A DNA stretch of 46,039 bases, taken from the NCBI GenBank assembly GCA_028716165.1, contig JAQUQI010000013.1:1-46039 (forward strand). Direction: 5' to 3'. Below are positions 1 to 46,039 of this stretch, piece by piece. The first letter of the stretch is position 1, and every line of letters begins with the position of its first letter. Both the position numbers and the translations under genes were made by a program. The notes beneath the pieces were generated by a model. It worked only from the letters and a program-made list of their open reading frames with translations, ran no database searches and was not told the origin of the DNA. This stretch comes from Candidatus Omnitrophota bacterium (GTDB lineage Bacteria; Omnitrophota; Gorgyraeia; JABMRG01).

Positions 1-2
1 AC

Positions 3-644
3 AACCAGGATAGCATAGAGCTCATAAACAGGGAATTCGCAAAGGTCAAGGCCGCAAAAAGGATACACGGCCCCTTTCTTGCCCTTGCCCCGGCAAGTTC
101 TGATACGCGTATCCGTAATCTGTCAAAACAGCGTATGCTTTCCGGCCTGCGTGTATGTAAAGCGCTGGGATGCGACAATATTGTATTGCACAGCCACTAT
201 GATCCTGTTTATCACAAAAAGCATAAGGCTGATTGGCAAAAATACGCGGATATGACCTGGGCTGATGTGGAGGCTTTGAGCAAAGAACTTTGTATCACTG
301 TCAATATTGAGAATTCGGAGGATGACGGCCCGGATGCCGTATTCTATCTTTTAGATAGGTACCCGTCTTTTAAGGCCTGTTTTGACCTTGCCCATTATAC
401 TGTATTTGGTTTAGAGCCCTGGAAAGATATCCTTGCCTCGTATCCTAATGGCTCTGTCAATGAAGCGCACATATCGGACAATAATACAAAGGAAGACCAG
501 CATCTTATTTTAGGACGCGGGCTTGTTGATATCAAAGGTTTTTTACGGCAGCTGCGCCTTGCCGGCAATGCCGTCGTTACCATTGAGCCTCATTCAAAGG
601 CGGATATGATAAAAGATATAGAATACATGAGAGATTTTTCTTGA
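3..644 (+). CDS. Sugar phosphate isomerase/epimerase-like TIM-barrel protein (5' partial)
   Basis: The reading frame is open from the left edge, so the N-terminus is missing; the first internal Met codon is at 135 and is probably not the start. The visible 213 residues resemble the C-terminal two thirds of xylose isomerase-like TIM barrels (the AP endonuclease 2 superfamily). I see the strand NIVLHSHYD, the strand ending in NIENSEDDG, FDLAHYTVFG with an Asp and a His typical of the metal site, HISDN, and a final GRGLVDIKGFL segment. These enzymes bind a divalent metal and isomerise or epimerise sugars; the substrate cannot be read from sequence. The TGA stop lies inside the -35 box of the next gene's promoter, so this is probably the end of an operon. 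Confidence 0.75.
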   Translation, partial: NQDSIELINREFAKVKAAKRIHGPFLALAPASSDTRIRNLSKQRMLSGLRVCKALGCDNIVLHSHYDPVYHKKHKADWQKYADMTWADVEALSKELCITVNIENSEDDGPDAVFYLLDRYPSFKACFDLAHYTVFGLEPWKDILASYPNGSVNEAHISDNNTKEDQHLILGRGLVDIKGFLRQLRLAGNAVVTIEPHSKADMIKDIEYMRDFS

Positions 645-669
645 CAATGTTTTTTCGTGTTGTTAAACT
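641..669 (+). promoter_or_regulatory. Sigma-70-type promoter for the first TIGR04073-like gene
   Basis: A perfect TTGACA at 641-646 is followed after 17 bases by TAAACT at 664-669 (four of six matches). The -35 box overlaps the stop codon of the upstream gene. Transcription would start near 676, leaving a leader of about 35 bases before the ATG at 711. Confidence 0.6.
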
Positions 670-710
670 ATAAAAAATAGGGCCATGCATTCATAAAAGG
701 AGGAAAGCAG

Positions 711-1064
711 ATGTCAAAAAGCGTTAAGGTCGGGGTGGTTTGCGTGTTGGTATTATGCGTTGCCGCGATAGCTTTGCCTGCGTTTGCGCAGGAAGGCAGC
801 GTGATAGAAAAAATGGGTAAAAAACTTGGGCGAGGTATAGTGAATATCGCGACAGGCTGGGTGGAACTGCCGAAAAATATATATGATATAAGCGTTGAAA
901 AAAATAACCCGCTTATGGGTATTACCTACGGCACGTTAAAAGGCTTAGGCATGACTGTGGTAAGGACAGGCGCTGGTGCGTATGATACCGTGACTTTTCT
1001 ATTCCCTGTCCCGCAGGATTATCAGCCGATATTGCAGCCTGAATTTGTGTTTGAAGAGAAATAG
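711..1064 (+). CDS. Secreted TIGR04073-family (exosortase-system-associated) protein
   Basis: This 117-residue protein has a signal peptide: a basic start, a hydrophobic core at about 7-24, and a likely AFA cleavage site before QEG. The mature part carries the pattern I associate with TIGR04073: a KKLGRGIVNIATGWVELP block, then an N-P-L-M-G-I-T-Y-G-T-L-K-G helix, then a C-terminal Thr/Phe-Pro segment. The family is known only by its co-occurrence with exosortase systems, and no biochemical role is established to my knowledge. A strong AAAGGAGG ribosome site lies 7 bases before the ATG. The gene has its own promoter (641) and terminator (1097), so it is probably monocistronic. A divergent relative is at 3893. 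Family assignment is from memory of the motif. Confidence 0.75.
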   Translation: MSKSVKVGVVCVLVLCVAAIALPAFAQEGSVIEKMGKKLGRGIVNIATGWVELPKNIYDISVEKNNPLMGITYGTLKGLGMTVVRTGAGAYDTVTFLFPVPQDYQPILQPEFVFEEK

Positions 1065-1096
1065 TCCAATAACCGGTGGCATCTGTTGAGAATGAT

Positions 1097-1150
1097 TAAA
1101 ACGAAGCAATAAAAACAGATTAAATGAAGATTTATTGCTTCGTTTTATTT
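1097..1150 (+). terminator. Intrinsic terminator after the first TIGR04073-like gene
   Basis: Positions 1097-1113 and 1131-1147 form a perfect 17-base-pair stem around a 17-base loop. The stem has A-runs and T-runs at its ends, so it could work in both directions, and a T-rich tail follows. The next coding region starts at 1167. Confidence 0.7.
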
Positions 1151-1166
1151 TGGAAAGCGGTTTATT

Positions 1167-1580
1167 ATGGGCATATCCAGAGAAGTCAGAGAGCGCAGAT
1201 CCAGCAACCGCAAAACAGGCTCGGATGAAAAAAGAAATTATATAAGGGCCGATGTTTCCGTACCGATTATTATTTATGTGAAGAAAAAGAACGGCCCTGA
1301 AAAGGTGAATGCCAGGGCTTGGAACATTAGCGCCAGCGGTATGATGGTAGAGGCGGGTGATAATTTTGATACCGGTATAAAGGTCGGCATTGAAATTACC
1401 ACGCCAGGCAGTCCCAACCCGGTGCACTGTAAAGGCAGGATAGTGTGGGCATCGGAAGGCAAGATCGGCAAAAACGGTTATAGCTACGGTGTGGAATTTA
1501 TTTCCATTGAAGAAGACAACAAGAACACATTCCTGAAGTTTTTATGTGATCTAATATACAAGAACTCGCAAACTTTGTGA
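1167..1580 (+). CDS. PilZ-domain protein (probable c-di-GMP receptor)
   Basis: This 137-residue protein is essentially one PilZ domain. The N-terminal loop has an R-x-x-x-R motif (RNYIR, residues about 31-35) preceded by several Arg residues. The second c-di-GMP contact motif, N-x-S-x-x-G, is present as NISASG at about 51-56. The strand GRIVWASEG and the closing YGVEFISI are also typical. PilZ domains bind c-di-GMP and relay it by protein contact; both ligand motifs are intact, so binding is likely, but the target is unknown. There is no signal peptide, so it should be cytoplasmic. The ribosome site is weak (GGAAAG about 11 bases upstream). It begins 17 bases beyond the preceding terminator. 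A second PilZ protein at 2093 and a c-di-GMP riboswitch at 3000 are close by. Confidence 0.85.
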   Translation: MGISREVRERRSSNRKTGSDEKRNYIRADVSVPIIIYVKKKNGPEKVNARAWNISASGMMVEAGDNFDTGIKVGIEITTPGSPNPVHCKGRIVWASEGKIGKNGYSYGVEFISIEEDNKNTFLKFLCDLIYKNSQTL

Positions 1581-1632
1581 ACAGCTGTTGATCTTTTTGG
1601 ATTGTGCGGAACAAAAAAAAGGAGGTGGCAAA

Positions 1633-2013
1633 GTGGCAAGGAGGGGGTTTAGGTTATTTGCGGCATGGGTTTTGGTTGTCGCCTGTCTTGCATCCTGCGG
1701 ATATGCGCTGGCGGATGATGGATGCCAGTCTGCCGGAGGGGAGAACAAGGTGGTAAAATTTTTTAAGGGTGTTTTTAAATGGCCTTTTAGCGTTACGAAA
1801 CAAGGCGCTGAAACTGTTGGCCGAACCACAAAAGCCGGAGTTACTACCGTTGCGAATACAGGTGTTAGCGCCGTTGAGACTGTAACGGGTAAACCTGAAA
1901 AGATAAAGGATGTTATTGTTGAGCCTGTCAAAGGCACGGCCGAGACAGGATATACAGCTGCTGAAGGAGGCATTAAAACGCCTGTAGAGGGGACAAAAGA
2001 GGCATTTGAATAG
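1633..2013 (+). CDS. Secreted or lipoprotein-like protein with repetitive helical C-terminus
   Basis: I place the start at the GTG at 1633, because AAAGGAGG sits 7 bases upstream; an ATG at 1588 in the same frame has no ribosome site. The resulting 126-residue protein starts VARRGFRLFAAW and has a hydrophobic signal. It contains LASC, which fits a lipobox, and ALA just before DD, which fits signal peptidase I, so lipoprotein or periplasmic fates are both possible. The mature part is low-complexity and rich in Thr, Val, Gly, Ala and Glu, with repeated E-T-V/T-G and V-E/K-G-T steps suggesting amphipathic helices. I do not recognise the family. The composition resembles the C-terminal parts of the proteins at 3893 and 5758. 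A terminator follows at once. Confidence 0.7.
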   Translation: MARRGFRLFAAWVLVVACLASCGYALADDGCQSAGGENKVVKFFKGVFKWPFSVTKQGAETVGRTTKAGVTTVANTGVSAVETVTGKPEKIKDVIVEPVKGTAETGYTAAEGGIKTPVEGTKEAFE

Positions 2014-2016
2014 TAA

Positions 2017-2070
2017 GAGGCTGGTGTGATTTTTATGCGTGTATCTAAAAATCATACCAGTCTTTTTTAT
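2017..2070 (+). terminator. Intrinsic terminator
   Basis: Positions 2017-2034 pair with 2047-2064 in an 18-base stem containing G-T wobbles, followed by a run of T (2063-2068). It begins three bases after the stop of the preceding gene. Confidence 0.7.
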
Positions 2071-2092
2071 TTTACATGTCCGGCAATAAATC

Positions 2093-2833
2093 ATGAAAAT
2101 TAAAATTAATTATATAAAAAACATAGCGGTTTTGACAGTTGACGGCAAAATCAATATTAATTCGTCAAAGCTTATAGAGAGCGTAGCGGGCCTGCTGGAC
2201 AAGGGCGTATCTAAGCTCATTATTGATATGCAAAAAGTGGATTTCGTTGATTATAACGGCCTGTCTGTGATAGCCATCACCTATAAGAATGTTCTTAACA
2301 ATAACAGCGCCATGAAACTATGCGGGATTGCCCCGCACATACAAGAGCTTTTCAGGGTTGTAAAACTTGATGATGTCTTTGAGATATATAACGACATCAA
2401 TAGCGCTGTATCCGGTTTTGAGGTTGCAACGGATGGCATACGGGCGAAAAGCAGGCCAGGTATCCAGCCGTTGAGAAGGAAATTCGCAAGGCTTGACATG
2501 GACATTCCGGTGACATACAGGCTTTCTCTGCCTGGGAAATGCTTTGCGACTACCGAGATACTAACCGGAAGAATAGAAAATATAAGCGGCGCCGGGCTGT
2601 TCGTGCGTTCAATAAACCTGCTGCCTCCGGGCAGCGAGGTATCGGTTGGAGTAAAACTGAATAATGATCAGGAACCCAGATACTTTAACGGTGTGGTAAT
2701 GTGGCTCGCGGACAAAAATCTCCAGCCCTGGCTGTTCCCCGGAATGGGGATAGCTTTTACGGATATATCATACGGTATCAGAGAAAACATACTGCAGTTT
2801 ATAGAAAAGAACGCCACTCACAGAAAAGGCTGA
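2093..2833 (+). CDS. STAS-PilZ fusion protein
   Basis: This 246-residue protein has two domains. Residues 1-110 are a STAS domain like the anti-sigma factor antagonists (SpoIIAA/RsbV): an opening beta strand ending in VDGKI, the core strand LIIDMQKVDFVD, and a terminal helix. The usual phosphorylation motif D-S-S-G-L is D53-Y-N-G-L57, so the Ser that partner kinases phosphorylate is Asn. Residues about 125-246 are a PilZ domain with both ligand motifs, R-x-x-x-R (RKFAR) and N-x-S-x-x-G (NISGAG), and a closing MGIAFTDIS strand. The likely role is to pass c-di-GMP binding to a STAS partner without Ser-phosphorylation control. The target is unknown; an ECF-type sigma factor gene lies 1.5 kb downstream. 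No obvious ribosome site precedes the ATG. Confidence 0.85.
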   Translation: MKIKINYIKNIAVLTVDGKININSSKLIESVAGLLDKGVSKLIIDMQKVDFVDYNGLSVIAITYKNVLNNNSAMKLCGIAPHIQELFRVVKLDDVFEIYNDINSAVSGFEVATDGIRAKSRPGIQPLRRKFARLDMDIPVTYRLSLPGKCFATTEILTGRIENISGAGLFVRSINLLPPGSEVSVGVKLNNDQEPRYFNGVVMWLADKNLQPWLFPGMGIAFTDISYGIRENILQFIEKNATHRKG

Positions 2834-2909
2834 CCTGCCGATAAAAAAAGACAAAACCGCATACTCAAACCAGCACCTACCCGCCATTTTTTTGTAAATC
2901 TGTAAAAAA

Positions 2910-2921
2910 TGTAAATTTACA
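2910..2921 (+). promoter_or_regulatory. Perfect palindrome upstream of the riboswitch promoter, candidate operator
   Basis: TGTAAATTTACA is a perfect 12-base palindrome. It is flanked by further TGTAAA/TTTGCACA-like half sites at 2893-2932 and ends about 20 bases before the -35 box at 2941. Its position fits a regulator site. The regulator is unknown; the possible ribbon-helix-helix protein at 3193 is one candidate. Confidence 0.4.
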
Positions 2922-2940
2922 CATTTGCACATTTGAACTA

Positions 2941-2969
2941 TTGACTTTTTTCATTACACAAGGCATATT
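2941..2969 (+). promoter_or_regulatory. Promoter of the riboswitch-controlled operon
   Basis: TTGACT at 2941-2946 and CATATT at 2964-2969 are separated by 17 bases. Transcription would start about 25 to 30 bases before the aptamer, as expected if this promoter makes the riboswitch RNA. Confidence 0.5.
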
Positions 2970-2999
2970 TATTACGGAAAGGCAAACAGGGTTCTTTTA

Positions 3000-3100
3000 C
3001 AGAGAATACGATAAAGGCAAACTGTCCGAAAGGACAGGGCGCAAAGCCGCGGGCCTAAAATCTTGTAAAACCAGGGTTATGGCAGTCGGGTTGCCGAATT
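3000..3100 (+). promoter_or_regulatory. Cyclic-di-GMP class I (GEMM) riboswitch aptamer
   Basis: The conserved GEMM-I core is readable by eye against the known Vibrio Vc2 aptamer. In order it has AAAGGCAAAC (3013-3022), a six-pair hairpin CTGTCC/GGACAG with a GAAA tetraloop (3022-3037), GCGCAAAGCC (3039-3048), the tetraloop-receptor-like GGGCCTAAAA (3051-3060), and a 3' half GGTTATGGCAGTCGGGTTGCC (3075-3095 region). The base equivalent to Vc2 G20 is G3016, which favours c-di-GMP over 3',3'-cGAMP, where it is usually A; the base equivalent to A47 is A3043. It precedes an intrinsic terminator and the operon starting at 3193, and two PilZ genes lie just upstream. Whether the ligand turns expression on or off cannot be read from the sequence. 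Confidence 0.9.
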
Positions 3101-3117
3101 TCATTTATTTAGGACAT

Positions 3118-3172
3118 GGCCCCAAGGCTTCAATACGCGCTTTTACCATATTGATAGTTTTGGGGTTTTTTG
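3118..3172 (+). terminator. Riboswitch expression platform: intrinsic terminator
   Basis: Positions 3120-3135 (CCCCAAGGCTTCAATA) pair with 3149-3165 with two G-T wobbles and one bulge, giving a stem of about 16 pairs. A run of six T (3166-3171) follows, and the first gene of the operon starts 20 bases later. This placement is typical of transcription-terminating riboswitches. Confidence 0.8.
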
Positions 3173-3192
3173 TTTAATAAGGCGAGCCAGGT

Positions 3193-3492
3193 ATGAAGAT
3201 ACGTCATGGTGAAAAAGAAATCGCGGGTAGAGTGGTAGCGTTTCTTACGAGGCCGGAAATAGATTATATAGACAGCCTTGCAAAAGACGCTTTGTTTTCT
3301 ACGGGGCATAAGTTGTCAAGGACTGACATTATACGCGCTGTCATTGACTGCGTAAAATCAAGTAAAATTAACGGCAAAGGTATTTCTTCAAGGCAGGGGT
3401 TGGAAAAAAGGCTGTATTGTTGTCTGCAGACGGCATTGCCTGATGCCGTATCGGAAATAATTGAGGCAAGGGGCGGGCATGATAATAATTAA
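3193..3492 (+). CDS. Small protein, possible ribbon-helix-helix DNA-binding protein
   Basis: This 99-residue protein is the first gene after the c-di-GMP riboswitch. I do not recognise a named family. Residues about 14-53 have the layout of a ribbon-helix-helix fold: a short strand VVAFLTR, a helix PEIDYIDSLAKDAL, a turn with G and K, then LSRTDIIRAVIDC as the second helix. SRT/S-D-I-I-R-A at the start of that helix is common in CopG/MetJ-type repressors. The rest is a short Lys/Ser linker and a helical tail. There is no signal peptide. The ribosome site is weak. It overlaps the next gene by 14 bases, suggesting translational coupling. A role as an autoregulator or an operon-specific switch is an inference. 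Confidence 0.65.
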   Translation: MKIRHGEKEIAGRVVAFLTRPEIDYIDSLAKDALFSTGHKLSRTDIIRAVIDCVKSSKINGKGISSRQGLEKRLYCCLQTALPDAVSEIIEARGGHDNN

Positions 3493-3742
3493 ACTGGCTA
3501 TGGTCATATTGCTTCTTGCGCCTTTTGTGTTTGTGATCTCGGTTGTGGTATTGTCTTCGGATGAAGCTCTTTACTGTTTAAACGGGGACAGATTATTGAC
3601 TGCGGATATGGGCAGAAATATTGCCGTATATTTGAAGGAGGCCAGCGGGTGTATATTTTGTCTGGAAATGGATATTATACAAGATGCCCTGATGCGGTAT
3701 AGCCGCGCGGGCGGTTTTGTGCCAAGGAGACGCTATGTATAA
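3479..3742 (+). CDS. Small one-helix membrane protein of unknown function
   Basis: The start at 3479 is chosen because AAGGGG lies about 6 bases upstream; an in-frame codon at 3461 has no such site. The 87-residue product has one strong hydrophobic segment at about 4-27, followed by a hydrophilic part with SSDEALYC and a CIFC motif at about 57-60, and ends in a basic RRRYV tail. The uncleaved-looking helix suggests an inner-membrane protein with a short exposed domain; the CxxC pair could bind a metal or form a disulfide. No family recognised. It overlaps the genes on both sides (14 bases with 3193, 8 bases with 3735), so it belongs to the riboswitch operon. Confidence 0.6.
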   Translation: MIIIKLAMVILLLAPFVFVISVVVLSSDEALYCLNGDRLLTADMGRNIAVYLKEASGCIFCLEMDIIQDALMRYSRAGGFVPRRRYV

Positions 3743-3878
3743 AAGGTTAAAATTTAAATCTGATATGAAATGCCCGATGATAACAAGATGGCAGACCAGA
3801 AACGCCGATTTTATGCAGATAGAGATATCGCCGGTCCATGTATTAAGGATCAAGATAGATAAAGCGGTAAAAAAATAG
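3735..3878 (+). CDS. 47-residue basic protein of unknown function
   Basis: ATG at 3735 follows AAGGAG with 5 bases between, and the frame runs 47 codons to TAG at 3876. It overlaps the end of the preceding gene by 8 bases and stops 14 bases before the next ATG, so spacing and ribosome site both support a real gene. The product starts MYKRLKFKSDMKCP, is rich in Lys and Arg, and ends IKIDKAVKK. It has no membrane segment. The middle, QTRNADFMQIEISPVHVLR, could form a strand and helix. I do not recognise a family. A regulator or a partner of the neighbouring membrane protein is possible but unsupported. Confidence 0.55.
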   Translation: MYKRLKFKSDMKCPMITRWQTRNADFMQIEISPVHVLRIKIDKAVKK

Positions 3879-3892
3879 AAAAGGAGGTTTAT

Positions 3893-4246
3893 ATGAGAAG
3901 GGGAAGAGATATGAGGCGCCATCAGAGATGCGTAAGGCGAAAAGCGGGGATAAAGAGGTTCATAAGAGGTTTCTTGCCATTTGCGCTGGTTTTTGTCCTT
4001 GTTTTTCCTGCTGTCGCGGCAGGGCAGGAGGCCGGCAAAAAACTTATACAGGGTATTGAGGATACCGCCACCGGGTGGACGGAAGTGCCTAAGGAAATGG
4101 CCGAGACCACGCAGGAAACGAACGTGGTGGAAGGTGTAACGGCTGGCGCCATAAAAGGCGCGGGCGAGGCTATTTCCGGCACAGTAGAGGGGGTCGTGGA
4201 AATAGCGACCTTCTATGCCCCGGAAAGCGAAGACAATAAGCAATGA
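3893..4246 (+). CDS. TIGR04073-like secreted protein in the riboswitch operon
   Basis: This 117-residue protein starts after a strong AAAAGGAGG site 6 bases upstream. It has an unusually long basic N-terminus (about 25 residues, many Arg), then a hydrophobic segment ending in AVAAGQ, consistent with a signal peptide. The mature part starts KKLIQGIEDTATGWTEVP, aligning well with KKLGRGIVNIATGWVELP in the protein at 711, and continues with a Gly/Ala-rich stretch GVTAGAIKGAGEAISGTVEG. This is the same TIGR04073-like layout, though the C-terminus differs. Unlike the copy at 711, this one lies behind the c-di-GMP riboswitch. It may start further in, at the Met at residue 7. Confidence 0.75.
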   Translation: MRRGRDMRRHQRCVRRKAGIKRFIRGFLPFALVFVLVFPAVAAGQEAGKKLIQGIEDTATGWTEVPKEMAETTQETNVVEGVTAGAIKGAGEAISGTVEGVVEIATFYAPESEDNKQ

Positions 4247-4306
4247 TAGAAGTTTATTGAATGCCCGGGAGGGGTTAAAGGCCCCTTCCGGACGGAGGGT
4301 AGATAA

Positions 4307-4852
4307 ATGCCTCTTGACCGGAAAAACAGATTATTCCAGCTTTTATACAGGCGTTATTTTAATAAGGTACGCTTACGCGTCAGGCGCATTCTGCGCAATG
4401 AAATGGACGTCGTGGATGATATTGTGCAAGAGGCTTTTATGCGCGCTTATATGAACATGGATAAAACGTACAAAAAAGATGATTTTATAAGATGGGTGTT
4501 TATAGTAGCGCGCAATCTCTGCTTGAATTACAAAAGAGCGAACAGCAGGACGTTGGCAGGCGCGTTAAAGCCTGCCGACAGGCAAAACTACAGCGCAAAT
4601 CTCATTGACACTGTAGCTGATTGTAATTGTCCCGCGCCCGATAAGATTGCCGAAAAAAATGAGCTTGTATGCGTGTTCAGGGAGTGCGTGCAAAAATTAA
4701 CGCCTAAATACAGATTGGTTGTCCAGCTTTGCGGCATTGAAGGCTATTCGTATCATGCCGCTGCCGCGCAATTGCATACAAGCGCCAGCGTGATTGCCCA
4801 TGACCTGATGAGGGCAAAGAGGCTTTTATCATCAAAGATGGCTATCATGTAA
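4307..4852 (+). CDS. ECF-type sigma-70 family RNA polymerase sigma factor
   Basis: This 181-residue protein has the two-domain layout of group 4 (ECF) sigma factors. Region 2, at about 10-80, contains the core-binding pattern VVDDIVQEAFMRAY and an aromatic-rich helix (FIRWVFIVARNLCLNY). A linker with Cys residues follows, then region 4 at about 123-176 with LTPKYRLVVQL and a helix-turn-helix (GYSYHAAAAQLHTSASVIAHDLMRAKRLL spans this part). The recognition helix is divergent: A-H-D replaces the usual S-R-x in the position before the L-x-R-A-K end. The start at 4307 follows GGAGGG by 7 bases. It is 60 bases after the preceding gene, so it is probably the last gene of the riboswitch operon. No anti-sigma gene is adjacent. 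Confidence 0.85.
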   Translation: MPLDRKNRLFQLLYRRYFNKVRLRVRRILRNEMDVVDDIVQEAFMRAYMNMDKTYKKDDFIRWVFIVARNLCLNYKRANSRTLAGALKPADRQNYSANLIDTVADCNCPAPDKIAEKNELVCVFRECVQKLTPKYRLVVQLCGIEGYSYHAAAAQLHTSASVIAHDLMRAKRLLSSKMAIM

Positions 4853-4869
4853 TGTTATCATACTGTCTT

Positions 4870-4900
4870 ATCGCGGCACAGCCCGCCTTTTTGATTTTTA
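4870..4900 (+). terminator. Possible weak terminator after the sigma factor gene
   Basis: A short GC-rich hairpin (GCGG at about 4873 with CCGC at about 4884) is followed by T-rich sequence. The stem is only four or five pairs, so this is a low-confidence call. Confidence 0.3.
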
Positions 4901-5011
4901 CCTTTCTATGTATCCCTGTAATTTTTTCAGCGTGATAGGATTTTTATTTGAAAATACAAACCATTCTTTTGCGGTCAGACTGTTCCGTGTATCTGCGCGT
5001 GCAATTTTTAC

Positions 5012-5040
5012 TTGACAATTTTTTTTAAAAGTGCTAATTT
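5012..5040 (+). promoter_or_regulatory. Strong promoter of the outer-membrane barrel gene
   Basis: A perfect TTGACA at 5012-5017 is followed after 17 bases by TAATTT at 5035-5040. The expected transcription start is at or next to the ATG at 5048, and no ribosome site precedes that ATG, so the mRNA may be leaderless. Confidence 0.65.
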
Positions 5041-5047
5041 ATAGCCA

Positions 5048-5731
5048 ATGCGATTTAAGTTTTTATCTTTTTTTTTCCTGTTATTATTATTTAATCCTTC
5101 TTTATGTCAAAGCGCTCCATGTTATGGGACAAAGATACCCGCAAAAGGCGGATTTTTTTCAGGCATAGAAGTTTTCCACATTGACAGAAACCTTGAGAAA
5201 GACCAGGGTAAGGTCAAAAGCACCCAAAGTTTTTTATTGGTTTCATATGGATTGCAAGACTGGTTTAGTATTGATTTAAAGGTTGGCATCGGAGGCATAG
5301 ACAGATACAGCGCCCCTTACCACAACGTTGATTATAGCGCGAGATTTGACGGTGGATACGGGTTTAGAGCGCTTTTTTTTGACAGAGACAATGTCAGGCT
5401 GACCGGAGGTTTTCAGCATATCAGCGTTCATCCAAACACGGTAAGCCTTGACAATAAAAAATATAAAGCCGTTCTTGATGATTGGCAGGTCTCTTTACTG
5501 TTGTCATACGATTATTCTCACCTTTCTTTATATGCCGGCCCGCGCGTTTCAAGAACGGATTACATAAATTGGATAGACAATGCCAGGAAACGCCATATGT
5601 CTGATAGCGGAGATTGTATAGGTTTTGTTTGCGGTGCCGATATCAAGATTACTGATGAAATGTGGCTAAACGCGGAGGCAGGTTTTATTGACGCTAAAAC
5701 AGCGGCAATAAGCCTTATGGCCAGGTTTTAG
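5048..5731 (+). CDS. Outer-membrane beta-barrel protein
   Basis: This 227-residue protein has a clear signal peptide (hydrophobic core at 4-17, probable cleavage near QSA). The mature chain alternates polar and hydrophobic residues in many short strands, for example SFLLVSYGLQDWFSIDLKVGIGG, VSLLLSYDYSHLSLYAGPRVS and MWLNAEAGFID, with aromatic residues at strand ends. It ends in ISLMARF; a terminal Phe is the usual BamA-recognised signal of outer-membrane proteins. About eight to ten strands would fit a small barrel. Function (pore, adhesin or enzyme) cannot be told. Its own promoter ends 7 bases before the ATG and there is no ribosome site. The AsmA-like gene follows after 26 bases and probably shares the transcript. 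Confidence 0.8.
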   Translation: MRFKFLSFFFLLLLFNPSLCQSAPCYGTKIPAKGGFFSGIEVFHIDRNLEKDQGKVKSTQSFLLVSYGLQDWFSIDLKVGIGGIDRYSAPYHNVDYSARFDGGYGFRALFFDRDNVRLTGGFQHISVHPNTVSLDNKKYKAVLDDWQVSLLLSYDYSHLSLYAGPRVSRTDYINWIDNARKRHMSDSGDCIGFVCGADIKITDEMWLNAEAGFIDAKTAAISLMARF

Positions 5732-5757
5732 GATTGGCCCAAACAAGGGAGGCCCGA

Positions 5758-6537
5758 ATGAAAAAATTTTTTACGGTAGTTGTTGTCGTAGTGGTTCTGT
5801 CAGCAGGTCTTTTATTGGGCAAGGATATCGCGGCCAAAGTTGTCGTTGAAAAGGTATTTGGATTAGCCACAGGCCTTAAGCTTAAAATGAGCGGCCTCAA
5901 TGTCGGAATATTAAAGTCCTCTGTTAGCATTAACGGATTAAAATTGTATAATCCCGGGATATTTGAAGAAAGAATAATGCTGGATATGCCCGGCATATAC
6001 GTTTATTATAATCTGCCTGCCATACTCAAAGGAAAAATTCATTTGCATGATATGAAATTGGACCTTAAGGAATTTATTGTTACAAAGAATAAGGACGGCA
6101 AGCTTAATCTTGATTCGCTCAAGTCGGTTAAGGCGCAAAAACAGTCCGATAAGACGCGGCCTATTGACATGCGGATAGATAGCCTTGAATTAAAGATAGG
6201 CAAGGTGGTATATAAAGATTATTCGTTTGGCGCCGGGCCATCTGTCAAGGAATTCAATATTAATCTTGATGAAAGATATACCGATATCAGCGACCCCTAC
6301 GCGCTTATCAGCCTTATCGTAGTAAGGGCGCTCATGAATACTACCATAGCAAGCCTTACGAACTTTGACCTTAACGCTCTTTCGGGCAGCGTATCAGGCG
6401 TGGTATCCAAGGCGGGCAAGCTTGCCACAGAGACAGCTGGCAAGGCAACAAAAATCGCCGGCCAAACAAGCAAGGCTGTGACTGATGCCGCAGGCAAGTT
6501 GATCAATAATATGCCTTTTGGCGGTTCCAAGGAATAA
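5758..6537 (+). CDS. AsmA-like membrane-anchored periplasmic protein
   Basis: I set the start at the ATG at 5758, which has GGGAGG 5 bases upstream, instead of an in-frame TTG at 5734. The 259-residue product has an N-terminal membrane helix (about 4-22) and then the start of an AsmA-like fold: a TGLKLKMSGLNVGILKSSVSINGLKLYNP segment matching the beginning of AsmA/DUF748 proteins, and the strand pairs IHLHDMKLDLKEF and MRIDSLELKIGKVVYKDY. AsmA-like proteins span the periplasm and are linked to lipid or outer-membrane protein traffic, but this one is much shorter than typical members. The last 60 residues are Ala/Gly/Lys/Thr-rich helix with an 11-mer-like pattern. It is probably co-transcribed with the barrel gene at 5048. 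Confidence 0.75.
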   Translation: MKKFFTVVVVVVVLSAGLLLGKDIAAKVVVEKVFGLATGLKLKMSGLNVGILKSSVSINGLKLYNPGIFEERIMLDMPGIYVYYNLPAILKGKIHLHDMKLDLKEFIVTKNKDGKLNLDSLKSVKAQKQSDKTRPIDMRIDSLELKIGKVVYKDYSFGAGPSVKEFNINLDERYTDISDPYALISLIVVRALMNTTIASLTNFDLNALSGSVSGVVSKAGKLATETAGKATKIAGQTSKAVTDAAGKLINNMPFGGSKE

Positions 6538-6574
6538 TATTTTTGCGGGAAAAATCAGGTATAAGCGTATTTTT

Positions 6575-6603
6575 TTGCTTTAACACGTTTTACCGCGTAA
6601 AAT
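6575..6603 (+). promoter_or_regulatory. Promoter of the PKD-protein gene
   Basis: TTGCTT at 6575-6580 and TAAAAT at 6598-6603 are 17 bases apart. The spacer and -10 box include a near-palindrome TTTTACCGCGTAAAA (6589-6603), which might be an operator. The leader would be about 23 bases. Confidence 0.5.
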
Positions 6604-6632
6604 TATCACTGTAAAGTAAAAGGAGGAGAGAT

Positions 6633-9149
6633 ATGAAAAGATGCATCGGTCTATTGTTTACCTCAATATGTTTGCTGTGTTTCTGTATCGTTCAAGCTTA
6701 TGCCAAGGACATACCATGGCATCACTCAAGGGCCAAGTATTTTTATGTCTTCGGCTCTGACGGAGACCCTTTGCTGGGTGCCGATGACCACGAATTAACT
6801 TTGTATGTTGATGTCCCCTCAAGCGAAACTTCGGATGTAGCTATTGAAGTATTTGACCCTGACACGGGAAGCCATCATGATTTCAGAACAGACTCCTCAA
6901 ACACATGGGACACGGTAACGGAATTTTCCGTTTTCGGCAAGGACCTTCTTGATAAAAAGGAATTCGGCGCCCAGGATTACAACAAAGCGTATTATAAGTT
7001 TGGGCCATACAGCGCGGATAAAGGGCAGGCCGTGTCAAATTTTTATCGTTTTAAAATTGTGGCCAAAGGCGTTAAAGGCGACGATGCCAATCTTTTCAGG
7101 TTCAGGATAATGCCTGACAGCGCCAATGTTTATAGCGACAATATTACTATCAGGCTTTTGCCTAATCAGGGAGATAAGATGTATTTTTATCCGGAGATAT
7201 CTCCCGGCACTAAATATGTTATTCTTGAAAACTACGACCTGGATGCCGAAGGCGGCACAAGCGAGATCTTTGCCGGACGCAATGTGTTGTTTGGAGAATC
7301 AACGACAAGGCATACCGTAGAAGATTCACCGAGCGGCGAATGGAGAAAAACCCAGATACCGGTTAATGCCATTACAGGCGGCAGGCTCAAGTATATTATA
7401 ACAAAAGGCACGCAGAAATACGCCCACGCCGGTATAAAAGTATATGATGACAAGGGAGCGCTTTTGCCTTTGTATTTTGAGCAGGGCCCGGCGCCTGCCC
7501 CTATTATAGAAGGCCAGAGTGTTCCTGTTTCTCCGGTCAAAGCGGTTGTCGTTACCCAGGCAAAAGACCTTGGATGTAACAAATTTACCTTTGATGCCAC
7601 TGATTCCTATGATATTACCAACAGGGATCTTTCTTTTGACTGGGATTTTGGCGACGGAAATACAAGCAAGGAACAGGTTGTCACGCACGTGTATGAAAAA
7701 GGCGGGACATATACAGTGCGCCTTACGGCAAAAGATGATTCGGGCTTAGGCTGTGATACGGCGACAACCACGCAGACAGTAAGGGTCAATACCCCGCCCA
7801 AGGCTCGTTTCACATCGCCTGAAACAGCATGCCTGTCCGATAATATATATTTTGATGCCAGCGGCACTACCGACGACACTTCAAGCAATCTATCTTATGT
7901 ATGGGATTTCGGCGACGGCTCAAAGGCCGAAGGCCTTAAGGTGCGCAAACAATATGATAAAGGCGGTACTTATAAAGTCAGCCTTTTGGTTGATGATAAT
8001 GAAGAATCTTCCTGCAGTACCGATACTGTCAGCCGTTCTATCCGGATAAACACCGCGCCAGTGGCAGTAGCGGGTTCCGATATAGACATATGCCTTGAAG
8101 ATTTTAAGTCCGAATATAAGGTTATTTTTGACGGATCAGCTTCATACGATACGGACAAAGACCGGCTTTCATATCTGTGGGACCTTGGCGATGGCACAGA
8201 GAAAACCGGTGTAAAGATTACTCACGTGTATCAGAAACCCGGACATTATAATGTAACGCTTACCGTTGATGACGGCAGTTCCTCTGCCTGCGGCACGGCC
8301 AAGGATACGCTGAAGGTTGTTTTAAACAAGGCGCCTATCGCGTCAATAAAGACAAGAGAGTCAAAGATTTGCGTGGGAGATGAAGTCATATTTGACGGTT
8401 CCGGTTCTTCAACGGAAAGCGGCGAAAATCTGAAGTATGCGTGGGATTTCGGCGACGGCTCCAGGGCTGAAGGAGTTCAGGTTACCCACGTCTATAAAAA
8501 AGGCGGTAAATATTTTCCACGACTCGTTGTTGATGATACCAGCGACACACGGTGTTCGCAGGCTTTGGCTACAGCCGTTGCGGATGTAAACACGGCACCT
8601 GTTGCCAAAATTGATGCCCCGTCCGTGATATGTATCGGCAAAGCAGTTACTTTTGACGCATCCGGTTCAGGTGACCCCGATGGAGATGCCCTGCGTTATT
8701 ACTGGAGCATTGGAGATGAGGCTGTAAAGCAGGCAGGCCCGAAGATGGTTTATACATTTAATTCAGGAGGCGTGCATACGGTGCGTCTTATGGTTGATGA
8801 CGGCCGGGGTTATGAGTGCTCCAAGACATCAACCGCCTTTAATATCCGGGTAAATACCCCGCCCGTGGCCAATGCAGGTATCAACCTTGCCTGCTGTGTT
8901 GATGAGAATACGTATTTTGACGGATCATACTCAACGGATGCCGACGGCGACAAATTGTCCTATAGCTGGGATTTTGGCGACGGGAAGAAAGCCGATGGCG
9001 TTAAGGTTAATCATGTATACACAAAACCGGGAAGATACAATGTCGTTCTTACGGTTGACGATAATTCAGGCACTGAATGCAATACAAGCGTTTCTTCGTT
9101 TACGGCAAGCGTGAACGCTCCGCCGGTACCTATTATAAAAATAAGGTAA
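6633..9149 (+). CDS. Secreted protein with six PKD domains
   Basis: This 838-residue protein has a signal peptide ending about AYA-KD. Residues 25-295 form a domain I cannot name: beta-rich, with FYVFGSDGDPLLGADDHELTLYVD at its start, possibly a jelly-roll or C2-like fold. Six PKD (Ig-like) domains of 87-92 residues follow, each with the WDFGDG-type signature: W at about 337, 424, 516, 604, 691 and 779. The fifth has WSIGDE instead of WDFGDG. Each domain carries two Cys in similar places, perhaps a disulfide. The C-terminus ends just after the sixth domain (VNAPPVPIIKIR) with no PEP-CTERM, LPXTG or type 9 sorting tail. PKD repeats usually act as spacers in surface or carbohydrate-binding proteins. 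AAAGGAGG lies 7 bases before the ATG, and the DUF1573 gene follows after 3 bases. Confidence 0.85.
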   Translation: MKRCIGLLFTSICLLCFCIVQAYAKDIPWHHSRAKYFYVFGSDGDPLLGADDHELTLYVDVPSSETSDVAIEVFDPDTGSHHDFRTDSSNTWDTVTEFSVFGKDLLDKKEFGAQDYNKAYYKFGPYSADKGQAVSNFYRFKIVAKGVKGDDANLFRFRIMPDSANVYSDNITIRLLPNQGDKMYFYPEISPGTKYVILENYDLDAEGGTSEIFAGRNVLFGESTTRHTVEDSPSGEWRKTQIPVNAITGGRLKYIITKGTQKYAHAGIKVYDDKGALLPLYFEQGPAPAPIIEGQSVPVSPVKAVVVTQAKDLGCNKFTFDATDSYDITNRDLSFDWDFGDGNTSKEQVVTHVYEKGGTYTVRLTAKDDSGLGCDTATTTQTVRVNTPPKARFTSPETACLSDNIYFDASGTTDDTSSNLSYVWDFGDGSKAEGLKVRKQYDKGGTYKVSLLVDDNEESSCSTDTVSRSIRINTAPVAVAGSDIDICLEDFKSEYKVIFDGSASYDTDKDRLSYLWDLGDGTEKTGVKITHVYQKPGHYNVTLTVDDGSSSACGTAKDTLKVVLNKAPIASIKTRESKICVGDEVIFDGSGSSTESGENLKYAWDFGDGSRAEGVQVTHVYKKGGKYFPRLVVDDTSDTRCSQALATAVADVNTAPVAKIDAPSVICIGKAVTFDASGSGDPDGDALRYYWSIGDEAVKQAGPKMVYTFNSGGVHTVRLMVDDGRGYECSKTSTAFNIRVNTPPVANAGINLACCVDENTYFDGSYSTDADGDKLSYSWDFGDGKKADGVKVNHVYTKPGRYNVVLTVDDNSGTECNTSVSSFTASVNAPPVPIIKIR

Positions 9150-9152
9150 CCG

Positions 9153-9950
9153 ATGAAGGTTGTTTTAAGCCTTGTCTGTGCTTGTGTTTTCTTTTTAGCA
9201 TGCCGCGTATGTGATGGGGCTGAACTCAAGCCTGTTTCCAGGGAATGGGATTTCGGCAAGGTCCAACAGGGCTCGTCAAAGCAGATGGTATTCTTTGTCA
9301 GCAATACCGGCTTTGACGAGCTCGTGATTAATAATGTCCATACGTGCTGCGGATACAGCGTTGACAGGGTTTCCAAATGGACACTCGCGCCGGGAGAAAA
9401 AGCAGAGATTGCTCTTACCTGTGATGCTTCAAAAAAGACGCCTGGACGGGACAAAAGATATATTACCCTTCTTTCAAACAGCACGGCCAATCCTCACGCC
9501 CTTATTCCGGTAAAGGCTGACATTTCCCCGGCCCCTAAAAAACTTCTGATAAAAAGCAAAACCGAAGCATCCGATGTACAGGAGGTGCCAAAGGCTAAGA
9601 ATGAAGAGGAAATTCCCGCAATAACCGTTGATGAATTACACGGCCGCTTGTCAACAGGAAGGGATGTCCTGATACTGGATGTAAGGCCGTCCGGAGAATA
9701 CTCGGAAAAACATATACCAAATTCAATACGGCTTGCCGCGGACAGCATTATAGATGACGAGGCATGCCTGCGCGATGTGTTAAGGAATGTTGAGAAAAGG
9801 ACATTGATTGCCGTATTTGACTGGGACGGGCGTGGCCAGGCGCGTATTGTTACATCCAAAATAAACAGTTTGGGTTATAATGCCTGTTGCGTAAAAGGAG
9901 GGATATCCTCCTGGGAAAGAAACGGGTATTTAATAACTTATAATAATTGA
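9153..9950 (+). CDS. DUF1573-rhodanese fusion, exported
   Basis: This 265-residue protein starts 3 bases after the PKD gene and is probably translated with it. It has a signal peptide (to about residue 23). Residues 28-125 are a DUF1573 Ig-like domain: the opening REWDFGKVQQG, FFVSNTGFDELVI, and the paired Cys of HTCCGYSV. A Lys/Pro/Glu-rich linker leads to a rhodanese domain at about 155-262: the strand DVLILDVRPSGEYSEKHIPNSI, and the active-site loop near residue 223. In active rhodaneses this loop begins with a catalytic Cys (YC); here it reads FD, so Cys is Asp223 and sulfur transfer is not expected. The domain may serve in binding. No full lipobox is seen at the N-terminus, although FLAC is close. 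Confidence 0.85.
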   Translation: MKVVLSLVCACVFFLACRVCDGAELKPVSREWDFGKVQQGSSKQMVFFVSNTGFDELVINNVHTCCGYSVDRVSKWTLAPGEKAEIALTCDASKKTPGRDKRYITLLSNSTANPHALIPVKADISPAPKKLLIKSKTEASDVQEVPKAKNEEEIPAITVDELHGRLSTGRDVLILDVRPSGEYSEKHIPNSIRLAADSIIDDEACLRDVLRNVEKRTLIAVFDWDGRGQARIVTSKINSLGYNACCVKGGISSWERNGYLITYNN

Positions 9951-10041
9951 CATTATTTTTTTCTTAATCCCTGCTCTGTTCCAAATGAACGTTGTAATAA
10001 CAGGCGGTTGTTTGCTTTCGCATTAACCCGGAGCCGGATTT

Positions 10042-10590
10042 TTAGATTAAAAGCCCGCCCGCGGTTTTATCGGAAACTGATTTTCCGCATAGCGAGTTTA
10101 CAAGCGCTAAGGCGAATTTTAATGCCGCGGCCGGGCCGCTGCCGGTTATAATATTTCCGTCAACCACAACATGGTCGTTGACATATTTTGTTGTTTTGGA
10201 AAAGTTGTTTTCCATTCCGGGATAACACGTAGCCGACCTGCCATCCAGTATCCCTAACGGAGCAAGGACAAGCGCGGAAGAGGCGCATATTGCCGCTATA
10301 AGTTTATTTAGAGCTTTCGCTTGTATTAACATTTCTTTTACCCTTTTATCCGCAACAAGGTTTTTAGACCCGGCAAGGCCGCCCGGAAGCGCCAAAGCAT
10401 CGTATCTGTTATTTGCATCCTTAAGTATCAGATCTGTTGATATACTGATGCCTCTTGAACCCTGGACTTTTATGGTATTAATACCGCAGGCGTCAACTAA
10501 TACTCCCGACCTCCTCAAAACATCAATTATGGTTACGGCCTCAATTTCCTCAAAACCCTCGGCAAGCAAAACTATGGCTGTTTTTTGCAT
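10042..10590 (-). CDS. DJ-1/PfpI family protein
   Basis: This 182-residue protein is the only gene clearly on the - strand. It matches the DJ-1/YajL branch: the N-terminal strand TAIVLLAEGFEEIEA with the conserved Glu, the LPGG loop, the nucleophile elbow AAICASSALVLAPLGIL with the reactive Cys (C106 of human DJ-1), and GRSATCYPG. The C-terminal GNIITGSGPAAALKFAL is the usual end. Members are linked to oxidative stress and to protein or nucleotide deglycation, and which activity applies here is open. Its ribosome site is AGAAGGGGG just upstream of the ATG, and a promoter is visible at 10615-10643. It converges with the DUF1573-rhodanese gene and diverges from the foldase gene at 10800. Confidence 0.9.
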   Translation of the reverse strand: MQKTAIVLLAEGFEEIEAVTIIDVLRRSGVLVDACGINTIKVQGSRGISISTDLILKDANNRYDALALPGGLAGSKNLVADKRVKEMLIQAKALNKLIAAICASSALVLAPLGILDGRSATCYPGMENNFSKTTKYVNDHVVVDGNIITGSGPAAALKFALALVNSLCGKSVSDKTAGGLLI

Positions 10591-10614
10591 ATAGACCCCC
10601 TTCTCTACGAAGAT

Positions 10615-10643
10615 ATTTTATACTTACGCGCGCCTTGTTTCAA
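10615..10643 (-). promoter_or_regulatory. Promoter of the DJ-1 family gene
   Basis: Read on the - strand, TTGAAA (10643-10638) and TAAAAT (10620-10615) are 17 bases apart, each with five of six consensus matches. The leader is about 20 bases. Confidence 0.6.
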
Positions 10644-10734
10644 GTAATTAAATCCTGATATTACATGATTTTTTTTGAGGTAATAACATCAAGAGCCGGT
10701 GTCGGTTTCTAAGGAATCGGGGAGTAGATTTTGC

Positions 10735-10763
10735 TTGTGTATACTATATATATGTGATAAAAT
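10735..10763 (+). promoter_or_regulatory. Extended -10 promoter of the PrsA-like foldase gene
   Basis: A TGA-TAAAAT extended -10 (10755-10763) is preceded by a weak TTGTGT at 10735-10740 with 17 bases between. The leader would be about 30 bases and includes GAGAGG 7 bases before the ATG at 10800. Confidence 0.45.
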
Positions 10764-10799
10764 TACCTAATTAATATATTAACCGGGAGAGGTGATGTG

Positions 10800-11690
10800 A
10801 TGAAGAGAATATCCGTATTTGTCGCAGTGGTTTTAACGCTCGCAGCTTTTGGCTGCGCCAAAAAAGCCAAGGACGGGGTTGTCGCCAGCGTGAACGGCAG
10901 GCAGATCACGCTTAAAATGGTTGATGAAAAGATAGAAAAATTACCTCAATACTATCAGGCATTCGCGGTCCAGCACAAGAAAGAGATTGTTGATGAGATG
11001 GTCATTGAAGAGCTGTTGTATGATGAAGCAAAAAGAAGAAAACTGCTTCAGGACCCTGATACGAAAGAGTTAATCAATGATGCTATCAAGAAGATATTAA
11101 TATCAAGGGTGATTGAAGACGAAACCAGGAAAACCGATCCCGTCTCCGATGATGACGTGAGCGCGTATTATGAACAGAATAAAGACAAATACGCCATACC
11201 GGAAATGGTACGAGCCTGCCACATATTGACAAGTACCGAAGAAGATGCCGAAGCCGTAAAAGCGGAGCTTGAAAAAGGCTCTGATTTTAGCGTTGTCGCC
11301 AATACGTATTCAAAGGACCTGACCAAAGACAGGGGTGGAGACCTCGGTTATTTTAAAAAAGGTCAAATGATACCCGAGTTTGAGAACGCGGCTTTTAGCC
11401 TGGAAGTGGGCCAGACAAGCGGGATTGTTAAGACCAGGTTTGGCTATCACATCATACGCCTTACTGACCGCAAGCCGGCTTCTTTCCGCACTTTTGAAGA
11501 GGTAAAAGACGATGTTATGACATCTATTATCCGCGATAAACAAAGGCAAAGTTTCGCGGATTTTACAAAAACCCTGAAGGATGCGGCCAGGATATCGCTT
11601 AACGAAGACATGCTGAAATCTTTAGAAAAAGAAAATGCTCAAGAGCCTGACGCGGAAAATGATCTGCCGGATACCGGCACGGCGCAATAG
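10800..11690 (+). CDS. Parvulin-type peptidyl-prolyl isomerase, probable lipoprotein (PrsA-like)
   Basis: I choose the ATG at 10800 over the GTG at 10797 because GAGAGG is then 7 bases away. The 296-residue protein has a hydrophobic signal ending AAFGC-A, a plausible lipobox. A SurA/PrsA N-terminal chaperone helix bundle spans about 25-130 (DGVVASVNGRQITLKMVDEKI). The PpiC rotamase domain is at about 135-225, with RACHILTSTEED, GGDLGYFKKGQMIPEFENAAF and GYHIIRLTDRK. It should fold exported proteins in the periplasm. The C-terminus is an acidic tail. The next gene, 113 bases on, encodes a second foldase of the same family, so the pair is probably an envelope-folding unit. Confidence 0.9.
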   Translation: MKRISVFVAVVLTLAAFGCAKKAKDGVVASVNGRQITLKMVDEKIEKLPQYYQAFAVQHKKEIVDEMVIEELLYDEAKRRKLLQDPDTKELINDAIKKILISRVIEDETRKTDPVSDDDVSAYYEQNKDKYAIPEMVRACHILTSTEEDAEAVKAELEKGSDFSVVANTYSKDLTKDRGGDLGYFKKGQMIPEFENAAFSLEVGQTSGIVKTRFGYHIIRLTDRKPASFRTFEEVKDDVMTSIIRDKQRQSFADFTKTLKDAARISLNEDMLKSLEKENAQEPDAENDLPDTGTAQ

Positions 11691-11803
11691 GCCTTGTCAG
11701 GCCCTGTTTATCAATGGCGCGTTAAAAACGTGGAACGCGGGGGCTCTTTTGGGTAAAGTTTTATCCGGTAACTTTAGGCGGTTCAATTCGTTACCTTATT
11801 GCC

Positions 11804-12769
11804 ATGCAGAATAAAATAATATTCAAATTCTTGTCTGTCTTGTGCCTTTTTTTTGCAGTCTGCCATAGCTATGCCATGGCAGCTTCTTTGGTTGACAAAA
11901 TCACCGCTGTCGTAAACGAAGACGTTATCACCGAAAGCGAGCTCCAGGAATCCATGCTGCCTTTTATCGCCGATTACAGGCTTCGCTACGGCGAAGAAGG
12001 CCTGAAAGAGAAAATGGATGAAGCGCGCCAGGACGCGCTCAACAGGCTTATTGAAGAAAAGCTTATATCCCAAGAGGCCGTCAAAAGGGGCGTGACGGTT
12101 GAGGATAATGAAATACAGCAAAGGGTTGATGACGTAAAGAAGAGGTTCGGCAGTGATGAAGAATTTTACCGCGCAATAAATTCATCCGGCATAACCCTTG
12201 CGCGCCTTAAAAAAAAATATGAAGAACAAATAATGATGCGCAAGCTTGTTAATGACGTTATTGGCAGCCGTGTTAATATAACCCCGTCCCAGGTTACGGC
12301 CTATTATTACGGAAACATAAAGGATTTCACTGTCCCCGACACTGTCCGATTTAAGGTCATACTCATTAAACCTACGGATGAGATGCCGTTGCCGCAGGCT
12401 AGGAAACTCGCCGAAGATATATGGATGAAAATAAATAAAGGCGATGATTTTGACCCTCTTGCCGCGCGGTTTTCACAAGGCCCTAACGCCCAAAGAGGCG
12501 GTGACATGGGCTATATGGCGGCCGGGAGCACTATTTCCGAGATTGAACAAGCCCTGTCAGGGCTTGTTCCGGGCCAGGTATCCGGTGTGATTGAGACAAC
12601 ATCGGGTTTTTACATCATTAAAATGATTGACAAAAAACAAGCCTCCACATCCCCGATAACAGAGGTAACGGACACCATCAAAGAGAGGCTTTTCCAGAGA
12701 GAGTCGGAACTGACCTTAAGGGAATTCGTGGGCAAACTGAAAGAGGATGCGTATATCAAAATTAATTAA
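11804..12769 (+). CDS. SurA-like periplasmic peptidyl-prolyl isomerase
   Basis: This 321-residue protein has a signal peptide (probable cleavage after SYAMA). The SurA N-terminal region begins LVDKITAVVNEDVITESELQ and continues as a helix bundle to about 150. One PpiC domain follows at about 172-270: VRFKVILIKPT, GGDMGYMAAGSTISEIEQAL and GFYIIKMIDKK. Escherichia coli SurA has two rotamase domains; this one has a single domain, as in many other phyla. It is expected to escort outer-membrane proteins to the Bam machine, such as the barrel at 5048. The 3' end overlaps pdxA by 23 bases, a surA-pdxA neighbourhood also seen in Proteobacteria. No clear promoter was found; a hairpin with arms CGCGTT/AACGCG lies at about 11718-11740. 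Confidence 0.85.
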   Translation: MQNKIIFKFLSVLCLFFAVCHSYAMAASLVDKITAVVNEDVITESELQESMLPFIADYRLRYGEEGLKEKMDEARQDALNRLIEEKLISQEAVKRGVTVEDNEIQQRVDDVKKRFGSDEEFYRAINSSGITLARLKKKYEEQIMMRKLVNDVIGSRVNITPSQVTAYYYGNIKDFTVPDTVRFKVILIKPTDEMPLPQARKLAEDIWMKINKGDDFDPLAARFSQGPNAQRGGDMGYMAAGSTISEIEQALSGLVPGQVSGVIETTSGFYIIKMIDKKQASTSPITEVTDTIKERLFQRESELTLREFVGKLKEDAYIKIN

Positions 12770-13793
12770 GCCCAGGGTCTGCATTACCATGGGTTATCCC
12801 GCGGGCATAGGAGCTGAAGTTATATCAAAGGCGTTGGCAAGCCGGGCAGTGAGAAGGCTTGCCAATTTTTTAATTATAGGCAATATATCTTTTTTTAATA
12901 AAGCCTGCTGCGGTTATGTTAAAGATATGCCGTATACCGTGATAGAAGATGATGCCGGTATAGAATTTTCTAATTCAGATATATTATTTCTGAACATTCC
13001 TGAAGCCGCGAAGGTTAAATTTTCCTGCGGCAGGATATCGGCCGTATTAGGTGGCGAATCCGTTCGTTATATAAAAAAAGCTGTTGATTTGGCGCAAGCC
13101 GGTAAATTTGATGTGCTGGTGACAGGGCCAATACATAAGCGCGCGGCTGAATTATCGGGTTTTACACACAAAGGCCATACCGAGTTTTTGGCATATTTAA
13201 CCAAACATCAGCGTGTTGCGATGATGCTTGTCAGCGGCAGGCTAAGGGTGATTCTGGCAACCACTCATCTGCCCGTAAAAGACGTATCCTTTTGCCTTAA
13301 TAGCAATGACATATCCGATAAGTTGTTATTGGTAAATGCTTATTTGAAGCGTTTTTTTGGAATAAAGAGGCCGATTATAGCCGTATGCGGGCTTAATCCC
13401 CATGCCGGCGATGACGGCCTTATAGGCAATGAAGAGAAAAGCATAATAATACCGGCTATCAGGAAGGTATTGAAAAAAGATGTCAATGCCAAAGGGCCTC
13501 TTTCGGCAGATGGAGTTTTTTTTGAGCTTGCCAGAGGTAAATACGACGCTGTTATGTGTATGTATCACGACCAGGGCCTGGTCGCGCTGAAAATGGCCGG
13601 CCGCGACAAGGCGGTAAATATTACATTGGGCCTGCCTTTCATACGAACATCTTGCGGCCATGGGACGGCTCTTGATATAGCAGGCAAGGGTATAGCAAAC
13701 CCTGACAGCATGAAAGAGGCTATCAGGACGGCTATAGGCATGTTTATGATATCCAATAATAAATTTGAGCAGGATAAGATCTTTCATCATTAG
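12747..13793 (+). CDS. pdxA: 4-hydroxythreonine-4-phosphate dehydrogenase
   Basis: PdxA oxidises 4-phosphohydroxy-L-threonine in pyridoxal phosphate synthesis. The 348 residues include the opening ITMGYPAGIGAEV (usual form MGDPAGIGPE; Asp is Tyr here), the metal-binding His motifs GHTEFLAYL, GLNPHAGDDG and MYHDQGLVALK, and the closing RTSCGHGTALDIAGKG. The length is a little above the usual 330. The start at 12747 overlaps the surA-like gene and has AAAGAGG directly before it, which is too close to be ideal; no better in-frame start exists near the conserved N-terminus. The gene may be translationally coupled to the foldase gene. Confidence 0.95.
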   Translation: MRISKLIKPRVCITMGYPAGIGAEVISKALASRAVRRLANFLIIGNISFFNKACCGYVKDMPYTVIEDDAGIEFSNSDILFLNIPEAAKVKFSCGRISAVLGGESVRYIKKAVDLAQAGKFDVLVTGPIHKRAAELSGFTHKGHTEFLAYLTKHQRVAMMLVSGRLRVILATTHLPVKDVSFCLNSNDISDKLLLVNAYLKRFFGIKRPIIAVCGLNPHAGDDGLIGNEEKSIIIPAIRKVLKKDVNAKGPLSADGVFFELARGKYDAVMCMYHDQGLVALKMAGRDKAVNITLGLPFIRTSCGHGTALDIAGKGIANPDSMKEAIRTAIGMFMISNNKFEQDKIFHH

Positions 13794-13846
13794 CCGCAAA
13801 CACCGCCTCGATTTTTTGAAACTAAGATACGTTTATTTTTGCCAAT

Positions 13847-13872
13847 GCCTGGCAGTTTTTGCCAGGCTTTCA
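13847..13872 (+). terminator. Hairpin between pdxA and rsmA, possible terminator
   Basis: GCCTGGCA (13847-13854) and TGCCAGGC (13860-13867) form a perfect eight-pair stem with loop GTTTT. Only TTT follows, so termination may be partial. Confidence 0.45.
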
Positions 13873-13894
13873 ATAAACCCATAGGTATTTAATA

Positions 13895-14764
13895 TTGCAT
13901 AACGCGTCCGGAATCAGGCGTATACTGAAAGATAACGGCCTCTCGGTCAATAAGGCCCTGGGGCAGAATTTTCTTGTCCATGCCGGCAAGAGGGATGAGA
14001 TAATAAGTTTATGCGGCATATGCCGCCATGAAACGGTGCTGGAAATCGGCCCGGGGCTTGGGGCTTTGACTGAAGGCATACAACCGATGTGCGCGAATAT
14101 GATTGCCGTTGAAAAGGACCGTGGGTTCTCGGATTTCTTAAAGCGTTATTTTGCGGATAGCGGTAATATTGAGATAGTCAATTCCGATATTCTGCGCTAT
14201 AAAATACCTGATTTCGGAGAGAAGGTAAAGGTTGTAGGCAACCTGCCGTATTATATTACATCAGCGGTAATTTTTCACATGCTTTGCCAAAAGTCACGGA
14301 TAGGATCCATGTTTTTTACCGTTCAAAAAGAGGTTGCCGACCGTATAACCGCGGGTCCTGCCTGCAAGGATTATGGCATGCTTACTATAGGCATATCATA
14401 TCATTGCACCGCAAAAAAGCTGTGCAAAATAGGCAGAGGTTCTTTTTTTCCCGCCCCTGCCGTTGACTCCGCGCTTATTGAATTAAACGTCCGGCAATGC
14501 CCGGCGGTACATGTTGCAAGCGAAGAATATTTTTTTAAATTAATAAAGGCAGGTTTTAATAAGAGGCGGAAGACCCTTTATAATGCCCTTGAATGCGCGC
14601 CCGGACTGGGCTTGGATAGGGCCGCTATTATGGACGCATTCAGCCTGCTAAAAATAAATCCGCGCGTCAGGGCCGAGGAGCTTGGCCTTGAGGAGATGGC
14701 GAAATTATCAGAGGCCCTTAGCCCGCATTCGCGCACGGACAAACCTCGCGGCCCTGAATTCTAA
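13895..14764 (+). CDS. rsmA: 16S rRNA dimethyladenosine transferase (KsgA)
   Basis: RsmA dimethylates two adjacent adenines near the 3' end of 16S rRNA late in 30S assembly. The 289-residue protein shows NKALGQNFL (the LGQNFL opening), the S-adenosylmethionine loop EIGPGLGALT, and the catalytic NLPYYITSAV (N-L-P-Y). The C-terminal RNA-binding domain has AGFNKRRKTLYNAL. The start is TTG at 13895: a stop lies 19 bases upstream in frame, no ATG or GTG is available before the conserved motif, and the length before LGQNFL (about 20 residues) is normal. A weak TAGGT is the only ribosome site. Confidence 0.95.
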   Translation: MHNASGIRRILKDNGLSVNKALGQNFLVHAGKRDEIISLCGICRHETVLEIGPGLGALTEGIQPMCANMIAVEKDRGFSDFLKRYFADSGNIEIVNSDILRYKIPDFGEKVKVVGNLPYYITSAVIFHMLCQKSRIGSMFFTVQKEVADRITAGPACKDYGMLTIGISYHCTAKKLCKIGRGSFFPAPAVDSALIELNVRQCPAVHVASEEYFFKLIKAGFNKRRKTLYNALECAPGLGLDRAAIMDAFSLLKINPRVRAEELGLEEMAKLSEALSPHSRTDKPRGPEF

Positions 14765-14825
14765 TATTTTTTAGCAGGACTTTTTATCTTTCCCGGACAA
14801 CCTCTGTATTTGAATCGCTTATGGC

Positions 14826-14854
14826 TTTACTTTGCCGGCATTATATGGTATTCT
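14826..14854 (+). promoter_or_regulatory. Promoter of the gatCAB operon
   Basis: TTTACT at 14826-14831 and TATTCT at 14849-14854 are 17 bases apart, and TGG directly before the -10 box makes it an extended -10. The leader would be about 70 bases. Confidence 0.45.
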
Positions 14855-14932
14855 ACGTTTGCAAAACAAATGCTGGTAAAGTAATATGGCCAATAAAATG
14901 ATTTTTTTTGCTATAAAGACGCGGGTAAAAGA

Positions 14933-15229
14933 ATGAAGATCAAAAGAGATGATATCAAATATGTGGCAAGGCTTGCCCGGATATTTTTAACAAGCGAAGA
15001 AGAGGAATTATTTTCAGGCCAGCTGAATAATGTTTTTTCATATATGGAAAAATTAGGGCAATGCCAAACAGAAGGTGTTAAACCGTGCGGCCACATCGTT
15101 TCAAACACTAATGTACTGCGTGATGATAATCCTGGCCAGTCCTTGTCCGTTGAGCAGGCGCTTGCCAATGCTCCTAAACGCAATAAAGGTTTCTTTGAAG
15201 TCCCTAGAATAATAGAGTCAAATGAATAA
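14933..15229 (+). CDS. gatC: Aspartyl/glutamyl-tRNA amidotransferase subunit C
   Basis: This 98-residue protein matches GatC in length and pattern: the N-terminal helix IKYVARLARIFLTSEEEELF, the loop NNVFSYMEKL, and the C-terminal LRDDNPGQSL followed by NAPKRNKGFFEVPRII. GatC wraps around GatA and holds it to GatB in the enzyme that turns Glu-tRNA-Gln and Asp-tRNA-Asn into the amide forms. It is first in the order gatC-gatA-gatB, with an 8-base overlap into gatA. Its presence implies indirect charging of Gln or Asn tRNA; no glnS or asnS is seen in the window. The ribosome site GGGTAAAAG is moderate. Confidence 0.95.
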   Translation: MKIKRDDIKYVARLARIFLTSEEEELFSGQLNNVFSYMEKLGQCQTEGVKPCGHIVSNTNVLRDDNPGQSLSVEQALANAPKRNKGFFEVPRIIESNE

Positions 15230-16694
15230 TTTTTGCAAACTCTCCGCCCACGAATTAGCAGATCCGACTGCCGAAAACAAGATAAAGGCCGCTGATATAG
15301 CGTCTTCTGTCATCAGCCGTTATGACGAAGTTGACAGCAGGGTATCGGGTTTTGTTAATTTTGACAAAGGCGCGGTTACCGATAGGGCGGCTCGTCTTGA
15401 TAATCTGGACGAAAGCTGCCGCCAGGGGTTTAGCCTTCCGAATGTTCCTGTCGTGCTAAAAGATAATATATGCGTCAAGGGCGAGTTGACGACGTGTGCC
15501 TCAAAGATACTCCAGGGGTTTAAACCCCCATATGACGCCACTGTCGTATCCAGGTTGAAGTCTGCCGGCGTATTATTGCTTGGAAAATCCAATATGGATG
15601 AATTCGCTTTCGGCAGTTCCTGCGAAACTTCCTGTTATGGCCCGACTAAAAATCCTTATGATTTAGAGAGAATACCGGGCGGTTCAAGCGGCGGCGCCGC
15701 CGCGCTTATTGCCTCGGACCAGGCTATACTCGCGCTCGGAAGCGATACAGGGGGCTCTATCAGACAGCCCGCCGCCTTATGCGGCGTTGTCGGCCTCAAG
15801 CCTACATACGGGAGGGTATCGCGCTACGGGCTCATAGCCTTTGGCTCAAGTCTTGATCAGATAGGGCCTATTACAAAGGATGTCAGGGATTGCGCCATGC
15901 TTTTAAGCGTTATAGCCGGATATGACAAACTGGATTCTACTTCAGCCGATGTTCCTGTCCCGGATTATACCAAGTCGCTTATGGGCGCGGTAAAGGGCAT
16001 GAGGATAGGGCTTCCTAAAGAGTATTTTATACAAGGCCTGGACAAAGGCGTTAAGGCCAAAATAGATGAGGCGATCTCGGTTTATAAAGGCCTTGGCGCC
16101 GATATAAGGCAGATATCCCTGCCCCATACGGAATATGCTGTAAGTTGTTATTATATAATAGGCTGTTCAGAGGCCTCTTCCAATATGGCCAGGTTTGACG
16201 GTATGCAGTATGGGTATAGATATCAGGAGGCAAATAAAAAATACGCTCTTATTGATATGTGCATGAGGACGCGGGGCGAGGCCTTTGGCCTTGAAGCCAA
16301 GCGCCGCATAATACTGGGTACATATTCTTTGAGCAGTGGTTATTATGACGCGTATTATCTTAAGGCGTGCAAGGTCCGCGCGCTTATCAAAGCGGATTTT
16401 GATAAGGCTTTTAATGAATGCGATATGATACTCACGCCTACCACGCCTACAACCGCTTTTAAAATAGGCGAAAAGATAGAAGACCCGCTTGCCATGTATC
16501 TTTCCGATATTTTTACCATTCCCTCAAATCTGGCGGGGATACCGGCGATCTCACTGCCGTGCGGTTATGACGAGAGAGGACTGCCCATAGGCATGCAGTT
16601 AATGGCAAGACACTTTGAAGAGGAAAAACTCCTCCGCGCGGCTTATTCTTACGAACAGAATGCCGGCTGGAAAAAGGTAAAGCCGGTTTTATAG
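15222..16694 (+). CDS. gatA: Aspartyl/glutamyl-tRNA amidotransferase subunit A
   Basis: GatA is the amidase that releases ammonia from glutamine for the tRNA-linked amidation. The 490 residues fit the family. The Ser-cisSer-Lys catalytic set is visible: Lys in VVLKDNIC, the paired Ser region in PGGSSGGAAA, and the nucleophile region GSDTGGSIRQPA. The C-terminal half has the usual LTPTTPTTAF and GIPAISLPCG. It overlaps gatC by 8 bases and is followed by gatB after 21 bases, so the three genes form one operon. Confidence 0.97.
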   Translation: MNNFCKLSAHELADPTAENKIKAADIASSVISRYDEVDSRVSGFVNFDKGAVTDRAARLDNLDESCRQGFSLPNVPVVLKDNICVKGELTTCASKILQGFKPPYDATVVSRLKSAGVLLLGKSNMDEFAFGSSCETSCYGPTKNPYDLERIPGGSSGGAAALIASDQAILALGSDTGGSIRQPAALCGVVGLKPTYGRVSRYGLIAFGSSLDQIGPITKDVRDCAMLLSVIAGYDKLDSTSADVPVPDYTKSLMGAVKGMRIGLPKEYFIQGLDKGVKAKIDEAISVYKGLGADIRQISLPHTEYAVSCYYIIGCSEASSNMARFDGMQYGYRYQEANKKYALIDMCMRTRGEAFGLEAKRRIILGTYSLSSGYYDAYYLKACKVRALIKADFDKAFNECDMILTPTTPTTAFKIGEKIEDPLAMYLSDIFTIPSNLAGIPAISLPCGYDERGLPIGMQLMARHFEEEKLLRAAYSYEQNAGWKKVKPVL

Positions 16695-16715
16695 TTTTAT
16701 CTTCATATAAAAACA

Positions 16716-18170
16716 ATGGATAATATAAAATACACGACAATCATAGGCCTTGAGATACATCTGCAGATATCCACCAGGACAAAGGCGTTTTGTTCCTGTG
16801 AGAACGGCTTTGGTAAAGAGCCCAATACGTCTGTGTGCCCCGTATGCCTTGGCATGCCGGGTTCCCTGCCGGTTCTTAATAGGCAATATCTTTACCGCGC
16901 TGTCAAGACCGCTCTCGCGCTTAATTGCGAGGTTGCGCGACGGATGAAGTTTGACAGAAAAAATTATTTTTATCCGGATCTGCCTAAAAATTACCAGATC
17001 TCCCAATACGATATGCCTCTTTCGCAAAACGGTTTTTTGGAGATAATGACAACAGGCGGTATTAAAAAGATAGGCATTACCCGCGCGCATATGGAAGAGG
17101 ACGCGGGCAAGCTTATACACGATGAAGGCGGATCTTCAAGTTTTATAGATTTAAACCGCGCGGGAACGCCCTTGCTTGAGATAGTCAGCGAACCCGACAT
17201 CTCTTCTCCCGATGAGGCATATACATATCTGAAGACCCTGAAATCGGTATTGGAGTACCTGGATGTATCCGACTGCAATATGGAGGAAGGGTCATTACGT
17301 TGCGACGCCAATATTTCTTTGATGCCCGCCGGAGAAAAAGGCCTTGGCACGAAAGTAGAGCTCAAGAATATGAACAGCTTCAAGGCTATAAGGCAGGGCC
17401 TTGAGTATGAACAGGACCGGCAGGCAAAGATTTTATCTTCTGGCGGCGTGATTGTGCAGCAGACGAGGCTTTGGAACGAAAAGAAAAAGATTACCGAGCT
17501 TATGAGGACCAAAGAAGAGGCCCATGACTATAGATATTTTCCTGATCCCGATCTCAATGATTTTATTATAGAGCGGGACACGGTCTTGATGCTGAAAAAA
17601 TCCCTGCCGGAAATGCCGCGGGCTAAAATGAACAGGTTTGTCAAAGAATATAACCTTTCGGAATACGACGCGTGCCTGCTTACCTCTGACAGGCGCATGG
17701 CGGATTTTATGGAAGAGTCCGTTAAATTATATCCTAAGCCCAAGGTCATTGCTAATTGGCTTACAGGCGGCGTTCAGGCATATCTTAATGAGCATAATTG
17801 CCGGTTTAGCCAGATTGCTATTAATGCCGGCATGTTTGTTGACATGATCCGGCTCATTGACAGCAAGCTTATAAGCAATAATATGGCCAAGGACGTCTTG
17901 GAAGAGATGATATCTTCGGGCGTGCCTGCCAAAGATATAGTAAAGAAAAAGGGTTTTCTCCAGATAACCGATAAAACTGCCATAGAGAGTATTGCCGCCG
18001 ATGTCCTTCAAAGCAATCCAAAGGTAAAAGAGGATTATCTCTCGGGTAAAAAGAACGCTTTAGGTTTTTTGATAGGCCAGATTATGAAAAAATCGCAAGG
18101 CAAAGCCGATCCTGTTATGGCAGGGCAGGCCCTTAAAAAACTGCTTGAGGCAGGGCATGAAGGTGTTTAA
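16716..18170 (+). CDS. gatB: Aspartyl/glutamyl-tRNA amidotransferase subunit B
   Basis: GatB binds the misacylated tRNA, phosphorylates its side chain with ATP and accepts the ammonia from GatA. The 484 residues include GLEIHLQ, a Cys set at CSC and CPVCLGMPGSLP (zinc-binding), RKNYFYPDLPKNYQISQ, HMEEDAGKL, NRAGTPLLEIVSEPD and RCDANISL. The helical tail, from about 330 on, is the GatB/YqeY domain that recognises tRNA. The ATG at 16716 has no strong ribosome site. The stop overlaps the protease gene that follows by 14 bases. Confidence 0.97.
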   Translation: MDNIKYTTIIGLEIHLQISTRTKAFCSCENGFGKEPNTSVCPVCLGMPGSLPVLNRQYLYRAVKTALALNCEVARRMKFDRKNYFYPDLPKNYQISQYDMPLSQNGFLEIMTTGGIKKIGITRAHMEEDAGKLIHDEGGSSSFIDLNRAGTPLLEIVSEPDISSPDEAYTYLKTLKSVLEYLDVSDCNMEEGSLRCDANISLMPAGEKGLGTKVELKNMNSFKAIRQGLEYEQDRQAKILSSGGVIVQQTRLWNEKKKITELMRTKEEAHDYRYFPDPDLNDFIIERDTVLMLKKSLPEMPRAKMNRFVKEYNLSEYDACLLTSDRRMADFMEESVKLYPKPKVIANWLTGGVQAYLNEHNCRFSQIAINAGMFVDMIRLIDSKLISNNMAKDVLEEMISSGVPAKDIVKKKGFLQITDKTAIESIAADVLQSNPKVKEDYLSGKKNALGFLIGQIMKKSQGKADPVMAGQALKKLLEAGHEGV

Positions 18171-19431
18171 ATCTGTTTGTTTATCATGGGCAATATGCCT
18201 CGCGCTATTCCTCGCTTGCGGCTTTTCAGCGGAAGAATTAAGCCAGGATTCCGCGAAACCGGTATCCGGCGCCGAAGACGATATTTTTTATGAGCTTGGT
18301 CTTCTTGCTGACGCCCTTACCCTTATTGATGCCAACTATGTCAGGAAAGTGCCTGCCAAAGAACTTGTCTATGGCGCATTGGACGGCATGGTCTCGTCGC
18401 TTGATTCCCACAGCGAATTTCTTTCACATGAACAGTATATGAGGCTGCAGGCAGATTCATTGGGCGAATTCGGGGGCCTGGGCATTAAGGTGTCGGTAAG
18501 AGATGGTATGCTTATTGTGATAAGCCCGCTTGAGGCGACCCCGGCCCAGAAAGCGGGGGTATTGCCCCGAGACAGAATAATTAAAATAGATGATAAACTC
18601 ACAAAGGATTACAGTTTAGATGATGCGGTAGCCTTATTAAGGGGCAAGCCCGGGACCACTGTCCGTTTGACCGTTCTGCGCGGGCCGGACCAGGAAATGA
18701 AAGAGTTTGTATTAAAAAGGGCTGTTATCAAGGTCCAGTCGGTGAGGCACTGTTTTCTTAACGGTGAAAATACCGGCTATATCAGGATAGCTGATTTTCA
18801 GAAGCATACAGCCTCTGACCTTAATAAGGCCATGCGGCATTTTGTCAAGAATGGCATTAAGGCGCTGATCATTGACCTGCGCAATAATCCCGGAGGATTA
18901 ATGGAAGCGGCGGTAATGGTTTGTGAAAAATTTATAAAAAAGCCCGGGACAATAGTGTCAACCAGGGGAAGGTTTGAAGGGCAAAATGCCCTGTTCCGGT
19001 CAAGGGCCGCTAAAATCTATGAGGGTTTTCCAATTGCCGTAATTATCAATGAAGGTTCTGCCAGCGCTTCCGAGATAGTTGCCGCGGCATTACGAGACAA
19101 TAAAAAAGCCGTAATTATAGGGAATAAAAGTTTTGGAAAAGGCTCTGTTCAGACCGTGATACCTCTTAAGGATAATTCGGCTATTCGTCTGACAACCAGT
19201 TATTACTATACCCCTTCAGGCCGTATTATCCACGAGAAAGGCATAATGCCTGATATTGTCATACCGCAGGATATGCCCGATTCCGAATCCAGCCATGAGG
19301 AAGAGCCAGAAGAAACCCTGCCCCCTGAACAGGCCCTTGCACGGGATAAATATATTGCGCAAGCAATTACTCTGCTTGGAGACAAAGAAGGCTATGAACG
19401 ACTGCTTTCAAAAGATCCGGTTGAGGCATGA
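18157..19431 (+). CDS. S41-family C-terminal processing peptidase
   Basis: I start at the ATG at 18157 (GAGG with CAGGGC as spacer) rather than an in-frame TTG at 18145. The 424-residue protein has a signal or anchor segment (about 6-24). A PDZ domain lies at about 90-170 (EFGGLGIKVSVRDGMLIVISPL, GVLPRDRIIKIDD). The S41 peptidase core has the GYIRIADFQ strand, LIIDLRNNPGG, the nucleophile Ser in INEGSASASEIVAAAL, and the base Lys in NKSFGKGSVQTVIPL, which is the Ser-Lys dyad. CtpA-type enzymes trim the C-termini of periplasmic proteins and help control cell-wall hydrolases. It overlaps gatB by 14 bases and tsaD by 4, so it sits inside the operon. Confidence 0.92.
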   Translation: MKVFKSVCLSWAICLALFLACGFSAEELSQDSAKPVSGAEDDIFYELGLLADALTLIDANYVRKVPAKELVYGALDGMVSSLDSHSEFLSHEQYMRLQADSLGEFGGLGIKVSVRDGMLIVISPLEATPAQKAGVLPRDRIIKIDDKLTKDYSLDDAVALLRGKPGTTVRLTVLRGPDQEMKEFVLKRAVIKVQSVRHCFLNGENTGYIRIADFQKHTASDLNKAMRHFVKNGIKALIIDLRNNPGGLMEAAVMVCEKFIKKPGTIVSTRGRFEGQNALFRSRAAKIYEGFPIAVIINEGSASASEIVAAALRDNKKAVIIGNKSFGKGSVQTVIPLKDNSAIRLTTSYYYTPSGRIIHEKGIMPDIVIPQDMPDSESSHEEEPEETLPPEQALARDKYIAQAITLLGDKEGYERLLSKDPVEA

Positions 19432-20453
19432 GAACCGCGTTGAAAAAAAATAATGCGTTAATTCTGGGCATAGAAACATCATGCGATGAGACTTCCGCGG
19501 CTGTTGCCTGTGGAGAAAAGAACATATTGTCAAACGTAGTGGTTTCAAGCCTGCGTTTTCATAAAAAATATTCCGGTGTGGTTCCTGAAATAGCGTGCCG
19601 GCACCACGCGGAAAATATAAATATTGTTTTAGATAAAGCCTTAAAGCAGGCAAAGGCCGGGCTATCAGACATAAAAGCTGTAAGCGTAACGCAGGGGCCT
19701 GGCTTGATAGGCGCTTTGCTGGTAGGCGTTTCCATGGCCAAGGCGCTTAGCTATTGCCTTAGGATACCGATAATACCCGTAAACCATCTTCACGGGCATC
19801 TTTACGCGGCTTTATTGTCAACCGATAAGGCCGCGCGATTTCCTGCTACCGGGCTTGTGGTGTCAGGCGGGCATACTACTCTTGTCCATATGCGGGGCAT
19901 TGATAATCTTAAGCTGATGGGGCAGACAAGGGATGATGCCTGTGGAGAGGCCTTTGATAAGGCGGCAAGGGTGCTTGGCTTAGGTTATCCCGGGGGGCCG
20001 GTCATAGAAAAGTTGGCCGCGAAAGGCAGGCCTGGAAAAATAAGATTTACGCGCCCATTTCTTGAAGCGGGCTCCATGGATTTTAGTTTTAGCGGCATTA
20101 AAACTTCGGTGCTCAATCTTGTCCGCGGTATGAAAGGTAAGCCGTGTTCTACCGCAGATATATGCAGGGAATTCCAGGACGCGGTATTTGACGTTATAAT
20201 AGAAAAAACAAGGATATGCTGTCTCAAAAACCGTTCCGAAAGCCTTTTGGTTGGCGGCGGTGTCAGCGCTAACGGCCAGCTTAGGAAAAGGCTAAAGATA
20301 TTGTGCGACAGAGAGGGCATAGACTTATTTTTGCCTGCGCGGGGCATGTCATTAGACAATGCCGCCATGATCGCTGCCTTGGGAAGCTACAAGTATAATA
20401 GGCATATATTTGGAAGTCTTGATTTTACGGCTATGTCCGATATGCCTTTTTAA
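19428..20453 (+). CDS. tsaD: tRNA N6-threonylcarbamoyladenosine synthase subunit TsaD
   Basis: TsaD moves the threonylcarbamoyl group to A37 of ANN-decoding tRNAs. The 341 residues show the ASKHA opening LGIETSCDETSAAV, the metal-binding His pair in EIACRHHAEN, HLHGHLYAAL, the phosphate loop SGGHTTLV, DDACGEAFDKAARVLGLGYPGGP and GGVSANGQLR. The ATG shares four bases (ATGA) with the protease stop. The partners tsaE and tsaB are at 32261 and 32694, so most of the bacterial t6A set is in this window; tsaC is not. Confidence 0.97.
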   Translation: MRTALKKNNALILGIETSCDETSAAVACGEKNILSNVVVSSLRFHKKYSGVVPEIACRHHAENINIVLDKALKQAKAGLSDIKAVSVTQGPGLIGALLVGVSMAKALSYCLRIPIIPVNHLHGHLYAALLSTDKAARFPATGLVVSGGHTTLVHMRGIDNLKLMGQTRDDACGEAFDKAARVLGLGYPGGPVIEKLAAKGRPGKIRFTRPFLEAGSMDFSFSGIKTSVLNLVRGMKGKPCSTADICREFQDAVFDVIIEKTRICCLKNRSESLLVGGGVSANGQLRKRLKILCDREGIDLFLPARGMSLDNAAMIAALGSYKYNRHIFGSLDFTAMSDMPF

Positions 20454-20535
20454 GGGTTTTTGTTTTTTCTCCAAGCTAGGCAGGATAGAATAAGGTTGGG
20501 GCAAAAAGATTGCTTATGCAGATTCAGGCCATTTA

Positions 20536-20544
20536 TGATATAAT
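20536..20544 (+). promoter_or_regulatory. Extended -10 promoter of the MgtC-like gene
   Basis: TGA followed directly by a perfect TATAAT (20539-20544) makes a consensus extended -10. No good -35 lies at 17 bases; TTGCTT at 20510 is too far. A short leader carries AAAGGAGAGG before the ATG at 20563. Confidence 0.6.
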
Positions 20545-20562
20545 ACGGCAAAAGGAGAGGCC

Positions 20563-21006
20563 ATGGTAACAGAACTTCAAATGGTATTAAGGCTTATATT
20601 GTCAGCTGTATTAGGAGGTATTGTGGGCTTGGAAAGAGAGATTAACTCAAAGGCCGCGGGCTTTCGCACCCATACGCTTGTATGCATAGGCTCCTGCCTG
20701 ATGATGCTTACCTCTATGCATATATTTGATATATATATAGGCCTAACTGATGTGGATCCTGCCCGTATTGCCGCGCAGGTGGTCAGCGGCATAGGCTTTC
20801 TTGGCGCAGGAACTATCATCAGAAGCCGGGTTTCAATACACGGGCTTACGACAGCGGCGAGTATTTGGTCGGTGGCCGGTGTAGGCCTGGCGGTCGGTTC
20901 GGGCCTTTTTATTATTTCATTTTTCGCGACGGCGCTTATAGTAGTAAGCCTTTTTATATTAAGAAAGTTTCAGGACAAAATCAGCCATAGACAGCAGACC
21001 GTTTAA
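20563..21006 (+). CDS. MgtC/SapB family membrane protein
   Basis: This 147-residue protein has four predicted membrane helices and the family signature: GGIVGLEREINSKAAGFRTHTLVCIGSCLMML, here split across residues 18-49, then ARIAAQVVSGIGFLGAGTIIR and GLTTAASIWSVAGVGLAVG. It stops after the membrane part, so it lacks the C-terminal ACT-like domain of MgtC proper. The family is linked to magnesium stress and to F1F0-ATPase control in some bacteria; the role here is unknown. A strong AAAGGAGAGG ribosome site precedes the ATG, and the gene has its own promoter. Confidence 0.88.
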   Translation: MVTELQMVLRLILSAVLGGIVGLEREINSKAAGFRTHTLVCIGSCLMMLTSMHIFDIYIGLTDVDPARIAAQVVSGIGFLGAGTIIRSRVSIHGLTTAASIWSVAGVGLAVGSGLFIISFFATALIVVSLFILRKFQDKISHRQQTV

Positions 21007-21047
21007 TGCTGTCAGGGTTTTATAGCAAGTTCAAAAGGAGGCAGTAA

Positions 21048-22076
21048 ATGGCATTGTCGTTTATCAGAGTGTTTTTTGTCGTTGCCAGTACCGTTATAAG
21101 CTATCAGTTAGGCGTATCTTTCGCAGGCCCGGGCGCTTCCTCATGGCCATTGATAGGTTTAGCGTTTGGTTTTTCCGTATCTTTATTGATTGTTTGGATT
21201 GAATTGAGCATGAAGAATATTTCTTTAAGGGGTCTTTCCGCAGGAATTTTTGGGTTTTTGACAGGCCTTCTAATGGTGAGGCTTATAACAGATTCATTTA
21301 TTTTTGAATCCATGCGTTATTCAAATACCGCGCTTGCTTTCACGGTGCGCGTTTTTAGCACGCTTATATTCTGTTATCTCGGCGTGATGCTTGCGATAAG
21401 AGGCAAAGACGAGTTTAGCCTGATAATACCTTACGTGAAATTTACAAGGCAGGACAGAAGGGATGATATCACGGTTGTGGATACAAGCGTTATAATAGAC
21501 GGCAGGGTTATAGACATTTGCCAAAGTAGTTTTATGGGTGGGTGTTTTATCGTGCCTCGCTTTGTCTTGAAAGAATTACAGCAGATGGCTGATTCCTCTG
21601 ATCCTATTAAAAGAAGCCGGGGTAGAAGAGGCCTTGATATATTGAACCGGATGCAGAAAAGCGCGAATATGGATATTAAGATACACGAAGAGGATTTTCC
21701 CGAAGTACAAGAAACCGACGCAAAGCTGGTAAAGATAGCCAAGATATTGAATGCCAGAATATTTACAAGCGATTATAATCTTAATAAGGTCGCAGAAATT
21801 CAGCATGTCCAGGTATTGAATATCAACGATTTAAGTAACGCGTTAAAGCCTGTGATGCTGCCTGGCGAGGAAACGGATATTAAGATCGTAAAGGAAGGAA
21901 AAGAGCATAATCAGGGCATAGGCTATCTTGAAGACGGCACCATGATAGTTGTTGAGGGTGGCAGGCAGCTTATTGGGCAGAGAAGGCGTATCTGCGTAAC
22001 AAGTGTTCTCCAGACCTCGGCAGGCAGGATGATATTTGCAAAAGCCTTAAACCATCAAGACGGCAAAGATAAATGA
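21048..22076 (+). CDS. PIN-TRAM domain membrane protein (YacL-like)
   Basis: This 342-residue protein has four membrane helices (about 5-25, 31-51, 61-83, 92-113), then a PIN nuclease domain (about 140-265) with the acidic residues of TVVDTSVIIDGRVID and IFTSDYNLNKVAEIQ. A TRAM RNA-binding domain is at 275-335 (IKIVKEGKEHNQGIGYLEDGTMIVVEGG). This layout matches YacL of Bacillus, which commonly neighbours ispD and cysS, as here. The function may be RNA cleavage at the membrane but is not firmly established. AAAGGAGG 7 bases before the ATG supports the start. The stop overlaps ispD by 4 bases. Confidence 0.92.
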   Translation: MALSFIRVFFVVASTVISYQLGVSFAGPGASSWPLIGLAFGFSVSLLIVWIELSMKNISLRGLSAGIFGFLTGLLMVRLITDSFIFESMRYSNTALAFTVRVFSTLIFCYLGVMLAIRGKDEFSLIIPYVKFTRQDRRDDITVVDTSVIIDGRVIDICQSSFMGGCFIVPRFVLKELQQMADSSDPIKRSRGRRGLDILNRMQKSANMDIKIHEEDFPEVQETDAKLVKIAKILNARIFTSDYNLNKVAEIQHVQVLNINDLSNALKPVMLPGEETDIKIVKEGKEHNQGIGYLEDGTMIVVEGGRQLIGQRRRICVTSVLQTSAGRMIFAKALNHQDGKDK

Positions 22077-22789
22077 AGGTTACTGCCATAATCCCTGCCG
22101 CAGGTTACGGCAGGAGGATGAGGTCAAAGACAGATAAACCGTTTATAATGATCCATGGCAAGGAAATGCTTTGCCATTGCCTCAATGTCCTGGAAGGTAT
22201 TGCCTGTATTTCAGAGATCATTATAGCCGCCCAAAAAAGAAACATAAATAAAATAAAGGCGGTTATTGAAAGGGAAGGTTTTTGCAAAGTAAGGCATGTT
22301 ATTGAAGGCGGGAGTTGCCGCGGATTTTCGGTAGCCAATGCCTTAAAGTTTGTCAATAAAGGTTCTGATTTTATTCTTGTCCATGATTGCGCCAGACCTA
22401 TAATTAACAAGGGCATAGTGAACAAAACAATATCGGCCGCTAAAAGATATAATTGTGCTGTTGCGGCTGTTAGAGCTAAATCCACCATAAAACAGGCTTT
22501 TAAGGGAGAGCATTTTGTGGACAAGACGCTGGACAGGTCAAGTCTTTGGGAGGTTCAGACGCCGCAGGTATTTAAGGCGGATATTTTAAAACAAGCATAT
22601 AAGAAGGCCGGCAGGGCTGTCAGCCGGTTTACAGATGATTCAGGCATAGTTGAATATTCCGGTAACAGGGTCAGACTTGTGCAGTCTACTTACGCAAATA
22701 TCAAGATAACAACTGCCGAAGATCTTGTTTTCGCGCTTTTCTTGAAAGGGCGCAATAATAAAAATATGGCCAAGGCTGGAGAAAATTGA
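22073..22789 (+). CDS. ispD: 2-C-methyl-D-erythritol 4-phosphate cytidylyltransferase
   Basis: IspD joins CTP and methylerythritol phosphate in the non-mevalonate isoprenoid route. The 238 residues show the nucleotide loop IIPAAGYGRRMRSKTDKPF, GGSCRGFSVANAL (usual GGxxRxxSVxxGL), VHDCARPI and the closing KITTAEDLVFAL. All the main landmarks fit, although the usual KQY after the loop is KPF. The ATG overlaps the PIN-TRAM stop by 4 bases, and ispF follows after 1 base. Confidence 0.93.
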   Translation: MKVTAIIPAAGYGRRMRSKTDKPFIMIHGKEMLCHCLNVLEGIACISEIIIAAQKRNINKIKAVIEREGFCKVRHVIEGGSCRGFSVANALKFVNKGSDFILVHDCARPIINKGIVNKTISAAKRYNCAVAAVRAKSTIKQAFKGEHFVDKTLDRSSLWEVQTPQVFKADILKQAYKKAGRAVSRFTDDSGIVEYSGNRVRLVQSTYANIKITTAEDLVFALFLKGRNNKNMAKAGEN

Positions 22790-22790
22790 T

Positions 22791-23261
22791 ATGGAAAACC
22801 GCATAGGTATAGGTTATGACCTTCATAGGCTGGCGGAAGGAAGGCCTTTATACCTGGGAGGCGTTAATATACCATTTTCCAAAGGCCTTATCGGGCATTC
22901 TGATGCTGATGTTCTTTGCCACGCGATATGCGATGCTATTCTTGGAGCCTGCAATGAGCCTGATATCGGTGAACATTTCCCTGATACGGACAGCCGGTTT
23001 CGCGGAATCTCCGGGGGTGAACTGATACGCATGACATGCCGGATAGTCCGCAAAAAAAGGGCGGTTGATATCATAAATCTGGATACGGTAGTGGTATGCG
23101 ACAGCCCCAATCTGTCTTCTTATAAACAGCGGATGGCAGCGGAAATCGCGGGATTTCTTGAAATCAACACGGACAGAGTAAGTATAAAGGCCAAGACGAG
23201 CGAAGAGACCCGCCGCGATTGCATTTGCGCTTACGCGGTTATTTTGCTTAACGTAGGTTAG
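22791..23261 (+). CDS. ispF: 2-C-methyl-D-erythritol 2,4-cyclodiphosphate synthase
   Basis: IspF closes the cyclodiphosphate ring in the same pathway as ispD, and the two genes are adjacent. The 156 residues include IGIGYDLHRL with the metal Asp and His, GHSDADVLCHAICDA with the third His, and GEHFPDTD. The last motif is unusual: other IspF proteins read KATTTE-G-x-x-G-R-x-E-G; here it is KAKTSEETRRDCICAYAV, so the Gly-rich part is replaced while the Glu is kept. The fold and the zinc site look complete, so I expect activity. No strong ribosome site; coupling with ispD is likely. Confidence 0.92.
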   Translation: MENRIGIGYDLHRLAEGRPLYLGGVNIPFSKGLIGHSDADVLCHAICDAILGACNEPDIGEHFPDTDSRFRGISGGELIRMTCRIVRKKRAVDIINLDTVVVCDSPNLSSYKQRMAAEIAGFLEINTDRVSIKAKTSEETRRDCICAYAVILLNVG

Positions 23262-23326
23262 GTCTGACGGTTTAAATTTTTATATATTACAAGGGTTTTT
23301 GCCGGAATATTCCACGGGAGGTTATT

Positions 23327-23995
23327 ATGCTGATTTTTTTCATTGCCGCAGTCTTTGTCTGCGTAGCCCTGATTTTAATCGCTGTAATATTTGACGATAA
23401 TATTAGAGCTGTATTTGATAGAGACCCCGCGGCCTGTGGGCGCATTGAGGTTATACTTACCTATGCCGGCCTGCACGCTATTATATTGTTCAGGATAGCG
23501 CATTTTTTTTACAGCTTAAAAGTGCCTTTATTGCCCAGGTTTATATCGCAGGCGGCCCGTTTTATGACAGGCATAGAAATACACCCGGGCGCGGTAATAG
23601 GAAAGGGCTTATTTATTGACCACGGCATGGGCGTCGTTATCGGCCAGACCACCGTTATAAGAGACAATGTCACCATATTCCAGGGTGTTACTCTCGGAGG
23701 CACGGGCAAGGAAAAAGGTAAACGGCACCCCAATATAGAGGACAATGTGGTCATAGGCGCGGGGGCAAAAGTATTAGGCAATATAACAATAGGCGCTAAT
23801 TCTTATATAGGCGCTAATGCGGTTGTGATAAAGGATGTGCCTGAAAACTCAACAATAGTAGGTGTCCCCGGACGCATTACTAAACAGGCCGGCAAACGTA
23901 TGGACCTGTCGCTTGACCATGTTCATATGCTGGATCCGATAAAGCAATCCATGGAGATGCTTGAAAAAAGGATAGCGGATCTTGAAAAGAAATGA
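23327..23995 (+). CDS. cysE: Serine O-acetyltransferase with N-terminal membrane helix
   Basis: CysE makes O-acetylserine for cysteine synthesis. The 222-residue protein has the left-handed beta-helix hexapeptide repeats ([16 protein letters not shown]), the active-site region [25 protein letters not shown] with the catalytic His, and [18 protein letters not shown]. Instead of the usual soluble N-terminal helical domain it begins with a hydrophobic stretch at residues 1-22, so it may be membrane-anchored. GGGAGG 6 bases upstream supports this start. The stop overlaps cysS by 4 bases, a common pairing that links cysteine making and charging. Confidence 0.9.
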
Positions 23996-25407
23996 AGATA
24001 TATAATACTCTTACCAGATTAAAAGAGGAATTCATTCCTGCCAGCCGTAATATCGTTAATATGTATACCTGCGGGGTCACTGTTTATGATGACTGTCATA
24101 TCGGCCACGCAAGGAGCCTTTATGTTTTTGATACTATAAGGCGCTATCTTGAATACAAAGGCTATAAGGTAAATTTTGTAAGGAATATAACCGATATAGA
24201 TGATAAGATCATCAACCGTTCTCTTGAGCTTGGCATGGATTGGAGGCAGCTTGTTGAAAAATATATAACCTCTTACAAGCATGACCTTGAATGTTTAGGA
24301 ATACGTTACGGTATTCTTGATGAAGATTCCGAAGAGCCGAGGGCCACGAAAAATATACCGGATATTATAGAGTATATCAAGATCCTTATTGAAAAAGGTT
24401 ATGCCTATCAGTCCGGACAGGATGTGTATTTTGAAGTAAAAAAAGCCAAATGCTACGGCAAGCTCTCAAAGCAGGACATACAGAATATGAGAGAAGGAGT
24501 CAGGAAAGAGCCGGGTGCCGGGAAAAGAGACAGCCTTGATTTCGCTTTGTGGAAGAGCTCCAAAGAAGGCGAACCGTCATGGCCCAGCCCATGGGGCAGT
24601 GGCCGTCCGGGATGGCATATAGAGTGCTCTGTAATGAGCCAGAAATTTTTAAACACCAAAACCCTTGACATACATGCCGGAGGCGGAGATCTTGTGTTTC
24701 CTCATCACGAAAACGAGATAGCCCAGTCCGAGGCCTATACCGGTTTCCCGTTTGCCAAATACTGGATGCACCACGGCCTTCTTACTATAGAGGGCCGGAA
24801 GATGTCAAAATCGCTGGGTAATTTTATTAAAATCCAGGACGCTTTGCAGAGATACAGCGCGGATTCCATAAGGCTTTTATTTTTGCAGGCCCATTATTCA
24901 AGCCCCGTTGATTTTTCCGAAGAGAAGATGCGGCAGGCTGCCTCCGCGCTTGAAAGGTTTATTATATTTTTTGCCAGGTCAGATAATGATTTAAAAAAAC
25001 GCGGTATTGCCGAAAAAGCGATGGATGACAGGGTGAAATCGGATATAGACGCGCTAAAGAGTTGTTTTATCGCGGCGATGGATGATGATTTTAATACTCC
25101 GCAGGCCCTTGGAAGGTTGTTTGAGATAATGACACTGTCTAATTCCAGGTCAGCCGGGGACTGTCATTGCCTTGCCTATGCCGCTAAAGTCATAAAAGAT
25201 CTTGCTTCAATTTTTAATCTTACGTTTGAAACGCCCATTGGCATTGATAAGGATTTGGAGGCATATGTGAAGGTTATGATAGAAAAAAGAAATTCCCACA
25301 GGGCCAGAGGAGATTTCCAAAGCGCCGATATTATCAGAGATGAACTGCGGGCAAAAGGTATCATTATTGAAGACGGCAAGGGGATAACATCGTGGCGAAA
25401 ACAGTAG
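23992..25407 (+). CDS. cysS: Cysteinyl-tRNA synthetase
   Basis: This class I synthetase charges tRNA-Cys. The 471 residues have the zinc Cys in [10 protein letters not shown], the HIGH motif in [19 protein letters not shown], the further zinc ligands in WHIECSVM and [12 protein letters not shown], and the KMSKS loop in [10 protein letters not shown]. Length and order are normal. It overlaps cysE by 4 bases and tmk by 16. Confidence 0.98.
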
Positions 25408-26057
25408 ATAAAGGCGTATTGATCACACTGGAGGGCCCCGAAGGAAGCGGTAAAAGCACGCAGTCAAAATTATTAGAGGCTTTTTTAAGGCGCCAAGGGC
25501 ACAAGGTCTTACGCGTATGGGACCCGGGCAGCACATTGCTGGGCGAATCCGTCCGTAATATACTCCTGCATTTTAGAGGTAATATATCCGCCCGCGCCGA
25601 AACCATGCTGTATCTGGCATCCAGGGCGCAGTTGGTTGACGAAAAAATAGCCCCGGCCCTGGAAAAAGGTTTTATCGTAATATGCGACAGGTTTGCCGAT
25701 GCCACCCTGTGTTACCAGGGGTATGGGCTTGGCATTGATAAATCGCTTATACGTTTATGCAATCGTTTTGTGACAAGGTCAATTACCGCTGATCTTACGA
25801 TATTTCTGGATACTAATGTTGGAGAAGGGCTCAAGCGGTCAAAGAGGGTAAAGGGTTTTTCAGACAGGATTGAAAAGAGGGGCCGCGATTTTCATAACAA
25901 GGTAAGGAAGGGCTATCTTGAGATAGCGAAAAGATTTCCAAAAAGGATAGAGACTATATCTGTGGACGCGAAAGAGCCGCAGGCCACCCATTATCTAATA
26001 AAGGAACTGGTTCTAAATGTCATTAAAAGACATAAAAGGCCAAGACAGGGTCGTTGA
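25392..26057 (+). CDS. tmk: Thymidylate kinase
   Basis: Tmk phosphorylates dTMP. The 221 residues show the P-loop EGPEGSGKST, the VWDPGSTLLGESVRNILL segment (usual REPGGT; here DPGST), CDRFADATLCYQGYG (the D-R-F/Y motif), and a basic LID region SDRIEKRGRDFHNKVRKGY. The start is GTG at 25392 with AAGGGG about 9 bases away, within cysS. The end overlaps holB by 41 bases, as is common for tmk-holB. Confidence 0.93.
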   Translation: MAKTVDKGVLITLEGPEGSGKSTQSKLLEAFLRRQGHKVLRVWDPGSTLLGESVRNILLHFRGNISARAETMLYLASRAQLVDEKIAPALEKGFIVICDRFADATLCYQGYGLGIDKSLIRLCNRFVTRSITADLTIFLDTNVGEGLKRSKRVKGFSDRIEKRGRDFHNKVRKGYLEIAKRFPKRIETISVDAKEPQATHYLIKELVLNVIKRHKRPRQGR

Positions 26058-26982
26058 TTTTATTTTAAAAGGCATGCTATCCGGGAAGATATCCCACGCG
26101 TATTTATTTTTGGGCCCGAGCGGCATAGGCCGGCATAAAACCGCCGTGGAATTTGCCAAGCTTTTAAATTGCGGCCAGAAGGCCGATGACAACTGCGGCA
26201 TATGCCAGTCTTGTATTATGATTGAAAAGAGGTCTCATCCCGATGTTTTTTTTATCCAAAAGGAGCAGGGTAAGAAGTCTGTATCCATAGAAACCATAAG
26301 AGGCCTGCAGATAAGATTTTCACTTAAGCCTCTGCAGGGCAGGTATAATATTGCTGTTATTGACGGAGAGGATATGACCGATGAGGCGTCTAATTCTCTT
26401 TTGAAGATGCTGGAAGAGCCTCCGTCTAATACGGTCTTTATCATTATAGCTTCCTCCCAAAAGTCATTACTGCATACAATAGTGTCGCGTTGCCAGATAA
26501 TACGGTTTAAGCCTTTATCAAAAGCTGATGTGGCTAATATCCTGGCGGCAAATTTTAACACTGATGAGAAAGAGGCAATCCTGCTTTCATCTTTATCCGG
26601 ATCAGATGTAAAAAGAGCGCTTTTGCTTAAGGAAGCAGGAGCTGTATTATGGAAGAACTCTGTTATAGACAATTTTTTTGGTCAATCCGGGATTGAGATA
26701 GATGAGGATATATTTTCCGCGAACCGCGCTTTTACCAACGAGTATGTATGTGATATCCTGGCGTTTTTCTGCAGGGACGTGCTTGTGCGCAGATATGTTA
26801 AAGATGACAGCATTTTGATCAATGCGGACAAACTGGCCGATATTGAGGCACGCTCAAATAATCCGCGCGGCCTAAACGCGCAGGCGGGCATGGATTATAT
26901 AAATGAGGCAAAGAACGCTTTTCGTTTTAATGCGAATGCGAAACTTACTTTTAATCTGCTTAAAGAAAAGCTGACGCAGTGA
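26017..26982 (+). CDS. holB: DNA polymerase III delta-prime subunit
   Basis: HolB is part of the clamp loader. The 321 residues include the AAA+ N-terminal VDFILKGMLSGKISHAYLFLGPSGIGRHKTA, whose P-loop carries an extra residue and so may not bind ATP, as in other delta-prime subunits. A zinc ribbon has four Cys (CGQKADDNCGICQSC), and the sensor-like SRCQIIRF motif matches the arginine-finger SRC. The C-terminal helical collar is divergent. AAAGGA lies 11 bases before the ATG. It overlaps tmk by 41 bases. Confidence 0.9.
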   Translation: MSLKDIKGQDRVVDFILKGMLSGKISHAYLFLGPSGIGRHKTAVEFAKLLNCGQKADDNCGICQSCIMIEKRSHPDVFFIQKEQGKKSVSIETIRGLQIRFSLKPLQGRYNIAVIDGEDMTDEASNSLLKMLEEPPSNTVFIIIASSQKSLLHTIVSRCQIIRFKPLSKADVANILAANFNTDEKEAILLSSLSGSDVKRALLLKEAGAVLWKNSVIDNFFGQSGIEIDEDIFSANRAFTNEYVCDILAFFCRDVLVRRYVKDDSILINADKLADIEARSNNPRGLNAQAGMDYINEAKNAFRFNANAKLTFNLLKEKLTQ

Positions 26983-27077
26983 GGCTGCCGCGATTGAGGG
27001 CACGGGTGATATTTTTGCCCGGGCGGGGTATTTTAGCCGGATAAGACCCGGTATCTTTTTAGGGAAGGGGTATGGGA

Positions 27078-27875
27078 ATGATAAAAGTGGTTGAAGTAAA
27101 ACAGAGGGGTTCGGGCAATACGGCACATTATGTGGCAGGCGATTTTAAATTATCGGCAGGTGATTATGTAATAGTTGAATCCGACAGGGGACTTGATTAC
27201 GGCGAGGTTCTATCAGGTGAAGAGATACTGCTTGACAAGCTTGCTTCCCAGAAAAGCCAAAAAAAGATCATACGTATCGCTACTGATGCGGACAGGGACA
27301 GGATAGAACGCAATTGCAAGGCGGCCAAAGAGGCGATAAAGACGTGTGACAGGAAGATTGCCGAACGTAATCTTTGCATGAAGCTTATTAATGCCGAGCT
27401 TTCTTTTGACTGCAGTAAGATGATATTTTATTTTAGCGCGGAAGAGAGAGTTGACTTCAGGGAACTTGTAAAAGACCTGGCCAAGATATTCAAGGCGCGC
27501 ATTGAGCTTAAACAGGTCGGCGTTCGCGATGAAGCGAAGATGTTTGGAGGTTTCGGGCAGTGCGGCAGAGAATTATGCTGTTCAAGATTCCTGCGCGATT
27601 TTGAGCCTGTCACGATAAAAATGGCTAAAGACCAGAACCTGCCTCTTAATCCCTCGAAAATATCAGGTGTCTGCGGCAGGCTTATGTGCTGCCTGTCATA
27701 TGAGCATAAATGCTATAAGGAGTCGGCCAAGGGCCTTCCGAAGCCAAGCCAGCGCGTCAAGACCGCTGACGGTTCCGGCAAGGTGATAGACGTTAATTAT
27801 CTTAAACGTATTGCCGTTATTGAACTTGAAGACGGCCGCCATATTAAGATTGACTACAATAGGGAGCAAAGATAA
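27078..27875 (+). CDS. PSP1-domain protein (RicT/YaaT-like)
   Basis: Two Met codons (27072 and 27078) compete; AAGGGG is 7 bases from the second, so I choose 27078 (265 residues). The protein is a PSP1 C-terminal domain protein: DYGEVLSGEEI, ELSFDCSKMIFYFSAEERVDFRELVKDLAKIF, and two conserved Cys clusters, GQCGRELCC and SGVCGRLMCCLSYE. In Bacillus subtilis, RicT (YaaT) works with RicA and RicF in an Fe-S complex that affects RNase Y; its gene neighbours holB there too. The Cys set needed for Fe-S binding seems present. RicA and RicF are not in the window. Confidence 0.9.
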   Translation: MIKVVEVKQRGSGNTAHYVAGDFKLSAGDYVIVESDRGLDYGEVLSGEEILLDKLASQKSQKKIIRIATDADRDRIERNCKAAKEAIKTCDRKIAERNLCMKLINAELSFDCSKMIFYFSAEERVDFRELVKDLAKIFKARIELKQVGVRDEAKMFGGFGQCGRELCCSRFLRDFEPVTIKMAKDQNLPLNPSKISGVCGRLMCCLSYEHKCYKESAKGLPKPSQRVKTADGSGKVIDVNYLKRIAVIELEDGRHIKIDYNREQR

Positions 27876-27898
27876 GCCGCGGTTTGTATGGGAATTTT

Positions 27899-29428
27899 AT
27901 GGCAAAAAAAATTTTCTACGTAACAACACCTCTTTATTATGTTAATGCCCAGCCCCATATAGGGCATTCTTATACCCAGGTTATGTGCGATTGTATCGCG
28001 AGATACCGCAGGCTAAAGGGCCAGGATGTGTTTTTTCTGACGGGGACCGATGAACATGGCCAGAAGGTGGCCTCTTGCGCTCAAAAGGCTTCTTTGGGCC
28101 CAGTGGAGTTCGCGGATGGCATTGTCCGGAAGTTTAAACAGCTATGGCAAGATTTGGATATTTCATACGATGATTTTATAAGGACCACGCAGACGCGCCA
28201 CATACGCGCCGTGACAAAAGCTTTGGAAATACTTTATGAGAAGTCCGATATATATGAAGGTGAATACGAAGGGTATTATTGCGTTTGCTGTGAAACATTC
28301 TGGCCTGAATCACAGCTTAAAGACGGCCTGTGCCCTGATTGTGCCAGAGCGGTTGAGCCTATACGCGAGAAAAATTATTTTTTTAAGCTGTCCTCATATC
28401 AGCAATGGCTGATTGATTATATAAGCCGTAATCCTGGATTCATTAAGCCTGATTTTAGGCGCAATGAAGTCATGGGCTATCTTAAAGAACCCTTAAAAGA
28501 CCTCTGCATATCAAGGCCGAAAGAGCGTTTGGATTGGGGCATCCCGCTGCCGTTTGCCCCAGGCTATGTTGTTTATGTGTGGTTTGACGCTCTTATCAAT
28601 TATATCAGCGCCTGCGGGTGGGCGGATGATTACGCGAGGTTTGAGACTGTCTGGCCCTGCGATATCCACATGATAGGCAAGGATATATTGCGCCCCCACG
28701 CCGTATATTGGCCTATTATGCTCCACGCGCTTGGCATAGACCTGCCGAAAACCATATTCGCTCATGGGTGGTGGCTTACGGCTGGAGAGAAGATGTCAAA
28801 ATCCAAAGGCAATGTGATAGACCCGTTTCATCTAATAAATAAATACGGTAAAAATGCTTATAGATATTTTATGCTCCGCGAAATGACTCCCGGATTAGAC
28901 GGCACATTGAGCGAAGAAGCCTTTGTGGCGCGCTTTAACAGCGACCTTGCTAATGATATCGGCAATCTTCTCAACAGGACATTGACGATGGTTGAAAAAT
29001 ATTTTGATTCTATTATTCCGGATAAAGGCGTTTCCGATGAGGAAGGCCGCTTGATAGAGTCAAAACTATGTTCGCTTGTCAGTTGCTTTGACGTTTTTTT
29101 TGCCGAGTTTAAGTTTAATCAAGCCCTTATGGCGGTATGGGATATCATAAATGCCGCGAATAAATATATTGAGGTTTCAAAACCGTGGGCAATGGCCAAA
29201 TCAGGTAATTTGGAAAACCTCAAATCGGTTATATGTATTCTGCTTAAGGTGCTTGAGTATTGCGTTTTTCTGCTTTATCCTTTTATGCCGCAAGCTTCGC
29301 TTCAAATAGCGGCGCAGTTAGGTATAGTGCTGGATGAAAAAGCCATGAATATCAAAGACGCGGGAGGCATGTTAAAAGCCGGTAGTAAGGTTAATAAACC
29401 TGATCCCGTATTCCCCAGAATACGTTAG
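27899..29428 (+). CDS. metG: Methionyl-tRNA synthetase
   Basis: I start at the ATG at 27899, 7 bases after GGGA, and not at an in-frame TTG at 27884, because MAKKIFYVTTPLYYVNAQPHIGH is a normal N-terminus. The 509-residue protein shows the HIGH motif, the Zn-binding knuckle (CVCCETFWPES followed by CPDC) and KMSKSKGNVIDP. It ends after the anticodon-binding helices, so it lacks the C-terminal tRNA-binding (EMAP-like) domain of longer forms. It follows ricT-like by 23 bases. Confidence 0.97.
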   Translation: MAKKIFYVTTPLYYVNAQPHIGHSYTQVMCDCIARYRRLKGQDVFFLTGTDEHGQKVASCAQKASLGPVEFADGIVRKFKQLWQDLDISYDDFIRTTQTRHIRAVTKALEILYEKSDIYEGEYEGYYCVCCETFWPESQLKDGLCPDCARAVEPIREKNYFFKLSSYQQWLIDYISRNPGFIKPDFRRNEVMGYLKEPLKDLCISRPKERLDWGIPLPFAPGYVVYVWFDALINYISACGWADDYARFETVWPCDIHMIGKDILRPHAVYWPIMLHALGIDLPKTIFAHGWWLTAGEKMSKSKGNVIDPFHLINKYGKNAYRYFMLREMTPGLDGTLSEEAFVARFNSDLANDIGNLLNRTLTMVEKYFDSIIPDKGVSDEEGRLIESKLCSLVSCFDVFFAEFKFNQALMAVWDIINAANKYIEVSKPWAMAKSGNLENLKSVICILLKVLEYCVFLLYPFMPQASLQIAAQLGIVLDEKAMNIKDAGGMLKAGSKVNKPDPVFPRIR

Positions 29429-29516
29429 TTGCTTGATAACTGGATTGCGTGGTATCTAACTGCGCTAATCGTGCCTGATGATTGAAGATGTATGGCGGAG
29501 AATTTTTGAGGTTAAT

Positions 29517-30311
29517 ATGATAGAAACGCACGCGCACCTTGATTTTTCGCAATATGAAAGCGACAGAGAATCGGTTATAGAAAGAGCGAGGGCCTGCGGA
29601 ATAAAAAAAATTATCAATGTTGCCTCAAGCGTTGAAGGCAGTGTTTCTTCCTTAGCGCTCGCGCGGGCTTATGATATGGTGTATGCTTCTTGCGGTGTGC
29701 ATCCGCATGAAGCCGGCAAAGTGGATGAATCGGTTATTGAGCAGATAAGGCGTCTTGCCGTATCAAGCGATAAGGTTGTAGCTATCGGTGAAGTAGGCAT
29801 AGATTTTTATAGGAATACTTTCTCCGCCGATTCGCAGTATAACGCTTTAAGACTTTTTTTAGGATTAAGCAGACAGCTCGGCCTGCCTGTGATTTTTCAT
29901 TGCAGGCAGGAATCGCCTGAAAAATACGATGCCTTTGATGTGCTGTTTAAGGCGATGGAGGAATGCCTTGAGAAGCCTTACAGGGCCGTGATACATTGCT
30001 TTTCCGGAGACAAGGCCGCGCTTTTTAAGTGTCTGGACTTAGGGCTTTATATTTCGTATACGTGCAATATCACATACAAGAATGCGGGCCGATTAAGAGA
30101 TGTGCTCAAGGCCACTCCTTTGGAGAGATTGCTTCTTGAAACGGATTCTCCTTTTTTAAGCCCTCAAGAAAAACGCGGCCTAAGGAATGAGCCTTCTTAC
30201 ATTAAGTACCTTCTTAAATCAATGGCAGATATTATCGGATTGCCCGAGCCTGATATAGAGGAACATACTGATAAAAATGCCGGCGAACTTTTTTTTAACC
30301 GGAAGCAATGA
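29517..30311 (+). CDS. TatD-family metal-dependent DNase
   Basis: GAGG 5 bases upstream favours the ATG at 29517, giving 264 residues; an ATG at 29478 in frame would add 13 residues that are not conserved in the family. The metal-binding motifs are ETHAHLDF (His-x-His), AIGEVGIDFY (Glu), VIFHCRQ (His), VIHCFSG (His) and LLETDSPFLSP (Asp). TatD proteins are 3'-5' DNases also linked to D-aminoacyl-tRNA deacylation. The gene follows metG, a common order. Confidence 0.93.
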   Translation: MIETHAHLDFSQYESDRESVIERARACGIKKIINVASSVEGSVSSLALARAYDMVYASCGVHPHEAGKVDESVIEQIRRLAVSSDKVVAIGEVGIDFYRNTFSADSQYNALRLFLGLSRQLGLPVIFHCRQESPEKYDAFDVLFKAMEECLEKPYRAVIHCFSGDKAALFKCLDLGLYISYTCNITYKNAGRLRDVLKATPLERLLLETDSPFLSPQEKRGLRNEPSYIKYLLKSMADIIGLPEPDIEEHTDKNAGELFFNRKQ

Positions 30312-30338
30312 TTCGGATTTGGAACGGGTGAGGCCTCA

Positions 30339-31367
30339 ATGCGGTTTGACACAATAACATATAAAAACGGCAGGCTCATGGTAATAGATCAGAGACTGCT
30401 TCCGGGTAAATTAAAGAAAATAGTTCCGCGAAACGCGCGGGATATATGTTCTTACATAAGGACCCTGGCAGTCAGAGGCGCCCCTGCTATAGGTGTTTTT
30501 GCCGCTTATGGGTTATTTCTTGCGGCCCGGAGCATAAAGACGCGCGACAAAAAGGTTTTTTTGGCGGCTCTTAATACGACAGCAGGCATTATCAGGAAGA
30601 GCAGGCCGACGGCCGTTAATCTGTCGTGGGCATTAGATAAAATGCTTTATGCCGCGCGAAACGCGGCGGATAAAGGCATACCGGAAATAATAGAAGCGTT
30701 GCGCGAGCAGGCGCTGGCTATTCATGAGCAAGACAGAATTATGTGCCAAGCTATAGGCAATAACGGCGCTTCTCTTATCCAGAAAAATGATACAATACTA
30801 ACGCATTGCAATGCCGGTTTCCTGGCAACAGGGGGCATGGGAACCGCGCTCGCTGTTATCTATACAGCTAATGAGCAGGGTAAACGGGTTAAGGTGTATG
30901 CTACCGAAACCAGGCCTTTACTGCAAGGGGCGCGCCTTACCGCGTGGGAGCTGCATAATAAAGGCGTTGATGTGACCCTTATTTGCGATAATATGGCAGC
31001 TGTTGTAATGAAGCAGAAGGGTGTGGATAAGATCATTGTAGGCGCTGACCGGATCGCCCGAAACGGTGATACTGCCAACAAAATAGGCACTTATGCTTTG
31101 TCTGTTTTAGCCAGGGCTCATAATATACCTTTTTTTGTAGCCGCGCCGAGCTCAACAATAGATTTTTCTATAAAAGATGGCAGTCATATACCCATAGAAC
31201 AACGTTCGGGTGAAGAAATAACGAATATCTCCAGAAGGCGTGTCGCGCCTTATGGAATCAAGACCTTTAACCCGGCCTTTGACGTCACGCCTTCAAGCCA
31301 TATAAGCGCTATTATAACAGAGGCGGGGATCATGAAAAAGCCATACCAAAAGACCTTGCGGGCATGA
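30339..31367 (+). CDS. mtnA: S-methyl-5-thioribose-1-phosphate isomerase
   Basis: MtnA belongs to the methionine salvage pathway and resembles eIF2B subunits. The 342 residues include VRGAPAIGVFAAYG, THCNAGFLATGGMGTAL with the catalytic Cys, ATETRPLLQGARLTAWEL, and VGADRIARNGDTANKIGTY with the catalytic Asp. No other methionine salvage gene is visible in the window. GGTGAGG 5 bases upstream supports the start, and the stop overlaps thiL by 4 bases. Confidence 0.96.
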   Translation: MRFDTITYKNGRLMVIDQRLLPGKLKKIVPRNARDICSYIRTLAVRGAPAIGVFAAYGLFLAARSIKTRDKKVFLAALNTTAGIIRKSRPTAVNLSWALDKMLYAARNAADKGIPEIIEALREQALAIHEQDRIMCQAIGNNGASLIQKNDTILTHCNAGFLATGGMGTALAVIYTANEQGKRVKVYATETRPLLQGARLTAWELHNKGVDVTLICDNMAAVVMKQKGVDKIIVGADRIARNGDTANKIGTYALSVLARAHNIPFFVAAPSSTIDFSIKDGSHIPIEQRSGEEITNISRRRVAPYGIKTFNPAFDVTPSSHISAIITEAGIMKKPYQKTLRA

Positions 31368-32248
31368 ACAGTCCTGTATCAGAGATAGGCGAATTTAACC
31401 TTATAAATGCCATTTCAAGCCAAATTATAACAAGCGCTTCAGTCTTACGCGGGATAGGAGATGATTGCGCTGTAATAAGGCATAGGCCCGGTAAACACCT
31501 GTTGTTTACCACAGATATGCTTATAGAAGGCGCGCATTTTAAAAAAACAACGAAGCCTTCATTTATAGGGCATAAGGCATTGGCTGTTAATATAAGCGAT
31601 GTCGCTTCATGCGGCGGCCTTCCAAAATGGGCGGTTGTCGCTCTTGGCCTGCCGCCTGATACCAAAGGTTCTTTTGTCAGTGATATGTATAAGGGCATGC
31701 GCCGTCTGGCCGGGCGGTTCAATATTGATATAGTGGGCGGGGATACCAACCGTTGCCGGAAGATAATTATATCAGTGGCTCTTTTAGGCCAGGTTGCGGC
31801 AAGAGAGCTTGTTACACGCGATGGAGCAAGAGAGGCGGACCTATTGGTGCTTTCAGGGCCTTTGAGCGAAAAGCCCGATCACCTTTGTTTTTTGCCTAAA
31901 ATAAAAGAATCCCGTTTTATCGTAAAAAATTTAATGCCGACCTCAATGATAGATATATCGGATGGGCTCTTAGCGGACTTGGGCCATATATTAAGGATGA
32001 GCAGAAAAAAAGCTGTTTTATATGAATCGGCAATACCCGTAATAAAGCGTGCCGGTGGCATTGATAAAGTTTTGCAAACAGGTGAACAATTTCAGCTGAT
32101 GTTTACTATGCCCGCAGACCGCGCCCGGTTTATCCCTAAGGGATTTTTTGTTATAGGGCGTATATGCAAAGGCGCGCCTTCTATTATCATGGTTGGCCCT
32201 TCAGGCCGCAGGAGAAGGCTTTTGCCCAAAGGTTATACTCATTTTTGA
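31364..32248 (+). CDS. thiL: Thiamine-monophosphate kinase
   Basis: ThiL phosphorylates thiamine phosphate to the active diphosphate. The 294 residues show the metal and nucleotide motifs GIGDDCAVI, TTDMLIEGAHF, ALAVNISDVASCGGLP, VGGDTNRC and MIDISDGLLADL. It is slightly shorter than the typical 320, mainly in the C-terminal half. ATGA overlap with mtnA suggests coupling. Confidence 0.93.
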   Translation: MNSPVSEIGEFNLINAISSQIITSASVLRGIGDDCAVIRHRPGKHLLFTTDMLIEGAHFKKTTKPSFIGHKALAVNISDVASCGGLPKWAVVALGLPPDTKGSFVSDMYKGMRRLAGRFNIDIVGGDTNRCRKIIISVALLGQVAARELVTRDGAREADLLVLSGPLSEKPDHLCFLPKIKESRFIVKNLMPTSMIDISDGLLADLGHILRMSRKKAVLYESAIPVIKRAGGIDKVLQTGEQFQLMFTMPADRARFIPKGFFVIGRICKGAPSIIMVGPSGRRRRLLPKGYTHF

Positions 32249-32260
32249 CATTATGATTTC

Positions 32261-32728
32261 ATGAAAAAGAGAATTGTTTCAAACAGCCCTGATGATACAA
32301 TGCGGATTGGACGCCGGCTCGCGGTTTTTTTACGCGCGGGCGACAATATTATATTGGACGGAGACCTCGGCTCCGGTAAAACATTGTTTACCAAGGGCAT
32401 AGCGCGCGGATTGAAGGTGCCAAACTACGAGTATGTGAATTCACCGTCATTTACGCTTGTCAAACAATATAAAGGGCGTGTTAATCTTTATCATTTTGAC
32501 TTATACCGTCTTGAAAGGCTTGAAGACATTGAATATATCGGCGTAAAAGAATATTTAAGCGGTTTTGGTATTGTTGTTATTGAATGGGCCTGCCGTATGG
32601 GGGCATTATTACCCAGCCAATACCTTGCTATAAAGATTAATACAACAGGGCCTTCCAGCAGAAATTTTTTATTTGAAGCTAAGGGGCGAAGATATGATCA
32701 TATTATCAGCAGATACTTCAGGCGATAG
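32261..32728 (+). CDS. tsaE: tRNA threonylcarbamoyladenosine biosynthesis ATPase TsaE
   Basis: TsaE is the ATPase that cycles the TsaB-TsaD complex in t6A synthesis. The 155 residues show Walker A GDLGSGKTLF, NSPSFTLVKQY, the HFDLYRL strand and VVIEWACRMG. No strong ribosome site is visible. The 3' end overlaps tsaB by 35 bases. Confidence 0.95.
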   Translation: MKKRIVSNSPDDTMRIGRRLAVFLRAGDNIILDGDLGSGKTLFTKGIARGLKVPNYEYVNSPSFTLVKQYKGRVNLYHFDLYRLERLEDIEYIGVKEYLSGFGIVVIEWACRMGALLPSQYLAIKINTTGPSSRNFLFEAKGRRYDHIISRYFRR

Positions 32729-33416
32729 TTTTGCTCTGGCTCTGTGCGAGAACGAGGATATTATAAAGGCCTTCAGGTCCGTTTCTTTAAACTCGCAATC
32801 TGTTGATATGCTTCCTGAAATAGACAGGCTTTTGGCCTCTTCCGGCCTGCGCGCTGAAGATGTCGGGCTTTTTTGCGTAGGCCTTGGCCCGGGCTCTTTT
32901 ACAGGTTTGCGCGTTGGGATCACAATAATAAAGGCCATGGCGTTTGCGTTGAAAAAACCCGTTGCGGGCGTGCCAAGCATTGACGCTATCGCGCGTAACG
33001 CGGTAACTCCAAATCCGTTCATATGCGTTATAAGGGACGCCAGGCAGTCAAAGGTATACGCGAGATTTTATAAAAACACCCCCGCCGGGCCAATTGCCTT
33101 AAGCAGGATAATGCTTTTGGAAATAGACAAACTGCCCGCGCTTATTAAAAGCAGGACGTATTTTATCGGAGATGCCATAAGTATCTATAGGGAAAAAATG
33201 ATAAAGGCGGGTTTTGCGCAAGAGGATTTGGCTTCGCCGCAGGCCTGGCAGCCCGATCCGGGCATAATCGCCCTGCTTGGCCTTAAGAGGTCAAGAGCGG
33301 GCATAGTAGATAATGTTTTTACGCTGTCGCCTTTATACATATACCCGAAAGAATGCCAGATCAGAAAACAGCCTGTTCCAAACAGTCCGGGGCCATGGTT
33401 TTCTAAGAAAACATGA
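32694..33416 (+). CDS. tsaB: tRNA threonylcarbamoyladenosine biosynthesis protein TsaB
   Basis: The ATG at 32694 has AAGGGG 7 bases upstream and gives MIILSADTSGDSFALAL, the usual TsaB N-terminus; an in-frame TTG at 32673 is rejected. The 240-residue protein has the ASKHA-like fold with GLGPGSFTGLRVGITIIKAMAF, the TsaB signature. TsaB holds TsaD and TsaE together. ATGA overlap with alr at the 3' end. Confidence 0.94.
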   Translation: MIILSADTSGDSFALALCENEDIIKAFRSVSLNSQSVDMLPEIDRLLASSGLRAEDVGLFCVGLGPGSFTGLRVGITIIKAMAFALKKPVAGVPSIDAIARNAVTPNPFICVIRDARQSKVYARFYKNTPAGPIALSRIMLLEIDKLPALIKSRTYFIGDAISIYREKMIKAGFAQEDLASPQAWQPDPGIIALLGLKRSRAGIVDNVFTLSPLYIYPKECQIRKQPVPNSPGPWFSKKT

Positions 33417-34585
33417 TGAAACACGCAAACATTACGCGTAATGTTTTAAATAATGCCGCCTGCTTGGGGTATGCGCCGACATGGATAGAGATAGACCTTT
33501 CTGCCATAAGGCACAATTTCCGGCAGATTAAAAAAATTATTTCAAAAGAAACGGCTATATTGGCTCCTGTAAAGGCCAATGCCTATGGGCACGGAATATT
33601 GGAGGTGTCCAGGATGCTCGTTGACTTAGGCGTGGATTATCTTGGCGTAGGCACCTTAAATGAAGCCATGTTGCTTCGGTCAAGAGGTTTTTGTAATATA
33701 CCGGTTTTAATGATGGGCGTGATACTTGGCAAAGCCTCTTCTATAGTTGTTGACAATAATATTACCCAGGCTGTGGGGGATATCAATCTTGCCGCCGCGA
33801 TAGATAAAAGCGCCGGAAGACGGCGCCGGAAGGCCAAAGTTCATATAAAGATAGATACGGGTATGGGCAGGATAGGGGTTTGGCATAAGGATGCCATGCG
33901 ATTTCTATTTGCCATGCGCAAATTTAAAAACCTTGAGATAGAAGGTATATTTAGTCATTTTGCCAGTTCCGACGCGGATAGTATTCTTACGCATAACCAG
34001 ATAGCCGCGTTTAACCTGTTGATTTCGGAAATAGAGAAATTGGGTTTTAAGATACGTTATAAGCATATGGCTAACAGCATGGCAGTCGTTGATTATCAAA
34101 GCTCACACATGAACCTTATCAGGCCCGGCCTTATTCTTTACGGATTATGGCCTAAACACGGCATATCCTGCGGCAGAATGCGTATTAAACCGGCATTAAG
34201 CCTTAAAAGCAGGATTGTCTTTCTTAAATCAGTGCCTCCGGGCAGAATAATTAGCTATGGCGCCACCCACACTACTGATAGGCACACTAAGATCGCGACT
34301 ATTCCTATAGGATATGGAGATGGCTTGAGCAGAGGATTGTCTAATATAGGGCATGCCCTTGTCAGAGGTGTAAGGGTGCCTATTGTCGGGCGTATATGCA
34401 TGGACCAGACCATGCTTGATGTAGGCAATGTCTCTCATGTAAAAAAATCTGACGCAGTCACCCTGATAGGCAGTCAGTCAGGACTCTCTATAACGGTTGA
34501 CGAGATAGCCGGTTTATGCGATACGATACCTTATGAAGTTGTCTGCTGGTTTAATAAAAGGATACCAAGGAAATATAAAAATTAA
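33413..34585 (+). CDS. alr: Alanine racemase
   Basis: Alr makes D-alanine for peptidoglycan. The 390 residues include WIEIDLSAIRHN, the pyridoxal-phosphate Lys in PVKANAYGHG, KIDTGMGRIG, and the catalytic Tyr in GRIISYGATH, with CMDQTMLDVG at the end. The protein has about 18 extra residues before the conserved start, so a later start is possible, but none is obvious. It is the last gene of the long operon that includes tsaE and tsaB; after it come 185 bases with a promoter for the pilus locus. Confidence 0.96.
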   Translation: MMKHANITRNVLNNAACLGYAPTWIEIDLSAIRHNFRQIKKIISKETAILAPVKANAYGHGILEVSRMLVDLGVDYLGVGTLNEAMLLRSRGFCNIPVLMMGVILGKASSIVVDNNITQAVGDINLAAAIDKSAGRRRRKAKVHIKIDTGMGRIGVWHKDAMRFLFAMRKFKNLEIEGIFSHFASSDADSILTHNQIAAFNLLISEIEKLGFKIRYKHMANSMAVVDYQSSHMNLIRPGLILYGLWPKHGISCGRMRIKPALSLKSRIVFLKSVPPGRIISYGATHTTDRHTKIATIPIGYGDGLSRGLSNIGHALVRGVRVPIVGRICMDQTMLDVGNVSHVKKSDAVTLIGSQSGLSITVDEIAGLCDTIPYEVVCWFNKRIPRKYKN

Positions 34586-34674
34586 TTTTTTTAAAAAACC
34601 GTGATTTTGATAGATAGTAAGAGAAATAATGAGATTTCAAGCAGTAATAGGCTATTATTACCGATTTATTCTTA

Positions 34675-34703
34675 TTGACTAATCACAGCAAATACTATAT
34701 ACT
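34675..34703 (+). promoter_or_regulatory. Promoter of the type IV pilus operon
   Basis: TTGACT (34675-34680) and TATACT (34698-34703) are exactly 17 bases apart, each with five of six matches. A 60-base leader follows, with a hairpin at 34722-34753 and GAGG before the ATG at 34771. Confidence 0.65.
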
Positions 34704-34721
34704 CCCTTCATAATATATCAA

Positions 34722-34753
34722 GGTATACCAGACACTATCAAGTGTCGGATACC
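34722..34753 (+). promoter_or_regulatory. Leader hairpin or operator in the pilus operon
   Basis: GGTAT-a-CC-a-GACACT (34722-34736) pairs with AGTGTC-GG-ATACC (34741-34753) around ATCA: 13 pairs with two bulged A. There is no T-tract, so it is not a terminator. It may be an RNA element or the site of a DNA-binding protein. Confidence 0.5.
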
Positions 34754-34770
34754 GTATTTGAGGTAATAAA

Positions 34771-34962
34771 ATGATAAAGGCAGAAAAATATTATTCTGTT
34801 AATGAGGTTGCCAGGCTTTTAAGTATATCAAAGCAGACGCTGGTTCGTTATGAGTCAAAAGGTATATTTCCAAACGCCCGGCGCAATAAAGTCAATGGGT
34901 GGCGTGAATACACTATAAATGAGATTAACCACTTGCGTAAAATAATAGGCAGGACTTCCTGA
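34771..34962 (+). CDS. Small MerR-like helix-turn-helix protein
   Basis: This 63-residue protein is one MerR-type winged helix-turn-helix: YYSVNEVARLLSISKQTLVRYESKGIF, then the wing with ARRNKVNGWREYTINEINHLRKI. It lacks the coiled-coil and effector parts of MerR, resembling excisionase/MlrA-type solo domains. The stop shares one base with the pilM start (TGATG), so the two are coupled. As first gene of the pilus operon it may regulate the locus; its operator could be the hairpin at 34722. Confidence 0.8.
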   Translation: MIKAEKYYSVNEVARLLSISKQTLVRYESKGIFPNARRNKVNGWREYTINEINHLRKIIGRTS

Positions 34963-36545
34963 TGTTAAAAAAGGCCGTTGGTATTTATATTTCATCGCGA
35001 TATGTGGATATCGCTGAACTTTCGGGTTTGCGGTCCAATCCGGTGCTTTTAAGTTTCAGCAGGCAGGAGATAACCCCCGGTGCCGGTATTAACCACAATT
35101 ATGAAAAGGACGTTTCCCCGGCATGCCAGGATGAGTTTGTCTGCGCGATAAAAAAGGGTTCAGAGGGCCTTAAATCCAAACCCCAGTCGGTTTATACCGT
35201 ACTGCCGTCAGTTGACACGGTGATCAGATATTTTGATATGCCGTATTTACCTAAATCCGAACAGGCCCAGGCGGTGCGTTTTGAAGCAAAAAAATACATG
35301 CCGTTCAGGCTTGATGAGATAGTAAGTGATTTTAAGGTCCAGGCTTCATCCAAAGGTAAAAGATCTATAGACATATTTTTTGTGGCTGCCACAAAGGAAA
35401 GGTTGAATAACCATACCGCTAAGTTTACGGCAGCAGGCCTGCATACCTCCGGTATTGATATCATTCCTTTTGCCTTACTGCGGGTCTTGATGCTGCACAA
35501 GAAGGCGGAGGCAAAAGACGGTTTGGCCATACTTTATGTTGATGAGAATAAGAAAAGCATTTCAATAAGTATCATAAAATCCGGTATTCCCTTTATGAGC
35601 AGGGATATCCAAATTTCTATGGATGACAAAGAATCTTTATTTGAAAAAATTGCAAGCGAATTGATGGTATCAATTGATTATTACCGCAGGCAAAAGATTG
35701 GTTATGACGTCTCCAAGGTTATCCTTTGCGGCGAACAGCTTTTTAGCGGATTGGACGCGTATATCTCAAACGAATTAAAAGTTACCACCGAAACCATGTA
35801 TGATTTTATGAAAATAAAAAACGGCGATAAATTGCCTCCCACCGCCATTATAGCTGTTGGCGCCGCGATGGAAGGCCTTGGAAGGTCGGGATATAGTGTC
35901 AATCTTTCGCCTTTTTGCGCGGCTATTGAAAAAAGGCAGGCATTCGGTATCCTCGCGGTGCAGGTCATTGCTGCCGTAGCCGTCATTTCCGCGGCGTATC
36001 TTCTCTCCGGATTGCTTCTAAAGGGAGGTTATTCCAAATTGCGCCAATTAGAGCAAGCTTCCGCGTCTTTGCCTATAATGACTTCAACACTGGAAGCGGA
36101 AGGCCTTATGAAAAAAAAGGACGCTACACTGCAGACTCTTAGGTGTTTTCAGCTTATGCAGTCTGACCGTATTTCCTTGGCCAGGCAGCTGTCCGCAATA
36201 GCTTTTTATGTTAAGGAACAAAAAAAACAGCCGGCAGGCTTATGGATAAAGAAGATTGTTTTTAAAGAAACCGTTATAAAAAACGAATCAGGCCTGCCTG
36301 TTGGCTTTAACAGGGAAATGGTTTTGTCCGGAGGCGCTTTTTCAAGCGATAGCGCCAGAGAGATGGATTATATCCATAGCTTTCTTGACGCTATTACATC
36401 AGATGCCGGTTTTACCCGCTATTTTAACGATATAGAACTGGGTTCTGTTGACAGGACCAGCGTATCAAATGAATGGGTGGCGGATTTTACCATATCCGCC
36501 CGATCGCAGGCAGAACCTAAAGCTGGCCGCAGGGGCAGGAGATAG
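34962..36545 (+). CDS. pilM: PilM-PilN fusion, type IV pilus inner-membrane assembly protein
   Basis: This 527-residue protein joins two usually separate pilus proteins. Residues 1-305 are PilM, an actin-like cytoplasmic ATP-binding fold: KAVGIYISSRYVDIAEL, VYTVLPSVDTVIRYFDMPYL, QAVRFEAKKYMPF, and a late VILCGEQLFSGLDAYI. Residues from about 308 begin YSVNLSPFCAAIEKRQ, like the N-terminal NLLP peptide of PilN that binds PilM, followed by a membrane helix (about 328-348) and a periplasmic ferredoxin-like part. The fusion fixes the PilM-PilN pairing in one chain. It is followed after 2 bases by the PilO-like gene. Confidence 0.85.
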   Translation: MLKKAVGIYISSRYVDIAELSGLRSNPVLLSFSRQEITPGAGINHNYEKDVSPACQDEFVCAIKKGSEGLKSKPQSVYTVLPSVDTVIRYFDMPYLPKSEQAQAVRFEAKKYMPFRLDEIVSDFKVQASSKGKRSIDIFFVAATKERLNNHTAKFTAAGLHTSGIDIIPFALLRVLMLHKKAEAKDGLAILYVDENKKSISISIIKSGIPFMSRDIQISMDDKESLFEKIASELMVSIDYYRRQKIGYDVSKVILCGEQLFSGLDAYISNELKVTTETMYDFMKIKNGDKLPPTAIIAVGAAMEGLGRSGYSVNLSPFCAAIEKRQAFGILAVQVIAAVAVISAAYLLSGLLLKGGYSKLRQLEQASASLPIMTSTLEAEGLMKKKDATLQTLRCFQLMQSDRISLARQLSAIAFYVKEQKKQPAGLWIKKIVFKETVIKNESGLPVGFNREMVLSGGAFSSDSAREMDYIHSFLDAITSDAGFTRYFNDIELGSVDRTSVSNEWVADFTISARSQAEPKAGRRGRR

Positions 36546-36547
36546 AT

Positions 36548-37114
36548 ATGCCGGTAAAAATTGATTTAGACCCTAAAAAAAAGGCAGTATTAATATCGGT
36601 GGCAATCCTGTTGTTTACTTTTTTTGTGTGTTTTAATATAGCAAGCGCTCACGCGAAAAAAAGAGAGCTTATTAAGAGACGGGTCTCGGATATTTCTAAA
36701 AGAATAGTTTTGCGGCAGGACATTGAAAAGATTGACAAGATCAAGCAGGAGTATGCCAGGTTTTTTTACGATGGTATAGATCAGCAAGCTTTGAGATCAT
36801 TTGTATTGTCTGCCGCGTCAGAGTCAAACGTGAGTATAGTCTCCGCAAAACCTCGTGAAAGAGAGAACCTGGGGCCTTTTTCAAAAGAGTCCGTTGATCT
36901 GTCTTTTACGTGCGCTTTCAATGATCTTGGGTTATTTATTGCCAGAATTGAAGGTACACCCATGATTACTAAAATAGAATCGTTGTCAATACAGGGGGAT
37001 TCTGGTTATAACGAGGCGTCTGTCTCGGCCAGCCGGCCCCTGGCAAAGGATTATAAGCCGGATGATAATGTCTCTGTTGCCATGGTGGTTGCGGGGTATT
37101 CAATAAGCGGTTAA
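36548..37114 (+). CDS. pilO: PilO-like pilus assembly protein
   Basis: This 188-residue protein has one membrane helix (about 14-34), a coiled-coil stretch (AKKRELIKRRVSDISKRIVLRQDIEKIDK covers about 36-64), and a periplasmic domain (residues 75-188) with SIVSAKPRERENLG, VDLSFTCAFNDLGLFIARIE and MITKIESLSIQ. This fits PilO, which pairs with PilN in the alignment subcomplex. The assignment rests on layout and position, because PilO sequences diverge widely. It lies 2 bases from the PilM-PilN fusion and 2 from the next gene. Confidence 0.75.
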   Translation: MPVKIDLDPKKKAVLISVAILLFTFFVCFNIASAHAKKRELIKRRVSDISKRIVLRQDIEKIDKIKQEYARFFYDGIDQQALRSFVLSAASESNVSIVSAKPRERENLGPFSKESVDLSFTCAFNDLGLFIARIEGTPMITKIESLSIQGDSGYNEASVSASRPLAKDYKPDDNVSVAMVVAGYSISG

Positions 37115-37116
37115 AC

Positions 37117-37578
37117 ATGGATAAAGATAAAAAACAGCAGATAATATTAATTATTATAATACCTATATTCTTTTTAGCCCTTATGCATATGTATTCACAA
37201 CGAGAACAGGGCCGGGGCGGGGCAGGTGTCAAAGAAGAGGTTTTTGCGCCCGATGCAGGTATTGACGCCATACCTATGCCCGATGAAAGCATGGATTTTA
37301 ATTACACGCCTGGTGAAGAGAATCCTTTTACGAATCTTTTGCAGGCATATCTTAAGGCTTCGGATAAGGAGAAAGTCGTTGAACATGTTTCCGTGCCAAT
37401 GCCCAGTCTTGTTATTGAGGGTATGGTGTGGAACACCGATAAACCCCAGGCCATAATTAACGGCAAGGTCTTGAACGCCGGGGATATTATTGACGGTGTG
37501 CGTATTATTAATATAGAAAAACAAGGCATAACGATAGATTTTAACGGAGAGCGCGTGCTGGTAGAACGGAAAAAATGA
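37117..37578 (+). CDS. PilP/GspC-like pilus assembly protein
   Basis: This 153-residue protein has a membrane helix (about 8-24), a Gly/Pro-rich linker, ENPF, and then a small beta domain at about 95-150: SLVIEGMVWNTDKPQAIINGKVLNAGD, followed by VRIINIEKQGITIDFNGERV. This domain looks like the homology region of GspC/PilP, which docks on the secretin. PilP is a lipoprotein in Pseudomonas; here the anchor is a membrane helix, as in GspC. The secretin gene follows 12 bases on, as expected for this subunit. Confidence 0.7.
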   Translation: MDKDKKQQIILIIIIPIFFLALMHMYSQREQGRGGAGVKEEVFAPDAGIDAIPMPDESMDFNYTPGEENPFTNLLQAYLKASDKEKVVEHVSVPMPSLVIEGMVWNTDKPQAIINGKVLNAGDIIDGVRIINIEKQGITIDFNGERVLVERKK

Positions 37579-37590
37579 GGAGATATCAAC

Positions 37591-39087
37591 ATGAGAATGA
37601 ACCATAATACGGGATTAAAGAAGGCGTTGATTCTTATAATGGTTTTTTTTACCGGGGCGGGTTTTCTCCCTGCCCAGGAGATGCGAAGCATATCAATGGA
37701 TTTTCAGCAGGCCGCGTTGAAAGACGTCTTAAAGGTTTTTTCACAGCAGGCGGGCTTGAATTTTGTTGCTACGGAAAACATTGAAAACAGGAAGATCACT
37801 TTGTATCTTGATAGCGTGACTGTCCGGGATGCCCTTGATTCTATTATGGCGGCCAACAATCTTACTTATGAACAGGCCCAGGGCAGTTCTATTTTCATTG
37901 TCAAGGAATCAGGAAAAGCCAAGGTTGAGATGCTGACAAAGGTTTATTCGCTTGATTTCGCCCGTATAAGCCAGTCCGGTGACGAGTCAACATCAAGCGA
38001 ATCAGCGGATATTTATCCGGTAATAGAACATTTGCTTTCAAAGGGCGTAAACGGTGAAACACTCGGCAGTGTTGTTGTAGACAAAAGGACCAACAGCCTT
38101 ATCATAACCGCGATACCTTCGGATTTTGCGATCATTGAAGATACTATAAAAAAACTTGACAGCGTAACGCCTCAAGCGCTTATAGAAGCTGAAATAGTAG
38201 AGATACATACGGGCGCCTTGAGAAACCTTGGCCTTGAGTGGGGCGGAAGCGACGGGACATTTGTAAGGTTTACCGGACCCACGAAATTGACTCATTTTCC
38301 GTTTGTAAGGCATAACAATCCGTTTTCCAAAGGGCTTCTGAAGATAAGCAATACCGACGACGATGACAGCACGGAGCTTGAAAATGAGATGGGCGTTCTT
38401 TCTTTGCAGGAGTTTTCCGTTGTCCTCAAGGCGCTTGAAAGTGAAAACATGGCCAGGTATTTAGCCAAACCGCGTATTATGTCTTTAAGCAGTGAAACGG
38501 CGGAGATAAAGATATCATCCGATACGGCAATAGGAGTAAAAAAGACAAGTGTTACCGATACGGGTGAGGTTATTGAAGAGGCGGAGAGGATAGAAACCGG
38601 CATAACATTAAAGGTTACTCCGACGGTAAACAAAAAAGGTTATATTACTATGACGATAGAGCCTGAAGTGTCGCGCGCTGTCCAGTCTGCGTATTTTTCA
38701 AGTTTTGTGGATCCGACCAAGAGAAGCGCTAAGGCCACAGTCATGGTAAGGGACGGACAAACTATCGCGATAGGGGGGTTGTTAAAGACGGATGAAGAAG
38801 ACTCGGGAAGAGATGTGCCGGGTGTCAGCAGGATACCTATTTTAGGAAATCTGTTTAAGTCTAAAGGCAAAACCAAGGTCCAGACCGAGATCATTGTTTT
38901 CATCACGGCCCACGCGATACTTGACAGCGCTGATGCCAATCAAATAGCGCCAGCCGCGCAAAAGACCGAGAACAAGCCGGCTGTTGTTGAGAAAGTTATG
39001 CCTGATACGGCAAGTCAAAGGCAGGCAGAGATACAGAAGACTGTTATAAAACTTAGGAAAAAGAGAGAGCTGGAAAGAGCAAAGTAA
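37591..39087 (+). CDS. pilQ: Secretin (PilQ/GspD family outer-membrane channel)
   Basis: This 498-residue protein has a signal peptide (cleavage near LPAQ). An STN/N0-like domain (about 30-100) begins ISMDFQQAALKDVLKVFSQQAGLNFV, an N1-type domain runs to about 200 with VDKRTNSLIITAIPSDFAIIEDTIKKLD, and the secretin core (210-460) has ALIEAEIVEI, LSLQEFSVVLKALESE, GITLKVTPTVN and VPGVSRIPILGNLFKS. It is short for PilQ, with only two N-domains. The last 40 residues are a basic and Glu/Gln-rich tail. It forms the outer-membrane gate through which the pilus or secreted cargo passes. GAGGAG lies upstream of the ATG. Confidence 0.93.
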   Translation: MRMNHNTGLKKALILIMVFFTGAGFLPAQEMRSISMDFQQAALKDVLKVFSQQAGLNFVATENIENRKITLYLDSVTVRDALDSIMAANNLTYEQAQGSSIFIVKESGKAKVEMLTKVYSLDFARISQSGDESTSSESADIYPVIEHLLSKGVNGETLGSVVVDKRTNSLIITAIPSDFAIIEDTIKKLDSVTPQALIEAEIVEIHTGALRNLGLEWGGSDGTFVRFTGPTKLTHFPFVRHNNPFSKGLLKISNTDDDDSTELENEMGVLSLQEFSVVLKALESENMARYLAKPRIMSLSSETAEIKISSDTAIGVKKTSVTDTGEVIEEAERIETGITLKVTPTVNKKGYITMTIEPEVSRAVQSAYFSSFVDPTKRSAKATVMVRDGQTIAIGGLLKTDEEDSGRDVPGVSRIPILGNLFKSKGKTKVQTEIIVFITAHAILDSADANQIAPAAQKTENKPAVVEKVMPDTASQRQAEIQKTVIKLRKKRELERAK

Positions 39088-39088
39088 T

Positions 39089-40795
39089 ATGCGTAAGTCT
39101 AAATTAAAAATTGGCGAGATACTTCTTAATGAAGGCCTGATTAACCAGTCGCAGATTGACGAGGCGTTGAAGTTTCAAAAACTTAGCGGCAGAAGCATCG
39201 GGGACATATTGGTTGACAGGGGCCTGATCAGGGAAAATGATCTTTCAAACGCCCTTGCCAAGCAACTGGATATACCGTTTGTGTCAATCAAGGACGGTTC
39301 GTTAAAGCCGTCCGAAGACAATGACCTTGATAAAATTATACCGCAGTATTTTGCCAGAAGCCATATGGTATTGCCGCTTTCAAAACACCTGAAATCGCTT
39401 ACCGTTGCCATTGCCAACCCGCTTGATCTTTTGCTGATGGATAACCTGAAAAAGATGACAGGCTGTGATATTAATCCTGTTATTGCCACAAAGGCGGATA
39501 TCAGGGAAATGATATCACGGTTTTACGGCGCGAAAGATCTTTTGGAAGAGGCTGTTGACAGCTCCTATGATATAACGGAGGCAGGCGTCAACGCGTTCAA
39601 AAAACAGTATGAAAGCGAAAGCCTTGAAGACATTGTCTCAAAGGCCGAAGAAGCGCCTATAATAAAACTTGTTAACCTTCTTCTTATACAAGCGGTAAAA
39701 GACAGGGCAAGCGATATACACATAGAGCCTTTCAAGGAAAAGATAAATGTGCGTTTTAGGATTGACGGAATATTACATCAGATAGCGCCTCCCTCACAGC
39801 ACCTTTTGCCCGCTTTGATATCAAGGATAAAAATACTTTCTAAGATGGATATTGCTGAAAAAAGACTGCCGCAAGACGGCGGTTTTACCGTAAAGATTGA
39901 AGACAGGCCCATTGATTTAAGGGTATCTGTTATACCTACCCTGTTTGGCGAAAAAGCCGTGATGAGAATACTTGATAAAGGCGCTGTCTCTTTTGAGCTT
40001 GATAAGCTGGGTTTTTCGGAAAAGCACCTTAACAGTTTTAAATCGGTGATAACAAGGCCCTACGGCCTTATATTTGTAACAGGGCCTACCGGTAGTGGTA
40101 AATCAACCACGCTTTATTCGGCCCTGAACCATATCATGACACCAAAGAAAAATATCATGACGATTGAAGATCCCGTTGAATATCAATTGAGCGGCATAAA
40201 TCAGGTGCAGGTCAAGCCCAATATCGGGCTTACGTTTGCCGAAGGCCTTCGTTCTTTCCTAAGGCAGGACCCTGATATAATGATGGTAGGCGAGGTCAGG
40301 GACATTGAAACGGCGAGTATTTGTATCAGAGCTTCTTTGACAGGACATTTGGTATTAAGCACATTGCACACGAATGACGCTCCTTCAGCCATTACCAGGC
40401 TTACCGATATAGGTGTTGAGCCGTATCTTGTCGCTTCAAGCCTTTTGCTTATCATGGCCCAGCGCCTTGTAAGAAGATTATGCCCCAAGTGCAAGGCCTG
40501 TGTTAAGATGCCTGACGCAATTGCTGACCGCTATGGCATAACCAAACGGGACATATTTGAGGCAAGGGGGTGTGAGTATTGTAAGAATACAGGCTACTCG
40601 GGGAGGGTCGCTATACATGAATTGCTTGAGATCACCCCTGAACTGCGTCAGCTTATCGCGGATAGAGCGGCGATGGATATGATAAGGCAGGCCGCTAAAA
40701 AGTCCGGTATGCGGACATTGGTGGAAGACGGTTTATCAAAGATAATGTCCGGCACAACAAGCGTTGAAGAGGTGATGAGTTCTGCCTTTGAATAA
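39089..40795 (+). CDS. pilB: Type IV pilus/type II secretion assembly ATPase with MshEN-like domain
   Basis: This 568-residue ATPase has an N-terminal MshEN-type domain with two 24-residue repeats, 7-30 (KIGEILLNEGLINQ...) and 36-59 (SIGDILVDRGLIRE...). The core has Walker A GPTGSGKSTTLYSAL, the Asp box and Walker B QDPDIMMVGEVRD, a His box TGHLVLSTLHTND, and a zinc-binding Cys set, CPKCKAC and CEYCKNTGYSGR. In MshE the N-terminal repeats bind c-di-GMP; here the Arg of the R-L-G triplet is Lys in the first repeat and Ser in the second, so binding is possible but uncertain. It follows the secretin by 1 base. Confidence 0.94.
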   Translation: MRKSKLKIGEILLNEGLINQSQIDEALKFQKLSGRSIGDILVDRGLIRENDLSNALAKQLDIPFVSIKDGSLKPSEDNDLDKIIPQYFARSHMVLPLSKHLKSLTVAIANPLDLLLMDNLKKMTGCDINPVIATKADIREMISRFYGAKDLLEEAVDSSYDITEAGVNAFKKQYESESLEDIVSKAEEAPIIKLVNLLLIQAVKDRASDIHIEPFKEKINVRFRIDGILHQIAPPSQHLLPALISRIKILSKMDIAEKRLPQDGGFTVKIEDRPIDLRVSVIPTLFGEKAVMRILDKGAVSFELDKLGFSEKHLNSFKSVITRPYGLIFVTGPTGSGKSTTLYSALNHIMTPKKNIMTIEDPVEYQLSGINQVQVKPNIGLTFAEGLRSFLRQDPDIMMVGEVRDIETASICIRASLTGHLVLSTLHTNDAPSAITRLTDIGVEPYLVASSLLLIMAQRLVRRLCPKCKACVKMPDAIADRYGITKRDIFEARGCEYCKNTGYSGRVAIHELLEITPELRQLIADRAAMDMIRQAAKKSGMRTLVEDGLSKIMSGTTSVEEVMSSAFE

Positions 40796-40903
40796 AGCGC
40801 GCCGGCCCATAGCAAGCCAAGAGCGGTTATAAAAGATAGTGGCCGCTTAACGGTTTACAGAGCGCGTAGTATATGTGCCGCGTTTAGCGCACAGGAGAGA
40901 ATT

Positions 40904-42130
40904 ATGCCTACTTATAAATATTATGCCAGGACAAGGCAATCCGAGTCCAAGGAAGGTTTTATTGATGTTGCCGGCGAAGACGAACTGGTAAACGCTCTTC
41001 AGGCCCAGGGGCTTGTGCTTGTTGATTTTCATAAAACTGAAAAAACAGATAAACCTTCCCTTGCCGCGGTCAAACACGTTAAGATGCATCCGGGCGTGAA
41101 ACTGGACGACCTTATTACAATGGCAAAACAGCTTCAGGCGCTTCTCGGTTCAGGTATTACCCTGCTTAGAAGCTTTGAGATAATCAGCCTTCAGATACAG
41201 AGTAAAAGGCTTTATGACTGCGTTGAATCAATCAAGGCGGATATATCCGCGGGCAGCAGCCTGAAGTCCGCTTTGGAAAAACACCCAAAGGTATTTTCTA
41301 ACCTTTGGGTAAACATCGTTGAGACCGGTGAGGCGACAGGCCAACTGCCGTTCGCTCTTGAACAGCTTGTAACCTATCTTGAATCATCGTCTTCTTTACA
41401 GAGAAAGATCAAGAGCGCGCTCGTATATCCTATGATAGTCCTTTGTGTGGCCGCCTGCGCCGTTATTGTGTTCATTGTAAAGGTAATACCTATGTTTGCC
41501 GGTATCTATTCCGGTTTTGGCGCCCAGCTTCCTGCTTTTACGCAGGCTGTGTTTGATGTCTGCCTTAGTATCAAGCGGTATCTGGTATTTTTCGTTGTTG
41601 CTGTAATTCTTGCGGTATTTGGCCTGCGTTATTATGCCAGTACCCATGAAGGCCGCAGGCGCATTGATTTGATATTGCTGAATGTGTTTTTAATAGGCGA
41701 TATTATTAAGCAGGTTGCGGCTGTAAGATTTGCTTCGGGCCTTAATATGCTTATAAAAAGCGGAACGCCGATTTTGCACGCGCTTGACATAACTATTGAA
41801 ACGGCAGGGAATATTATTGTAAAGGAAATGCTGCAGGTCGTTAAAGAGAATGTCCGGGAAGGCAGGTCAATGGCAGAGCCTTTGATAAAATGCGGGATAT
41901 TCCCGGAGATGCTCGCGCATATGGTTGCCGTAGGCGAGGAATCAGGAGAACTTGCCAATATGCTTGATAGTGCTGCTAAATTTTACGGTGAAAGGGTAGA
42001 TGCCACTGTTGTTAGGTTCGCTACCATGTTTGAGCCCATGCTTATAGTGGTAATTGGCGCCGTGGTCGGGACACTGATAATAGCCATGTTTTTACCCATA
42101 TTCGGTATTTCAAGCGCTATGAGCAGTTGA
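40904..42130 (+). CDS. pilC: Type IV pilus/type II secretion platform protein
   Basis: This 408-residue protein is a PilC/GspF inner-membrane platform with two T2SSF domains (about 75-195 and 275-400). Helix bundles such as LDDLITMAKQLQALLGSGITLLRSFEII and MLAHMVAVGEESGELANMLDSAAKFY fit the family, with three membrane segments (about 178-198, 221-243, 376-398). CAGGAGAG precedes the ATG by about 7 bases. The 108 bases upstream hold a possible hairpin (AGCGG/CCGCT near 40826-40850) but no clear promoter. Confidence 0.93.
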   Translation: MPTYKYYARTRQSESKEGFIDVAGEDELVNALQAQGLVLVDFHKTEKTDKPSLAAVKHVKMHPGVKLDDLITMAKQLQALLGSGITLLRSFEIISLQIQSKRLYDCVESIKADISAGSSLKSALEKHPKVFSNLWVNIVETGEATGQLPFALEQLVTYLESSSSLQRKIKSALVYPMIVLCVAACAVIVFIVKVIPMFAGIYSGFGAQLPAFTQAVFDVCLSIKRYLVFFVVAVILAVFGLRYYASTHEGRRRIDLILLNVFLIGDIIKQVAAVRFASGLNMLIKSGTPILHALDITIETAGNIIVKEMLQVVKENVREGRSMAEPLIKCGIFPEMLAHMVAVGEESGELANMLDSAAKFYGERVDATVVRFATMFEPMLIVVIGAVVGTLIIAMFLPIFGISSAMSS

Positions 42131-42155
42131 AATGTTTTTTGTTTTTACACGATAT

Positions 42156-42204
42156 GCTGATAACGGATACGCGGATAAGACAATAACGCGTAAAAAGTAT
42201 CAGC
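42156..42204 (+). repeat. Nested inverted repeat upstream of the first pilin promoter
   Basis: GCTGATA (42156-42162) and TATCAGC (42198-42204) are exact complements, and ACGCG (42169-42173) and CGCGT (42187-42191) form an inner stem. The element ends 2 bases before the -35 box of the pilin promoter and has no T-tract. Confidence 0.5.
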
Positions 42205-42206
42205 TC

Positions 42207-42235
42207 TTGACAGGCGAGTGATTGAATGGTAAAAT
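42207..42235 (+). promoter_or_regulatory. Promoter of pilin copy 1
   Basis: TTGACA at 42207-42212 and TAAAAT at 42230-42235 with 17 bases between. The leader is about 16 bases, with GAGGAGG before the ATG. Confidence 0.7.
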
Positions 42236-42257
42236 TAAAAAAAATGAGGAGGATTAG

Positions 42258-42623
42258 ATGCTGCGTAAAAAGGGTTTTACTCTGATAGAGGTTTTGATCG
42301 TAATTATTATTTTAGGCATACTCGCCACCTTAGCCATGCCTCAATTCGCGGGCCTGGCAAAAAGGGCCTATTTTGCCGAGGCCTGGACAGGGCTTAGCTC
42401 AATGAGGACTGCCATGGAGTTATACAAGCAGGAAAACGGAAACTATGCCGGAGCCACTGTAGCCAATATACCTTTTACCACTCCGACAGGCGCCGTGTTC
42501 GCTTATTCCATAGCCAGTGTTGACGCGACCAATTATAATCTATTAGCCACCGGAAGCGGTAAGGCATCAGGCCTTACGGCATGGGTGACAGAGGACGGCG
42601 ACAAAGGAAATGCGGGAGCTTGA
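42258..42623 (+). CDS. Type IV pilin/major pseudopilin, copy 1
   Basis: This 121-residue protein has the class III prepilin start MLRKKG-FTLIEV: a short basic leader, cleavage after Gly, Phe at +1 and Glu at +5, then a hydrophobic helix VLIVIIILGILATLAMPQF. The rest is a small globular part (AYFAEAWTGLSSMRTAMELYKQENGNY at its start), with no Cys. This fits a short major pilin or GspG-like pseudopilin. GGAGG 7 bases before the ATG; own promoter and terminator. The protein is identical to copy 2. A prepilin peptidase must be encoded elsewhere. Confidence 0.92.
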   Translation: MLRKKGFTLIEVLIVIIILGILATLAMPQFAGLAKRAYFAEAWTGLSSMRTAMELYKQENGNYAGATVANIPFTTPTGAVFAYSIASVDATNYNLLATGSGKASGLTAWVTEDGDKGNAGA

Positions 42624-42633
42624 TTACGCTTCC

Positions 42634-42655
42634 CTGATACCGGCCCGGTTATCAG
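42634..42655 (+). repeat. CTGATA/TATCAG hairpin after pilin copy 1
   Basis: CTGATA (42634-42639) and TATCAG (42650-42655) form a stem, extended by CCG/CGG inside. A matching hairpin follows copy 2. Confidence 0.5.
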
Positions 42656-42671
42656 GCGTATTTGTTTTTAT

Positions 42672-42710
42672 AAGGGATGGGTTTTAAAAAACCTGTCCCT
42701 TTATTTTTTT
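42672..42710 (+). terminator. Intrinsic terminator of pilin copy 1
   Basis: AAGGGATGGGTTT pairs with AAACCTGTCCCTT with two G-T wobbles, followed by a long T-rich tail (42701-42710). Confidence 0.8.
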
Positions 42711-42727
42711 ATACCACTCCACAGCTC

Positions 42728-42756
42728 TTGACAGGCGGGAGATTGAATGGTAAAAT
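42728..42756 (+). promoter_or_regulatory. Promoter of pilin copy 2
   Basis: TTGACA at 42728-42733 and TAAAAT at 42751-42756 with 17 bases between. The boxes match copy 1 exactly; the spacer differs at a few bases. Confidence 0.7.
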
Positions 42757-42780
42757 TAAACAAACAATGAGGAGGATTAG

Positions 42781-43146
42781 ATGCTGCGTAAAAAGGGTTT
42801 TACTCTGATAGAGGTTTTGATCGTAATTATTATTTTAGGCATACTCGCCACCTTAGCCATGCCTCAATTCGCGGGCCTGGCAAAAAGGGCCTATTTTGCC
42901 GAGGCCTGGACAGGGCTTAGCTCAATGAGGACTGCCATGGAGTTATACAAGCAGGAAAACGGAAACTATGCCGGAGCCACTGTAGCCAATATACCTTTTA
43001 CCACTCCGACAGGCGCCGTGTTCGCTTATTCCATAGCCAGTGTTGACGCGACCAATTATAATCTATTAGCCACCGGAAGCGGTAAGGCATCAGGCCTTAC
43101 GGCATGGGTGACAGAGGACGGCGACAAAGGAAATGCCGGAGCTTAA
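42781..43146 (+). CDS. Type IV pilin/major pseudopilin, copy 2
   Basis: The product is identical, residue for residue, to copy 1: prepilin leader MLRKKG, cleavage before FTLIEV, hydrophobic assembly helix, small Cys-free globular part, 121 residues. The coding DNA differs only at one Ala codon and the stop. It has its own promoter, GGAGG site and terminator, so the cell gets two full units, which probably raises pilin dosage. Because the flanks have diverged more than the coding part, gene conversion is likely. Confidence 0.92.
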   Translation: MLRKKGFTLIEVLIVIIILGILATLAMPQFAGLAKRAYFAEAWTGLSSMRTAMELYKQENGNYAGATVANIPFTTPTGAVFAYSIASVDATNYNLLATGSGKASGLTAWVTEDGDKGNAGA

Positions 43147-43156
43147 TACGCTTCCC

Positions 43157-43178
43157 CTGATACCAGGTCAATTATCAG
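43157..43178 (+). repeat. CTGATA/TATCAG hairpin after pilin copy 2
   Basis: CTGATA (43157-43162) and TATCAG (43173-43178) are kept exactly as after copy 1, while the inner bases have changed. Confidence 0.5.
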
Positions 43179-43196
43179 GCGCATTTGTTTTTATAA

Positions 43197-43227
43197 GGGA
43201 TGGGTTTAAAAAAACCTGTCCTTTTTT
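43197..43227 (+). terminator. Intrinsic terminator of pilin copy 2
   Basis: GGATGGGTTT pairs with AAACCTGTCC with two wobbles; a run of six T (43222-43227) follows. The tail runs straight into the next promoter. Confidence 0.75.
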
Positions 43228-43235
43228 GATATAAT
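43227..43235 (+). promoter_or_regulatory. Extended -10 promoter overlapping the pilin terminator tail
   Basis: TGA directly before a perfect TATAAT (43230-43235) forms a consensus extended -10. Its first T is the last T of the terminator. The leader to the ATG at 43265 is about 23 bases. Confidence 0.55.
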
Positions 43236-43264
43236 CTTATTATGCGGTAGCTATAACAAGATTA

Positions 43265-45331
43265 ATGGATACGCGCGCAGATAGCCGTATTTATAAAATA
43301 CGCCATGATTGGCTTAGGCCTTCTATGGCGATCATAGGCCTTTTATCAGCCCTGATTTCAGGCATAAGGCCTATTGGTTGTAATGATATCTGGTTACATA
43401 TCAAGACAGGCTCGCTTATCTGGAGCAGCCATCATATACCCTGCACTCAACTATATTCATTTCTGCTTGAAACCTGCGCGTGGATAGACCACAGCTGGTT
43501 GTTTCAGGCGCTTATCTATCCGATATATGATTTTGCGGGCATGCCAGGTATTATGATATTCCGCCTTGCCTTGATTGCTCTTATAGCATCCGTGCTTTTT
43601 GTTACTGCTTCCAGAACAAAACAATACATTGTTTTATCGTGTTTTACTGCTGTGGCCGCGCTTTTTGCCTGCTCCGGCCGTTTTAACATGAGGCCGGATA
43701 TCATCAGCCTTTTGTTCGCGGCGATATTTTTATCCATGCTGAAGTCCTATAAGGGAGGAAGAGGCATATTTTTTCTCATCCCTATTCAGATTTTATGGGT
43801 TAATTTACATGGATATTTTATATTGGGCCCTTTTCTTGTTTTCATGTTTATATTGTCAAGAATATTGTGCCGCAAGCTTAAACTCCCCTTTGACTGGAAT
43901 CTGAACGCTCTTGATAATAAATCACTTAAGGCTATTTTGCTCCTCTTTTGCGCCCTTATAGCATCGCTGGCGGTCAACCCCTATTTTTTAAAAGGGGCAT
44001 TATATCCTCTTGCGATAATAAGAAATATTTCGTTAAGCGGTTTTCAGTTTTCTGTGATCAATGAACTCCGGTCCATACCGATAAATGACGCCTTATTTGC
44101 CGGCCCGCCCGCTCTCTTGCCTGCCATGGTCCTTGTTTTCTTTTATTCGCTTTTTCTTAATATAAGGCGTGTTGATATATTTGATATCATGGTTGTTGTC
44201 CCGTTTCTTTTTATAACGCTAAAGGCCGGCAGGCACGACGCGATACTGGCCCTTACGGCCGGTATTTTAACTTTGCGTAACCTTGCCTTATCGGACGGTA
44301 ATCTTTTATCCGGTGCCGGTTTTTTATTTTTATCAAAGAAACGGCTCGGGCTGGCCATAAGCAAGGTGCTGTCCGCGGCCGTATATATAATTATTTTCTG
44401 TGGCATTTTTTTTTATGCGCGGAATTTTATTATAGCCATAACGGCAAAGCGCGTGTGCGATCTTAAGGGCAATTGGGCCAGCATTGTGTTTTTGCCTAAT
44501 GTTTCAGGTTTGTCCTCATCCAGGCCTGAAGGCGCTGTGCGCTTTATAAAGGATAAAGGTATAAAAGGCAATATCTTTAATAGTTTTAATAACTCGGCCT
44601 ATCTTATATTCGGCCTTTACCCTGATTGCCGGGTATTTATTGATGCCAGAAGCGAACTTTATGGCGACGCATTATTGATGTCATATACCAGGATAATGAA
44701 GGAGCCCGCCATATTGGATAGGATACAGCCCAATATGGGGATAGATTTGGTTGTTTTACCCTGTAATGATTGGCGGACTGCGGGGATGTTTAAATATCTA
44801 TACAATTCCAAAGATTGGAACCTTGTTTTTTTTGACGGAAATACTTCTGTATTTTTTCCTAAAACCAAAAACCGCAAAACTATAATTGCCAAGAAAGACA
44901 TTGTCTGTCTTGAAGAATTTGAAATAATGCCCGATAAAGAGCTTGTGGAAGAGGCCAGGGAAAAAGGCTATTATCCCGAATCATATGTCAACCTGGCCCG
45001 TTTTTTTTGTCTTACGGGTTTTTACGATAATGCCCTGGATGCTTTGAAATTGGCCCAATATATATGTCCGTATGATCCGTTAATTTATTGCCTGAAGGGT
45101 ATTGCGCTTGACGGCCTCAACCTGCCAGGGCCCGCTTCTGAAGCAATGCTGGAGGCGGCGCGACTTAAGCCTGCCGACGCGATGATTTTTCAGAATATCG
45201 GCATATTTTTTTTAAAGAATAATAATCTTGACCTTGCTGAAGGATGTTTCAGGCTTGGGCTTAGGCTGGAGCCGGATAGCGATGGAATAAAGGAATGCCT
45301 TGAAGCTCTAAAGAGGGCCCGGGGCATTTAA
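43265..45331 (+). CDS. Multi-pass membrane protein with C-terminal TPRs (GT-C-like)
   Basis: This 688-residue protein has about ten to twelve membrane helices in residues 20-400. The first loop reads CNDIWLHIKTGSLIWSSHHIP, followed by AWIDHSWLFQALIYPIYD. A D-x-W-x-H loop of this kind is common in large membrane proteins that resemble GT-C glycosyltransferases, but the specific family is not certain. A soluble part (about 420-560) includes FNSFNNSAYLIFGLYPDCRVFIDARSELYG. The C-terminus (565-685) holds about three tetratricopeptide repeats, for example ARFFCLTGFYDNALDALKLAQYICPYDP. A role in glycan or surface polymer transfer is possible, perhaps pilin glycosylation given its place, but unproven. 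No good ribosome site precedes the ATG. Confidence 0.7.
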   Translation: MDTRADSRIYKIRHDWLRPSMAIIGLLSALISGIRPIGCNDIWLHIKTGSLIWSSHHIPCTQLYSFLLETCAWIDHSWLFQALIYPIYDFAGMPGIMIFRLALIALIASVLFVTASRTKQYIVLSCFTAVAALFACSGRFNMRPDIISLLFAAIFLSMLKSYKGGRGIFFLIPIQILWVNLHGYFILGPFLVFMFILSRILCRKLKLPFDWNLNALDNKSLKAILLLFCALIASLAVNPYFLKGALYPLAIIRNISLSGFQFSVINELRSIPINDALFAGPPALLPAMVLVFFYSLFLNIRRVDIFDIMVVVPFLFITLKAGRHDAILALTAGILTLRNLALSDGNLLSGAGFLFLSKKRLGLAISKVLSAAVYIIIFCGIFFYARNFIIAITAKRVCDLKGNWASIVFLPNVSGLSSSRPEGAVRFIKDKGIKGNIFNSFNNSAYLIFGLYPDCRVFIDARSELYGDALLMSYTRIMKEPAILDRIQPNMGIDLVVLPCNDWRTAGMFKYLYNSKDWNLVFFDGNTSVFFPKTKNRKTIIAKKDIVCLEEFEIMPDKELVEEAREKGYYPESYVNLARFFCLTGFYDNALDALKLAQYICPYDPLIYCLKGIALDGLNLPGPASEAMLEAARLKPADAMIFQNIGIFFLKNNNLDLAEGCFRLGLRLEPDSDGIKECLEALKRARGI

Positions 45332-45498
45332 TGATATCAGCTCCCGGCATGCGCCTTCGCGGCACGCGGTTCTTATGAAGCCGTAAACGGCGCGAAACGG
45401 AGCTTGGATAGCGTTATTGCAAGGTAAGAGTGGTTTTGGCTTGGTTTTTTGCGGTATGAGTTACAATCCACCGCGGCATCACTCTTCATTAATTTTTC
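45332..45498 (+). other. Structured spacer before rpsO
   Basis: I see no gene here. It holds inverted repeats: TTCGCG/CGCGAA with an inner GCCGT/ACGGC (about 45353-45400), and AAGAGTG (about 45426) with CACTCTT (about 45480) enclosing GCGGT/ACCGC. The second one may act as a terminator for the gene at 43265, although only weak T-rich sequence follows. Confidence 0.35.
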
Positions 45499-45527
45499 TT
45501 TACATCGGCTTAAATATCTGATATAAT
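45499..45527 (+). promoter_or_regulatory. Promoter of rpsO
   Basis: TTTACA (45499-45504) and a perfect TATAAT (45522-45527) are 17 bases apart, and TGA directly precedes the -10 box. This is the strongest promoter in the window, as expected for a ribosomal protein gene. The leader is about 47 bases. Confidence 0.75.
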
Positions 45528-45580
45528 TCAAAACATATTAATAATATTGGCAAACTACATTGGAGGAAAGGCAGACAACA

Positions 45581-45850
45581 ATGGCATTAAGCAAAGACAA
45601 AAAACAGGCTGTAATAAAACAAAACAAGATCAATGACAAGGATACGGGTTCTTCGCATGTTCAGATAGCCCTGCTCACGGAGAGGATAAACGGTTTGACC
45701 GAGCATTTTAAGGCCCACAAGAAGGATCATCATTCCAGGCGCGGGCTTTTGAAAATGGTATCGCAGAGAAGAAAGCTGTTAAATTATCTTCAGAAAAACT
45801 CGCGGGAAGAATATAATAATCTTATAGCAAAACTCAATATCAGAAAGTAA
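45581..45850 (+). CDS. rpsO: 30S ribosomal protein S15
   Basis: I start at the ATG at 45581, since [12 protein letters not shown] is the usual start; an in-frame TTG at 45560 is rejected. The 89-residue length is exactly that of S15. Landmarks are [34 protein letters not shown] and [13 protein letters not shown]15 binds 16S rRNA early in assembly of the 30S platform and in several bacteria represses its own mRNA through leader structure. GGAGG lies 14 bases before the ATG, which is rather far, and AAAGG is closer. Confidence 0.97.
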
Positions 45851-45876
45851 TCAGTTTAAATTGGTTGTATTTGGAG

Positions 45877-45923
45877 CGCGCTCCCCTCTTGCTGCAACTT
45901 GGTTTAGCATGTAGGGGAGTGTT
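45877..45923 (+). promoter_or_regulatory. Hairpin between rpsO and the next gene
   Basis: CTCCCCT (45881-45887) and AGGGGAG (45913-45919) are exact complements around a 25-base region that can form a short inner stem. In enterics the rpsO-pnp gap has a terminator and an RNase III site; this may be an equivalent. Confidence 0.45.
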
Positions 45924-45937
45924 TGTTATAAAGGCGG

Positions 45938-45967
45938 TTAACAACGGCGTTGTCTGTTATTTTTTTA
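45938..45967 (+). terminator. Possible attenuator or terminator before the last gene
   Basis: ACAAC-GGC-GTTGT (within 45940-45953) forms a five-pair stem that can extend with TTA/TAA pairs, followed by a run of T at about 45960-45966. Confidence 0.4.
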
Positions 45968-46010
45968 CGGACAGGATAAACATTACGCAACTTTAAAGTC
46001 AGGAGACAGG

Positions 46011-46039
46011 ATGAAGACGAGCGCAAAAGCTGTAATAGG
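46011..46039 (+). CDS. Start of a gene cut by the window edge, possibly polynucleotide phosphorylase
   Basis: ATG at 46011 follows AGGAGACAGG closely and the frame is open to the edge: MKTSAKAVI and part of a Gly codon. Nine residues are too few to identify a family. The call rests on the widely conserved rpsO-pnp order and on the hairpins in the gap. Confidence 0.4.

Follow-up and report, generated by a model that had tools for sequence, protein, structure and literature searches.

A c-di-GMP-I riboswitch and the gene directly behind it, which encodes a small putative regulator (gene 1), form a conserved unit across the Omnitrophota, and it is this pair, not the sigma factor that accompanies it here, that recurs phylum-wide. 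In the window, the 46,039-nucleotide stretch of DNA analysed in this work, which is one contig of a 1.6-Mb, 27-contig Omnitrophota genome, the unit heads a compact cluster of five genes ending in an ECF-type sigma factor. The combined results are best explained by one transcription unit under an OFF riboswitch, with gene 1 as an autoregulator and an orphan ECF sigma factor set by c-di-GMP, a reading that we regard as fairly probable.

The five open reading frames behind the riboswitch all lie on the + strand and either overlap or are separated by short gaps (Table 1). An earlier note on this DNA had described a riboswitch followed by five close-packed genes, the last encoding an ECF-type sigma factor, and the RF01051 match, the coordinates of the reading frames and the domain matches confirm that description. 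Gene 5 has regions 2 and 4 and no region 3; it matches Sigma70_r2 (PF04542) and Sigma70_r4_2 (PF08281) above cutoff and scores 76.2 against TIGR02937 (sigma70-ECF; cutoff 42.9). Gene 4 scores 58.8 bits against the exosortase-associated NCBIfam family TIGR04073, for which the cutoff is 50.

Table 1. Features of the riboswitch-led locus, in window coordinates.
Feature	Position	Strand	Basis or remark
Candidate operator, 8-bp direct repeats ATTTACACATTTGCACATTTG	2913..2937	+	period-8 repeat just upstream of the -35 box
Sigma-70-type promoter, TTGACT-17-CATATT	2941..2969	+	promoter-like site; -35 box starts at 2941
c-di-GMP-I riboswitch aptamer	3006..3098	+	Rfam RF01051, 81.7 bits, E=1.1e-14
Intrinsic terminator (expression platform)	3119..3172	+	hairpin 3119-3166, -19.5 kcal/mol, then T-rich tract
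Gene 1, putative ribbon-helix-helix-like regulator, 99 aa	3193..3492	+	residue pattern; family kept across Omnitrophota
Gene 2, 87 aa, one N-terminal membrane helix	3479..3742	+	14-nt overlap with gene 1
Gene 3, 47-aa basic protein	3735..3878	+	8-nt overlap with gene 2
Gene 4, TIGR04073-family secreted protein, 117 aa	3893..4246	+	14-nt gap after gene 3
Hairpin without U-tract before the sigma gene	4252..4303	+	-27.4 kcal/mol, 63-nt gap region
Gene 5, ECF-type sigma factor, 181 aa	4307..4852	+	60-nt gap after gene 4

The aptamer matches RF01051 over the full length of the model (1-87), its 81.7 bits standing against a gathering score of 35, and it is the sole c-di-GMP-I riboswitch found genome-wide. 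In our own alignment, in Vc2 numbering, the aptamer carries G20 and not A20 (AAA-G-GC before GCAAAC), which we take to point to c-di-GMP rather than cGAMP as the ligand. The role of the G20A change in the choice between the two ligands has been treated elsewhere (PMC6274999). The terminator starts 21 nt 3' of the aptamer and has no strands in common with it, and both structures can form together. Terminators are common in the family: 28 of the 31 gene-1 leaders examined have, between the aptamer and gene 1, a hairpin with a T-tract that reaches at least -10 kcal/mol, compared with 12% of dinucleotide shuffles, and TTG-N16-18-TATACT-like promoters are found 5' of the aptamer in these leaders.

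When the gene-1 alignment was used to scan 84,980 species genomes, 35 loci were returned, all of them in Omnitrophota. One locus (L108) has no upstream sequence and was left out; among the 34 informative loci, selected by the protein only, 30 have an aptamer of the c-di-GMP-I clan immediately 5' of gene 1 in the same orientation, 29 above the gathering score and one (L088) below it with E=6e-6. At L102 and the truncated L118 the upstream sequence is aptamer-like by eye only, L102 having missed E=0.01 in a later scan, and at L112 and L117 no aptamer was found upstream of gene 1. Further genomes found by the gene-1 profile gave a similar picture, with an aptamer in 19 of 22. Because a typical genome has one to a few such aptamers, the pairing of switch and gene 1 is far beyond chance. 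Of the 292 genomes of the class that were sampled, 79 carry gene 1, as a rule in a single copy.

The wider cluster is conserved more narrowly. Another genus of the same family (G002; JAUVHV010000015, CSMAG_411) retains the promoter, the switch with its terminator, genes 1-3 and the sigma gene, after which a clear terminator follows; identities over the BLAST alignments are 59% (gene 1), 36% (gene 2) and 58% (gene 3, for which a further alignment gave 44%), and the sigma factors share 42%. The recurrence of these elements in a second genus at 36-60% identity makes the order more than a product of chance. The shared neighbourhood extends over window positions 135 to 6537: upstream, two genes of PilZ-like character are kept (1167-1580 and the STAS-PilZ gene 2093-2833), and downstream, after an inserted minus-strand gene in G002, beta-barrel and DUF748 genes follow as in the window. 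In a member of another family of the order (G004; CP070655), the switch is followed by gene 1, a positional equivalent of gene 2 (21%) and a short gene-3-like frame (34%), with no sigma gene; in G001, switch and gene 1 are followed by the gene for a secreted protein, over 1,200 residues long, that has the look of a subtilase; and no gene 1 turned up in G003. The earlier note had named the same gene order in other Omnitrophota as a check, and the order is borne out in a second genus, but the TIGR04073 gene is absent from the G002 operon and the gene behind gene 1 otherwise varies, the sigma gene having been found in the operon so far only in the window genus and G002. For that reason, the idea that the sigma factor is the heart of the system was rejected.

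Within the window, the stretch 3893-4307 contains no sigma-70-like promoter on the + strand, and the gap 4247-4306 holds neither an intrinsic terminator nor a promoter of this type; weak hairpins with T-rich tails do occur within coding regions. Together with the order kept in G002, the lack of such signals in the gap supports the single operon behind a c-di-GMP riboswitch that the earlier note had proposed, and co-transcription of the five genes is predicted. The sigma gene might instead escape the riboswitch, by a start site of its own or through uncoupling by the hairpin at 4252-4303, leaving genes 1-3 (or 1-4) as the regulated unit. We think this rather unlikely, although the gene is missing at this place in other relatives, the 60-nt gap is the largest of the operon and holds a hairpin of -27 kcal/mol, and an ECF gene near a c-di-GMP riboswitch in G017 is separated from it by a terminator. 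Against it stand the hairpin's lack of a U-tract, the promoter-free + strand, and G002, in which the same order has a 41-nt gap without a terminator, a shorter hairpin (-11.6) at the matching place, and the terminator of the unit only after the sigma gene. For the single unit, the switch is predicted to be OFF, with high c-di-GMP stopping transcription early, because the leader layout resembles that of C. difficile Cd1. Cd1 is an OFF switch with a separate terminator, whereas pilM is an ON switch whose terminator takes up the 3' strand of the aptamer (PMC9262584); the window leader, with its terminator separate from the aptamer strands, is like the former and unlike the latter. The anti-terminator pairing available in the window (AAGCC/GGCUU plus GGGCC/GGCCC) is no better than that of shuffled arms (p=0.45), and the OFF direction thus rests on the architecture and on the relatives, eight of which show a stronger pairing of the terminator's 5' arm with the aptamer than shuffled arms give (p<=0.03). 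An ON switch, in which bound c-di-GMP would block the terminator and the operon would be made at high c-di-GMP, would agree with the many c-di-GMP riboswitch targets that are signal-induced adhesion or pilus genes, and with several relatives (L089, L106, L061) in which gene 1 is followed by secreted or surface-protein genes. It is nonetheless the less well supported direction, and in our view improbable, since a pilM-type terminator would draw on the aptamer's own 3' strand, while the present one lies beyond it and is compatible with it, and since the terminator arm in several related leaders is complementary to core strands of the aptamer (e.g. GTTTGCC to the conserved GGCAAAC).

The nature of gene 1 bears on the autoregulatory part of the OFF-switch model. 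The earlier note's suggestion of a possible ribbon-helix-helix protein holds as far as the residue pattern, which is the sole source of the label, but profile, sequence and fold searches gave no significant family match (Pfam, NCBIfam, PHROGs, PDB by sequence, and Foldseek), and the hhalign probability for a ribbon-helix-helix is 3%, the alignment being in register and not significant. The AlphaFold model, of moderate confidence (pLDDT 76), has helices at 20-37, 43-56 and 67-94, the first two placed as expected for a strand-helix-helix; it is a monomer model and as such is uninformative for an intertwined dimer, since the ribbon strand forms only in the dimer. At the promoter, the period-8 repeat of the window has p=0.015 by shuffling, and the repeats reach a combined p of 1.7e-4 over the 31 gene-1 leaders, compared with 0.69 over 23 c-di-GMP-I leaders without a known gene 1 behind them. 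The repeats were first noticed in four leaders, and the remaining 27 give a combined p of 0.033, with 5 of the 27 below 0.05. On this sequence evidence, the 8-bp repeats are probably a local, autoregulatory operator bound by the gene 1 protein. The repeat ATTTACACATTTGCACATTTG has no other copy in the genome within 2 mismatches, and a gene-1 regulon built on further operator copies was accordingly rejected. Gene 1 could alternatively be some other small c-di-GMP-linked protein that does not bind DNA (a PilZ partner, for example), the repeats then serving another factor or being AT-rich upstream elements. That Pfam, PHROGs and PDB yielded no significant match to a ribbon-helix-helix family would fit such a protein, which we nevertheless consider doubtful given the strand-helix-helix pattern with its helices in the expected places, the in-register though non-significant alignment with ribbon-helix-helix sequences, and the occurrence of the repeats at gene-1 promoters and their absence from other c-di-GMP-I promoters.

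The sigma factors of the window and G002 group together with full support, and a long branch separates their clade from the 30 further Omnitrophota ECF proteins in the tree. An adjacent cognate anti-sigma gene is common, albeit not universal, for ECF sigma factors. Among the 30 other Omnitrophota ECF genes in the comparison, at least 19 adjoin a gene with the HxxxCxxC zinc anti-sigma motif, as do both other ECF genes of this genome. ECF sigma factors with zinc anti-sigma factors have the same two domains (r2 and r4_2) and match TIGR02937 as well, whereas no HxxxCxxC gene adjoins the sigma gene in the window or in the G002 operon. Because such a partner is missing next to the gene, it can fairly be inferred that this sigma factor may be controlled mainly by its amount, and hence by c-di-GMP, rather than by an anti-sigma factor. 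Gene 2 is an unlikely anti-sigma factor, as its positional equivalent persists in G004, whose operon has no sigma gene. For a presumptive regulon, the earlier note had named the stretch before 5048 as one example of where to seek target promoters; no regulon and no promoter for the sigma factor was found, the sequences upstream of 5048 and of its G002 counterpart showing no visible ECF-type motif in common when aligned. A sigma-70-like -35 box (TTGACA) precedes 5048. As for further riboswitch-ECF pairings, a second, independent one in G017 was rejected, a terminator and a promoter-like stretch lying between the two elements, and in G034 and G013 the ECF gene is upstream of the riboswitch.

The locus has partial parallels among known systems. 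The earlier note knew of no described system with this layout, which overstates the novelty: the Cd1 c-di-GMP-I riboswitch of C. difficile controls the flgB operon, which includes sigD (PMC6366702). A sigma factor level set by a riboswitch is therefore not new in principle. Both loci have a class I aptamer, a separate downstream terminator and a long operon including a sigma factor, but sigD encodes a flagellar sigma factor in a 23-kb flagellar operon, whereas the window has an orphan ECF-type sigma factor in a five-gene operon led by an unfamiliar regulator family, in the Omnitrophota. In V. cholerae, a c-di-GMP-I riboswitch precedes tfoY, a transcription regulator gene (referenced in PMC6366702); the placement before a regulator is alike, and the difference lies in the regulator family and in the lack of a sigma factor. 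Among ribbon-helix-helix proteins, CdbA of Myxococcus xanthus also belongs to the c-di-GMP network; it is a small, tetrameric nucleoid-associated protein that binds c-di-GMP via K8/S10 and R27/R30 (PMC7156744), from which gene 1 differs by an insertion between the helices and an extra C-terminal helix, with no match to CdbA in the PDB sequence search. The Pseudomonas regulator AmrZ, also of the ribbon-helix-helix type, is tied to c-di-GMP genes, and no c-di-GMP binding has been seen (PMC7156744); AmrZ controls c-di-GMP levels, while gene 1 instead lies behind a c-di-GMP riboswitch. A search of the open-access literature, which covers few subscription papers or preprints, returned none naming Omnitrophota together with c-di-GMP or a riboswitch. 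Three features seem to be new: a family of switch-linked regulators that spans the phylum, the fusion of some members to PilZ, and an orphan ECF sigma factor in two genera.

A model of the locus can be proposed on this basis. Transcription would start from the housekeeping-type promoter at 2941-2969 and yield a leader that folds into the c-di-GMP-I aptamer, followed by the intrinsic terminator. With c-di-GMP bound, the aptamer strands would be locked, the hairpin at 3119-3166 would form and RNA polymerase would stop; when c-di-GMP is low, the aptamer strand AAGCCGCGGGCC would base-pair with GGCCCCAAGGCUU, the terminator's 5' arm, allowing the polymerase to read through. Read-through would yield the gene 1 protein, two small partner proteins, the TIGR04073 protein and the orphan ECF sigma factor. 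The gene 1 protein would bind its own promoter at the 8-bp direct repeats, and the amount of sigma factor, and so c-di-GMP, would be the main control of the sigma factor. The window locus thereby suggests control of an ECF sigma factor by RNA instead of by an anti-sigma protein. More speculative still, and to our minds a long shot, is the wider proposal that phylum-specific small DNA-binding regulators are wired to c-di-GMP twice, in their synthesis by the riboswitch and in their activity by c-di-GMP as such, which would act via a fused PilZ domain in some members and via the small domain or a partner in others, and that in this bacterial family they have captured an orphan ECF sigma factor, the riboswitch replacing the anti-sigma factor. 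The key steps are open to in vitro or E. coli work, for which growth of the organism is not needed.

A c-di-GMP-controlled regulator family would be spread over an uncultured phylum, and its tie to an RNA switch is frequent enough to serve as a marker. PilZ is a c-di-GMP-binding domain in known proteins, and fusions of gene 1 to PilZ occur at four loci (L109, L110, L112 and L131, the last from reading the sequence). At L088 a GAF-GGDEF cyclase gene overlaps gene 1, and genes of the same size occupy that place in L090 and L093. Through the fusions and the cyclase neighbours, gene 1 is linked to the c-di-GMP network at the protein level as well, and the combination of PilZ-fused members with diguanylate cyclase neighbours suggests feedback. 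The gene 1 protein of the window is itself without a PilZ domain. Elsewhere, the genes behind gene 1 include TIGR04073 genes (L095, L099 and L104) and, at other loci, surface-type or enzyme genes; at L106, a small secreted protein is encoded behind gene 1 and a large SdrD_B/T2SS_pil_N-type protein on the opposite strand, and similar gene sizes are seen at several other loci.

Directly upstream of the window operon, and in the same orientation, lie a PilZ-like gene (1167-1580) and a gene for a STAS-PilZ fusion (2093-2833). Both are retained in G002, a second genus of the same family, so this region may be subject to c-di-GMP at more than one level. Elsewhere in the Omnitrophota, four relatives of gene 1, the putative ribbon-helix-helix-like regulator, are themselves fused to a C-terminal PilZ domain, three of them behind a c-di-GMP-I riboswitch (see table). 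At locus L088, the 3' end of a riboswitch-led gene-1 relative is overlapped by a gene (5263-6669) assigned by Pfam to a GAF-GGDEF diguanylate cyclase, an arrangement that could form a feedback loop. Genes of the same size occur at L090 and L093, the Pfam assignment covering L088 alone.

The sigma gene is immediately preceded, 5' of its ribosome-binding site, by a hairpin lacking a U-tract (4252-4303), and the corresponding gap in G002 likewise holds such a hairpin directly before the ribosome-binding site.

Several Omnitrophota loci gave c-di-GMP-I aptamer matches spanning 159-168 nt, compared with the usual ~90, which points to long inserts, in L088 an extra hairpin. TIGR04073-like genes repeatedly follow c-di-GMP-I riboswitches in the phylum, either alone or after gene 1 (L071, L095, L099, L104), and L071 carries three in succession (127-1513), the third immediately 3' of the riboswitch. 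In the distant relatives L113, L115 and L116, tiny, very basic proteins of 32-38 residues are encoded downstream of gene 1. The window also encodes two tandem pilin-like genes of equal length (42258-42623 and 42781-43146), identical over their N-terminal 50 residues.

Features at Omnitrophota loci with gene-1 relatives and/or c-di-GMP-I riboswitches
Feature	Position	c-di-GMP-I riboswitch upstream
Gene-1 relative fused to C-terminal PilZ	L109:4490-5092	yes
Gene-1 relative fused to C-terminal PilZ	L110:4971-5585	yes
Gene-1 relative fused to C-terminal PilZ	L131, G054:C52 from 57856	yes
Gene-1 relative fused to C-terminal PilZ	L112:4977-5558	no
Long c-di-GMP-I aptamer match	L088:4623-4785	
Long c-di-GMP-I aptamer match	L089:4688-4846	
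Long c-di-GMP-I aptamer match	L099:4717-4884	
Tiny basic protein gene after gene 1	L113:5451-5675	
Tiny basic protein gene after gene 1	L115:5437-5544	
Tiny basic protein gene after gene 1	L116:4432-4548

Follow-up and report, generated by a model that had tools for sequence, protein, structure and literature searches.

A c-di-GMP-I riboswitch, most likely of the OFF type, before the gene of a probable ribbon-helix-helix regulator in Candidatus Omnitrophota

The locus

The window, which is the whole analysed stretch of 46,039 nucleotides (contig C13), belongs to a Candidatus Omnitrophota genome of 1.6 Mb and 95.7% completeness (G000). A c-di-GMP-I riboswitch lies in front of a gene for a 99-amino-acid protein, probably of the ribbon-helix-helix (RHH) family. 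The following features were assigned:

1167..1580, +, PilZ-domain protein (c-di-GMP receptor family), upstream; Pfam PF07238, E 2e-14
2093..2833, +, STAS-PilZ protein, immediately upstream; Pfam STAS E 7e-17, PilZ E 1e-11
2893..2941, +, array of six 8-bp boxes: a pair at 2893-2908 and, after one slipped base, a run of four at 2910-2941; TGYAMATT-like consensus
2941..2969, +, sigma-70-like promoter, TTGACT - 17 nt - CATATT; consensus scan, 9/12
3004..3101, +, c-di-GMP-I aptamer including P1; RF01051 match proper 3006-3098
3016, +, putative ligand discriminator, a G corresponding to Vc2 G20; sequence, mapped via the available parts of PMC6274999 and PMC9049102
3038..3055, +, predicted antiterminator, aptamer half (three 5-bp helices); minimum free energy (MFE) folds of transcripts ending at 3136-3160
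3118..3141, +, predicted antiterminator, other half (terminator 5' arm and loop); pairing with the aptamer core
3119..3171, +, intrinsic terminator; stem 3119-3166, dG -19.5 kcal/mol, TTTTTT 3166-3171
3193..3492, +, gene of the 99-amino-acid RHH-like protein, first after the riboswitch; relatives and predicted fold
3479..3742, +, 87-amino-acid hydrophobic ORF that starts within the 3' end of the RHH gene; similar small ORF in G002
3893..4246, +, exosortase-associated protein of family TIGR04073; NCBIfam, 58.8 bits against a cut-off of 50
4307..4852, +, ECF-type sigma factor; profile matches (NCBIfam, Pfam)

Similarity of the translations placed the PilZ and STAS-PilZ genes in the same order in genome G002, which also shares the succession of RHH gene, small ORF and sigma factor gene. 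An outer-membrane barrel gene is located beyond the ECF sigma factor gene in the window, and G002 has a barrel gene as well. The 87-amino-acid ORF had no match in Pfam or NCBIfam. In two related loci (L046 and L050), a TIGR04073 gene directly follows the RHH gene.

The aptamer

RF01051 (c-di-GMP-I) was the only Rfam family with a match in the window (cmscan, Rfam 15, whole window). The match at 3006-3098 (+) covers model positions 1-87 of 87 with 81.7 bits (E 1.1e-14; gathering score 35). This covariance-model search had been proposed in a preliminary description of the sequence, and the full-length match above the gathering score confirms the riboswitch class named there, together with the pocket bases and the conservation in relatives. 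The GEMM-I motifs listed in that description are all present: GGCAAAC at 3016-3022, a GAAA-capped hairpin at 3022-3037, CGCAAAGCC at 3040-3048, CCTAAA at 3054-3059 and GGGTTGCC at 3088-3095. P1 is formed by 3004-3010 with 3095-3101, with 6 of 7 positions paired. All 22 Rfam consensus pairs are standard pairs, and P2 with its GNRA loop and P3 are present. A second RF01051 match was not found in G000.

The binding pocket was mapped onto Vc2 via the available parts of two simulation papers (PMC6274999; PMC9049102). G3016 takes the place of Vc2 G20, as the preliminary description had stated. The other pocket bases are G3010 (Vc2 G14), G3017 (G21), C3042 (C46), A3043 (A47) and C3094 (C92). These bases are as in Vc2. 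Judged by G20, c-di-GMP is presumably preferred over cGAMP, and the earlier argument from G20 to the ligand is sound as an inference. The window shares with Vc2-type RF01051 riboswitches the full-length covariance match, the GAAA tetraloop, G20, A47 and C92 and the position in a leader; it differs in host phylum and target gene. By its sequence, the RNA is an unremarkable member of the c-di-GMP-I class. A second GGCAAAC is located at 2981-2987 in the presumed leader, 35 bases 5' of the aptamer's copy. It may be a decoy, a relic or a chance occurrence.

Terminator and antiterminator

The terminator and its T-run had been recognised in the preliminary description. Its stem comprises some 17 pairs and two further inner ones, against the 16 given there, and the gene start at 3193 lies 21 bases beyond the T-run. 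Among the 30 RHH-linked leaders, 29 have a terminator hairpin; that of L041 is weak (-2.0 kcal/mol). No terminator hairpin was found in the L048 leader when the 30 leaders were scanned.

Folding of growing transcripts predicts a competing structure. In transcripts ending at 3125-3160, the MFE fold breaks the aptamer, and the terminator 5' arm and loop pair with the aptamer core. The three helices are 3118-3122/3051-3055, 3126-3130/3044-3048 and 3137-3141/3038-3042, and all are formed by a 3' end of 3143. The cost of enforcing the aptamer is 5.4 kcal/mol at a 3' end of 3125, 11.2 at 3143 and 12.0 at 3150, and it falls to 3.9 at 3166 and 2.6 at 3172. Once the leader is complete, the fold that contains both aptamer and terminator reaches -49.8 kcal/mol versus -48.3 kcal/mol for the antiterminator; all these folding energies leave aside kinetics, tertiary contacts and the ligand. 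An antiterminator formed by the CCC of the terminator arm with GGGTTGCC of P3 was also considered and dropped; the fold uses 3038-3055 instead.

The complementarity between the aptamer (first 52 bases) and the leader in the window amounts to -36.9 kcal/mol versus a shuffle mean of -25.5 kcal/mol (z -2.8, p 0.005, 200 shuffles). Of the 29 linked loci, 14 reached significance (p <= 0.05) and 15 did not, with a mean z of -1.72. In an arm-swap test, the stated expectation was that a terminator arm fits its own aptamer best. The result was weak overall, with 5.94 expected pairs for native versus 4.30 for swapped arms and a mean rank of 0.58 (27 loci; L041 with the weak terminator, L048 and L070 were left out), and the window itself beat 96% of the swaps. 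As the arm-swap test was barely positive overall, the antiterminator claim rests on the folding of the window and the shuffle test. L070, a near copy of L065, was left out of the complementarity test as well.

Further elements were seen in the related leaders. Ten of the 30 RHH leaders contain GTTTGCC or ATTTGCC, complementary to the aptamer GGCAAA(C), often within a second terminator-like hairpin (L042, L045, L047, L055, L057, L058, L064, L065, L067 and L070). An AGCCACG(G) element is conserved between terminator and start codon in L048, L062, L064, L065, L067 and L070; it may mask the ribosome-binding site. In the one locus searched (L065), this leader element, AGCCACGG, had no Rfam match of usable score.

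Recurrence of the riboswitch-RHH pairing

Among the sampled genomes, 22 of 59 in the class and 69 of 285 in the phylum encode relatives of the RHH-like protein. The 35 named relatives lie on 35 contigs, all of them titled Candidatus Omnitrophota or Omnitrophica. Directly upstream and on the same strand, 29 of the 35 loci have a c-di-GMP-I-type match, counted as c-di-GMP-I, -GGC or -UAU above the gathering score. In L059, L068 and L069, which have no upstream match, the contig ends at the gene or within about 160 bases of it. Upstream sequence is present in L039, L053 and L063, and no riboswitch match was found in it. The overlapping genome sample gave a similar picture: RF01051 was over the cut-off directly upstream of the RHH-like gene in 18 of 22 genomes. 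In G019, an RlpA-like gene intervenes between riboswitch and RHH-like gene; in G057, the match has 27.9 bits and is below the cut-off. G015 and G055 had no upstream riboswitch match in this sample of 22. By our own estimate, a riboswitch would precede a given gene by chance in well under 1% of cases, with a handful among some 1500 genes.

The aptamer itself is widespread. c-di-GMP-I matches were found in 54 of the 59 near relatives, in 52 of them over the cut-off and with as many as 17 in one genome. Across the phylum, 249 of 285 genomes had a match at E <= 0.001 (242 over the cut-off). By eye, the genes after 25 other leaders include those of prepilin-like, RlpA-like and TIGR04073-like proteins and of large secreted proteins. 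In G003, a genome of the window's family, the riboswitch leads a response-regulator-like protein with a GGDEF motif instead, as seen by eye. Tandem c-di-GMP-I aptamers occur in relatives (G013:C45:15052-15414, G021:C27:38641-38900 and G037:C3:12-291), and L067 carries an nhaA-I RNA match at 1720-1771 (47.8 bits).

Several RHH-like relatives have additional ties to c-di-GMP. A C-terminal PilZ domain is fused to the protein in 3 of 35 relatives (L060, L061 and L063). The next gene encodes a HAMP-GAF-GGDEF protein in L039, L041 and L044. In L053, the next two genes encode MshEN domains, the second together with a T2SSE ATPase domain. At ten other loci (L042, L043, L045, L047, L049, L052, L056, L057, L058 and L069), the gene after the RHH gene is conserved, and its product is small, looks secreted and has a CTIPAIPGVNAP-like motif; the two of these proteins that were searched had no match in Pfam or NCBIfam.

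The target protein

The 99-amino-acid protein had no match in Pfam or NCBIfam, to an RHH family or any other, an absence that is compatible with membership in the RHH superfamily. In the PDB, no chain was found below E 0.7, and no solved RHH structure was matched by sequence. The fold was read from predicted structures. An AlphaFold2 model of the whole protein (pLDDT 77.9) has an extended start, helices at 20-37 and 43-56 and then two more. It was based on an alignment of 30 sequences, the window and 29 of the 35 named relatives, without L053, L059, L060, L061, L063 and L070. A model of a 52-residue domain, based on 34 sequences, reached a pLDDT of 87.8 and likewise shows an extended segment at the N-terminus and two helices.

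In VIA-align, the best match of the whole protein was NikR (Z 5.1, rmsd 1.6 over 43 residues), and the next rows were two of ParD and one of PcfF; like all RHH scores here, this one falls in the Z range of 4-6, below 8, which the tool itself calls non-decisive, and was obtained with monomer models. With the same reservation, the domain matched TTHA0139 (Z 6.0, rmsd 2.4 over 51), NikR (Z 5.7, rmsd 2.2 over 45), ParD2 (Z 5.1, rmsd 2.7 over 44) and DinJ (Z 5.0, rmsd 2.4 over 44). The best 8 rows for the domain were, in order, TTHA0139, NikR, ParD2, DinJ, ParD2, ParD1, ParB of pCXC100 and Reg576, most of which we take to be RHH proteins. Foldseek alone gave no E below 2.7 for the models of the RHH-like protein. 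MetJ was absent from the fold tables of whole protein and domain, which excludes nothing. Since the fold scores stay below the tool's level of certainty, RHH is likely and not proven. On these models, the protein is probably a member of the RHH family and a DNA-binding regulator.

A small RHH-type protein tied to c-di-GMP has a precedent in CdbA of Myxococcus xanthus, which is nucleoid-associated and binds c-di-GMP, according to the available part of PMC7156744. The means differ: CdbA binds the messenger via its RHH domain as described there, whereas the tie of the window's family lies at the RNA level and in the PilZ fusion. CdbA was not among the matches of the 99-amino-acid protein in the PDB sequence search.

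Promoter and 8-bp boxes

The six 8-bp boxes directly adjoin the -35 hexamer of the promoter. The promoter is weak evidence by itself, because shuffled versions of the region contain 0.9 sites of this kind on average. The repeat is pronounced: within 2834-3005, the lag-8 self-similarity is 19/24, which was reached by 0 of 2000 dinucleotide shuffles, and TRF reported a period of 8 at 2915-2935.

The period recurs at the linked loci. Over 29 of them, the mean best lag-8 score was 14.03 versus 11.12 (sd 0.30) for shuffles, a z of 9.8, and the other lags gave z 5.5 (lag 16), 3.7 (lag 7) and 4.0 (lag 9), values that overstate independence because the loci are related. Random pieces from the same 29 loci had a lag-8 mean of 10.70 (sd 0.29). 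The clarity of the boxes is uneven among the loci, and 15 of the 29 scored at least 14. Other riboswitch leaders of the class had a lag-8 score of 11.83 (n=24), like the neighbouring lags and with no period-8 excess. These controls had been 25 before L025 was removed, being itself RHH-linked; L015 was kept, with an RHH-like gene second in line. L070 was also left out of the period-8 test.

The array is a candidate operator of the downstream RHH-like protein. A pattern search of G000 that allowed up to 3 mismatches listed 24 matches, and those with 1 mismatch to ATTTGYACATTTGYAC were confined to the array at the RHH promoter. As nothing else in G000 came so close to the paired box, the simplest interpretation is autoregulation. 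The pattern search found no relative of the array elsewhere in G000. A wider regulon was also sought by pattern and is not claimed, since the reversed-pattern control gives as many matches or more at 3 mismatches (G000: 24 versus 44).

Tandem 8-bp met boxes are the operators of the RHH repressor MetJ. The window resembles them in its contiguous, tandem, operator-like 8-bp boxes, here at a promoter, and by analogy they may be occupied by the protein. The sequence of the MetJ box presumably differs from that of the window's boxes, no methionine genes were seen near the array, and the sequence search gave no match to MetJ.

Alternative readings

The preliminary description had left the direction of the switch open, and it had not mentioned the conservation of the RHH-like target gene, the PilZ neighbours or the 8-bp array. 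Here the direction was judged from the folds. In the available part of PMC9262584, two designs are described: in Cd1 of Clostridioides difficile, an OFF switch, aptamer and terminator coexist and both are opposed by an antiterminator, while in pilM, an ON switch with a highly homologous aptamer, aptamer and terminator are mutually exclusive. In the window, aptamer (to 3101) and terminator (from 3119) have no bases in common and are thus compatible, and the predicted antiterminator opposes both, so the window matches Cd1 in silico. Cd1 differs in controlling flagellar genes, whereas the window has a small regulator-like gene; the likeness of the two comes from folding energies and the aptamer/leader complementarity. 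An ON switch, in which c-di-GMP binding blocks termination as in pilM-type GEMM switches, is unlikely. The homology of the pilM aptamer lends it some plausibility, and the 3' strand of P1 and the following spacer could join folds outside those modelled; against it stand the Cd1 pattern and the strong ligand-free alternative fold, which sequesters the terminator's own arm. The folding favours the direction OFF, and a transcriptional OFF switch is the most likely function of the window's riboswitch.

Sensing of 3',3'-cGAMP, alone or along with c-di-GMP, is very unlikely. Few bases distinguish one GEMM-I aptamer from another, and the exchange G20A yields a variant that binds cGAMP (available part of PMC6274999). 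Such A20 aptamers (AGCAAAC) exist elsewhere in the class, namely in L004, L015, L020 (aptamer from 1501) and L043 (3786), and are candidate cGAMP-type sensors in Omnitrophota. However, position 20 is G in the window and in 29 of the 30 RHH-linked aptamers, with A in L043 only, and the source genome encodes 7 GGDEF and 9 PilZ domains. A real riboswitch whose target is no DNA-binding regulator is a somewhat unlikely case; the array would then be the site of another factor or a functionless repeat. The RHH call comes from a monomer model with modest Z, and the fold also occurs in proteins with other main roles, such as ParD antitoxins and the relaxosome protein PcfF. The best 8 rows of the domain, in most of which we presume RHH folds, speak against this, as does the period-8 array, which accompanies RHH-linked riboswitches and is missing from the 24 others.

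Proposed circuit

The preferred reading is a c-di-GMP class I riboswitch that probably switches off transcription of the gene in whose leader it lies, that of a small, probable RHH regulator. Aptamer, terminator, competing antiterminator, gene family and recurrent linkage are established at the level of sequence analysis. Transcription would start near 2976, from the promoter that overlaps the tandem 8-bp array. With the polymerase at about 3125-3160 and no ligand bound, the antiterminator would form, the terminator 5' arm would hold the aptamer core and the gene would be read. If c-di-GMP captures the aptamer first, the 5' arm would be freed, the terminator would form and the gene would be off. 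Autorepression is probable, with the RHH-like protein bound to the 8-bp array at its own promoter. Two brakes would then govern the level of the protein, the protein itself and c-di-GMP.

A wider reading is plausible, if still tentative. The locus may be a lineage-specific hub of a c-di-GMP regulon in Omnitrophota, with an autoregulated, MetJ-like RHH protein on tandem 8-bp boxes and an mRNA cut off by a c-di-GMP riboswitch. Some lineages would also sense c-di-GMP via the fused PilZ domain or co-transcribe a diguanylate cyclase, which would close a feedback loop. One messenger would then be read at the RNA and at the protein level of the same regulator.

The RNA is of a known class; the conserved riboswitch-RHH circuit around it appears to be new. 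The literature search found no paper treating riboswitches in Omnitrophota or Omnitrophica. In the search listing, none combined Omnitrophota with c-di-GMP, and Omnitrophica with c-di-GMP gave single-word mentions only. c-di-GMP-I riboswitches are nearly universal in this phylum, which is known mostly from metagenomes, and they offer a direct route into the control of surface genes by uncultured Omnitrophota cells. The pairing gives an unannotated protein family a testable function, and together with the PilZ fusions and the neighbouring GGDEF genes it points to a possible c-di-GMP feedback circuit.

Additional observations

One GGDEF domain of G000 (C5:15258-15728) lies within an open frame of 9166 codons, possibly a giant protein with a diguanylate cyclase domain. 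At the far end of the window, 42258-42623 and 42781-43146 are tandem duplicates of a prepilin-like gene. Each copy is 366 bases long, and they differ at 2 positions. Beyond the copies, exact identity continues for only 15 bases upstream and 1 base downstream.
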